Below, in pieces: positions 1 through 64,000 of a stretch of 64,000 nt of DNA. A program made the position numbers and the translations under genes. Location: contig OX453287.1 of assembly GCA_949710005.1 (NCBI GenBank), positions 10,261,805-10,325,804 of the forward strand, read 5' to 3'. This DNA comes from Ricordea florida (lineage: Eukaryota; Cnidaria; Anthozoa; Corallimorpharia; Ricordeidae). Each line of letters starts with the position of its first letter. Positions within the stretch are counted from its first letter, which is position 1. The notes under the pieces are model-generated. The model ran no database searches, was not told where the DNA came from, and was given only the letters and a program-made list of their open reading frames with translations.

Positions 1-654
1 GCAAAGTACTAGGGACACGGCAGTATAGTTTTTATCCCTAGAAGTGGGTTGGACCCTGCCTAAACACTCAAACAGTTGAGCGACTTTTTCTGTTTTCAGC
101 AAAGTGAAACTTACTAGGAACTATTTGAACTAATGTAAATGGACATTGACAACTTGTTCCTTGGTTTTGTAGCTATATTTCTAAAGTTAAAGCATGTTAC
201 TTATAGTGAATAAAGTTATTTGCATCGGAAAGTAATATTGGTCTGTCACTGATACAACAAATCTGCTCATAAATTGGACGCAATTTATCGTAATTTTCGA
301 CAGTATTAGCTCGCTATCTTTTAATTCCTTTTCTGAGGCAATTTTGCAAAAATACTAAGAATAAATGATATCAATCTAAAGCGCCTGGGACCCTTTCAAC
401 ATAACGTAAGTTTCAGGTCATTTGAAGAAATTCGATTTTTTGACATCCGCCGCAGTTAATGCGAATCTTGTAGTCAAGCTCTCTTAAAGAGGGAGGAAAG
501 TTTGGTATTTCATGGTAAAATTTTACACAAGAGCCTGGGGTCTAGTCTAGGGGTCATGACGTCATTCACGTGTATTGATAACAGCATCTCTTACGTGAGG
601 CCCTCATTTTGCAAGAGAATTCAGTGGATTTTGAAAGCTACTTTTTGTATTGAC
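1..654. other. No gene recognised upstream of the P2X7-C-like gene
   Basis: AT-rich sequence with no convincing long reading frame on either strand. It ends at the start codon chosen for the P2X7-C-like gene at 655, so the last few hundred bases may be its 5' leader or promoter. I see no clear TATA box or repeat. Confidence 0.4.
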
Positions 655-1747
655 ATGGCTGAAAGCAATCAGGAATTCTCCTCCAGTACATCCGAAGAAG
701 ATCTAGAGTCGTCTGAAAGTGTCGTGGAAGATGTTGTTTCTATTTAAGAATCAAGTAAGTCCTTACCAAGGCGAACCTTTGGCAAGTCCCGACGGCAATG
801 GCGAAGGGAGCGAAGAAAACAATCAGAGCGATGAAGACAGCTTAGAACGCCGATTTGATAAAACGGAGCCTGTTAGCTCTTGGTACATGTGAATTCTATT
901 CTTTCACCAATTCTAACGCGATTTTCACTTGAAGAGTATCAGAGAGTTAACCCTTGAATTGGTAACATAGTCGTATTTTTTCAAGTGTACTTGTAACCAA
1001 TGCAACGACGCTGCACTTGTATCAGCCCGGGAGTTCCGATGTTGCAGAGAAGTCGACTGTGCCGTTGGCAAACTGATGTTTGATGGCAGCATCGAATGTA
1101 TCTCATGCATAACGCAACACCCTGATTTCATCGCCATGACCAACAGTACAGTGCTGAGACTGGTCGCCCCATTACTGAGGGACAGGAGTGGTGGAGCTTA
1201 TCGACAAACAAGTGGCATTTCAGAAAATGAGTGAGTACTTGCTGACATTGCACTCCTATTAGGACTTTCTTTGGGGGTTTCTAAGTAACAGAGAGTGTGC
1301 GAAACGCGAATTGATTCCCATTGTCTAATCGAGCACAACTTGCCAACAATGAAAGATTTCTTGCATATGTTGCTGCAACATTTTGTACTAGTTCCTTTTC
1401 TTTTGGGGGAAGTTGGAGAATTGGTTGAAGTAAAACATATGAGTGTTAAATTATGTGCAGAAATAAAACCCGAGAGCATTGTGCTATTGTGCAAATTGAT
1501 CTGCGGAAAATAAAACTATCGGAATGTAACAACAATTCTAGGAGAGCCCTCCTCTGATAATCAGAACTGCACTTCTTCCTACAGATTTCTTCTAGCTACA
1601 GCCTACAGGTGGCTTGATCGTTGGATATTTAGTTATTTGGGCTGGGATCACAGCAGGCCATTACCAGCATGTGTATACCACAACATAAGGGCCAGATATG
1701 CCACTCATAACTTAACAGGATATGCGCCAGCAGAAGAAAGGAACTAG
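655..1747 (+). pseudogene. P2X7 receptor C-terminal-like Zn-domain gene, three exons, probably broken
   Basis: The encoded protein resembles the cytoplasmic C-terminal ballast domain of P2X7 receptors, which occurs alone as a multi-copy family in cnidarians. Exon 1 starts at the ATG at 655 with an acidic Ser/Glu leader. A TAA at 745-747 breaks it, and a +1 frame (749-884) continues with SPYQGEPLASP and an acidic stretch ending VSSW. Exon 2 (986 to about 1230) has the Cys cluster CTCNQC, RCCRE and ECISCITQHPDF and ends at a GTGAGT donor. Exon 3 (about 1584-1747) follows a CTACAG acceptor and has YRWLDRWIFSYLG and LPACVYHNIR, then a TAG. The Cys/His pattern is what assigns the family. There are no transmembrane segments, so it is not a channel. 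The early stop could be a small intron, but an allele-killing frameshift is more likely. Confidence 0.72.
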
Positions 1748-2086
1748 AAAGTCTCCTTTTTGGACAAGTCTCATTGATCCCAGGAGCTACTACATTTTGT
1801 TTTTAAATAGGCCACCTGTTCGTGGAATAATAGCGGAAGCGAATTGCTTGTTTTCTAGAATGAGGGGCAAGGAGGGAGTTGCTTAAAGACCAGATGAATG
1901 AGGTTGAGGGATGAGAGGGCAACCCTGTACAGAGTTCTTTTGTTGCATGTCAGTCAAGAGCAGTGAAACAGTTCCTATGTATAGTGTAATACAGCACTTG
2001 TGTAACCAAAAAAATAATAAATTTAAATCTGCCAATACATCTGCTACTGCTTACAAAAAGAGTGATTGATTGGAAAAGAGAAAGAA
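1748..2086. other. Intergenic between convergent genes
   Basis: About 340 bases between the 3' ends of the P2X7-C-like gene (+) and the next gene (-). No coding signal or repeat is evident; it probably holds both 3' UTRs. Confidence 0.4.
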
Positions 2087-4900
2087 TCAATTTCTTGTGG
2101 TATCTTGTGTTGTCACAGGTACAGGGCATCGAGTTTGAGGATGTCCCCTCATAGGTTGGTGGCATTTTCTGCAGGAAGGTGCCTTTTTCTTAGGAGGTTC
2201 CACAGAAGCCAATTCGTCTGAAGGGTGACTCTCAATAGGATTTTGCATGGAACTTTGTTCTGCCTCTGAAAATAGAAAAATGTTCCCAAGAACATATGAC
2301 ACATGGATCCTGGTGACTCTAGGTCTACCATGGGGAAGGGTACACCTCATTTGGAGTGGGGAATATAAAATGTGAACCATTCATAAATGTAAGAACACAT
2401 ATCCCCATTAAAACTCTTCTACAAACAATTTTCTATATTTATGAGCTATATCAGGTTCCTCAATAACGAGGGTAAAAAAGAGGGATACTTGACAAATGAT
2501 ACAATGTATTTCATGACTGAAGGTACATGAAGGATGGGTGTATGTGTATTTCTTTTCTTTTTTATTTTTACCTGGGGGAAACAACTCTGCCCTTGCTCTC
2601 TTTCCATTTTCTTTGTGCTTCACAGCATCTTCCTTGGTAACTCTTTCTGGGAATTGCCTGTTCAGTGGTAGAGGAATCTTTTCTTGGTACTTTTTACCTA
2701 TTGCATTGAGGTCATTCAAGGGTACACTGAATAGGATCTTATGTATGTCATCAACATATCCTGGAAAGAACAATTGTACACAGTGTTAATTGTGACCTTG
2801 GTAGATTATACTTTGCAACACCCCTTTTTGGGGGGGAGGGGGGGAATGGATTTCATAATTTTTTCATAATTCTTCTTGAAAGAAAATTAAATCTGATCAC
2901 ATATTATAACATTGCAGACAACATCACACCAATTACCTGCATTGGTGAAGCCATAAGTTTATGTACTTACCATATGTAGGTGGAATTGCAACTTCCCGTA
3001 ACACCTCCTCTTCAAGTTTGAACTTTGGATACGTCACCTTGTAGTATATTTTGCCATCTTTGTCCCTCTTACTTTCCCTCTTCAGATTCTCATTGAAGTG
3101 AAGGCTAGCTAAGATGTGCCTGAAACAAAGTTATTTGTACGACTATGTTATACACCATAATCTATGTACTCCACTGTACTGTACATGCTCGTTGAGGGGT
3201 TCTTGAGAGAGAAAGCCAAATTGCTTTTGGTCTGCACAGTGCAGTCACGAATTCTTTTGATGCCCCAGAAAGATGGATTTTTTAATTTCCTTCAGAGAGC
3301 TTGGATAGCACAATAAGCTGATAATTTATATGGGAAAAAGCTGAAGTGTTACAAGCTAACCTGCAAAAATTCCCTAACCAAGAGAAGTGGATCATTTTCG
3401 GGTGCCAATGATTAAGGGTAGCATGGAACCCCTCAGGACAGCTTGTTTGTGTCTACAGACAGCGTCTTTATATCATTAAGGAGTTATTTGCTACTCAGGA
3501 TGGAGGACAGCTTGTCATATGCCTTTGTACCTACCGGCAAATGCAAAAACCATATATTAACATAACTGTTTTCTGAAATACTGTACTTTATCCACAATGC
3601 AAATTTACAGCATGGCTACTATTACCAAACAAACATTATCTATTTTAATCCATTTTCTGGGAGAAACATCCTCATGGGCACATTTGCTGAACAATGCATC
3701 GGGATGATCCTCAAAAATGATTTCCACTTGGCAAGTATTAGGTTCTCAAAACCTTGTAGAGTTGTAGGTAACACACCAGTACAAGTGATTCCTCACACCC
3801 TTCATCCAGTCCTTTAATATCACGCACCCCTTTCCTTGACTTGCCTTCAGCAATTTCTTATTCATGGACCTAGCCACATGCCAGATATCACAATAGTGAG
3901 AGGTGTGAGACTGGTTTTGTCGGATCCACTTTGCAATTCCCCTGTGGCGATCTGATATGAATATGGAAACAGACAAACCCAATCTCCTTAAGAAGCTGAA
4001 GGACCTTTTTGCCCCTTCCAATTCCATGGCATAACTACTTCCTGTCTCATTGGCCTATAATAAGAGAAACAAATACAAACAACAAGCTTTCAATTTTGAT
4101 ATCCAAATTCTAATCAGTGGACTCCTGAAGATGTATGATATATATTTGGTTAAGTTGCTGGGCGAAGCTGAAGAGTAAAAATCAGTAAAACAATTATTAT
4201 CATTACTTTGTTGATCAGATATTTCCTTATTTTCAAGTTCCTATAAGGGTACCAAACTGTCCAAATTAAAAGCCACATTTTACATTGTAAGACAGCTGTG
4301 CAATGGAAGTCTTTCATCTCATAACTTTCAAGATTAATGTTTTGGAGCAGTTGAAGAAATTTTACCTGTAAAAGTTCAAAATGAACAATTTTCATTATTG
4401 TAGAACAAAACATGGTGTATGCCCCGTATTTTGCATTGCGGCCCATAGAATCAAATCGGCCGTCACCACTCCACACAACATCTTTGGCCACTTTTAACTG
4501 TTCAATGAGGGCTGCTCTGTAAGTCTCCCAGTGATGTAAGATTGATGGGAAAACAAACTTCTTCTGGTGTGAAAAATATGTACGGATGCTGTATGTGCAC
4601 AGTCCCATGTGCTGGAACACCAACAGGACTTTGCTGATAGAGGCCCCTGCAAGGAGCACAGCAAAACTGAGTAGAATATTCCCGGCTGGATAACTCCCAA
4701 AACTGGATGGTATGGCTGACTCCTCCATGTGAAGGGATTTCCCTCACAATACTTGCAGTATTGCAGCACGGTCACCATGGTACTTGTTTGCGTCATCTCT
4801 ACCTTTGGCTTGCCTGCCTTACAATGAAAGCAGAACATGGAGAAGAGAATAAGAAGCATGCTATGGAAGACCAAGAACTTTGGCTTACACTCCAATGAAG
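2087..4900 (-). CDS. Spliced transposase-like gene with C-terminal zinc knuckle (multi-copy invertebrate family), degraded
   Basis: This minus-strand gene of at least six exons belongs to a family I recall as multi-copy in corals and fish, usually unnamed. Exon pieces in order: 4895-4380 (FTWRSQPY, then after a frame change SKVLLVFQHMG and WSGDGRFDSMGRNAKYG); 4057 to about 3640 (ETGSSYAMELEGAKR, FISDRHRGIAKWIR, DIWHVARSMNKKLL, HLYWC); about 3438-3360 (EGFHATLNHWHPKM); 3120-2970 (HILASLHFN, ending at GTAAGT); 2773 to about 2560; and 2300-2087, ending in a CxxC-H-C knuckle (CRKCHQPMRGHPQTRC). The Asp in GDGRFDS and in ISDRHRG, spaced as in RNase-H-like transposases, suggests a DDE catalytic core; that is inference. 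A frameshift near 4700 and a stop near 3750 suggest decay. The 5' end is lost near the (AG)n tract. Confidence 0.6.
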
Positions 4901-4917
4901 TGCTCTTCTCAACCCTA

Positions 4918-4920
<3 letters not shown>

Positions 4921-4988
<68 letters not shown>
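4921..4988. repeat. (AG)n microsatellite
   Basis: An uninterrupted AG dinucleotide run of about 34 units. It sits just upstream of the first recognisable exon of the minus-strand transposase-like gene and explains an Arg-Glu repeat frame across it. Confidence 0.97.
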
Positions 4989-4993
<5 letters not shown>

Positions 4994-5580
4994 TTATCGG
5001 TTTAACATGTACATGTGAATAACGATTGAAAATTCCAGATAAATCTACTTATGGTGTAGTTGTATAACTTGATAAATTCAAATCAAATTTAGAGATGATC
5101 ACAGCATACACAATACTGATATGTTCTCCGTGCTTAATAAGATGGTACTTCAAACAAATTCTTTGATAAACTCTTTGATAATTATACAGTTCCAAAAATG
5201 AATAGAGTTTGAGTCACAAAATGCATGCATAATTTATTAATGCATGGGGTTGTGTGGAAATCTTGCCAGGTAGCTATTTACATTTTTTTTAATTAAGTCG
5301 GTAAAAATCTTTAAGACATCACACCGACTACAAAACTATAAATACACATAATATAAATAAACACAGACTTTTGTATTATTCTTCAGCTTTTAATCAAAGA
5401 AATTGTTTTAGACTGAAGTCAATATGAGAGGTTCAGGAGTTCTTTTTTTATTATTATTTTAAAATATAAGTGCAATGTGCACTGAAGTGTAAACTGAGTT
5501 CAAACGGTCAGTGTACTGTTATGGACAAACTGAGAAAAATATGTATTAATTTTTAGCACTTCTTTATCCTTGATTTTAGT
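4989..5580. other. AT-rich spacer, probable intron of the downstream transposase gene
   Basis: No reading frame of note. It ends in a T-rich tract and TTTTAG at 5575-5580, which looks like the splice acceptor for the exon starting at 5581. Confidence 0.4.
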
Positions 5581-7075
5581 CAACCTCAGTCCCAAAAGCC
5601 TGACATGGTGGTCAAAGAAGATGACGAAGCAGGCCCTTCATGTTTGGAGGCAGCAGAGGCCGAGACAGCTGCAGCCAAAGCAGAAACTAAAGCAGCAGAG
5701 GCCGCATTACAACTTACCTTGGCACTCCTTGAGTCTGCCCAGAGTGATTTAGCTGCAGCAAAGGCTGAAATCACTGTACTTCAAAATCAAGTTCAAATTT
5801 CACGTTTTGGGCTTCAGAGATTTCTGGCAGATAATGATAGTATAAAATTCTACACTGGATTTCCCAGTTATAATCACCTACATAAGGTCTATAATATGTT
5901 AGAGCCCTCTGCTGAACGAATGACTTACAAATATAGTGCAGGTATGAGTACCCAGCACAGTCGGCCACCAGCAAGGACAACCCTCGATAACCCTCGATTT
6001 AACGAACAAATTTGTCCGGTCCCCAGCGACTTCATCAAATCGAGCTTCCACTGTAACTGTTTCTTGTATCATGTCGTGTTTCGAAACTGCGCTCAAGTGG
6101 GTTCCCTTGACAACGAAAACAAATCACATGTAACACACAAAGATCGGAATTTGCATTCAGATACGCGAACAAACTATAAGGCAAGTAAAACTGTAGTCGC
6201 TAAAAGTGATAATTCTCCTATACTAATTTACTTTTCTAGGGTATTGGGTTGTAGGCGAATCGACTTGAGTGTAGGCGAAACGTCTCAGAACGTGTAGGCG
6301 AATCGACTTGAGTGTAGGCGAAACGACTTGTAGGCGAAACGACCGGCTACCTTATTGATGAGTTCTTTTTATTTCTTGTATGGGTAAGGGTGGGTCTTTT
6401 CGCCCAAGACTTGGCCCACAGGTTTGACATTCATGTTTTATCTGTAAGTAGAAAAGTGATAACTTGGGCAAACTATTTGTACTTTTTTCCTCGGGAACCA
6501 GGTTGTCTGGCCAAGTAGGGCACAGATAGATTTAAACATGACAGTGGGGTTTCAAAAATCTGTACCCAAAGACAAGAGTAATCCTGGATTGTACAGAGAT
6601 TTATGCTCAAACACCTTCATCCCTATTGTTACAATCACAAATGTATTCTACTTATAAGAGTAACACCACACTTAAAGGACTGGTTGGTATTGCCCCTCAT
6701 GGGACTATTACTCTTGTTTCACCCCTTTACACTGGGTCCATATCAGATAAAGAAATAACTAGGGTTTCAGGAGTATTAGATCTTCTAGAACCTGGAGACA
6801 CAGTGATGGCCGACAAGGGTTCTGAAATAGGTGATATGCTAAGGGAAAAGGGAATAGGTTTAAACCCGCCCCCATGTCTTAAAAGCAGTAGTCAATTTTG
6901 TGCTCAGCAAGTCCAAGAAACAAAGCAAATTGCAAAGCTGCGTATCCATGTAGAGAGGGCAATAAGGAGAATTAAAGAATTGCACATTTTTGATTCACCT
7001 ATTCCTCTGAACTTAATGGGAACAATAAATCAAATTTATACAGTAATTTGCTTATTGTCAATAAGGTGCTATTAG
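5581..7075 (+). pseudogene. Harbinger/IS5-type DDE_Tnp_4 transposase, split by an insertion
   Basis: The exon starts after an acceptor at 5580. Its first part encodes an Ala/Glu-rich coiled coil (5605-5790), then FGLQRFLADNDSIKFYTGFPSY, the usual lead-in to DDE_Tnp_4 transposases in corals. Coding sense is lost from about 5945 to 6360. From about 6587 the catalytic domain resumes: DCTEIYAQTPSS holds the first catalytic Asp, GSISDKEIT and MADKGSEI the second, and HVERAIRRIK the Glu. The last frame ends at 7075. The family performs cut-and-paste transposition; here the frame is interrupted and the segment between the coiled coil and first Asp is degraded, so it is inactive. Which strand and family are firm; the exact exon structure is not. 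Confidence 0.8.
5945..6360. mobile_element. Short insertion inside the Harbinger-type transposase, with a TAGGCGAA tandem repeat
   Basis: Roughly 400 bases that interrupt the transposase frame. The right part (6250-6342) holds five copies of a GTAGGCGAA-CGACT motif at 16-26 base spacing. I see no clear terminal inverted repeat, so it may be a small non-autonomous element or a satellite-carrying insertion. Confidence 0.45.
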
Positions 7076-7289
7076 AATTATTATGGCAGAAAATGAACAT
7101 CACCCTTAAACTGAGGTAACCCACAATAAAAGATCTTGAGCATTTTCGAAACTGGTCGGTCCCCAGACTTTGTGAAAGATGTCTTAAAGAGCAAACATTT
7201 GTCGTACACTTAGTAAATTTTCACACCTATTCTTTTTTATGTTTCATTGAATGATACTGCCTGTACAAAAATTTATAGCCTGACATGGC
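7076..7289. other. Spacer after the transposase
   Basis: No feature recognised. Confidence 0.35.
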
Positions 7290-9450
7290 GAGAATTGGGC
7301 TTGAATCTGGCCATAATGTCATTTTTGCGGCGTGAGTTGAACGAGACAAAACAAGACACCAGATTTGTCCCGCTACAGTAGTCGACCGAGACGTTTGACT
7401 CGCTATGTTCTGAGCGATAATATGGCCAGAAGTTAGCGTGACATTCGTCTGGCAGTATTATGACCGGGAATGGAACGATACATCGACGTGATGGTTTAAA
7501 ATTATTTACGTCAACCCCTGTGTTTTGAGACCATGACTTTCGTCATGCTCGCATATCGGCGATAATATGGCTGGCTTTGAGCGTGTCCCAAACACGACAA
7601 TAAAATCAGTTCTGTTTGCAGAGCTGCCGTTTGTGAAGATAATTGAATCGTAAATAATTAATTTACGTGAAATAGAATAATCATTTTGGAGGAGGAGGAG
7701 AAAGTAGGAGTGAAATGGCGCGTTCAGGGAAAGCAGCAAGTGTTTACTGGGACTATCCTCCATGTGTGCCCAAAATGTAAGTAAACATATTAAGTAGAAA
7801 TGCAAATTGCAAGTATATTTGAAGTAACTTAACTATTGCTGCTTCTGTCCGACTCTTAATTTTTCACAAATTAATATTATAAACCGTTGCTGATACCTGC
7901 ACAGCTCCAGAATAGCTGCATATGCCTGCACTCTTTTAATACTTTTTCAGACATTCGTGTTAATTCTTACAAAGGCCAAATGATCTTTGCCCCATTTCTT
8001 GCTTTTATGCAATTTAGTGCCACAAATATATGTCGTTGTACTTGGATTTCCATTCACAAATAAGCGCGGGAAACCCCGTATCGACATCTTCAAGATGCCA
8101 TTGTCAAGGCAAAGTTCGTGTTCAGTGTTAAACAAACAATCTAAACAGTTAAGAATTAAGGATTATTTGTAGAAATAGCACGCGTCTGCGAGTGATTAGT
8201 TAGTTGACCATGTGTTACGAGGTTGCAGAACACGTAAAGTTTGGCTCGAATCGCTGATCATGACGGAGTACATAGCTAGATTTAGCACCTTTTGTGATAC
8301 GGTCCTGTGTTGGGTTGTTTAGTCGGTCGACCAAAACTGGAGCTACGATGTTATTTTGCTACCCTCTACAAGAAAGTGAACAATGTAACATGCTTGACTT
8401 GATGTTCGAGAGATATAACACATATATAAACCGTTCTGTTCCTTGAAGCTAGGTTCTTTCCAATGTTTTGTCTCTGAACATGAGACACTTCAAAAGCAAC
8501 TGCTTCTGTCCGTTGTTAAAGTTCAAAAGTATTCTTGGAGGGTTCTTTTGTAGTTTTTAGGGCTTACGCAAATCTCAAATTATCTTATGTGCGTGAAATA
8601 CGTGGGTTTACAGTACGGTGGACCGCGCGCAAAGTCTGGCTATCCGGATTTCATTTCTAAATTCATTAACCGAGAAAATGTTCAGTGGAGAGTTTATGCG
8701 CACAATCGACGAAGGAGAGAACACTGAATGGAATATCGAATGAAACCAAAGACAAGAAGGCACCCGGAAACCATATGTAAATCGTAAATACTTAATGATA
8801 TGCATATTTAACGAAATTTAGTTTTCCCACACACAAACGATTATTTACATGCCATATTGTACTACGCCGGTTTGCGTTCTTTCAATATTAATGTAGTAGC
8901 CAATGCTTTACAAGTATTCCTTTCGTTTAAATTCATGTACCTGTATAAAGAAAACTACTAAGGTTTTCGTTTGACATGTTTTAAGATTGAATAAATATCA
9001 TATTTGTGACTGTGAAGGCTGTACGTGATACTGGATCATTTTTGCGGAATGTGGCATTTTAAATTGTTATGTCGATGTTTATTCTATATTTATATTTAGC
9101 ATTTCATGCGGCTGTTCTTATTATTTTGCTGGTGTTATTTGCCATCCTAATGTTGCGGCGATACAAATGTCACGCTCTAATCTTGTTATACTGTCTTTTG
9201 TTTTCCAATCGTTTGCCGGTGTATTTATTGTCAGGACTTATTTTATCATTTATTGACGTGATTTTTTTATGGCTTGAAAATGGCCTGATTATCGCTAAGT
9301 CTGGCGGTCCAAATGTCACGGCGATACACGTCTCGCTCAATTCTCGCTTGTTTTGTCTCGCTCGTGTCCGCTAAATTTTCGCCATGACTTGTCACATTCG
9401 AGTCTCGCTGGATAACATCTTTTTTTATGGCCTGAATCTGGCCCGTGTCT
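7290..9450. mobile_element. Possible non-autonomous element with ~180-bp imperfect inverted ends
   Basis: The left end (about 7290-7470) and the reverse complement of 9270-9450 share an ordered set of blocks: GGCGAGAATT or GCGAGAATT, GAGACAAAACAAG, GAGACGT, and GCGATAAT followed by GGCCA. Both are rich in TCTCG or CGAGA words. The middle has no transposase frame. A short ATG frame at 7714-7779 ending in a GTAAGT donor (MARSGKAASVYWDYPPCV) may be an unrelated first exon. The rest (7800-9060) is AT-rich with no coding signal. The inverted pairing is by eye and the boundaries are uncertain. Confidence 0.35.
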
Positions 9451-9717
9451 CGCCGAGGATTTTCGTACGGGTGCTTGTAAAAAATCTGTTCCATTTTGCA
9501 ACTTGGAAAAGGTCAAGAATGTGATCTGTTTTCTGAATAGATGAAAATATTCTACCTGATTCAGTGGTTACAAAAACACAAAACAATGTCGTAGACAGGC
9601 ACACGAAAGGGTTCAATCGTCTTAAAAACACTGGCATTCCAAATTTTACAGACTAAACTAGTGAATTCAGGTCACAACTATGCTAGCTCATAGGAAAAAA
9701 GACGGCAGCGACAGGTT

Positions 9718-10819
9718 TATACTTCATGGCAGTATGCCATATAGTCTCCCGCGCCTTGGAACAGCTTTGGTGTTTGTCTGCAATATGGGCAAACTCTCGC
9801 TTTACGCGAGACAACGCATTGTAAATTTGCACCAGCTCGGAAAGAATGTCAGTGAAATAGCCAGTAAAATACGAGAAGAGGACAACATGAACGCGTCAAG
9901 ACCTTAACACATTTTGAAGAAATGGGAACTCTGCATGACAAACCACAAACAGGACAACACAAAAAACTTGTCATCCAACATTTTGATGTTATTGATAAAA
10001 AGATGCCAAAGAAACAATGAACTTTCTTCCATCGAACTTCCTCGCATTTTGCTTGCATGTTGTGATATCGAAGTGTCACCTCGAACAGTCAGGCGAGTGC
10101 GGAAGAAGCTTGGCTGGACGTAGTGAGGGACAAAATATTCCCAATTAGTAAAAGATGTTAACAAGCCCAAGTAAATGGAACAAGTTTTATCCGACAGAGA
10201 TGAATTTGACGACGTCTTGTCCTTCTTCCACAATGCCACTGTTAATAATTTTAACTTTTAGAAGGGCAGTTTTATCTTCACTTTCAAGCTTTACACCAAC
10301 AAATTCAGGAGGTTTTTGAGCTGTTGAAACCGTGTGAGAAGGTCGTTTAACTTGAGTTAAGCTTAAATTTACTTGTGAGAAGCTGAAGCTGAGCTTCATT
10401 CGTTAAGCAAAACAAAGCGATTTGTACTCACCTAGTTTGAGAGTTCTCTCTGTCATTTCGGTGTACGGTGTCCTACTAAATTACACAACCGAAAACTCAC
10501 GGCTTTAAGCATGCACATTGGAATGCGTTCCCTATAGCTTTCGAGAATGCGTTCCAGGTAGCTTCTAGAACACCTTGCCTCAACTGCAGCTTTGATAAAA
10601 TGTGGAATGCATTACCGTTTTACGTTCTCTTAGCGTTCCCTCAGCATTGCAGTTAGCATTCCTTAGGCGTCCAGTAACGCATTCCCACTTAGGTTGCTTC
10701 TGTCTGGTACTGTATATGGCATACTTGCATTAAGTATAAACCCTCCCACTGTGCCATATAGTCTCCTGCACCATTGTGATGCATGCGGGAGACTATATGG
10801 CATACTGGCATGAAGTATA
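9718..10819. mobile_element. Truncated Tc1/mariner-type element with 35-bp terminal inverted repeats
   Basis: Bases 9718-9752 and the reverse complement of 10785-10819 match at 34 of 35 positions; the repeat contains GCCATATAGTCTCCCGC. A third, partial copy in the left-end orientation lies at about 10726-10765, so the right side is subterminally duplicated. The element carries only the start of a Tc1-type transposase. At about 1.1 kb it is shorter than a complete Tc1 element (about 1.6 kb), as expected for an internal deletion. A minus-strand ATG frame ending at a GTGAGT donor (about 10446-10422) has no recognised product. Confidence 0.75.
9785..10123 (+). pseudogene. Tc1-like transposase, N-terminal helix-turn-helix only
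   Basis: The frame starts MGKLSLYARQRIVNLHQLGK, a Tc1/Tc3-type helix-turn-helix that would bind the inverted repeats. A stop at about 9905 breaks the frame. Further sense appears in the next frames: ILKKWE, then a second helix-turn-helix ending SPRTVRRVRKKLGWT with a stop at 10123. The catalytic DDE domain is absent, so the copy cannot transpose itself. It lies within the inverted repeats described for 9718-10819. Confidence 0.7.
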
Positions 10820-10917
10820 TCCCCAACGACATGACCAAAAAGTGTCAACTTATTCAAAAGAAAGCCGAACAATATGCGTCTAGTTAACAAGTTTAATTTT
10901 CCTGCCACATTTGTTAT

Positions 10918-11730
10918 ATGGCTTGTAGGACATATAGGGCTTGTATGGCTTGTATGGCTTGTAGGACATGTAGGGCTTGTAGGACGTTTAGGGCTTGTAG
11001 AACATGTAGGGCTTATAGGGAATGTCGGACTTGTAGGACTTGTAGGGAATGTCGGACTTGTAGGACTTGTAGGGCATGTAGTACTTGTAGGGCTTGTAGG
11101 GCTTGTAGTACTTGTAGGGCTTGTAGGGCATGTAGGACATGTAGGGCTTGTAGAGCATGTAGGACTTGTACGGTTTGTAGGGCTTGTAGGGCATGTAGGA
11201 CTTGTAGGGCTTGTAGGACATGTAGGACATGTAGGGCATGTAGGGCTTGTATGACTTGTAGAGCTTGTAAGGCATGTAGGACATGTGGGACATGTAGGGC
11301 TTGTAGGGCATGTAGGACTTGTAGGGCTTGTAGGACATGTAGGGCTTGTAGGGCATGTAGGACTTGTACGGTTTGTAGGACATGTAGGGCTTGTAGGGCT
11401 TGTAGGGCTTGTAGGGCTTATAGGACATGCAGGGCTTGTAGGACATGCAGGGCTTGTAGGACATGCAGGGCTTGTAGGACATGCAGGGCGTGTAGGACAT
11501 GTAGGGCTTGTAGGACATGTAGTGCTTGTAGGGCTTGTAGGACATGCAGGGCTTGTTGGACTTGTAGGGCTTGTAAGGCTTGTAGGGCTTGTAGGGCCTG
11601 TAGGGCATGTAGCGCTTGTAGGACACGTAGGGCTTGTAGGACGTTTGGCTTGTAGGGGTTGTAAGACATGAAAGGATTCTAGGACATGTAGGACTTATAG
11701 GACGTGAAGGACATGTAGGGCTTGCAGTTT
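10918..11730. repeat. Minisatellite of a 9-bp unit (GTAGGRCWT)
   Basis: About 810 bases of tandem 9-mers alternating GTAGGGCTT and GTAGGACAT. Because the unit is a multiple of three and contains few stops, long frames are open on both strands ([14 protein letters not shown], [13 protein letters not shown] and [13 protein letters not shown]); they are artefacts of the repeat. A short outlier copy lies at 11825-11843. Confidence 0.97.
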
Positions 11731-11888
11731 TTAGTGTATTTTCAACTACTGCTAGCCATCAGCCAATAATGTTTCAACCTAACTGTGCTTTAAGCTGCTG
11801 TATCTTGAAGTAGTGCCAACCATCTTGTAGGGCTTGTAGGGCAGAGTCATTTTAATTCTGTTTGTCACATTAAAAAAGGTCAGAAAAG

Positions 11889-13225
11889 ATGTCAGATATT
11901 CTGACTGATTATAAGAAACAGGAAATAGAGTGGAAACTGAAGCTCACTACAGAGTGTCCCCTGCACTATATAAGACAGCAGAGTGCTCAGGAGTATGAAT
12001 TCCTCTTTTGCATTGAAATACCATGGCCTCTTTTGCATGAATGGAAAAAGCTCCTGGCCACTGCCTGTGTTGCAGATAATACAAAGTACATAGACTTCCT
12101 AAATTTAACTGTTGAGGATGGCTGGTTCAGAATCAGAAGGGACTGCGAACGTGTGGAACAACTGCTATCCAAGAATGCTTTTAGGATAAGTAGTGCCTAC
12201 AAAGAAATCACTGGCAGAAAAAGAAAAGAACTCGATTACAAACTGTACAAAATCAGCATTAGAAGGAATGAGACTGAAACATTAGAATTTGTGACATCAG
12301 AATTGGAAAAATCTCAAGTGGAATTGAAAGAATGGAAACAAAAGTATAATGATCTAGAGGCTGAGAAAAAGAAGCTATATGAGGAAATGAAGCAGGAAAT
12401 AACAAAGCAGAAACAAGAAGTAACTGAATTACCCCAGGTGAGCCATGATTTGGCAGTCTACATTGCAACTCTGGAGAAAAAAGAGTCCTTAAATTGCCAT
12501 GGTAAGAAAATGCATGAAATAGGAACTAGACAACCAGCTAGGAAACTTTTCCATCTCAAAACAAAGGCAGAATGTGCCTTGTGGTTTTGCAAAAGCTTTG
12601 GCCTAGAAGTGGAACAAATCCAACTGCAAGATAAAACAGGCATCTCACATGAGTCAGTTTACAATACACCCACAACCTCCCCTCGTGGATATGGAAACTT
12701 AAGCGAAGACGAGAAAAACAAAGTAGAACAAGTTTTGCTCCTACTTGACAAATTTTGTGTGGGATATGAAGTCTACCATGAACTGTCAATGATTGTCGAG
12801 GGATTACCCAGATCCTATCTTGTTAAGCAGTCAAGGAGTGAGCTAAACAAAACATATCATATCGAAAGGACACCTGGTATGTTTCCAGGTGCGTACATAA
12901 AACTTGCTTCCACCCTTTCTGATCATATAAAGCAACTCCTTACGACAAGCCAGAACTTAAAGGGAGTAAAATACAAGTCAAACTGAGTGGAGATGGGGCA
13001 AGAATGTCTCGCACAACAAACTTTATGCTCATGTCATTTACTTTATTACAGTTAAATGAGAGTGTTATGAGTTCTAAACACAACAGAACTGTGGCCATAA
13101 TCAATGGGCCTGAGAAGTACAGCACTTTAAAAACTTCACTTTCCCCACTCTTTGATGAGGTTAACGAGCTCATCAGGAAAAGCACCAAGACAAACTTTAC
13201 ATCGATGGGCAAAGATACAGACCAG
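11889..13225 (+). pseudogene. RAG1/CMC-like transposase-family gene, 5' half
   Basis: A clean frame from ATG 11889 to 12986 (365 aa) has a long charged coiled coil (about residues 125-200) and a conserved-looking C-terminal part with YGNLSEDEKNKVEQVL and YHELSMIV. A one-base frame change near 12980 moves to a frame reading [16 protein letters not shown], then [18 protein letters not shown] and [19 protein letters not shown] donor-like site is at 13228. The family continues at 18690 (GGDLKFLL onwards), so this gene was cut by a LINE. The SGDG Asp, a later C-x2-C and DDLH give the order seen in RAG1/Transib-type DDE transposases; that relation is inference. I recall the family as unnamed and multi-copy in corals. 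Confidence 0.6.
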
Positions 13226-13299
13226 GTAAATAACTGTCAATATTTAATTATCCACTGCCGTCAGGCTTACCGCTACAAAAATACTTGAAGTGTCTTGAC

Positions 13300-13609
13300 T
13301 GGAGCGGGTCCCAGATTAAGTATATTTTATGTGTAATTTAATCAGTGTACTTGTATATGTATATGTTAGTCTTTGCCGTCTCTGTTTTTATCGTATTTAC
13401 ATAGTTTTTTCGTACATTTACTGCTCAAATATTCTGTTCCTTGTTTTGACGATATGCAAATCGCAATATTCTGTTTTCTTACAGCTACCACTATCTAATT
13501 GTATTAACCACAAAAACCTAGGTCAGCGCTTTCTAATTAAAATATACAATCTTCCCTCTTTTTCTTCTGCGATCCCACAGATGTCCCTATTCTTCGCCGA
13601 GAAAACATT
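13300..13609. other. AT-rich sequence before the LINE endonuclease
   Basis: No coding signal. It is either intron of the interrupted gene or the 5' region of the L1-like element, whose recognisable endonuclease begins at about 13610. Confidence 0.35.
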
Positions 13610-16117
13610 AGTAATTGTAAGCTAATTTCGTTGAATGTAAGGGGCATAGGTATCTTTACGAAAAGGAAAGTGATCTTTACTTGGTGTCGAAAACAGAAGG
13701 CAGATTTTATTTTCTTACAAGAAACCCATTCAAAAAAAGACTCGGAAACGCGCTGGAAAAATGAATGGGAGGTGAGATTGTTATGTCACATGGCAGCTCT
13801 AATTCATGTGGCGAAGCAATTCTTGTCAATAAAGGTGTTGATTGTACAATTCATTCTGAAATTGCGGACCCTTTGGGACGGTATGTCATTCTCAAAGCAG
13901 AGTTCGAAGACAAAATGTATGTCTTGATTAACATTTACGCGCCCAACAAAGACAAAGATATTGTAAACTTTCTTAATAATGTACTTATGACTTTGCGAAG
14001 GAATAACTTGGATGAAGAAGAAAATATTGTCATAGGTGGAGATTTCAATTGTCCCCTAAACCTAGTTCTTGATAAGAGGGGAGGTCACTTAACTCCAAGA
14101 AAATCAGTTGTAGACACTATCGAGCGCCTACAAGAAGAACTAGATCTTGTAGATATATGGAGAGTTAAGAACCCTACAAAAAAAAGTTTCATGTGGAGTC
14201 AAACTTCTCCTCTGATTTTTGTCGCTTGGATTTCTGGCTAATTTCAAACTCCCTTCATGACTTAGTAAAAACAACAGATATTATTCCAGCAGTCAGAACG
14301 GATCATGCAGCAATTTCTCTTAAACTTGTTAACACACTAAATGACCTTAAAGGTCCCGGTTTTTGGAAATTGAATTGTTCCCTTTTGGATGACGAGGACT
14401 ATGTAAAAGATATCGAAGAGAGAATACCAGTTTGGTTAGCTGAAGGTCGCGATGAATTGTCGGAAAGTCAAAGCATTTGGGATTGGTTTAAGTACAATAT
14501 AAGAATTCACTCAATTCAGTATTCGAAAAGAAAAGCACGAGAAAGAAATGAAAGAGAGAAAATTCTTCAAGAAAAATATACCAAAGCAAAGAATATTTTC
14601 GAAGCGGACCCAACTGATTTAAATGCAACTATTCGTAATGCTGCTAAAGGTACGCTGGAACTATTTTATGAAGAAAAAGTTAAAGGAATAATTATTCGTG
14701 CACGAGCGCGTTGGCACGAGCACGGTGAGAAAAGTACCAAAAATTTTTTAAATCTAGAAAAACGAAACCATATTAAAAAGCATATGAGGAAATTAGATAT
14801 TAATGGTTCAATTTCTACGGATCCGTCAAATATTCTCCCTGAACAACGAGGCTTTTACCAAGAACTGTACATGAGCAAATGTAGGAATACAGACAATTTA
14901 AATGCGATCGCAGCTTTCTTAAATGATCTGAATATTCCTAAACTTCTGGAGGAACAAAAGATATCATGTGAAGGTAAAATTACTTCAGAAGAATGTGTTT
15001 TGCTCTTAGACAGTTTTCAAAACAATAAAACTCCTGGGAATGATGGAATCCCCATCGAATTTTGGTCATTAATTAGTGAACCTTTCATTCAATGTGCAAA
15101 CGAATGCTTTGAAAAGGGTGAAATGGCATGCTCTCAAAAACAAGCAGTCATAACACTTATTGAAAAGAAAGGAAAAGACCGCTCCTTTTTGGAAAACTGG
15201 CGTCCGATTTCTCTGGTAAATGTTGATGCAAAAATCATGTCGAAAGTTATGGCCACGAGAATGAATAATGTCTTGCCAGACATCATCCGCCATAATCAAA
15301 CTGGGTTTATAAAGGATCGTTATATAGGGGAAACAGTATGATCGATTTTCGACATAATGGACTACACAGCCAAGGAAAACACCTCCGGTTTATTGATTTT
15401 TATAGATTTTCATAATTAAGGTTACCGTAAACCTTCGCTGGTGTCTTTAGCCAAAAATTATTACCGCGCTGTCTTAAATACAACCACTACAAATTATATA
15501 TCAATGTCAAGGTTATAGAATGCTCTATTCGATAAAAATTGTTTCGCTTCAATTGTTCTTAATAGTAAGGCGAGCGCGACCTAAAAGCACGAAACGACCG
15601 ACGTCCCTTTGAGCGAATTTATCGGGTATCAAACTCAACCGCGTAAACAAAACTACTGCATTATATCATTCACAAGGCATCAATCATCAAAACCATGTCA
15701 GGGATTTCCGTTTTTTAAAATTGATCTCCCGCAATGGTCATTGTTGTGAAAGGTATCGGTAAATTTTTGATCATCAAAATTGACAGAAAAATTGCGAAGC
15801 AACCAATGGGAATATCAAAAAAGCCTCACACGGTGTTAAAGATTAGTGCCTTGTGATTTGTATAATGCAGACGTTTAGATTCTGCGGTCGAATTCCATAC
15901 ACGATAAATTCGCTCAAAGAGACGTCAGCCGTTTTGTGCTTGTGGGATGCACTCTCCTTGCAGTTTGAAAAAGTAAGAGCGAAACAATTTTTTGGCGGAT
16001 AGTGCACTTAATTAGCTCTTTATTGATATATAGTTTGTGGTTGTTGCGTTTTAAGCAGCGCGCAGATGATTTTTTTCGCGAAGGACACTCACGAAGGTAT
16101 ACGGTTGTATCACCGCT

Positions 16118-16292
16118 AAATGTAATAAACAACGCTAAATGTAATACCAACCGTACATGTAATAAAAAATAACTCTAAATGTAATACCAACCGCAAATGT
16201 AATAAAAAATAACTCTAAATGTAATAAAAATCAACCCTAAATGTAATAACTTACCCAACCGTAAATGTAATACAAGTTAACCTCAAATGTAA
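16118..16292. repeat. Left array of ~20-bp CTAAATGTAATA repeats
   Basis: Nine diverged copies, among them GCTAAATGTAATAAAC and GTAAATGTAATACAAG, mirrored on the other side of the foldback element. Confidence 0.85.
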
Positions 16293-16754
16293 TAACAGTG
16301 TTAAAAGCTCCCTTACAGTTACCGGGCATCACTTTAAGTCTTGGTGTTTTTATGTAAACATTGTCAAGGTTCTGCGTAGTTCCGATCTAAGCTTCAGTGC
16401 CGTAGCAAGGGGAGGGGCCGGGCGGGGCCGGGCCGTTTCAAGATACAGAGACAGTCAGTTTACTGTTTTGTAATTGACGTTGCAAGCGTTATACTCTCTT
16501 CAATGTGCACTGGTTTACTGAGACAGTGTAGGAAGTAAATAATTCGCGATATGCGTAAATCACAAATAGCTCTTGGAGAACGCTGGCCAATACCCGTATA
16601 GGTATTGTACGAGAGTAACGACCTGGGGGTAATCTGCTCCTAACGGTTTAGTTAGTAAAAGGGATCAACCGTGATTGGGTAATCCGATAATCTATTGAGG
16701 TGATATCATATCACTGATGATATTGATGCCATTTACGCACCTTTGTAACGTGTT

Positions 16755-16955
16755 ATTACATTTTAGGTTAACTTGTATTACATTTACGGTTGATCGACTT
16801 ACTATTTTTAGTGTTAAATTGTATTACATTTACGGTTAGGTAAGTTATTACATTTAGGGTTGATTTTTATTACATTTGCAGTTAGTATTACATTTAGAGT
16901 TAATTTTTATTACATTTACGGTTGGTATTACATTTAGCGTTGTTATTACATTTAG
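16755..16955. repeat. Right array of ATTACATTTA repeats (inverted)
   Basis: Nine diverged copies of ATTACATTTACGG-like units, the reverse complement of the array at 16118-16292. Confidence 0.85.
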
Positions 16956-17689
16956 CGGTGATACATACGGTAACCTTAAGGCATTTGATAGCTTGGAACG
17001 GAATTTTCTTCAAACCTGCTTAGAGGCATTTAATTTCGGTCCCAATTTCGTTCGATGGGTAGAGACTTTCTGAAAACATACAAAGTTGTGTTATCAACAA
17101 TGGTATCACCTCAAGTTATTTTAAAATTGAAAGAGGAGTTAGGCAAGGAGATCCACTCTCTCCATATCTTTTCGTTTTGGCGGTTGAAACTTTGGCTATT
17201 GCAATTCGACAGAACTCGATGATAAATGGTATCACTATCGGTAAGAATGAGACAAAGTTGCTTCAATACGCAGACGACACCACTGCAGTCCTTTCAGACA
17301 TCGCCTCGGCTCAAGCTCTTTTCAGACTGCTATTTGACTTTGAGAAGCTCTCAGGTCTGGCAATTAATCCCACTAAAACTGAAGGAATGTGGATTGGATC
17401 TTTGAAAGAAAATAAAACGAAACCCCTTGGCATTAAATGGCCTGATGAGCCGATTAAGGACTTAGGTGCATATTACTCTTATGATCCGAAATTACTGCAA
17501 GAGAAAAACTTTATAGAAAAACTGGACAGCGTTAAAAAACTCGTAAATATCTGGTCTTCAAGGGGTCTTCCTCTTTATGGGAAGGTACTTTTTAAGTCCA
17601 AATGTAAATTGTATGACTCCTTGGCAATGTTATTGCAAGTTTGTTCAAATATTTTTGCCAAATTTGAATTTTAGCTGTAAAGAAAGCAC

Positions 17690-18689
17690 TTCAAAATGTA
17701 TTGATTTTGGACCTCAAATGCGCAGGTTGAACTCTGAAACGATATCAATTTGCGGCGGTATTTGGGGGGATTTCTGAGAGTTGCTCAAACGTTTGAGTTT
17801 CGCAAAAGAAACAGCATTGAAAAATTTAGCATGGGAGTCACTGTTGAAGTTGACAGTCAAAGGAATTGTTTGGTGATGTGCCTCAATCAAATGGTGGGGT
17901 TTGCGATAACAAGCTTTCGGCCGAGGAACTTCCCGCCAAGTTTCTTAAAATCTTTCTATGATATTTCAATAAGCTTATGTATGAACGAATTATTTGTTGC
18001 AGCTTGTTGTTAAGATATGAAGTGTAGAATTTGAGGGAGATTTTGTATGCATTAAGCGACATGCATGTACAAAGTTAATTTTGCGTACTTGTTCTTTTAA
18101 CTAAGGGAAGACGGAGTTCGTGCGGGTCCTGGAAAACCTGGAAAATCCTGTAATTTTACTGTGGCATTTTCCAGAACTGGAGTCCTAGAAAAGGGTTGCT
18201 GGTCCTGGAAAGTTCTGGAAATCTGTTGAACTCGATTGTAAACACTGGAGGGAATTTTGCTCAATGCATCCATAAGAAGAATTTCGATGTCCTCATCCTC
18301 AGTGTCGAACAAATGAAGAAGAAGCATATCATTGCCGTGCTTTCTAAAGAAAGAATATTCCTAAAGTAAAATTTTGGATACATTTGATAGACTTTATTAA
18401 ACAATTCAGTCAAGTTATTTCAGAGGAAAAAGAGCCAACCTCGCCACCGTAGCCGCCATCTTTGTAAACAATCCTTACCAATCCCCGGGCTTTAACTCTT
18501 CGGGTATCTTAATCGAAATAGTCATGCACATAAACATTTTACAGGTACGGGTACACTACCCGTACCCGTACACCGATATCGGGGTATCTTAAGGTCTCTA
18601 ATGTAAATTATTTCTGTGTAAGCGTAAAATTGTATTTTGTTAGTGTAAGCACCTCTTTTATCAGTATGAATAAAAAAAAAAACAAAAAG
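17690..18689. other. Degenerate spacer with CCTGGAAA-type repeat
   Basis: Mostly without coding sense. Bases 18120-18230 carry repeated CTGGAAA and TTCCAG words, some in opposite orientation, such as an old non-autonomous transposon would leave. A minus-strand frame at 18327-18097 (HLFDTEDEDIEILLMDAL) has a Harbinger-protein flavour that I cannot support. Bases 18541-18585 hold tandem TACGGGTACAC/TACCCGTACCCG words. Confidence 0.35.
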
Positions 18690-19428
18690 GGAAGGCATCA
18701 TGTCTTTTGATGGACAGGATGTTGAACTACAATTTTTCTTGGGGGGAGACTTAAAATTTCTGTTAATGATCATGGGAATTAATTCGGCAACCGCAGACTA
18801 TGCTTGTCTGTGGTGCAAGATCCACAAAGACAACCGTTGGGACACCAGCAAGCCTTTCAGCCACTACAATGATGTCCCCCAGTGGAGACCTCTGGAGGAG
18901 ATCAAGCAGATGTGCCATTCTAAAGACAACTTTGGATGTATACATGAACCACTCATTGATATTCCCCTGACCAATGTTATCCCTGATGATTTACATTTGT
19001 TGTTACGAATCACAGACAAACTGCTACAAAACATCATTGATGAAGTGTTAGAGAGAGATGCTGTTGCAGATTTTTCAAAACCAAGGGGCCAACCAAAGGG
19101 AATTCATCTTTCAGAGCTTGTAAAGGCAATCAATTCTTTGGGGATTTCCTTTGCTATATGGAACAAAAGAAATGCTGATGGATCAGAGAGTCAGGTGAAA
19201 GACTTCACAAGTCTTCTCGGAACTCAAAAGAAGAAACTCCTCACTGAGCTACCATCAAAATTTCACGAATTTCTCAATCCTAATACTTGTGAAACAGTGA
19301 AACAAATCTGGGCTGATTTTAAAGATTTGTATGATACGATTTCAGATTTCAGTTTGTCCAGTACTGCTGCAGATACCATTTTCCTTCAGGGCAAAGCATG
19401 GGTTGATCTGTTTTGCTATGGGACCTAA
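18690..19428 (+). pseudogene. RAG1/CMC-like transposase-family gene, 3' part
   Basis: The frame reads [20 protein letters not shown], then a C-x2-C zinc motif with nearby His and Trp ([12 protein letters not shown]), then the acidic/His block [17 protein letters not shown] (residues about 85-105), [13 protein letters not shown], and [21 protein letters not shown]. It continues the family seen at 11889-13225 with only a few residues missing between, so the two were one gene before the LINE insertion (or are exons of it, with the LINE in an intron). The frame stops at 19428 after [10 protein letters not shown], short of the expected C-terminus, where the final catalytic Glu would be sought. Family and continuity are well supported; catalytic assignment is inference. 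Confidence 0.6.
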
Positions 19429-21975
19429 AGGATCAAGAGAGAAAAAAGGGTCAGTACACTAAGAGGAAGCTGGAGTACTACTACTAATAATAATAACTAG
19501 AAATACGACTCCCGCAAAAACCTCGCGAAGCTAGTTTTTGAAGAAGTCACAATGCTTTTATATTTTATTTTTTATTTGATATTTTTCATGTTAGGGTAAT
19601 CCCCATTATTTTATTTGTTACGCTGTGTTTGGTACACAATTAGTGACACCTGGTGCAAATTACATGATCAGTATACTGCACAACGGAGTGCTTAAAAATT
19701 GACCTTTATTTAGCTCTTTCACTGCCACTGAGAGTGCACCAGAGGGAATAGAAGTAAAATTATTATTGATTCTCTTGACAGGGAATACAGAGTCGATGAG
19801 GTATCACAATAATATTCACTTAACACAAATTGAAAATGATTGTAAATCTTTTGCAGGTGAAATTTTGAAGAGTTGATATGAATGCTTGTGTTTACCACGG
19901 TGTAAGAACCTGTGTTTTTTTTTTTTAGTTTTATTTTCTTAGTCTGAGTCTACTGCTTTGTCTTCTTTGTTGTACATCACTTTTAAACACAATATGTTCT
20001 TACACCGAGGATGAGTTGAATGCTCCAATTATTTTTTATTTATGTTTTTTGTTATTATATCAACAGAAGTGTGAGATACAATGTCATTACATAAAATAAA
20101 AATTGTGGGTAAAACAATTGGATTCTACAAAAACTTTAAATAAAGGTTTGGTAATAGTGAGTGCCGACTGTATAGTATGTGGTCGTGCTATTTTTAGGTC
20201 ATCTCATAAAAACAATACATGTAAGAAAGAGTTATTGAAATCTTAATATGTTGATAAAGATTGCTTCACTACATAGTCCTGTAAAAAATAATGTTAAATC
20301 AACATCAATCAGTCAAAAGTGTATACCACATGAAAGTTTAATTGTGCTGTTACAGAAACAGGCAAAATATCCATAACCAACCAGAGAATAGTATATTATT
20401 TTGAATACATGAAAATTTCTATAATAAAAACTGCAGAAGAAAGATTTAATATACGCATGGTATTTCATCAAAAAAGTCATGGCAGGCAAAGGTATTGAAC
20501 TTGTAACCAATGACATATAGTAACGAGAAGCACTATCATTATATTATTATCATTATTATTATCATTACTATTATTATTACTGGTATTGATATTATTATTA
20601 TTGTTATATTTTTTACGTTAACATAATATATTTTTATGGGGTGGGATGCATGATGTCCTAATCTTAGTAAAGGCATTGTTGCTCTACTACTACAAGCAAT
20701 ACAAAAATCTTAATAGGCTTTCCATCAGAGGTGGTAGTAATCAAAACAGCACCAAACAATACCATTTCTTCTTTAAGGCTTAGAATCTAGTGCAGTCATT
20801 TGTCTATAAATTTTGTGTGGAAAATCATTGAAAGCATAGGGCATTTAGGAAACTTGAAACACTTAATTGTTACTACATACAGCACACTTGCAATGAATAT
20901 ATGAGAAAGATCATAAACATTTTGGCATTACAAAATTTATTTTCTTCTTTATAAAGTTTTTCCAGTGTAAAAGGTTAACTGTATGTTGTGGTTGTTATGA
21001 AATATTGATATTTGACATGATGATCATAAAAATAAAGTAAACAGCAGAAAGTAACAAAGTTAATATGTTATGTCTAACTTTTCAAATTAAGGCTTGAATG
21101 AACATTTCATTTGTGAAAAAAGGGCAGCGGTTCTAGATAGCAATATTATCAGGGGAGGGGGGGGTCATTGCACTCTAAGGTAAAACTGACCCATTGTGAA
21201 AAGGCTATGAAACTTGTTGTCTCTACGCAATATTATTGAAGCCTTTCAATCAGAGAATACATACATATATATATAGCAAAGAGAAATACTACTCAGAATT
21301 CAGTAATCACATTTGCTTTATTTTGAAATGATCGCATTGATCACTGATAATATTGCAGAACCAGTACTTTATAGTAACACAGGGTATATATTCTGTTGAA
21401 AATGTTTAACAGAACTGCTAGATCAAGAAAATTTACAATATTTTCACTGTTGCAATGATATCAGATGACATCGTTATAAATGATTGCTATAACAACTGCA
21501 ACTCTCTGTGTTGGGAATTACTTCAAACTGGAAACGCTATCGTTTTATTATGAAAAATACCTATTTACATTCTCTTGTAATCTGTTGGTCGTCTTCTGAT
21601 TCCGTTTTTAGACTAATAGAATTATTTTCCAGAGATATCTCCAATCGTTGAAGTCGTTCTTACTCGGTGTCCCTTCTAAGTCGTTTTGCTAAATGTACTA
21701 CGCCAATATATTTCGTTATGTAATCGTTCACTCATGTCCTGTATTTCCATCAATAATACATTCAAATTCAAAACTAACTTGATTGAATTCCTAGTCCTTT
21801 TCCCTGCTGTTTCGTTTGCCTTTTTCTGGAGCGAGCAGTTGTTGTCTTGGCTGTTGTTATTCTCCCTGCTGTCGTTTCTCTATCCCGGCTTTGAGTCGTG
21901 CTTTCCCCGTGTTGATTTTCACGGTATTCGAACTTACTCGGCGACGATCTCGAGCTAATCTTTCTTGAATACCTC
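19429..21975. other. Long AT-rich gene-poor region
   Basis: No convincing frame on either strand apart from a weak minus-strand segment at 21958-21857 (RGIQERLARDRRRVSSNTV) directly beside the Gypsy insertion. A G-run lies near 21155. It contains an ATT-type microsatellite (20535-20612) but no recognised element ends or RNA genes. Confidence 0.45.
20535..20612. repeat. Imperfect (ATT)n microsatellite
   Basis: Interrupted ATT/ATC trinucleotide run, including ATTATTATCATTATTATTAT. Confidence 0.9.
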
Positions 21976-21984
21976 GGAGATCAT
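21976..21984. other. Target-site copy, left of Gypsy element 1
   Basis: GGAGATCAT abuts the first LTR base and is repeated exactly at 26571-26579 after the other LTR. Nine matching bases is longer than the 4-6 usual for this class. Confidence 0.7.
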
Positions 21985-22137
21985 TGTGGTGTTTCGGGCC
22001 CAAGTAGAATAAAAGATTCCGGCACTTAAACAATGATAACAATTTTTATTTCTCTGTCTCCGAGCACATGCTCCCGTTCTGCATCCCATAATGCACTAGG
22101 GATCATGTGACTCACACGTCACAATAGAAACACTACA
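21985..22137 (-). repeat. 3' LTR of Gypsy element 1
   Basis: 153 bp; it is the 3' LTR because the element is read on the minus strand. It includes the AATAAAAG word on the plus strand. Confidence 0.92.
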
Positions 22138-22150
22138 TCTCCCCCTAAGT
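22138..22150 (-). other. Polypurine tract of Gypsy element 1
   Basis: Minus-strand reading TTAGGGGGAGA directly before the 3' LTR, the expected primer for plus-strand DNA synthesis. Confidence 0.7.
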
Positions 22151-22263
22151 TATTACAAATGTTAGTACTAGAGAAAAACTAAATGAAAGGTATTACGAAC
22201 CTAATTGAAGTCTTTAAAACAAACATACAGTCTCTCTCTTAATGTCTCTTGCACAATCTAAAA

Positions 22264-25200
22264 CTAAGTGCATACGTAGTCTTTCAAATAGGCGGGTGGT
22301 TGTCTAGAACGCGCAGGTCGCAAAACAACTGAATCGCCTGGCAAAGGGTTGGGTGGAGTCTCTTGCACCTCTGCTGCTGGCTGGCTTGCGACTGTCATTG
22401 GATGCGCTTGTTTCACCTGGTCTGGTTCTTGGGGTTGTTGTGTTGGCTGTACTTGGTCTTCCCTTTCAGTGGTTTCAGGTGCAACAAATTTCTTCATGTG
22501 GGCTATGTTTCGCATTTTATTGTTTCCATTTGTATCTTCCAGTATGACAGCATTTCCATCCTTGTGAATAACTTTGTATGGCTCAGGTTCATAATTGGGT
22601 GAAAGTTTGTTCTCTCGAGCCTGTTTCAGTAGGACTTGATCACCCTCTTCAATGTCGCTGAATTTGGCAGCGCGTGTTCTGTCTGCATACTCCTTCTGTC
22701 TAAGTTTAGCACGAGCATCCCTGTCTTTTAAGAGCAGTTGCCATTGTGCTTCAGTGGCTCGATCCTTGGGGATTTGAACTTTTGGAAGTTTGTCACGCAG
22801 CTTCCTCCCCATCAGTAGTTCTGCAGGTGATATCCCGGTAACAGTGTGAGGGGTAACTCTGTACTGGAAGAGAAAGTCTGCAAGTGCTTTTCGCCAATCT
22901 TTACCCTCTAGACGTGCGATTCTCACAATTTTCAGTAAGGTCTCATTGCAACGCTCTACTTCGCCATTGCTTTGGGGCCAAAAGGGCACGCCCTTTTTGT
23001 GCTCGATTGCTAGATATTCTAGGAATCCCTCAAATTCCTTGGATGCAAATGGAGGTCCGTTGTCACTACGGACAGTCTCTGGTAGACCATGTGTTCTAAA
23101 AATAGCCTCCATGGACTTGATTACATGTTTTGCATCTGTTGTCTTGAGAAGGACAGCTTCGATCCAGCGAGAATAGTAGTCTACAACTACCAGGAGGTGA
23201 TCTCCACCTGTAATCTCTAGAAGATCAACCGAGATTTCTTGCCATGGGGAGTCTGGTAGTCTGGTTGATCTCACTGGCTCTGGTTTGGATCGGGGTCCGA
23301 CAAGCTGGCAGGGGTGACATGTTCGTACTACTTGCTCTACTTGCTTGTCCATTCGCGGCCACCATACTTTTTCTCGTAACCTGGCTTTAGTTCGGACCAT
23401 ACCTTGGTGTCCTTCGTGAGCCAGCATTATGGTGCGCTTTTGAAGGTTCTGTGGGATGATGATGCGGCTTCCTCTCATCACCACCTGCCCTATCACCCAC
23501 AGTTCATCTTTAACTGCTTTGTAAATTGTGCCTTGTAACTGGCTCCAATCATCTGTCATTACAGCCTGACGTAGCTTCTTTAGTGTTGGGTCTTTTTCAG
23601 AAGCGATTTCAACTTCCTTTGGTACCAACGCAGCTGGTACAGCCTCACTTACTACGCTGTACGCAAACTCTTCTGTAGCTTGAGTTTCGTGATCATGGGT
23701 AGAACCAACCGGTAGGCGGCTGAGGACATCTGCAGCATTGTCCTTGCCCCGGATATGTGTCAGCTTGTATTGGAACTGCTGTAAATAGAGAAGCCATCTT
23801 TCTATTCTTGCAGATGGGGGCTTTGACTTTGCTCCGAGTACGATGAGAAGAGGCTTGTGATCAGTGCAGATTTCAAAGCTAATGCCATAGAGGTACAAGT
23901 AGAATTTTTCACAAGCCCACCTTACAGCCAGGGCTTCTCTTTCAAATTGGGAGTACCTCATTTCAACCTTACTCAGCTTCCTGCTGGCATAATATATTGG
24001 CCTGTAGCTTCCATCTTCTTGCTCCTGTTCCAGAATCGCCCCAACTCCCACGGGTGAAGCGTCAGTTGTCAGACGAGTTTCTGCGCCCTGTCTGAAATAT
24101 GCCATCACTGGTGCATGAGTCAACCGGTCTTTTATCTCTTGGACTGACTTTGCTTCCTTTACTCCCCACTTCCACTTTCCATGTTTCGTAGTGAGGTCCC
24201 ACAATGGACTCGATATTGTTGCAAAGTTAGGAATGAACTTTGAACAGAACTGCACGGAGCCAAGAAAACTTCTTACTTCTGATGGGTTTTGGGGTGCTGG
24301 TGCCTCAACAATAGCTTTCACACGTTCACTAGACACTTTCAGCCCTTCCCCAGAGAGCACATCACCCATGTAGATCATGCTGCTGACACCAATTTCACAT
24401 TTTTCATAGTTAAGTGTAAGCCCACTTTCGTTAAGCTTGCGCATGACCCTCTGTAAGTTTTTATCATGCTCTTCATCATTTGTGCCAACAACTCGCAGGT
24501 CATCATGGAGGTTGTATGCCCCTGGGCAGTCTTGGATGATCTGCCACACAATTTGCTGGAATTTTTCCGTGGCCATGTTTACACCGAAAAGCAGGCGCTT
24601 GTATCTGTAAAGGCCATTAGGGGCAGCAAAGGTTGTAATGTCCCTTGAGTCTGGGTGTAACTCAATTTGATGGAAAGCCATATTTAAATCTAATTTAGAG
24701 AAAACTTTGGCATTTGAGACTTCTTGGAGTGTTTCTTCTACGGTGGGGACTGGGTGTTTCTCCCGCACAATAGCCTGGTTCGCTTGTCTCATATCCAGAC
24801 AGATTCTAATGTCCCCGTTAGGTTTCTCGACCACTACTAAGGGGTTGACCCAGCTGGTAGGTCCCTCTACTTTCTCAATAACATCAAGCTTCAGTAACTC
24901 CTCCAATTTCTCTGTGACTTTTTTTCGTCTACTAAAAGGAATTCTGCGTGGGGGTTGAGCAACTGGCTGCACCTTTTCGTCAATGTGTAACTTGAGTTGG
25001 TATCCTTTGAGCTTCCCCAGGCCTTGGAAGACTTTGGGAAACTTTGCCCTTAGGGAGGCCTTTCTATCTGCTTGTTTTGGATTGTTACTAGCACCATCAG
25101 ATTCAACATCACAGCTGTTAACAGGGATACCAACCCTTAAAACACCAAGCAATTCAGATGCATCGCGGCCTAATAGCGTGGCAGCTTTACTATGCGTAAC

Positions 25201-26343
25201 ATAAAACTCAACGCTCAGGGACTTTTGGGTTTGCGGTACACGTACATCAAGATTACATTTTCCTTTGATTTGGAGTGGCTCTTCAGATGCATAAGCAAAA
25301 ACTCTTTTGTTGCACTCCAACAATTTAACATTACCCCCCGTTATAAGGTTAAATACTTCCTCGGACATCAAATTACAACTAGCACCAGAGTCTATAATGA
25401 CATTAATAGTCTTATCTGCAATCTCCAGCTTTAGAGTGTTCCTGTCATCTGTCTCCCCAGTGTAAAACACGTAGAAATCATCCTTTCTTGCAGAGTTCCC
25501 AGCAGTCTCGTCCTCAGTTACTTGGCGTACATCACGTTGGCACTGTGAACTTCCTCCACGACTTTGTTTTCTGCCAGAGTTTCCACGACCGCGACTCAAA
25601 CTCCGACTAGAATCTCGCCCTTTACTCTGTTTGGAGTGACAGCACACTTCGAAATGACCCACGTTGCCACATTTCCCGCATTTGTGGTCACGTGAACGAA
25701 AGCATTCCCTCGCGAAGTGTCCCGCTTTATCGCACCGCCAACATTTTCCCTCTTTTTTGACGCTTGGAGATATGTTATTTACTTGGCCATTACGGTTAAG
25801 AACGAGTGCTTCTTTGTCATGGTATTGGCTAACGATTTCCATTAGTTTGCTCAATGTTAATGTTTCTTCGCGATACAACTTGGCCTTGAGGTTTTTGTCG
25901 TGAATGAAAGAAATCGCACGATCTCTCACCTGGTTATCCCTTTCACCTTCGTATTCACAATGTTCGGCTAATTTCTGCAAGCGTGTGATGAAATTGTTAA
26001 TGGTTTCTCCAGCGGTTGGTTGAGCTGCGAGAAACGCCTGTCTTGCCATCGGCGCGTTTTTTCTCGGTTTGAAATGTTCGGATAGGCTGTCCATAGCTTT
26101 CTTGTAATCCTTCGCTTCGCCTCGTTTGTCGGCAGGAATTGAGTTATTAAAAACGTCTCTGACTTGGGGCCCGGCGAGGTGAAGTAGAAGCGCCCTCTTC
26201 TGTGTTGGGTCGCTGATTCCCGAGGCAGTCACGTACAATTCGAATTCGTCTTTCCAAGTTAACCATCGTTGTGCGAGTGTAGCTGGCTCGCCCACAGCGT
26301 CGAACGCTTGTAAACCTGGCAGTCCGCTCAAGGATACGGCCAT
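22264..26343 (-). CDS. Gag-Pol polyprotein of Gypsy element 1
   Basis: 1359 aa in one frame. Gag-like N-terminus (residues 1-200) leads into two CCHC zinc knuckles (201-214 CWRCDKAGHFAREC; 222-235 CGKCGNVGHFEVCC). Then come an aspartic protease (VIIDSGASCNLM, near 316), a reverse transcriptase (about 470-650) whose catalytic pair sits in LHDDLRVVG (near 614; most Gypsy RTs have Y/F-x-DD), RNase H (LTTDASPVGVGA near 760), an H2C2 integrase zinc site (977-1013) and the integrase core (ISVDLLEI, RSDNGPPF, SNGEVER giving D, D, E). No frameshift or stop is visible and there is no gag/pol boundary, so proteolysis would be needed to separate the products. The start at 26343 lies about 75 nt inside the 5' LTR. 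Confidence 0.95.
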   Translation of the reverse strand: MAVSLSGLPGLQAFDAVGEPATLAQRWLTWKDEFELYVTASGISDPTQKRALLLHLAGPQVRDVFNNSIPADKRGEAKDYKKAMDSLSEHFKPRKNAPMARQAFLAAQPTAGETINNFITRLQKLAEHCEYEGERDNQVRDRAISFIHDKNLKAKLYREETLTLSKLMEIVSQYHDKEALVLNRNGQVNNISPSVKKEGKCWRCDKAGHFARECFRSRDHKCGKCGNVGHFEVCCHSKQSKGRDSSRSLSRGRGNSGRKQSRGGSSQCQRDVRQVTEDETAGNSARKDDFYVFYTGETDDRNTLKLEIADKTINVIIDSGASCNLMSEEVFNLITGGNVKLLECNKRVFAYASEEPLQIKGKCNLDVRVPQTQKSLSVEFYVTHSKAATLLGRDASELLGVLRVGIPVNSCDVESDGASNNPKQADRKASLRAKFPKVFQGLGKLKGYQLKLHIDEKVQPVAQPPRRIPFSRRKKVTEKLEELLKLDVIEKVEGPTSWVNPLVVVEKPNGDIRICLDMRQANQAIVREKHPVPTVEETLQEVSNAKVFSKLDLNMAFHQIELHPDSRDITTFAAPNGLYRYKRLLFGVNMATEKFQQIVWQIIQDCPGAYNLHDDLRVVGTNDEEHDKNLQRVMRKLNESGLTLNYEKCEIGVSSMIYMGDVLSGEGLKVSSERVKAIVEAPAPQNPSEVRSFLGSVQFCSKFIPNFATISSPLWDLTTKHGKWKWGVKEAKSVQEIKDRLTHAPVMAYFRQGAETRLTTDASPVGVGAILEQEQEDGSYRPIYYASRKLSKVEMRYSQFEREALAVRWACEKFYLYLYGISFEICTDHKPLLIVLGAKSKPPSARIERWLLYLQQFQYKLTHIRGKDNAADVLSRLPVGSTHDHETQATEEFAYSVVSEAVPAALVPKEVEIASEKDPTLKKLRQAVMTDDWSQLQGTIYKAVKDELWVIGQVVMRGSRIIIPQNLQKRTIMLAHEGHQGMVRTKARLREKVWWPRMDKQVEQVVRTCHPCQLVGPRSKPEPVRSTRLPDSPWQEISVDLLEITGGDHLLVVVDYYSRWIEAVLLKTTDAKHVIKSMEAIFRTHGLPETVRSDNGPPFASKEFEGFLEYLAIEHKKGVPFWPQSNGEVERCNETLLKIVRIARLEGKDWRKALADFLFQYRVTPHTVTGISPAELLMGRKLRDKLPKVQIPKDRATEAQWQLLLKDRDARAKLRQKEYADRTRAAKFSDIEEGDQVLLKQARENKLSPNYEPEPYKVIHKDGNAVILEDTNGNNKMRNIAHMKKFVAPETTEREDQVQPTQQPQEPDQVKQAHPMTVASQPAAEVQETPPNPLPGDSVVLRPARSRQPPAYLKDYVCT

Positions 26344-26397
26344 CTGTGCGAGTTTTCCACCGTTTAAACTCGTTAACCACTTTTTATCCGCTTTTCG

Positions 26398-26417
26398 TCT
26401 TTATCCTCGTCGCCAAA
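26398..26417 (-). other. Primer-binding-site candidate of Gypsy element 1
   Basis: Directly downstream of the 5' LTR on the coding strand the sequence reads TTTGGCGACGAGGAT, where a tRNA primer would pair. The matching tRNA was not identified. Confidence 0.5.
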
Positions 26418-26570
26418 TGTGGTGTTTCGGGCCCAAGTAGAATAAAAGATTCCGGCACTTAAACAACGATAACAATTTTTATTTCTCTGTCTCCGAGCAC
26501 ATGCTCCCGTTCTGCATCCCATAATGCACTAGGGATCATGTGACTCACACGTCACAATAGAAACACTACA
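26418..26570 (-). repeat. 5' LTR of Gypsy element 1
   Basis: 153 bp, one difference from the 21985-22137 copy. It would carry the promoter. Confidence 0.92.
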
Positions 26571-26734
26571 GGAGATCATCTTGCTGGGATGTTCTTCCAG
26601 GACGAGTGAAATCGATTTCCACAAAATTTCCATTACTTTCAAAAAGGCATCACCGAATAATGGCGCAAATTCAGCAGTTCTCAAGTGCGTTACTATTGCC
26701 AGGTAACCTGGCCTGCGAACGGACACCTTTAAAA

Positions 26735-26770
26735 TATAGATATATATATATATATATATACATATATAAA
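26735..26770. repeat. (TA)n microsatellite
   Basis: ATAGATATATATATATATAT-type run. Confidence 0.9.
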
Positions 26771-26854
26771 AACTCTCGGCTCGATTTACTCGGGCTTGCG
26801 AGCCACGTGGTCTGAACCGGAACCGACACGATTAGTAACCTCGCTTCGCGAGGA

Positions 26855-26882
26855 ATAATAATAATAATAATAATAATAAAAA
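26855..26882. repeat. (AAT)n microsatellite at a LINE boundary
   Basis: About eight AAT units ending where the LINE coding sequence at 26891 begins. Confidence 0.85.
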
Positions 26883-26890
26883 TTACAAAG

Positions 26891-28237
26891 GTCAATCACC
26901 TTCTCTTTATGGATGATCTAAAGCTTTACGCTAGAAGCGAGAGCCAGGTGGACTCACTGATACAATCAGTGAGAATATTCAGCAATGACATCGGTATGAA
27001 ATTTGGCATTGAGAAGTGTGCTGTCTTGATCCTGAAACGCGGCAAACTGGCACAGACAGAAGGCATAACACTACCTGATGACACCACAATAGGAGCAATG
27101 GAAGAAAACGACGGGTACAAGTATCTAGGAGTGCTTGAGGCTAGTGACATGCTTCATGACCAAATGAAGGATAAAATCAGTAAAGAATACTTACGACGCG
27201 TTAAAAACGTAGCCCGCGCGAAATTGAACGCTGGAAAATTGATACAAGCCATAAACACCTGGGCAGTGTCACTTGTTAGATATGCAGGAGGAATACTTGA
27301 ATGGAGGAAACAAGAACTTTGGGACCTAGATCGCAGAACAAGAAAATTACTAACCATGAATGGAGGGTTTCATCCACGGGAGGAAGAACTGTTGAAAGCA
27401 GTCAGGAGGGATGGGGATGAGAATAGAGAAACAGCTGTTAGCTTTAAAGTGAGGCGGAGAACTGAAAATATTCAAGAATGGAAAGAAAAGCCGTTATATG
27501 GACAGTTTGTGAGGCAGGGTGAGGAACAAAGAAGTGAGGAAACATGGACCTGGTTAAAAGAAGGAAAGCTCAAGAGAGAAACAGAAGCTCTTATCATTGC
27601 TGCACAAGATCAAGCAATACGAACAAACTATATTAAAACAATGGTTGACAAGTCTCGGAATGATCCCAAATGTAGAATGTGTAAGCAGAATAATGAGACC
27701 ATTAGCCATATTGTAAGTTCGTGCTCGAAACTGACACAAAATGAATACAAAAGGAGGCATGACAATGTGGCTAAAGCGATCCACTGGGACCTGTCAGGAA
27801 AATGTGGGTTTGAACGAAATGAGAGGTGGTATGACCATGTTCCAGAGAGTGTTCTTGAAAATGACGATTACAAACTTCTATGGGACTTAAGTGTGCGAAC
27901 AGACCATGAAATAGTGGCTAGGAGACCGGATTTGGTGATCATTGATAAGAGAGACAAGAGCTGTCAGATTATAGATGTGGCAATTCCAGAAGATGGTAGG
28001 GTGAGAGAAAAGGAAGAGGCAAAAGTTGAAAAGTACCAAGATCTAGCAAGAGAAGTTCGAAAAATGTGGGGTGCGAGGACAAAGGTTATTCCAGTGGTAC
28101 TGGGAGCATTGGGATCAATACCACGGAGATTGAATGAAAATTTGAGAGCCATTAAGGTGGGCATTTCTGTTGGACTGATCCAGAGATGTTCTTTGCTGGG
28201 GTCTGCAAGAATTCTTAGGAAGGTGCTGGAGATGTAG
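26891..28237 (+). pseudogene. 5'-truncated LINE: end of reverse transcriptase plus restriction-like endonuclease (R2/R4/NeSL type)
   Basis: The open frame begins just upstream of the catalytic motif (NHLLFMDDLKLYAR) and continues for about 445 codons without a stop. After the RT thumb region it has a CCHC zinc motif (CRMCKQNNETISHIVSSC) and then the restriction-like endonuclease, with RRPDLVIID and QIIDVAIPEDGRV holding the PD...D-x-A core and KYQDLAREV behind it. This C-terminal nuclease separates the group from LINEs with an N-terminal APE endonuclease. Everything upstream of the MDD motif is missing, the normal result of incomplete reverse transcription. The retained frame looks undamaged, so insertion was fairly recent. 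The annotated ATG at 26909 lies within the RT motif and is not a true start. Confidence 0.85.
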
Positions 28238-30574
28238 AAAGAAGAGAAAAAAAAGAAGAAAACAAGGAATGTTTCTTGGCTTCCCTAGGCAACTTGTTAC
28301 CTGGAGCCAAAGAAGAAACCAGCTTTTAGATTATCAATAGCTGTGTGAATCTTTAATAATAAATATTTAAAGAGACTGTTGAAGGCACAAATGTAATAAC
28401 TTGTCACATACGTAATAAAGGTCACAAGTGTAAGAACATTTGGTCACAAGTGTAAGAACATTTGGTCACAAGTGTAATAAACATCTAAACTAAGCTAAAA
28501 GTAAAATCACAACGAAATCTAAAATCCCACAGAGGACATTCTCTCCTATGCTTTTACACCACACTGTGCAGGAGTATAAAATTTTAAAAATTTCAAAAAT
28601 GTCAAAAGATATCACATCAAATCAAAGGTGAGCTGAATAGCTAAAATTTCACAGGAAGTTGTATAGGTAAACTCTTTCTTTAGGGGATGTGACGAGTATG
28701 TGACTGAGTGGGAACCAAGATTGAAGACCTTTATACACTCATGCCGAAGCTAACAATATAAAGGATCCAATTGTCAGTGGCAGAGGCAAAAAAAAAACGT
28801 TCTGACGACTCAACAATCCAAAGGTCATAGTCAACGGGAAACGAGTAAAGAAAGTTGGTGTAGAATTGGCATTGAGGTTCCTTGTGAGTATGAGTTTGAA
28901 AGTGACAGGTTTTCTTGTTGGCTGCAACGGAAACTGGAAGAAGAGAAACTCGACGTGTGCTCTGGTAGACTCACCGCAGAGATGTGTAATGGTCTGTAAT
29001 TAATACCGGCAGATTACAATGTAATGCTGCGTTCGATGAGTTGTGAAAGAAACTGGACAGGCTTCGCTTGTCTTAAAAGTATAACAATGAATCAATTTGG
29101 ACCAGTTGTTTCTAAAGAAGCGAAAATCGCGAACAAAAGGCCAGTCAATGCATCACCCTGACGAGTTTGCTCGTGCCGCAGGTTATGTGTGTTTTTCGGA
29201 AGTGCATTTCAGCAGGGATTTCTAACGTCAAAATATTACACTTTTTGGGGGAATTTACCTTTGAATTCAGCAATGGTATCTCTCTGAAATTTATTCTGAA
29301 TTTTAATGGCAATAAATTTTTTGACGAGCACTTAATCCGAAAAACCAAAAATTTGTAGAGGCAGCAGACGAAAGATTGGGGGCCATAAGAAATAAATTAT
29401 TTAACTACATCATACGAATCTACTTTTATCTACTGTTTACATGTTCCATGGCTAAAAAGTTAGCATCTGCTTTGTATAAAGAAAACATAATCAAGGCCGA
29501 GGCCCCACAGGAAAACGCATTTTTTTTCCCTCTGGTTTTTATTGTTTTGTTACTGCAGAACTTTATTTTTTTACTCAAATTTGTACGATTTTCAACCTTC
29601 CTATGAAAAGTAAAGTTGTTATAAAAAAGTACCATACAATTCTATGGTTGATGGAGGTTATTGGTTAAACTGTCGTCATTCCATTATTTGGACCTCTCAA
29701 AACAAACGGATAGTTTTCTTACTGTCGATGCCGCCAATCTTTGTGAGTTCTCACAAATGGCCAACAGTGCAACTTTCAATTTCCCCGTTGCCTAGCACGT
29801 GAGCTTAATTCCACTCCAAAGTAAGCGTGCAGATTGATGATTTCATTCACGACTGCTTTAACATGTTTTCGAGCAAAGACACAATCATCTTCCTTTCCAG
29901 CTCTTTGTCAAGTGTGCATTACTTTCAAGGATGTAAATAGAGAATTGCAGTCCTAAAATGATTAATCCCGATTAGCTCACCCCAGACAGTGAAACTTGAT
30001 CTTGTAAACAACTCCCGTTGCCTAGCACGTGGCAAAATTCTATTTAAAGTAAGTGTGCTGTTGTTTTGATTTGCAGACCAGCATGATACGCAGCTCTTTT
30101 AACATGGCTTTGAGGAAACAGCGTCATTTCTATCTATTTGCAAGCGCGCCAGATTTTTTATGGTGACAATAAAATAAAGCAGACCTAAAAATTTATTTAC
30201 TCCAGTCACTCTGTCCCTGAAGGAGAGAGTACTGCCAGAGCCACACCCAAATTGGTCTCCCTCAGGGATCGACATAGACATAGACACTTTACTTTATGTG
30301 GTACATTTGCTTAGTCATACGGCCATTCTATAGATATCCTACAAGTAAATTTAGGGTAAAAATTAAATAGTACATTTCAGAAATTTTATTTATTAATTCT
30401 TAAGAGCTTTCCCGTTTTCATTTTCCGAAGAGCACCTCCCTCACTTTTATATGGTGTTACCCCCGGGTCTGTCTGGATTTGGTGTTATCTGCTATCAATT
30501 GTGGTCAGTGTCTTGACGCAACATTCTAGCAGTCTTTACGAACAAGTGGGCACATTGGTTAATTCAGATACAAG
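28238..30574. other. Gene-poor region between the LINE and the secreted-peptide gene
   Basis: The first ~140 bases are probably the LINE 3' UTR (purine-rich, then AATAATAAATATTTAAAG). A short tandem repeat lies at 28386-28480. The plus strand at 28770-28990 has weak coding flavour (GIEVPCEYEFESDRFSCW) that I cannot assign. The phrase CCGTTGCCTAGCACGTG occurs at about 29785 and again at about 30012, with weak similarity after each, suggesting an old ~230-bp duplication. Confidence 0.4.
28386..28480. repeat. Tandem GGTCACAAGTGTAAGAACATTT repeat
   Basis: About four units of 20-22 bp, two of them exact copies, the flanking ones variants ending in GTAATAA. Confidence 0.8.
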
Positions 30575-30829
30575 ATGAGGACTGTATGTGCAATGCTTTT
30601 GGCTCTCTTTATCTGCTTGTTAGTTTTCCGTAACTGCGCGGCTGTAAGAAAAAAAGAAAAGGGGAGAGGAGACGGAGGCAAATCAGCCATTGATGATGCG
30701 ATTTATGATGTTCTGATCGTGATGATTGAAGGTGAACGTTTACCAGCAGTAAAGGATCGAACAAGAGCACAGCAGCGGTGCGCTACTGCAGAGCTCATAA
30801 CCGATTTATCGGTAAAGGAAGAAAGCAGC
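30575..30829 (+). pseudogene. Small secreted-peptide gene, 3' end displaced by a Gypsy insertion
   Basis: ATG at 30575 opens an 85-codon stretch with a signal peptide (MRTVCAMLLALFICLLVF, cleavage likely after NCAA near residue 23) and then a charged mature region (KKEKGRGDGG, DDAIYDVLIVMI) with one Cys pair partner near its end. The frame runs straight into the LTR at 30830 and stops seven codons later. The matching target copy at 33372 shows that the unoccupied allele would itself have ended only a few codons after this point, so most of the coding region is here. I do not recognise the family. The length, signal peptide and low complexity suit a secreted matrix or mucus protein, but that is a guess. 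Confidence 0.5.
30825..30829. other. Target-site duplication GCAGC, left of Gypsy element 2
   Basis: Matches GCAGC at 33372-33376; five bases is normal for Gypsy integration. Confidence 0.75.
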
Positions 30830-30968
30830 TGTAGTGTTTTAGTTAATCGTTAATATGGGTTACAAATATCTGATGAGGTAATACGCATGTAATCACGTGA
30901 TCTATTCCTGTATATATACGATTGTGATTTTTAGTTCACCTATCAGATGGTAATAAAGCATTCAATGA
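30830..30968 (+). repeat. Truncated 5' LTR of Gypsy element 2
   Basis: Matches the first ~139 bp of the 3' LTR with a handful of differences, then breaks at TTCAATGA. Confidence 0.88.
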
Positions 30969-30971
30969 AAT

Positions 30972-32883
30972 TTGCTAAGGAAAGTTAAATTAGATTGGGG
31001 TTCCATAAAAAAGGTAACGACTGATCTTGAGAGTGTGCTTAGTGAACACAAAGAAGTCTTTAAAGACAAGCTAGGTACCCTCAAGGGAGTTAAGGCTAAG
31101 CTTTACATTAAGCCAGGTTGTAGGCCTAAGTTTTTCAAGCCTAGATCAGTGCCTCATGCCTTCAAGGAGGGCATAGAAAACGAGCTCGCTAGATTAGAGA
31201 AAATGGGCGTTATGGAGAAAGTCCGTTACTCCGAGTGGGCAGCCCCCATAGTTCCAGTAGTTAAGGGTGGTGATAGGTCCAGCATTCGCATTTGCGGGGA
31301 TTATAAGGTCACTATAAATTCAGCATTAGAGGTGGACCAACATCCACTGCCCAACCCCGAGAAGCTTTTTGTCACGTTAAGTGGGGGAGAGAAATTTACC
31401 AAATTAAACTTGTCACGCGCGTACCAGCAAATTGAACTAGATGAGGAGTCTAGGGGGTATGTGACCATTAATACGCATAAGGGTCTATTTTCCCCTACTC
31501 GTTTGCCTTTTGGTGTAGCCAGTGCCAGCGCGACCTTTCAATCCAAGATCGAGCAAGTTTTACAGGGCATTCCGATGGTTGTTTGCCGAGTTGATGATAT
31601 TCTCATTTCAGGAAAAAGTGATTCCGATCACCTCAACAACGAGCGAGGTTTTGTCACGCTTGAAAGAGGCAGGGTTAAGGCTCAAGCGCGAGAAGTGCAA
31701 ATTCATGCAGCCATCAGTTGAATATTTAGGCTATAGGGTTGACATGCACGGGTTGCAGGCAATCGAAACAAAAGTTGAAGCAATAAGGAATGCACCTCCG
31801 CCAGAGAATCAACAACAGTTGCGATCATTTCTTGGTATGGTTAATTATTATGCTAAATTTGTCAGCAACTACTCCACGATCACGCACCCACTGAATGAGT
31901 TGTTGCGTGAGAACGTAGAATGGAAATGGTCTGACCGAGAGAAAAAGGCGTTTGACAAGTTGAAAGCAAAACTTTCTGATATATTGACACATTTTAGCGA
32001 AGAACTGCCGCTAAAGTTAGACACTGACGCGAGCAATTATGGCGTAGGAGAAGTCATTTCGCATATCTATCCGAACGGTGAAGAGGGACCGATAGCTTAT
32101 GGATCACGTACTCTGAACAAAAGTGAGCGCAATTACCCACAAATTGAAAAGGAAGCTTTGAGCATTGTTTTTGGAATCCGTAAATTCCATCAATATCTTT
32201 ATGGCAGGAAGTTCATTTTGGTGACTGACCACAAAGCGCTTGTAAGTTTGTTGGGACCGAAAACCGGAATCCCAACATTAGCAGCTGCCAGAATGCAGAG
32301 ATGGGCATTACTGTTATCAGGATATCAGTATGATATAGAGTATCGGTCGACAGATAAGCACGCGAACGCCGATTGCTTATCCCGATTACCACTCAACGAT
32401 CACGTCCGGAACGAGCATGACGAGGTTCACGAGATCAACCAGCTACAACTTAAATCGTTACCCGTTTCAGTAGATCAGGTTCGTAAAGCAACGCGAGCAG
32501 ACCCGGTTTTATCAAGAGTGTTAGAGTGTGTTTTGACAGGATGGTCTACTGAACCGACAAGCGAGGCAATAAAGCCATATTTCAGCAAGCGCAATGAAAT
32601 AACTGTTGAAGAAAATTGTCTGTTTTGGGGAATGCGTGTTGCGATTCCTCGACCATTGCAAGCGCGAGTTCTAGACGAGTTGCATGCAGGTCATCCAGGC
32701 ATCGTGCGCATGAAAGCCTTAGCTAGAGTTCACGTTTGGTGGCCCGGCCTTGACACCGACATCGCGAACACAGTGCGCGGTTGTTTGTCTTGTCAATCGG
32801 TGCGCAATAGGCCTCCGCAGGCCCCCTTACAGCCTTGGTCTTGGCCAAAGACACCCTGGGAGCGAATTCACATAAATGCATAA
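30972..32883 (+). pseudogene. Pol fragment of Gypsy element 2 (RT, RNase H, integrase zinc domain)
   Basis: A first frame (30972-31721) holds the reverse transcriptase: HKEVFKDKLG, IRICGDYKVTIN, LNLSRAYQQIEL, LPFGVASASATFQ and the catalytic RVDDILISG. A frameshift near 31645 moves to 31522-32883, which has SRLKEAGLRL, YLGYRVD, RSFLGMVNYYAKF, RNase H (LDTDASNYGVGEV) and the integrase H2C2 zinc domain (HAGHPGIVRMKAL to CLSCQ). The catalytic core of integrase is missing; the sequence jumps from PKTPWERIHIN to an unrelated-looking Thr/Pro-rich tail that ends at 33127. It cannot transpose by itself. Confidence 0.9.
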
Positions 32884-33170
32884 ATTCAATGAAAGGTTTG
32901 AGGGGTCAGATATCGTCACACCATCTGGCAACGCAATGACACTGAAACCAATTGCACTACCCGAAATCGCGCAAACAAGCAAGACTGAAATCTCTACTGC
33001 TGAGCCGCAACTAGAAGAAAGCGCGCCTAGCATTCCAACTGCCGAAACAACTGTTTCAGCACAGCCATTAGCGCAGACTCCGAAAATGCCGCGCTACCCT
33101 AGCTGTGAACATAAACCTCCAGTCTGATTAGGTTTTGATGAATAGTTAGTCTTAATTAAGCATGGGGGAA

Positions 33171-43828: not shown

Positions 43829-45567
43829 TTCAAGTGCTCAACACAGTCACACCTAACTGGGCCCATGATGTTCAACCCCAGCAACAGAGAAGTGAAAACA
43901 CAATCACAGTCAGCCTGATAGGAGAACTGCATTATGTTGCTCTACATAAAGCTCCAACAGACAATGATGACCAAGATACTGCTAACATCATTCAGAGAAA
44001 ACAGCAGGAAGATGAAGTCCGTGGCTCACCAGCATACTGGAAGACAGTATTGTTTGATTTGTTGGCCATGGTTCGCCAGCCTGGAATTCCAACATGGTTC
44101 CTGACACTTTCTGCTGCTGACAAGCAATGGCCAGAAGTCATTCAAAGCATTGGTCGACAGTATGGATGAGTGTTCTCAGATGAAGATGTGAAAAATATGT
44201 CATGGGAAGATAAATGCAACTGGCTACAATGCAATCCTGTTACTGCAGCTTGGCAGTTCCAACATCATCTTGATTTGTTCTTCAAAGAGTTTGTTGGAGG
44301 AAAAACTCATCCAATTGGTGAACAGCAGGACTACATGATCAGAATCGAATTCCAGGCTTGTGGCTCCCCACATGCACACATGGTCTTATGGATTAAAGAT
44401 GCACCCAAGCTTGGTGAAAACTCAGATGAAGAGACTGCTGCATTCATTAACAGATATCAGAAATGCACTATCCCGGATGATGAAGAGATCAAAAAACTCG
44501 AACAGTCATTCCAAAAACATGTGCATTCGGCCACGTGTAGATGTCATGGACAATGCAGATTCAAATTTCCTCATCCACCCAGCGCAGAGACTGTCATTGC
44601 TGCACCCTCAACAGATCCTGATCCTGTTCGTGAAGTAAGACAGCTAAAAGCTAGTGAAGCAACTTTGAACAGTGTGCGGCAGACCATGAAAAGGGAAGAT
44701 GTAGCGGAAAGCATTTCACTGGAAAACTTGTTGCAAATGGCTGGGACAGATATACCGAGCTATCAACAGGCACTAAAGTTGACCAAAAGTGGAAAAAAGA
44801 TTATCTTGCAAAGACAACCATCTGAGAGATTCATCAACCAGTACAATCCTGATATCTCACGCTACTGGAGACCAAACATGGACCCTCAGTTCATCACAGA
44901 TCCTTAATCGTGTATCATGTATATCATGAGCTACATGTTGAAGAGTGAACGATCAATGAGTGAACTGCTGAAAAAGGTTGCAGAAGAAAGCAGAGGAGAT
45001 GACATCAAGGCGAAATTAAGGAAAGTTGGATCAGCATTTCTAACCAACAGAGAGGTCAGTGCGCAGGAAGTAGCATACAGACTGCTGTCTCTTCCTCTGA
45101 AAAAATCAAGCAGAAAAGTGGTCTTTGTCAATACGGCACCTAAAGAGAAAAGAGTGATGATGCTGAAACCTATGGCAACCATAAAAGACATGCCTGATGA
45201 CTCAGAAAAGATCTTTTGCACATCACTGATGGATAGATATGCATCAAGACCTGACGAGTTAGAGACAATGTGCATGGCAGAATTTGCTGCTACTTACACC
45301 ACTGGTGGGAAAGATTCTAACGAGGATCAAGAGGATCACATTCCTAATATCCTCGACGACAGTGATGGTGAAGATCCTGACGAGCAGCAGATCACCAGAA
45401 CAATCATTCTTAAAAATGGTCTTGGCTGTATGAGAAAGCGGCAGAGGCATTGTGTCATCCGGTTTCATGACAAGAAATACTTCATTAATGACATTAATGA
45501 AATAATCATTAATTCATTAATGACACCCGGACAGCAAATAAACTGTAACAAGCAGTTTATTTGCTGA
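43829..45567 (+). pseudogene. Helentron OTU end, HUH Rep domain and C-terminal piece
   Basis: 43834 onwards completes the OTU domain (ELHYVALHK). Then comes the Helitron Rep domain: RGSPAYWKTVLFDLLAMV, GIPTWFLTLSAADKQWP, an in-frame TGA at about 44167, MSWEDKCNWLQCNPVTAA, and the HUH motif CGSPHAHMVLWI (about 44360). CRCHGQCRFKFPHPPS follows, then a TAA at about 44905 just before the Tyr region (MYIMSYMLKSERSM), where the nicking tyrosine would lie. The final piece (VNTAPKEKRVMMLK to MRKRQRHCVIRFHD) ends in an AT-rich palindromic sequence and a stop at 45565-45567. Two stops and no helicase mean it is dead. Confidence 0.8.
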
Positions 45568-45669
45568 ACGCGTACGGCGACGGTGAGTAAACAAACTCGG
45601 GAAAGAACGTTACCGTTGATTGCATGACCAACGAAAAATGGGATTTGCAAAAATCTAAATGAGATTTGT
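45131..45669. repeat. Direct repeat, copy 2 of 2 (other at 39008-39546)
   Basis: See 39008-39546; the right end of this copy (GAGATTTG, 45661-45668) is the junction sequence used at 39538-39545. Confidence 0.92.
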
Positions 45670-46237
45670 ATTTTAATAGTTTGGTGTAGTACACCAGCGT
45701 CATCTTTTATGAAGAAAGGATATCTGCACAAGAGTGTAATTGTTTCCCGAAGCATCCACCTCTCAATAACTCCTCCCCCCCCCCCACCCACCTCTCCCAT
45801 GTCCACTTCCCTTCCACTACCTTTTTCAGGGGGCTCTAATGCCTTTGTACTTTTATAATAGGCACATAAAACCGATTGCATCAGGCCCGGGTCAATCACT
45901 TGATCGACTAGAACACTTCGCGAACATGCGCTAACATTTTTGGACTTTGCAAGTTTTCTGATGCAGCCCTCGTAGCAGTGTAATTTTAAAAAAGTGCACG
46001 CATGGGTACAAATATTTTGAGCGTACTAACAACGAATTCTTGTAGTTTTCGTTAATTCAATATCTTATTCTTTGGAATATAAATACAATTTCATTCCAAG
46101 CGTGAGTTAATGGCTGTAAATAGAGCCTCCTGCGCGTGGCCGGGAACAAGGTGGCTCTGGATTCGACGGTACGCAAGCACGCCCCTTTACTAGAATTCTG
46201 CTTCCCCCTTCAGTTGTTCACAAAGAGTTGATAAAGT
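45670..46237. other. Spacer with a poly-C tract
   Basis: No gene seen. A run of about 13 C with CCACCC around 45773-45790. It separates the Helentron from the 3' end of the next minus-strand gene. Confidence 0.4.
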
Positions 46238-47692
46238 TTATATTTGGCAGCAAGAGCACTGCTTTAGGAAGTTCTCAAGTCTTAAAATATACGGCGCTTT
46301 CCTCTTGGTGGTGATGTTCTCTGTGTCGATGACGAAATGTTCGCAGATATCCTTCAGCATGGTAATAGCAAACAATGAGAGCTTGGATTTGGACATCAGG
46401 TGACAAAGATTGTAACTCTCGTAGTAGATCGGATGGTTCGGTTGTACATTAGCCATCACATGATCCCTTAGCTCACCGAACGCCGTCTCAGTCATAACCG
46501 CTTCGCCAATCTCCTCCTCCTCGTCCTCATCAGAAATAACTGGCACATGCGAGTGGACACTCAGGCTCCTTTTGGCAGCTAAACGCGAAAAGAAGCTCGA
46601 TATTTGTTTAGCTGTGAGGAATTCAGCACTAGAGAATATACACTTGCCGCTCTCATCTCTAGCTGTAATCATTGACCTCGCGACTTGCACTGGATTCCCC
46701 TTCTGGCCTGTCGTTTCTCCGATCAGGAATTTGTTCGTCAAGTACTCTCTTTGCTTGTCTGAGAATCTTGCTCTGGTTGCCTGGGCAAGGTTGAGAGCCC
46801 AACCCATCTGCAATCGCGACGGTCGAGCTGGAGTATCCGTACTTGTGGTGTCCTCTCCAAACTGTGGCACACTTGTGAACTGGCCTTCAAGTCTTGCTGC
46901 ATATCCAAGGACAGCTTTGTCGAGCATGGTTTCACTTTCTAGCACACGGACGTGCTTGCCACAATCCAAGTGCCTCTGCAATGCCGAAAACCTCTGATAC
47001 AATTTCGTGCAGCCTTCCTCGGGACATGCGTATAGCTCACTACTTTCGGAAGGAAGACTAATCGGTGGGGGATCCTCCGCCGCGCTTTTGGAAGCAATTG
47101 AAGTCGTTGCAGTTCTGGACTTGACAGCGGAGAACAGGTCACACAGCTCCTTGCCTGCAGAACCAGCAATTAACCGCGCTATCTGAAAATTGGCGGGAAT
47201 GTTTATCTTTGATAGTGGAATCTTCTTTCCAGGCCCTATTCCGTAGGCCTTCCATTGGCAAATGTACGTGCTAGCATATTCTAGGTTTGCCACAGTGCTG
47301 ACTCCATCGAGTTTGACTTGCACTGCAGAACTGGGCGAAACTACACTGTCACAGAGGGAGACATTAAGACCAGGTACACCCCCTGAGGACTGCATGGCAT
47401 CCACCATTTGACTTGCTGTTTCCACATCATGACCTTCATTCCGAGGAACTCTAATGTGGGCCTTGATTGTTGCCGCTTTCCTATCGCAGGCCCCTTTACC
47501 GCCTTGGGGGTCTGAGAAGTCTAATCGTCGCACTGTTAAACCATGAGAGTCACCAGCTTGAATGGCGCCAATGATGGTACCACCACTTCGATAACAACCA
47601 GCGTTATCTTGTCTGTAGTACACTGTACATAGGGTCGGCATCACTCTCTTCAACTTGCCGATGACATCGGTCATAATTGCTTGAATGGCTTC

Positions 47693-47722
47693 GAGTGGCC
47701 ACTGCGTCGAGTGGCCACTGTT
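47693..47722. repeat. Short tandem duplication CGAGTGGCCACTGCGT
   Basis: CGAGTGGCCACTG occurs twice in a row, exactly at the deletion that disrupts the last exon of the minus-strand gene; likely a repair scar. Confidence 0.8.
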
Positions 47723-50095
47723 AGATGCCAAGAAATACCGCGCTTGCCAAAACAATCAGTCTGGCTCTCGCGATATTTCCTTGGCAAGAACTTCATTGCC
47801 CAATCTTCGATCAGTAGAACGGACATCTCATCGAGGCTGTCTAGGACGTCTAGCCAAGCATCATCTTGGTTGATACTTCTAAGTAGATGTGCCTTCCACG
47901 CCAGGATGTTCTGTTTGGACTGATCAGATACGAACGAGAGCTCTTCTCTGGTGTCTTCAGAAACATTGCTAGCAGACATATTCTGGATCCCTTCTTCTAT
48001 CTCATGTAGAACTGTCGCAAACTCTTCGCAGCGATGGCATGTATCTTGGTGCTCGTGGTCGCAAATTGACTGATTGTCTTTATCACGAGGGTCGCTCAGG
48101 GCAAATTGTCAGCAGTGGTCGGGGACAGTGGAAGTCTTTGCCACATGCACCTGAATCAAACAACCGTCTCAAAATCATTGAGGGTCTTTTCAAAACAAAA
48201 AGGTAGAAGATAGTTCAGGGACTGGCCTAATCATGTTTCCACAAGAACGTTTAATGGGACTGGAAAACTATTTTAATTCTAGCTATAATGTGCGCGTGCT
48301 ATGCACCATGGTTGTTGAGTAAATTTCAAAACCAATACGAAAAGAAAGAGTAGCGCATTCTGATGCTTTTAGGAGAACTAGATAGCATTTCTGCGCAGCT
48401 ATTGGTGGCATGGAGCTGTGAGCTCAGCTGCCGCAAGCGCCATATCTAACGTTCTTAAAGGGTGGTTCACATCGGCGTTTCAACGGCATAAGGACGTAAG
48501 CGTATGCGTCCTTGTGTCGCAATGTCAAGTGTAAATGACCCGACATATCAGCGTATTGGCAATAATAAGCGCATAAGTTTAGGCACTTATCGCATTACGT
48601 CGTAGCGTCAACGCAACAACCTTCTGGCAAAAAGTACTGGTTTGTTGAATAGTTTTTGATGTAGTTGCCAGCTTGCAACTGAAGAAAAAAAAACTTATTT
48701 CAACCTTGGGGGTGGGAGGAGGTGTACGAGCTAGAACTTCAGTTACGGGGATGAGACAGCAAGTCCACATTCACTGACTAAAAGTTAATTGACATGATAG
48801 CGCTTGGCGATGCCTAAATAACTGTGAAATCCAAGCACTGAGCTCGAGCTTCTCACCTTGAAGTCGCTCTTTAAGTAGCGTTTTGCAGCTCTGAGACGCT
48901 CCGACTGTTCCTTGGCCCAAGACATGCCCATAAAACTGTCGCCAAGGCGCTGGGCGACTTCACATAGATCATCGAACGCTTCTGCTCCCACGGAACTAAT
49001 GTAATCTAGGCCTTGTAAAGACTTGCCAACCGAGGCGGAACACACAGATAGAGTATTCAACAGCGCTCTACGGCTCAATGGCTTGAAGTTACATTCCTTG
49101 CTATAGGCCAGATACTGCCTGACTATGGATTCGGGTATCAGCATGCGAACAACATTTGGCACTGAGATGACTTCTTTTGTTGACAGCGTGATCGACTTCT
49201 CCCCAAACGGCAAATCTTGAATAATATGCGGACTTGTTATAAAGTCGAGAAAGTGGTCGACTTGTGTTTGGGAGACAAACATTTTGGTATGTACTTGTGG
49301 TGCTGGGGGAACTCCTCTGCCATAGCGTATCGCGTGTTCCCTAGCTGTGGTAAAACGGTATCTGGTTAGATCTGGGATCCACCCTTTAACTGTACGGAAT
49401 TGTAACTTGTCAGCCACTATGGACAAGATTTGCCGCCGCGCTTGCCAAGTACTAGCGTTCATATAGCATTCAGCCAATGCTGCCAAAAGAACCTGATCAA
49501 TATCACCATCTTCGGTATCACTGGACGAGTTCTGGGCCTCAAGTGATTTGCAGGACACAAGAGTCTTCCATAAGTGGGCAGACTGATGTGGTGCTATTTC
49601 CTCTAATACGGCGTCTACTGCTTGACGGGCCTTGCGCACATAACGTCTTCGGGTCCTACTGCTTGCCTCCGACCATGGAACAGTAAACGGGTGTCGTACT
49701 GGACTTACATCTTTGCTTTCTGGTTCATCTTTTCAAGTGACAACGAACCTTCACGCACCGCAATTCTCGCTTGAGCCCGGGGGACTGGCGTACACGTTAT
49801 GTCCAATGTGGCCTCAAATGACGGTAAGTATAGGCTTCCTTCGGGTGTCTCAAAGGCTGTCTCTTCTTCTGGTACCTTTGTGGGCGCTGGCGTGCTCTTG
49901 GCACCGGTCACTGTTCCAATAGGGACCAGTAAAGGGACCGAGCTTTCATTTTCCTGTTTTGAATAATAGGAGAACTTCATGCAATTGATTGGTTATCTCA
50001 AGGGTTTATTCATACTAGCAAGGTAGGTATGTTGGACTTGGGATTTATGTAAGTCCGTTGCACAGGATAAGGGTGTTGGTATCTTTACACTATTC

Positions 50096-50560
50096 AGTGC
50101 AGTGGAGATAGAGTAGAACCCGGTAACTCGAACTCTGAAGGGAAGCAATAAACAGTTTGAGTTAGCCGGAATTCGAGTTATTGGGATCGATTGAATTTAT
50201 TGAATTTTCAATTTGTTATGTTAATAGCTGATAAATACTGATTTTTCAGCACTAAGATAGTTCTAATCAAAATCAAATTGCTGTAGTGTTAGGCCAGAGG
50301 TTTACCGATTATACAACAAGAACAGCTAAGGGGATGACATCCAAGTGGAGTTACCATACAAGAACCAGAATTCGAGTTATCGGGGTAAGTTGAGTGAATT
50401 TTTGGTCAAGGGAAAAATAGTGCGAGTCAGTGAGGAATTCGAGTTATCCAAGATCGAGTTAACCGAGTAAAAATGAATGAAAATTGGGGTGAGATCCAAT
50501 GGAAATAGTACAGTGGTTCGAGTTAACTGAGTTCTTGTTATCACTGAGATATCAATACCA
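50096..50560. mobile_element. pogo/Tigger-like remnant
   Basis: Left part AGTAGAACCCGGTAACTCGAA and right part GTACAGTGGTTCGAGTTAACT, with several internal copies of GAATTCGAGTTA. Terminal sequences with a CAGT-AACC-CG-TAACTCGAA pattern are typical of Tigger-type elements. No transposase is present. It lies between exons 2 and 3 of the minus-strand gene. Confidence 0.5.
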
Positions 50561-51516
50561 TTCTATAAATGCACTATTGACTTCCCCTCGTTACATTTCT
50601 GCCAAGCCCCACCCTGAAAAATGAAATAGCTCTCCAACGACTCTATCCAGGCCAAAACCTCCCCCTTCCCCTTAACAAAAACGCACACTTCCCCAAAACT
50701 ACTCAATTTTTCCCCTCCCACCCCTTTGTTAAGAAAAACTACGACCCCAGACTTGCGCACAGACTTACCAAAGCTAAAGCACCCATCCTACAGGAAATCT
50801 CAGTTTCGGCAGGTGTGGCCACATTTTCAGTTGCTGTAAGACTAATTCGACACTTGCAACACGCACCTGTAAATTAAAGAACAAACAAAATGCTGTACTT
50901 TTAAACGAGACAATTATAAAAGACTGACGCGTCGGTTTTAGACTGCCATGTCCCCGTCTTCGCTCCATTTCTACCGCTCAAAATTTGACCCTTATATTTA
51001 ATTCATAATCAATAATACCTGAGCCGACAGGCACAAGTTTGCCAGTTTCTTGCAAAATATGCTGTGACATCCGTTTGCTTATCCCCCTTTCTGCCTTCGG
51101 CCGCTCCTTGAGAATGATGCCGTGCTTTGAAATAACGGTAGGAACGGAACATTTAGACGAGGGCCGTCTCCAGCCAAGGCCAGGTGACTCTCAGTGGCGA
51201 GGACAGATGCTGAGCTTGTCAACATTTCGAAGCATAGAAAACATAGACGCCCTTGACAAAATGAGATCCACTTCATTTTCGACACCAGTTAATGCAAGGG
51301 CTGACTTGTGCGCGCCTATGCTTCTCTTGCACTGAAGTAGCGGTATGACTTCAACAGACTTGCTTCTATCCTTCGTTTGAAAACCGCAATGGCCGCCAAC
51401 AATTTCTTGAAAAGAGCAAACTGTTTCCTCCCTAGAAGCCATGGCGAACAACCAGGATCAAATGGAACTAGCACGCTGCTTTTATTGAAGGAAAAGTCTA
51501 GACGGTATAATTTCAT

Positions 51517-52939
51517 CCACTGTGCTATTGTTGAGCGCTGTTTCTAATGTAAGACAAGTCTAGACAGTACAATTTCATGTAGCTTTTACGCAAAATTAAA
51601 TTCTTATTAGATTTTAGAAGGGATACATTGAAGAGCAAGAGAAATTTAATTAAGGTTAGGTCTCACAGATTAGAATTGAAGGGAAATTTTTTTTGGGGTG
51701 AAAAAGTAGGAGCTACCCTAAAATCAGGAACGGCGTAATCCTAAAAGACGTAACTATAAATATAAATAAATAAATACCTAGAACATTGCACTGCACCAGT
51801 TTTAAAAATGGCAGTATGTATTTGCTAACCATCTTAGTTTACCGCTTTTAAAATAACAGGACAAGTGGTCGTACAATAAAATGAATTTGCTACACCTCGT
51901 GCGTTTTGGTTCCCACGCACTTATTTTTAGCCGGGGCCGTAGACAATCGTTGCCTGGTCACGCAATAAGACTGGTACCGTACGTTGGTTAGTTTACTTAC
52001 CGTCGCTGTGCAGCAAATACATTGCTCGCTACAAAGGATCAAAATTTCGCTACAATGCTTTCCTACTTGGCCTACTTTATCTCAGACAAGGCTCTTAAAG
52101 CGGATTTATTTACCTTTCTGATTTCGCAGTCACGGGAAAGCAGACTTGTGTCCGCTCGCAGTCGCCATTCTCCTATCTACGAGATCTCAAAAACAGAAAT
52201 TACTCATTGAACAGTCTCTTCTTTGCAAGATAAGTTGAATTTAGTTAACACGGCTACATATTTAAAGAATCTTGTCAGTTTTTGCCTTCAAATAAGCTTA
52301 AATTGACGCGTAAAACTAGCGTGACTTGCACCTGTCAATTGAACTGAAAGTAAATTAGAAGTTGGCGGGGACAAAATAACCTCAAAATAATTGATCAATT
52401 TTTGGAGCGTTCGCGAAAATACCTAATTACTAATTTTCAGATAATGTTTAAGTGTTATATCTCTTTGGGTAGTAACCGCGATTTGGGGTGATTTGGAGGA
52501 TTCCCCCATATAGAAAATTCAGTTTTGGTTCTAGAGGTAAATTGTTGTATTTATAAGCATTATGCAAATTATGTATCAGAATTTTGCTCGTTTGCTGATA
52601 TTTTCATCTTGAAATTTAAAGATGTGCCGTTTTTAAATTGTTAGATATCTGTTTTGTGAATTTTAAGTGGAATACTGCCAATATATTCACTCGTTTATGA
52701 AAGTAAGCTCAATTCTGTCACTGGACTGTTTTGCATTGTTCAGCGACTATTTTTAGGCCGCCAGACAGTTGAAATCGAAAATCTCAAATAATTTCCAATC
52801 TCGGTCGCATTTTGAAAATTAAATACCAGCAGTGTTATTAACTCATTAAAACCTTATTATAAAGGGAAAATGAGGGTAGGTTAGGTTTTGAGCTGTGGCC
52901 ACGGTTTGCTGATTTTGCCCGATTTTTCTGTGCATTCGC
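51517..52939. other. Gene-poor AT-rich region
   Basis: No reading frame or repeat that I can support. A short frame at 52022-52210 has no recognisable features. Confidence 0.45.
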
Positions 52940-54643
52940 TCTTAACAGAGGAAAATTCTTAAGTGACCTCAATCAACTACCTTGGGCCAATGTTGATTTG
53001 TATTCTGATCCCAATGAAATGTGGCGTGTATGGAAAGAAATGTTTCTTGGCTGCGTCGATAAACACACACCACTTGAATCCAAAAGAATTCAAAAAAAAT
53101 TATCTCAATGGATTACTAGAGAGTTATCGCGCAAAATCCGAAAACGAGATTTCCTTAAAAAGAAGGCAATCTCCTCCAATACCCAGCTTTATGGGATCAA
53201 TTTAGGTGTGCAAGAAACCAGGCAAATAACGCAATTAAACTCGCAAAAAAGATCCAGGTTTCTGACAACCTGGAAGCCAACAAAGGTAATTTGCGCAAAA
53301 CATGGAATGTTATCAACGAGCTAACTTCACTTAACAGTGGTAAGTCAACGAGTATTTTGCAGATCAAGGTAGATAATAAAATAGTAAGAAACCCTATGGA
53401 CATTGCGGAAACTATTAACGATCACTTTACAAACGTTGCACAAGTATTAGCACAAGATATTCCTGTTGTCGATGCTATTCCTGAGTCTTATTTAGAGCCC
53501 ACTCATTCGTTTTCTCTGCAAATTCCGAGTGTTGATATTGTTTCTAACGTTTTATCAAAAATTGATGAAAAGAAAGCCACCGGTCTTGATATGATTCTGA
53601 GTAAATTGTTGAAAATGGCTGCTAATATCGTCGCACCCTCTCTTACCTCAATATTCTCAAGGCCTATTCTCACTGGGATATATCCAAACGATTGGAAAAT
53701 GGCCAAAGTGACTCCACTTTTTAAAAAGGGCATTAAATCGGACCCTAACAACTAAAGGCCAATATCTGTAATCCCTGTAATTTCGAAAGTTTTTGAAAGA
53801 ATTGTTTATAATCAACTTTTCCATTATCTAGACGATAATAAATTGCTACTAGGTTGCCAATCAGGGTTCCGTTCTCTACATAGTACGCTCATGGCTTTGC
53901 TTGAGGCAACAAATGCTTGGTCAGTAAACATCGACAATGGCCTTCTAATTGGCGTTGTCTTTATTGACCTTACTAAGGCATTCGACACCATTGGTCATGA
54001 GATCATCTTGTGTAAGATGTCATACTTGGGTGTCGATCAGGCAGCTATAAATTGGTTTTCCTCGTACTTAAGTGGCCAAACCCAAAGATGTAATGTCAGT
54101 GGCAAACTATCATCTGCTCCCAACTCCCTGCGGGGTGCCATACCAAGAATGTTGGCCGATGACACCAACCTTACGTTATCTAATAAGACGTTAACAGCGC
54201 TTAAGCTAGCTGTAACCCCTGAATTAAATAACCTTAGCTGTTGGCTGAAAGCTAACAAACTCAGTCTAAATGTTGCTAAAACAGAGCTAATGATTATTGG
54301 ATCAAGACAAAGACTATCTACCCAACGTGACGATGTAGAAATCAGAATTGATGACCAAATTATCAAGAGAGTTGATCATACCAAATCCTTGGGTCTTACC
54401 ATAGATGCTCAACTCTCTTGGGGTAAACACGTTGAAGAGATTTGCAAGAAAGTCTCTTCAGCTATAGGCGTCCTAAAACGTGTGCGGCCCTTTATATCCA
54501 AAGAAACTGCAATCCAAATTTATAACGCTTTAATTAGGCCTCATTATGATTACAGGCTTGACATTGCGACTGCCACAGGTGCATTTGCGACTAAACTTTT
54601 CACTTATATGACTAAAATTTATCGATCGGTCGCAAATTTGTGA
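52940..54643 (+). pseudogene. CR1/Jockey-type LINE fragment, decayed
   Basis: The endonuclease is absent. The frame begins in the linker (WANVDLYSDPNEMWRVWKEM, then shifts near 53180 to NQANNAIKLAKK) and continues into RT: RKTWNVINELTS, KKATGLDMILSKLLK, WKMAKVTPLFKKG, a TAA at 53753, RPISVIPVISKVFERIV, GFRSLHSTLMALLE, FIDLTKAFDTIGHEIIL. The GVPQGS motif is lost by a deletion of about 100 bases, because SLRGAIPRM joins directly to LADDTNLTLS. The C-terminal SWGKHVEEICKK and YNALIRPHYDY remain. The 3' end at 54643 is near AATAAAGGAAT. Confidence 0.82.
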
Positions 54644-54923
54644 CCAGTTTGTTAGCAATAATCGACTATTTAATTACTGAGTCAATAAAGGAATACAGCA
54701 TTCAATAGTTCTGTGTCTTATTTGTAACTAAAAATTTACAATTTATCAGCTTATTCATGTAAAATGTACCTTAAAGTTCCTCACGATCGCATGTTTCATA
54801 CGCCATTAAAGCAGTTTCTTCAAGTAATGTATTACAGGTGCGTTGTTTTGTTGGGGAGACCACTGGTTTTAAACTTCCACGCAACGACGTAACTTCCACG
54901 TGGGATTGTGAAATATTCCATCC
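54644..54923. other. Spacer upstream of the OTU-hAT gene
   Basis: LINE tail, then sequence without coding sense. Confidence 0.35.
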
Positions 54924-56790
54924 TTGGTCGTGATGCATTGTGATATTCAGAATTTGGCCGATTTTAAGCGTCTTCTTAACGATGAAATCGAAGAAGCAAG
55001 GAAAATATTTGCTAGTAAGCAGAACACCTTCAAGAAGGAGGTCAAAACTCCAAGTGCCCTAAAAGACCTTCCTCATGATGACTTTGCCAAAGGTCATCGT
55101 TTGTTTGCACTCAAAGCCACCCCAAATGGAGACTGCTTGTTTAACGCAGTATCTATTCTTCCCTGTGGAAACGAGTCAAATTCAATGTTGTTGCGCCTAT
55201 TAGTCGCTGGAAAGTTGTACTTCAATGCTCCATTTTATGCTAATCATAGCGTGTTCACTGACACAACAAGAGTTTGCGGTAAAGGCTGAAGCGCTGGTTG
55301 CCTGTACCCCTGAGAAATGGTCATCATTCATGCATGTCTTGGAACTGGCCTCTGTGATTTCCAATCCAGTCCGTTCAATTTATCCAGACATGAATTTCTG
55401 GTTTCGGAGCCTCATCCACAGATGTGTGAGCCCAAGGTCATGTCCCACATTAGACCAACCTTGTGGGGATCAGGAACCACACAGTATTCTCTGGTCAAGA
55501 GATGGCAATTTTGATAACCGCCCCGAGGCCTGGTTTGAACCAAACCATTCCATGCCGGTCATCAGCCAGAGAGAGGGGGAGAATGTCAATCAATTACCTG
55601 CCAAACAAGGAAAAACGACTGGCTCTGGAAAGAAACAACAAGGGATGCTTTTTTCCTTTGTACAGACAAAATCAAAGTCTAAACTTGGTGCAGATAATAT
55701 CAGCCCTATGTGCACTGAAAGTCCAATGCCTAGCCATAAAAGAAATGCAGAGACCACTAAACTCAGTGGAGACGCTCAGCCCAACGTGAAAAAATCAGCA
55801 ACGTCATCAATAACACAGAAGATCCGTCATAAATGGAAAGACGAGTTTCCATGGCTTATTATTAGCGAAGACAACCTAGTCTTGTGTAGTGTGTGCTGTA
55901 ACGCCCCAGAGGTAGCAGGCAAGAACCAGTTCTTAACAGGCTGTTCTTCGACTAAAAAGGAAACTATGCAGAAACATGCCATCAGTAAAAACCATATGTG
56001 TGCCCAGGCAGCTGTGCTTGCTAAGCAAAAGCCAGTACGTGAGACAGTACTAGCTCAGAGTTTTTCCAAAGGTAGGAAGGATCAGGAAGAGAAAGATCAG
56101 AGAGAAGTAGCACTGAAGATGACAACAGCCTACTTCCTCGCTAAAGAGGAAATTCCTTTTAGAAAATTCCAGGGCCTCATTAACCTACAAAGAAAGAATG
56201 GTCTGGAGCTAACATCCACTTACGCAAACAACAAAACATGCACTGAGATGGTATCTGTCATTGGAAAGATGTTTAAGGAAGGGACAGCTGCAGAAATCAA
56301 CCAAGTCAGCTACATCAGCGTGATGGCGGATGGAGCCACGGACGCAAGAGGCATTGAGAACGAAACTGTTTTCTGTCCCTATGTGCAGGACGGACGTCCA
56401 GTAAACAGCTTTATTGGCCACAAAGCTGTTGAACATGCAAACGCAGAGGGTAAGTAAAATAAATCAGTGATGCGCAGCTTACGTTTAGTGTTCTACAAAC
56501 AAAAGTAAGGACACATGTAATATTTGGTTCAAAGAAAGAGTCGTGACGGCAATTTTAACATGTGGTTTTGTCAAACAGTGTTATGTCGCCATTTCCTAAA
56601 AACAAGTTCATTAAGTCCCCTAACAACCTATTGGCGGTTGCTGGTTATAATTTTCACTGATAGCTTTTTCCTCAGTTTGGTGTACCCATGTAATAACAAA
56701 GTTAAGTAGGGCCTCATGTTCTGTTACAAAAATTATTTTAGGACTTAAAGACACCATTTGTGCAACATTCGCAGAAGCTGGAGTAGTTGG
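54924..56790 (+). pseudogene. OTU protease-hAT transposase-like gene (ZNF862-like), truncated
   Basis: The first frame (54924-55260) has an acidic/basic helix and an OTU domain start, FALKATPNGDCLFNAVSI (Asp-Cys), then LVAGKLYFNAPFYANH. A frameshift near 55262 leads to FAVKAEALVACTPEKWSS and the rest of the OTU region. A linker with GKKQQGMLFSFV and KRNAE then precedes a TTF/BED-like zinc region (SITQKIRHKWKDEFPWL, LVLCSVCCNAPEVAG, KHAISKNH) and the beginning of the hAT catalytic domain, ISVMADGATDARGIENETVF with its first Asp. A GTAAGT donor at 56451 and a TTTTAG acceptor at 56740 connect to an exon reading GLKDTICATFAEAGVVGN. That exon stops making sense at about 56792, where the virus-like block begins. 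The RNase-H remainder and dimerisation domain are gone. Confidence 0.75.
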
Positions 56791-56794
56791 AAAT

Positions 56795-56968
56795 GGGGGA
56801 TTCTGGCTCAATGGGTGTGGTCATTAATTTTTTTTGGCTCAAAATGGTTTTATGTAAATTAGGGTGTGGCCAAATTTTATTTTTTTTTTCGTGGGGGTGT
56901 GGTATTAAAATTGAAACTTTGGGTTGGGCGTGGTAGGGGTGTGTATATATTTGCTGAAAAAAGAGAGA
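56795..56968. promoter_or_regulatory. GT-rich left edge of the virus-like block and upstream motif of its first gene
   Basis: Repeated GGGTGTGG-type words at 56812, 56871 and 56895 (AGGGTGTGGCCAAA, GGGGGTGTGG) lead to GGTAGGGGTGTGTATATATT at 56930-56949, 20 bases before the ATG of the first gene. A similar motif precedes the second gene. Confidence 0.5.
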
Positions 56969-57502
56969 ATGAGTGACATTGATGAAGTGATTTCTGCTGG
57001 TTTTAATTTTATAAACGAAGATAATTTTGAAAATAAAGATTTTATTGAAAATAATAAATTAGAAATATTTTCTTGTATTAGTAAATATCGCGCATTTATT
57101 ACAAGAATTAGATTAAATATTATTAGTGAAGATCCATTTGGATTTTATAGTATTATGGATATAAATAAATATTTTGGTTTAGATGAATCATTTGATGAGC
57201 TTGTTTTTGAATTGGATCGTTTTTCTGAGGTAACTTTTAATAGACATATTAGAGTTGGTGAAATTCATATTTATATATATACTAATAAATATAAGATATT
57301 ACATAAAAAAATATTTGATGAAAGTATAAAGGATGAAATATTATGTCCGTATGATTTTTGTAAGAGAGTTCATAAAAAGACATTTTACAATAATTTGTAT
57401 GAAGAGTTAATGCCTATAGCATGGCATCCATATAGGTTCATTAAATGGTGTCTTGATGTGGATGAGTTAGAGTATTTGAAAGAGCGTTGGGGTATAGATT
57501 GA
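56969..57502 (+). CDS. Virus-like protein of 177 aa, paralogue 1
   Basis: Starts at the first ATG (56969) after the GT-rich motif. AT-rich coding sequence quite unlike the surrounding elements. The protein is acidic and ends in a conserved-looking block, FYNNLYEELMPIAWHPYRF, IKWCLDVDE. The next gene encodes a paralogue. Endings of the type ELM-I-WHP-R---WC-D-DE remind me of small proteins in large DNA viruses of protists, but I cannot name a family and have not compared sequences. No signal peptide or membrane segment. No in-frame stop, so it is intact as far as can be seen. Confidence 0.7.
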   Translation: MSDIDEVISAGFNFINEDNFENKDFIENNKLEIFSCISKYRAFITRIRLNIISEDPFGFYSIMDINKYFGLDESFDELVFELDRFSEVTFNRHIRVGEIHIYIYTNKYKILHKKIFDESIKDEILCPYDFCKRVHKKTFYNNLYEELMPIAWHPYRFIKWCLDVDELEYLKERWGID

Positions 57503-57517
57503 TAATAATAATATATA

Positions 57518-57542
57518 TTTGTAACGTGTATCTAGTTACAAA
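57518..57542 (+). terminator. Hairpin after virus-like gene 1
   Basis: TTTGTAAC, 9-base loop, GTTACAAA: a perfect 8-bp stem, 16 bases after the stop codon. The loop is GTGTATCTA. A nearly identical 25-mer follows the next gene. Confidence 0.75.
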
Positions 57543-57562
57543 AGTAAAAGTGAAATTATTGT

Positions 57563-57590
57563 TTGGAGTTGGTAGGTGTGTGTATTTTTG
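57563..57590 (+). promoter_or_regulatory. Upstream motif of virus-like gene 2
   Basis: TTGGTAGGTGTGTGTATTTTT ending eight bases before the ATG, in line with GTGGTAGGGGTGTGTATATAT before gene 1. A shared promoter motif is the simplest reading. Confidence 0.6.
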
Positions 57591-57596
57591 CCTAAT

Positions 57597-58148
57597 ATGG
57601 ATGAAGTTATTGATGAAATTGCTAATGAAGGTTACTCTATTGATTTAAGATTTTTTAATGATACTAAATTAAGAAATCGTGATTTTATTGGAAGTTGTAG
57701 AAAGGGAATTATTAAGAATCTTTCAAATAATCGTAATTTTATTGAATTTGTTATGGTTATAATTGTACCTTATGAAAATGCTGGAGAATGTTCATTTATT
57801 AAATATGGTGGTGTAGCTTTTGGTTCAGGAGATGAGCCTTTTTCAGGAGAAGAAATTTTAAGACATTATGATTATAATGCTATTGCTTGTGGTTTTGTTG
57901 AGGAATTGTTAATATACAGTATTGTTGTTGAAATTTATGTTAATTTTTATAAATTAAATCATTCTAGTGTTTTGAATAAAGTTTTGGATGAATTGGTAAT
58001 TGAAGCTTGTAAAAGAAATCATAAGAATAATTTCTACAATGATTTGTTTGATGAATTAATGCCAATTACATGGCATCCTAGTAGAGTTTGGGATTGGTGT
58101 TTTGATGATGAACAAAAGAAAGATGTCGATGAATTTTTTAATTGTTAG
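57597..58148 (+). CDS. Virus-like protein of 183 aa, paralogue 2
   Basis: Starts at ATG 57597 (MDEVIDEIANEGYSIDL). Like its neighbour it is acidic and AT-rich, and it ends with FYNDLFDELMPITWHPSRVW, DWCFDDEQ. The similarity to paralogue 1 is strong at both ends (D-EVI--A--F-I-, DFI) and weak in the middle. The pair, each with its own upstream motif and downstream hairpin, looks like a local gene duplication in the source virus. Function is unknown; no enzyme motif is seen. Confidence 0.7.
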   Translation: MDEVIDEIANEGYSIDLRFFNDTKLRNRDFIGSCRKGIIKNLSNNRNFIEFVMVIIVPYENAGECSFIKYGGVAFGSGDEPFSGEEILRHYDYNAIACGFVEELLIYSIVVEIYVNFYKLNHSSVLNKVLDELVIEACKRNHKNNFYNDLFDELMPITWHPSRVWDWCFDDEQKKDVDEFFNC

Positions 58149-58169
58149 TAGTAATAGATGATGATAACT

Positions 58170-58194
58170 TTTGTAATGTGAATCTCGTTACAAA
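58170..58194 (+). terminator. Hairpin after virus-like gene 2
   Basis: TTTGTAAT, loop GTGAATCTC, GTTACAAA: an 8-bp stem with one G-T pair in RNA, 21 bases after the stop codon. It matches the hairpin after gene 1 at 22 of 25 bases, loop included. Confidence 0.75.
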
Positions 58195-58236
58195 TGTTTT
58201 ATTTTTAAAGATATTAATGTTTATACTAAAATTAAC

Positions 58237-58767
58237 ATGAGTTTGGATTTATTCGAAATATATATTTTAATATTATTTTTTGTTATAATGTTCGTTTTTT
58301 ATTTTGTATTCATTTATAAAAGTAAGCTTTATGGATTTAATATGATGATGGGACGTTCAAAATTCAGAATATATAATAAATATATGCGTAAGTTTCCAAT
58401 TGTAAAAAATAAGTATGAACAGGAGTGCAGGAGAATATTAGAAGAAATATTTAGAGTTGAGTTTCTTACAATAAGACCAAATTGGTTGAAAAATCCAGGT
58501 ACAGGTAGAAATTTAGAATTAGATGGTTTTAATCCAAACATAGATACGCATATAGGTAGGGGATTGGCATTTGAGTATGATGGTAGTCAGCATGTTGAAT
58601 ACACGCCTATGTTTCATAGAAATAGGAGTGATTTTCACTATCAAGTTTTCAAGGATTCACTGAAAGACAGTATTTGTAAATCAAGAGGTATAGTATTGAT
58701 TAGAGTGCCAACCTCTCTCTTATACTTCCTAGCCATCTTGATAGCTGACTTGGTACCTATTGAGTAA
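58237..58767 (+). CDS. Membrane-anchored PD-(D/E)XK-like nuclease of virus type
   Basis: 176 aa from ATG 58237. An N-terminal membrane helix (residues 6-27, IYILILFFVIMFVFYFVFIY) is followed by basic sequence and a nuclease-like domain: ECRRILEEIFRVEF (Glu), RPNWLKNPGTGRNLELDGFN (Asp), GLAFEYDGSQHVEY (E-x-D/Q pattern), HRNRSDFHYQVFKDSLKDSI and GIVLIRVP. This order (E, LELDG, FEYDG-QH, D--K, LI-VP) is that of the Vsr/restriction-like nucleases common in giant viruses and phages. The last 18 residues are encoded antisense to the C-terminus of the SLOG gene and have no such pattern, so the native end may have been lost at about 58711. Unlike the two upstream genes it lacks the hairpin. Confidence 0.65.
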   Translation: MSLDLFEIYILILFFVIMFVFYFVFIYKSKLYGFNMMMGRSKFRIYNKYMRKFPIVKNKYEQECRRILEEIFRVEFLTIRPNWLKNPGTGRNLELDGFNPNIDTHIGRGLAFEYDGSQHVEYTPMFHRNRSDFHYQVFKDSLKDSICKSRGIVLIRVPTSLLYFLAILIADLVPIE

Positions 58768-59064
58768 AACACACGCGAAGGTTAAGCCCAATACATGTGT
58801 TACACACTCCATAATAGCCCTATTACGAATTGGTCCAGCTGCTTTGCCATAATAATCCCATTGAGGTTCAAACTTCTTGAATGCTATCTCATTTTCAATT
58901 GCAAACTCTTCAGCCATAGTGTCAACTCCTCTTGCACCTCCAGATACGATACATTCAATATCTGAGAGATTCAGCTTCCATTTCTTAAGAGCTTTACTTA
59001 TTTGATCTTTCAAGAAGTCGCTGTCAAAGAAGTTTCTACTACCAACGATGGCTAATGATACCAT
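58700..59064 (-). CDS. SLOG-superfamily (DUF2493-like) protein, frameshifted near its end
   Basis: Starts at ATG 59064: MVSLAIVGSRNFFDSDFL is a Rossmann first strand with GSR, then IECIVSGGARGVDTMAEEFA is the nucleotide/sugar-binding GG-x-RG-x-D motif of SLOG proteins, and PQWDYYGKAAGPIRNRAIM the third conserved block. The open frame stops at 58729, but moving one frame near 58765 recovers GTKSAIKMARKYKREV, the family's usual last helix, so a one-base change in a TTTT run broke the gene. SLOG proteins bind or process nucleotide-derived ligands and occur in bacteria, phages and some large viruses. Its start is 43 bases after the end of the 518-aa gene on the same strand. Confidence 0.72.
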
Positions 59065-59107
59065 GATTTACGAATGGGCAATATCAATGGATTGTTTATT
59101 TCAATTT

Positions 59108-60664
59108 TCATCTGAAAATAATCCAAGCTATAGCTGCAGCTGAAATGGTTAATACCATTAGAATATCCTCATGATTTGTAGTGGCTTTTTCTGGTGTGGA
59201 TTCTTTGATTATAGGTTTAGAATCCATCTTTGGTGGAGGTGTTGGTGTTGGCCTGGATTTCACAGCCGCATGTGGTAACTTAACTTTTGAAGAACCTAGG
59301 TTATGGCTTATCCCCACAGTTTTAGTCTCCAGGTTCACGTTTGTGTTAACACCAAATTTCATCTCATCAGTAGCCTTCATAAGGTTGTTATTGTATCCAA
59401 CCACACTATCTGTGTTTATAATCATATTACTTGGCATTAACCATATTCCAGGTGCAATGGCCAAATCCAGTCTTAATTTAGCTTCTTGAGTGGCCAGTTG
59501 ATATCTTTGAACCGAGCTTGAGATGTCATTCTCTATCACACTACTTTCAAATAAAGCCAAGAATTCTTGTTGGGTTTCAATCGCTCCACCACCAGTACCT
59601 ACAATTGAATTTCTGGTGTTAACTTGAGAACCCAGCACACAGTAAACGAAAGCCTCAGCAGATCGATTCAATCTACCAAGTCCAGCTTTAGTGAGCCCAT
59701 GACCACTAGTTGGAATGAACCACGCATATTTATAATCAGCAAAGTCATCATTCCGAATGAATGAGATGAGATTGCCTTTTTCTTTCTTACCACCATCATC
59801 TGAGAATTTACCACCCTCGCCAGGCCATTGGTTTGCATCTTCATCATAGTTTCGAATCACATGAACATTCTGGAATCCACCACCTCTTCCATGGTAGCCA
59901 GCTCCATAGTCAATGAAGATGTCACCAAGACCATGGTTTCGCCCTCCTTTCCATCTAAAATCAGAATTATTAGCTATTTCGAATTCAGCGCATAATCTTT
60001 GGTAGGCAACTTTACTGTAAGGATTGTTGTTTATGACAAATGGTTGTTCATCAGGCAATGGTACACTCAATTCGTATATTATTCGCCTTATGGTGAAGTA
60101 GATATGAAACTTCATGAATCCAGCAACCACTTTGGGATAGTTCAAGCTTTCAAAGGGGCTTATACCACATCCAGAGGTTGCACACCATACTGCAAAATTA
60201 AGCTGTTGAGGCCAATAATTCATGTCAGGCGAATTCAACCACTTTCGGCCTTGCTTTCCAAATTTGAAGGTTACAAGTTGGGAAGTAAACACATTACGCA
60301 TCTTAGCAGTGAACTTCTTGGTGTTTGAAACGTAAATGTCCAATGAGGTTAGCATGGATGTGGTGTTACTGGTGAAATCATCAAAGTCAACGGCTGGTAT
60401 TGGGTAGTGATGATTTGTTATGGTTAGACTATCTGGGAATGAGCTCACTATTTTATCATTCAAACCCAGATCAATCCAAAGTAATATCTTCAAATTGGGT
60501 GGAAGTGTATCAGTCCATGTTTTGCCAGTAGGATCATCATAAGACATGACTGTTAATCCATTACGCGCCCATCTAATATACCCACCATAACTATCATAAA
60601 TAAATTTGAACTGGCTCAAGTCAGCATTTGGATATTTACTTTGGAAATCATCGAGTAAGCCCAT
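59108..60664 (-). CDS. 518-aa tail-anchored protein of the virus-like cassette
   Basis: The largest protein of the block. From ATG 60664: MGLLDDFQSKYPNADLSQF, GGYIRWARNGLTVMSYDDP (residues 27-45), DTLPPNLKILLWIDLGLND (53-71), a Thr/Ser-rich middle, WLNSPDMNYWPQQLNFAVWC (about 138-157), RRIIYELSVPLP, GGRNHGLGDIFIDYGAGY (about 242-259), AFVYCVLGSQVNTRNSIVG, and LRLDLAIAPGIWLMPSNMI. A Pro-rich linker leads to one C-terminal membrane helix (ILMVLTISAAAIAWIIF). No enzyme motif is visible. Size, abundance of aromatic/beta-rich sequence and context make a virion structural protein possible; this is inference. I recall similar unnamed proteins in cnidarian genomes, unverified. The frame is intact. 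Confidence 0.72.
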   Translation of the reverse strand: MGLLDDFQSKYPNADLSQFKFIYDSYGGYIRWARNGLTVMSYDDPTGKTWTDTLPPNLKILLWIDLGLNDKIVSSFPDSLTITNHHYPIPAVDFDDFTSNTTSMLTSLDIYVSNTKKFTAKMRNVFTSQLVTFKFGKQGRKWLNSPDMNYWPQQLNFAVWCATSGCGISPFESLNYPKVVAGFMKFHIYFTIRRIIYELSVPLPDEQPFVINNNPYSKVAYQRLCAEFEIANNSDFRWKGGRNHGLGDIFIDYGAGYHGRGGGFQNVHVIRNYDEDANQWPGEGGKFSDDGGKKEKGNLISFIRNDDFADYKYAWFIPTSGHGLTKAGLGRLNRSAEAFVYCVLGSQVNTRNSIVGTGGGAIETQQEFLALFESSVIENDISSSVQRYQLATQEAKLRLDLAIAPGIWLMPSNMIINTDSVVGYNNNLMKATDEMKFGVNTNVNLETKTVGISHNLGSSKVKLPHAAVKSRPTPTPPPKMDSKPIIKESTPEKATTNHEDILMVLTISAAAIAWIIFR

Positions 60665-60734
60665 CTTCTATCCAGTGTTTGGGTAGAAGGGTTCTAGCGT
60701 TTAACTCAATAAGATACCTTTTCATAAGTTATGG

Positions 60735-61313
60735 TTATGGCCCTCCTTTGAGTTCTTTGAGTATTTCTTTTCGTACCCTCTGTCTCAATACCATAGGGTC
60801 TTCTCCAGTCAGATTTTTTTGAGCTTTGAGTCGTATTTCAGCCTTAAGCTATTCAAACTTCTTGAGTTCTTCAATTATCAAGGAGAACTCTTCGTCAGAG
60901 ATCTTATTATCGTTAAGCGCTTTGGAAACCAAGTCTTCAATGGTGTTTATTTTTGATTTAGCCAGTGTAATGGTACTTTGGTGCTTTGTAGCTTTCTTGT
61001 CAAGACTCTTGGAGATTTGTTCACACGCTATGGAAGTACAAACGAGTATTCCACTAGTCACCCCTAAGGGTATAGCTGCCACAATTCCAACTCCACTCAA
61101 AGAGGTGCCCAGTCCACCAGCCGCTAAAATACAAGATAGTATACCACAGGTTGAGCTTGCATTTATAAGCGCGCCTTTGGACCGGTTATACTTTTTGAGT
61201 ACAGTCTCGTAATGATTCAATTCAGACTTAAGCGTTTTCAAAATGTCAGTACACTGTTGAAGTCTGAATGAGGGCCCATCAGTGGGTGTTGGACGTGGAG
61301 CCATTGGAGGCAA
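60735..61313 (-). pseudogene. 154-aa (192 with read-through) membrane/helical protein, amber-interrupted
   Basis: From ATG 61313: Pro-rich N-terminus, a helical stretch (CTDILKTLKSELNHYETVLK), a Gly/Ala/Ile-rich hydrophobic region (residues about 50-95, ILSCILAAGGLGTSL then IVAAIPLGVTSGILVC) that would span or enter a membrane, and a helical end, KSKINTIEDLVSKALNDNKI, SDEEFSLIIEELKKF. A TAG at 60849-60851 stops it, but the same frame continues for 38 more codons (LKAEIRLKAQKNLTGEDP, then RVRKEILKELKGGP) to TAA at 60735, with the same helical, charged character. The short form may be the result of one nonsense change. Homologues I recall, unverified, combine a similar hydrophobic middle with this kind of C-terminal helix. 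Confidence 0.65.
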
Positions 61314-61375
61314 TTCAGGATAGATTCTGTTATACTCATCAATATTTGTTACAACTATAACTTTCTTTTAAAATG

Positions 61376-62011
61376 TTATTTGAAACTTAAGGTGACAGTG
61401 ATGGGAGAACCCTTCATATCCAACTTTTTCCACTCACTATCGAGTATTCTTAAATCAAAGTGATTTATGGGACTATTTGATTTCTGTGCCGGTATGACTG
61501 GGTAATCCTGTGAGGGTATGTTGGCAAGGAGGTATGAGGGTGAAACATTCACAGGGCTCACTGATTGAATTTTATTCGTATAGGATGACAAGTTATCCAC
61601 TAGACTGCAAGTAAGTCTCAGGGGCTCCTTGATCTGTAGACTTATGGGGTATAACTTGCCAGGATTTATGATTTCAGGCACACCAAGCCCAATTTGTAGC
61701 CCTCTTGTGAGTTTAATGTTGAAGCTCTTGTTGGAATAGAGACAGTCAACAGTATCAGTCTCAATTATTAAGATCTTAGCATTATCAGTATCGTTGAGAA
61801 ATATAGCTTGGATACTGCGTAGTGAGTATGTGCCGGGTTGGATTATTATTAGGGGCCGGTTGCCCTCTTCCTTTAGCAATCCCTGGCGATCCTTGAAATT
61901 CACCAATCGTTTAGACATCCTACAATCCAGGAGTTGTATCTTACGAACCTTTTCCTGAGGAGGATCCAAGTACACCCTAGTTTCAGACTCATACATGTTA
62001 ACGCTCAACAT
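61376..62011 (-). CDS. 211-aa beta-rich protein of the cassette, possible minor capsid
   Basis: From ATG 62011, nine bases after the end of the 58-aa gene. Mostly short hydrophobic strands: VRKIQLLDCRMSKRLVNF, LIIIQPGTYSLRSIQAIFL, ILIIETDTV, GLQIGLGVPEIINPG, and a terminal HFDLRILDSEWKKLDMKG followed by SPITVTLSF. Endings of this shape (N/D-H-F/L-R-x-L-D, then DxxG, then I-V-L-F) are seen in penton-like or fibre-base-like proteins of Polinton/adinto-type viruses as I remember them. The jelly-roll reading is inference from strand pattern only. No stop or frameshift. Confidence 0.62.
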   Translation of the reverse strand: MLSVNMYESETRVYLDPPQEKVRKIQLLDCRMSKRLVNFKDRQGLLKEEGNRPLIIIQPGTYSLRSIQAIFLNDTDNAKILIIETDTVDCLYSNKSFNIKLTRGLQIGLGVPEIINPGKLYPISLQIKEPLRLTCSLVDNLSSYTNKIQSVSPVNVSPSYLLANIPSQDYPVIPAQKSNSPINHFDLRILDSEWKKLDMKGSPITVTLSFK

Positions 62012-62020
62012 TTTGGATTA

Positions 62021-62197
62021 TTACTCGCTCTCCTTTAAATTTCTATATTTAGCATATGAGAGGAATTGAGTTTTGGTGATTCCACAGCTGGCACATTTGC
62101 ACTTCATCATGGTCCTACCCTTGGAGGTTCTGGTGTAGGTCTCACTACCAGGAACGCATTCAGTTTGTTTTCTCTCTTTGACGCAATAGCTCTTCAT
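62021..62197 (-). CDS. 58-aa zinc-ribbon-like protein, translation start overlaps upstream stop
   Basis: MKSYCVKERKQTECVPG, then RTSKGRTMMKCKCASCGITK: Cys at 5, 14, 33, 35 and 38. It resembles the short zinc-ribbon proteins (DUF5679-like, YCVKC...CxxCG) known from large DNA viruses and Polinton-like elements, although the second Cys of the first pair is replaced by Glu. Its ATG shares bases with the TGA of the 226-aa gene (ATGA). It ends nine bases before the 211-aa gene. Confidence 0.7.
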   Translation of the reverse strand: MKSYCVKERKQTECVPGSETYTRTSKGRTMMKCKCASCGITKTQFLSYAKYRNLKESE

Positions 62198-62874
62198 TTA
62201 AATTCACTTATGCTTTTCTTTAATTCCTCTATGAAATAAAGTATAATTGCCACTATTAACAGCCAAGCGTTCTTACCCAAGAATGAAATGACTTCACCCG
62301 CAGTCTTGAATAAGAAGCTTACAATGGCGCCAATCATACCAGGTAATAACTCACCTAGTTTCTTACCAATTGTCTTTAGTCCATCACCAACCCCTTTACC
62401 CAATTTCGAGAGCCCTTTGGAGAGATTGGAGACTATAACACCAATTACCACTCCAACTGCACTCATAACTGCAAAGACTGTGAATCCATATTTCTTGAAT
62501 ATAGCCTTCACCCGGTCTCGCAATGACATTCGTTCCTGTATTTGTTCATTCTCCTTCTCCAAGTTGGCTATCTCTTGTTCTTGTTCACCAATTTCTCTCT
62601 CGAGAGTTTCTATTTGGCTACTTTTCTCTGGGATTTTCAGTGGTTTATCCCTATGGAATCTTAGCTTCTCCTTCATTTTGGTGAGTAATCCCTTTTTCTT
62701 AGCTATTTCACCATCATTAGCTTCCACAGCTTCGGCTGAGGTTGGGCCAAGATTGTCTCTTATACCCTTCAGATTCATAAATTCATCATTTACCTCACCA
62801 TCATCTTTGAAGAGTACATATGGTTTGGCATTAGACCTTCTCAATCGTACAATTACCCTCCCCCATTCATCCAT
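62194..62874 (-). CDS. 226-aa coiled-coil and membrane-active protein
   Basis: From ATG 62874, five bases after the stop of the 87-aa gene. Residues 1-60 are polar (WGRVIVRLRRSNAKPYVLF, EANDGEIAKKKGLL). Residues about 65-125 form a charged coiled coil (LEREIGEQEQEIANLEKENE). A hydrophobic segment (FTVFAVMSAVGVVIGVIVSN, about 131-150) is followed by a Gly/Lys amphipathic stretch (LSKLGKGVGDGLKTIGKKLG), a second hydrophobic stretch, GMIGAIVSFLFKTAGEVISF, and a C-terminal helix AWLLIVAIILYFI. This recalls membrane-disrupting or internal virion proteins such as adenovirus pVI in general design only. The frame ends at TGA overlapping the next ATG. Confidence 0.62.
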   Translation of the reverse strand: MDEWGRVIVRLRRSNAKPYVLFKDDGEVNDEFMNLKGIRDNLGPTSAEAVEANDGEIAKKKGLLTKMKEKLRFHRDKPLKIPEKSSQIETLEREIGEQEQEIANLEKENEQIQERMSLRDRVKAIFKKYGFTVFAVMSAVGVVIGVIVSNLSKGLSKLGKGVGDGLKTIGKKLGELLPGMIGAIVSFLFKTAGEVISFLGKNAWLLIVAIILYFIEELKKSISEFK

Positions 62875-62879
62875 GGTAG

Positions 62880-63143
62880 CTATGAATTTAGCCTTTGCAA
62901 TATTAAATTTGGGGAATTTTGCTTTGATTTTAGCCCAACCTTCATCTTGGGCACTCTATCTATCAAGGGCCTGGTTTCATCATCACCACCAAATGATGTC
63001 TCTTCTATATCTGGGTCAAAACGAGTGGTGGATGTAAATGTGGTTAGTGGGGTGCCATAAGTTGTGGTATCGCCATCACCACCACCAGCAGCCCCAGGTT
63101 CATTTAGTGTAGTAGGGTCTAGCTCAGGATCAGCAGTTGCCAT
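62880..63143 (-). CDS. 87-aa Asp/Thr/Gly-rich protein of the cassette
   Basis: From ATG 63143. Low-complexity N-terminal half (GAAGGGDGDTTTYGTPLTTF), then ETSFGGDDETRPLIDRVPKM and a short basic tail. No known domain. It starts 35 bases after the stop of the preceding partial gene and ends five bases before the next start, which supports a co-transcribed cassette. Confidence 0.55.
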   Translation of the reverse strand: MATADPELDPTTLNEPGAAGGGDGDTTTYGTPLTTFTSTTRFDPDIEETSFGGDDETRPLIDRVPKMKVGLKSKQNSPNLILQRLNS

Positions 63144-63178
63144 ATTTGATGCTAAATATGGGAACTTCTAAATTGATT

Positions 63179-63385
63179 TCAAAAGTCTCGGATATTCATA
63201 TCTTTGATGCTCCATATTTCATCACGGAAACCAGTATGTGAAGTGCAGTCTGGTATCTTTCTAACTATAGCCATTGGCAAAACACGCTGTTTGATTTCAC
63301 TCTTAGCAATGGCTATGGGATCAAAGGCCCCTTTCCATTCTATGACAGGTTTCTTACCAAATTTGAGTTGTTTTGCTCTTAAACC
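63179..63385 (-). CDS. C-terminal fragment of a larger protein, cut by Gypsy element 3
   Basis: An open minus-strand frame without a start runs from about 63385 to TGA at 63179: GLRAKQLKFGKKPVIEWKGA, FDPIAIAKSEIKQRVLPMAI, GFRDEIWSIKDMNIRDF. The frame keeps the composition of its neighbours and its stop is 35 bases from the next ATG. The upstream part is beyond the LTR at 63386-63588 or outside the window. No family recognised. Confidence 0.55.
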   Translation of the reverse strand, partial: GLRAKQLKFGKKPVIEWKGAFDPIAIAKSEIKQRVLPMAIVRKIPDCTSHTGFRDEIWSIKDMNIRDF

Positions 63386-63588
63386 TGTGACAATGTTGCT
63401 TTACAACATATATCTATATATACATATAAATATAGAATAGCCGCTATGTCCTGGGCACCAGCCGCCCTAAGGTCCCGTATGCCAGTGTTTTCACTTGTCG
63501 TCTGCTCTGAGATACAGGAACTATTAAACGTTGTGTTAAGCAGATCTTCGGTGTCCTTTGTCACTTGCACGGCACAGACAACGACACA
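63386..63588 (+). repeat. 5' LTR of Gypsy element 3 (left edge uncertain)
   Basis: It ends ACGACACA at 63588, directly before a tRNA-primer-like sequence. The left edge is TGTGAC at 63386 or TGTTGC at 63394, both TG starts. It includes TATATCTATATATACATATA and a G/C-richer second half. Confidence 0.65.
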
Positions 63589-63606
63589 TGGTGTCAGGAG
63601 TGGGAT
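63589..63606 (+). other. Primer-binding site of Gypsy element 3
   Basis: TGGTGTCAGGAGTGGGAT directly after the LTR; this kind of sequence is the usual start of the internal region in many invertebrate Gypsy elements. Confidence 0.7.
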
Positions 63607-63850
63607 CCCACAACTTCCATCTACTGTTATCGAGAATTTGACAAGAATCGGATCGACACAAACGCGATTCAGTGTGGTTTGCTCTCGTGACCACGTGGTG
63701 ATTCATTGACTCGCTAAGGAATTGCGAAGAACCCTATTCGACTTCTTACCGGCTAAAGAAAGTACACGGTAAGGGAAAACGTTTCGTACGTTTTTTTTTT
63801 TCTCTTCTTGACAACATTTCTCCGCAAAAATATCGTACCGTCAGAACTAA
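63607..63850 (+). other. Leader of Gypsy element 3
   Basis: Non-coding leader between primer site and gag, with a poly-T run near 63791-63801. Confidence 0.5.
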
Positions 63851-64000
63851 ATGCCACCGAAACCAGAAGTCGGTTCCGGCGCCTCGCCAGAGGCGTCAGG
63901 GGTCCCCGAGCGACCAAATTTTATTCAGATTCCTATAAACATTCCACTACCATCGAGATTAGAGCTCACCGGCAATCTGTCGACCAACTGGAAAAAGTTT
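63851..64000 (+). CDS. Gag start of Gypsy element 3 (runs off the window)
   Basis: ATG 63851 opens a frame that stays open for 50 codons to the window end. After a Pro/Gly/Ser-rich leader (MPPKPEVGSGASPEASGVPE) it reads PINIPLPSRLELTGNLSTNW, KKF; the P-x-L-x-x-x-G-N-L-x-x-N-W phrase is the start of many invertebrate Gypsy Gag proteins. It suggests a possibly intact element, but only its first fraction is visible. Confidence 0.7.
   Translation, partial: MPPKPEVGSGASPEASGVPERPNFIQIPINIPLPSRLELTGNLSTNWKKF

What the first reader, a model, noticed from the sequence alone, without database searches (positions are those of the whole stretch)
56795..63385. Virus-like gene block integrated in an animal genome, with no family I can name
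Eleven frames in 6.6 kb, tightly spaced, intronless and unlike any transposon around them. The minus-strand set (partial gene, 87, 226, 58, 211, 154+, 518 aa, SLOG) looks like a virion/morphogenesis cassette: a zinc-ribbon small protein, a coiled-coil membrane-active protein, a beta-rich protein and a large tail-anchored protein. The left end interrupts an exon of an OTU-hAT gene and the right end is cut by an LTR, so it is physically integrated and not contamination. I see no integrase, DNA polymerase, packaging ATPase or double-jelly-roll capsid within the window, so it is either a partial Polinton/adintovirus-like element or something not yet classified.
Basis: partly seen in the sequence, partly recalled or inferred. 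Interest (0 to 1): 0.92.

Follow-up and report, generated by a model that had tools for sequence, protein, structure and literature searches.

The report
Left third of an integrated Polinton-like virus
The gene block is one end of an 18-kb virus-like mobile element (Polinton class) that is present in many copies in this animal genome; it looked orphaned only because its integrase, polymerase, packaging and capsid genes lie just past the window edge, behind an inserted retrotransposon.

Summary
The block is real, integrated and virus-like, but not unclassifiable. It starts with a 193-bp terminal inverted repeat (56782-56974, AGTAGT end); its partner ends at C16:10341708 (192/193 identical), with a 5-bp target duplication. 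The edge at 63385 is not an element end: a 4,990-bp LTR retrotransposon cut the element, which resumes beyond the window with a Pox_A32-like ATPase, a Capsid_N-type capsid gene, an rve integrase and a divergent polymerase-like gene. Without that insert it is 18,128 bp. The genome holds at least 83 places with the 518-aa gene; copies are under purifying selection (median dN/dS 0.10). PLV/giant-virus-type capsid gene plus rve integrase, no protease detected: this resembles the chimeric Polintons reported from Nematostella (PMC4642659), so a new member of a known kind. Less ordinary: a SLOG gene beside the 518-aa gene, terminal genes that differ between copies and, in this copy, start inside the repeats, and a polymerase that PF03175 misses. 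The window copy is decayed.

The parts
56777..56781 (.). 5-bp target-site duplication GCTGG; second copy directly after C16:10341708
56782..56974 (+). left terminal inverted repeat (193 bp, begins AGTAGTTGG); includes the start codon of the first gene
   Evidence: 192/193 identical to the inverse of L038:5712-5904; ATG at 56969
56969..57502 (+). terminal gene 1, 'LMPIAWHP' family; a relative sits at the other terminus (L038:4968-5717)
   Evidence: no Pfam family
57597..58148 (+). terminal gene 2, second 'LMPIAWHP' family member (30% identical to the first)
58237..58767 (+). nuclease-like cargo gene (PHROG HNH/homing endonuclease group, E 1e-7); found beside only some copies
58729..59064 (-). 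SLOG (YAcAr) gene, next to the 518-aa gene; C-terminus changed in this copy
   Evidence: Pfam 3.3e-11; ORFs of at least 85% length in 13 of 20 loci, this 111-aa one included, median dN/dS 0.26
59108..60664 (-). 518-aa protein with hydrophobic C-terminal tail; presumed virion or membrane protein
   Evidence: 83 scored places; 1693 homologues; median dN/dS 0.10; no Pfam or PDB relative
60849..61313 (-). part of a ~202-aa coiled-coil/hydrophobic gene, disrupted in this copy
61376..62011 (-). 211-aa conserved protein, candidate minor capsid protein (role inferred)
   Evidence: 59 homologues; no fold match by sequence
62021..62197 (-). 58-aa zinc-ribbon protein, DUF5679-like
   Evidence: Pfam E 1e-5, 26 bits, just below cut-off 27
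62194..63143 (-). one gene split into 226- and 87-aa frames in this copy (310-395 aa in 5 of 8 others): coiled coil plus hydrophobic segment
63179..63385 (-). 3' part of a further small gene, cut by the LTR element; element resumes at L037:4376 (C16:10330180)
63386..63588 (+). LTR (203 bp, identical to the other LTR at L037:4173-4375) of a 4,990-bp LTR retrotransposon inserted in the element; duplication AAACC at 63381-63385

Best explanation
The cassette is the left ~6.6 kb of an 18.1-kb integrated double-stranded DNA virus or transposon of the Polinton/Maverick class, of the chimeric type with a PLV/giant-virus-like capsid gene. Shown: paired inverted termini, target duplication, integrase, packaging ATPase, capsid-type gene, high copy number, recurrent gene order, purifying selection between copies. 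Inferred: the rve integrase inserts linear element DNA (5-bp duplication); the polymerase, probably protein-primed, copies it from its termini; the A32-type ATPase packages it into capsids; the 518-, 310-, 211- and 202-aa proteins are virion or membrane proteins; and the genes next to each terminus are exchangeable accessory genes expressed from signals in the repeats, which in this copy already carry the start codon. The window copy is dead: capsid, integrase, polymerase and other genes are split and an LTR retrotransposon sits inside it.
For: Termini 192/193 identical and target duplication; host exon frame restored when flanks are joined, uninterrupted paralogue present; element resumes after the LTR insert and matches ATPase-capsid-integrase of other copies; Pox_A32 2.7e-11, rve 4.7e-6 (27.2 bits, cut-off 32.6), Rho_N 4.8e-14, Endonuclease_7 7.3e-6; Capsid_N in 27 of 38 capsid sequences, best 2.1e-7; IS481 transposase profile 3.7e-13 on the integrase (49.7 bits, far below that family's cut-off of 224); at least 83, 107 and 122 scored places with the 518, capsid and integrase genes; 34 of 83 listed 518 copies with an integrase upstream on the opposite strand against 0.19 expected, and 13 of 122 listed integrases with a listed capsid gene within 300 bp, all 13 on opposite strands; dN/dS 0.10; exact contig lengths shared by listed 518 and 211-aa homologues, 10 against 0.2 after shifting.
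Against: Polymerase not recognised by DNA_pol_B_2 nor by PDB chains; its identity rests on motifs (meaning recalled) and similarity to another unassigned polymerase-like protein; a comparison with a PF03175-positive polymerase of the same genome failed. Target duplication is 5 bp, whereas 6 bp is reported for vertebrate Mavericks (PMC8097293). No protease among the ORFs scanned. No confirmed capsid, 518 or polymerase relative in IMG/VR viral contigs. Capsid fold not modelled. In the capped lists 43 of 83 518 copies have neither a listed integrase nor a listed capsid gene in the expected place.
Confidence: 0.93

Rival explanations
1. An endogenous fragment of a giant virus (NCLDV) rather than a Polinton-class element.
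For: Capsid_N and Pox_A32 are NCLDV-type profiles; dUTPase beside one copy and nuclease cargo beside some.
Against: Short element with paired inverted termini, target duplication and an rve integrase in at least 122 scored places; giant-virus fragments are not known to me to amplify as bounded 18-kb units (recalled).
Confidence: 0.03
2. A true adintovirus (adenovirus-like hexon, OTU-bearing PolB).
For: rve integrase plus long polymerase-like gene with zinc-finger and endonuclease-VII segments; OTU-like segment seen by eye only.
Against: The capsid gene matches Capsid_N (27 of 38); no adenain-type protease found; adintovirus hexon references were not available for a BLAST test.
Confidence: 0.1
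3. A new virus group whose virion module is unrelated to any known capsid, in which the Capsid_N similarity is coincidental.
For: Nine of the ten window ORFs scanned, the 518- and 211-aa proteins among them, have no Pfam family above its cut-off, and the 518- and 211-aa profiles find no credible PDB relative; the capsid profile finds none either.
Against: Capsid_N in 27 of 38 sequences and an ATPase-capsid-integrase gene order.
Confidence: 0.04

Closest known systems
Chimeric Nematostella Polintons with PLV-type capsid gene (e.g. P-3_NV; PMC4028283, PMC4642659, passages read)
   Same: rve integrase and polymerase of Polinton style joined to a PLV/NCLDV-like capsid gene; same reported host group if the window is cnidarian
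   Different: Sequences were not at hand, so relatedness is not shown; whether they carry SLOG, the 518-aa gene or TIR-borne start codons is unknown
Maverick/Polinton elements of vertebrates (PMC8097293, passages read)
   Same: (AGT)2 terminal motif, intronless genes, integrase
   Different: 6-bp target duplications there, 5 bp here; no protease detected here; this genome's own DNA_pol_B_2-positive loci lie apart from this family (0 of 76 within 20 kb of a listed 518 copy)
Meldviruses such as Meld23486 (PMC11071296, section 16 and passages read)
   Same: adintovirus-style PolB and integrase with pox/megavirus-like virion genes
   Different: sequence not compared
Polinton-like viruses (PLVs; PMC4642659, passages read)
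   Same: capsid type (as far as Capsid_N tells), no maturation protease
   Different: PLVs generally lack an rve integrase; this element has one

Membership tests
Polinton/Maverick | rve integrase | tested here: met
   rve E 4.7e-6 (below curated cut-off), IS481 profile 3.7e-13 (below cut-off); at least 122 places
Polinton/Maverick | protein-primed B-family DNA polymerase | tested here: inconclusive
   No PF03175 or PDB match; A-, B- and C-type motifs visible in the alignment (motif meaning recalled); similar to another polymerase-like protein; no match to a PF03175-positive one
Polinton/Maverick | terminal inverted repeats with AGT-type ends | tested here: met
   193 bp, 192/193, AGTAGT
Polinton/Maverick | 6-bp target-site duplication | tested here: not met
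   5 bp here; the one other copy held with both termini shows 4 of 5 matching. PMC4642659 names polymerase and integrase, not this, as the universal signatures
Polinton/Maverick | packaging ATPase | tested here: met
   Pox_A32 2.7e-11, 43.9 bits, cut-off 22.8
Polinton/Maverick | double jelly-roll major capsid protein | tested here: inconclusive
   Capsid_N in 27 of 38 sequences; fold prediction switched off
Polinton/Maverick | adenovirus-type protease (74% of Polintons per PMC4028283) | tested here: not met
   none among the ORFs scanned; a very divergent one could be missed
Adintovirus | hexon recognisable by BLASTP to reference adintoviruses | not testable with these tools
   references not held; Starrett 2021 not held
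Adintovirus | OTU-like domain in PolB | tested here: inconclusive
   no Pfam OTU match; a Cys/His segment was seen by eye only
Polinton-like virus (PLV) | no rve integrase (general, with an exception named in PMC4642659) | tested here: not met
   integrase present

The most novel reading that the evidence does not exclude
A separate lineage of integrating animal DNA viruses that combines a giant-virus/PLV-type virion module with an rve integrase and a polymerase outside the usual Polinton clades, keeps a SLOG nucleotide-sensor gene as a core gene, and uses its terminal repeats as exchangeable expression slots (promoter plus start codon) for accessory genes at both ends.
Probability: 0.35. Interest if true: 0.55.

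Novelty: new member of a known kind. Interest (0 to 1): 0.36.

Why it matters
It resolves an apparent orphan virus cassette: the missing hallmark genes lie beyond the window edge. The family offers many naturally varying copies (at least 83 places) in one genome, so exchange of terminal genes and the role of a SLOG gene in an animal virus-like element can be studied by comparison. dN/dS of 0.10 between copies that differ at about 0.3 synonymous changes per site, while this copy's own repeats differ at 1 of 193 sites, suggests that lineages diverged while replicating as working elements and integrated later.

Tried and rejected
Tried without result: 518-aa and 211-aa sequences and profiles against PDB and Pfam (one weak DUF7329 match in 1 of 52); capsid sequence and profile against PDB (only chance-level matches such as rexA); relatives in IMG/VR by two 518, two capsid and one polymerase scan and one scan for the LMPIAWHP family, all without a confirmed relative; phage records for the capsid protein. 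My recollection that the LMPIAWHP motif is common in giant viruses therefore stays untested. PF03175 finds many Polinton-type polymerases in the genome, none near the listed 518 copies. Profile comparison with one such polymerase failed (probability 1.5%). NCLDV fragment, adintovirus and wholly new virus group were considered and put lower (see rivals). A chimeric assembly join at 56.79 kb is made unlikely by the paired termini and duplication; reads were not available.

The lists are capped by the tool, so counts are lower bounds. In one search I used 107 of 108 listed capsid matches (a 52-residue piece dropped), 37 of 39 nuclease matches (two split pieces dropped) and 76 PF03175 places (second pieces of one gene dropped; the list itself was cut by the tool); for the LMPIAWHP family no co-location was computed. 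A script slip left the window out of that scan; it was checked. One search stopped before L037; its ORFs were listed. The alignments used 58 of the 120 listed 518 homologues (of 1693), 37 of 120 listed capsid homologues (of 439) and 51 of 59 homologues of the 211-aa protein, each with one query sequence.
Full report
OBSERVATION. The 518-aa protein is encoded in 83 scored places of the same 537.8-Mb genome, the window's own included; the others are 83-95% identical, and 65 of 83 have no internal stop. It has 1693 database homologues. This is a repeated element, not a single relic. Of ten window frames scanned, Pfam recognises only the SLOG frame (YAcAr, 3.3e-11) above cut-off, with the 58-aa frame close below it (DUF5679, 26 bits against 27).

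BOUNDARIES. The left edge is a 193-bp terminal inverted repeat at 56782-56974. Its partner lies at C16:10341516-10341708 (L038:5712-5904), 192 of 193 bases identical. Both sides carry GCTGG. The host sequence on the two sides, when joined, reads as one open exon-like frame, and a paralogous sequence without the insert exists at C12:9774403-9774531 (76%). In a word search for the terminus, 6 of 8 other left-hand pieces and 2 of 4 right-hand pieces gave a plausible end, some with 2-3 differences in 15 bases. The one other copy with both ends in hand (C1:46.09 Mb) has repeats 89% identical over 140 bases and flanks agreeing at 4 of 5 bases.

RIGHT SIDE. At 63386 a 203-bp LTR begins; its identical partner ends at C16:10330179, flanked by AAACC on both sides; the insert is 4,990 bp. 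The element then resumes (L037:4376 onward) and matches other copies across the ATPase, capsid and integrase region (L037:6361-9621); a 209-aa ATPase frame is open there (L037:6968-7597), and the polymerase frames follow in L038. Without the LTR insert the element is 18,128 bp.

GENE CONTENT. In window orientation, right of the cassette, the eight other copies show (where open) small genes of 134-138, 113-140 and 131-136 aa, a variable gene of 122-329 aa, a 160-177-aa gene, a 197-231-aa ATPase (Pox_A32, 2.7e-11), a capsid-type gene (387-498 aa in the four longest complete frames), an integrase of up to 329 aa on the opposite strand (rve 4.7e-6; IS481 profile 3.7e-13, both below cut-off) and a long polymerase-like gene with Rho_N and Endonuclease_7 segments. 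Capsid_N matches 27 of 38 capsid sequences, best 2.1e-7. The polymerase-like gene is not recognised by DNA_pol_B_2 or by PDB chains; motifs resembling B-family motifs A, B and C are visible (motif meaning recalled). It resembles a second, 1491-aa polymerase-like protein outside the element (profile probability 98%; BLASTP 1e-15), which in turn matches a PF03175-positive protein only over a short stretch away from those motifs (2e-10). Direct comparison with that protein failed. No protease was found among the ORFs scanned.

RECURRENCE. Of 83 listed 518 copies, 34 have a listed integrase upstream on the opposite strand within 20 kb, 28 of the 34 at 7.0-8.8 kb; none on the same strand; one has an integrase downstream; 0.19 expected by chance. 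12 of 83 have a listed capsid gene upstream on the same strand, none on the opposite one; 40 of 83 have either. 13 of 122 listed integrases have a listed capsid gene within 300 bp, all on opposite strands. None of 76 PF03175 places lies within 20 kb of a listed 518 copy (all). The lists are capped, so these are lower bounds. In the protein database, listed homologues of the 518- and 211-aa proteins share 10 exact contig lengths (0.2 expected after shifting), 518 and capsid 4, capsid and 211 aa 4, and two lengths occur in all three lists: the genes travel together elsewhere too. No organism names were given.

SELECTION AND DECAY. Among 20 loci, ORFs of at least 85% length of the 518, SLOG and 202-aa genes were found in 14, 13 and 13; the SLOG count includes the window copy's 111-aa frame with its changed end. 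Median dN/dS is 0.10, 0.26 and 0.15; median dS 0.30, 0.27 and 0.51. The window copy is decayed: the 310-aa gene is split into the 87- and 226-aa frames, the 202-aa gene is shortened, the SLOG end is changed, the capsid gene lies in three frames, the integrase in two pieces and the polymerase-like gene in three frames.

TERMINAL GENES. The stretch between the left terminus and the SLOG gene differs between copies. In the window it holds two LMPIAWHP-type genes and a nuclease-like gene; in other copies a dUTPase (1e-11, one copy, L029), cysteine/histidine repeat frames (L029, L030, L036, by eye), a short Rho_N-type protein (L034 29.8 bits, above cut-off; L033 24.8, just below), or a relative of the nuclease gene (L033, L035; 72-73% identical). 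The distance from terminus to the 518 stop is 0.9-2.3 kb in five copies, 6.9 kb in L035, which holds a retrotransposon-type ORF, and 5.3 kb in L036, which may include a piece of another element. Of 37 nuclease places, 15 lie within 8 kb of a listed 518 copy, 13 of these 0.35-1.1 kb beyond its stop on the opposite strand; 26 lie within 20 kb of a listed 518 or integrase. In the window copy this stretch is AT-rich (26% GC after the repeat, against 40% for 58710-63385); in four other copies the contrast is smaller (30-34% against 36-38%). Both terminal genes of the window copy start with an ATG inside the repeat (56969; L038:5717), and a LMPIAWHP-type gene sits at both ends. Reading the repeats as expression slots is inference.

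LITERATURE. PMC4642659 (passages) reports two sea-anemone Polintons with PLV-type capsid genes, possibly chimeric with Polinton polymerase and integrase; PMC4028283 (passages) reports P-3_NV capsid similarity to PgVV. PMC10120064 (section 9, passages) found cnidarian capsid genes to be the only metazoan ones outside the main Maverick-Polinton cluster. PMC11071296 (section 16, passages) describes 'meldviruses' joining PolB and integrase with pox/megavirus-like virion genes. PMC11071308 (abstract, sections 6 and 11, passages) mentions a Stylophora element with a separate terminal protein. PMC8097293 (passages) gives AGT-type ends and 6-bp duplications for vertebrate Mavericks. PMC6431247 (passages) added nothing used. 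A search for SLOG together with Polinton found no paper in the held library.

VERDICT. An integrated, decayed copy of a high-copy Polinton-class element of the chimeric type; a new member of a known kind, with some unusual accessory features.

Noticed in passing
L034:2218-6690 (C7:18175549-18180021): A 1491-aa polymerase-like ORF lies outside the element next to one copy; it has no Pfam match although DTDS- and NSFYG-type motifs are visible. Possibly another divergent Polinton lineage.
   Followed up: partly
window 10918-11655: Cysteine/arginine-rich repeat ORFs on both strands with strong GC skew (0.416), probably a minisatellite.
   Followed up: no
window 38590-39444, 39890-40369, 44170-45567: Two frames share roughly their first 140 residues and two share roughly their last 140, with a 998-aa reverse-transcriptase-like ORF (40566-43562) between them: looks like a duplicated, Helitron-like gene interrupted by a LINE (by eye, names from recall).
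   Followed up: no
window 22264-26343: Open 1359-aa gag-pol type ORF on the minus strand, a retrotransposon by eye.
   Followed up: no
whole genome: At least 76 places match DNA_pol_B_2, so other Polinton-type lineages coexist in this genome, apart from the listed copies of this family.
   Followed up: partly
L035 (C8:21483166-21490165): Another copy carries a retrotransposon-type ORF (992 aa) inside its left cargo region: a second case of a retroelement within an element.
   Followed up: no
L029:3321-5204: An inverted piece of the polymerase end of a second element lies directly beside the left terminus of the C14 copy, so copies abut or nest.
   Followed up: no
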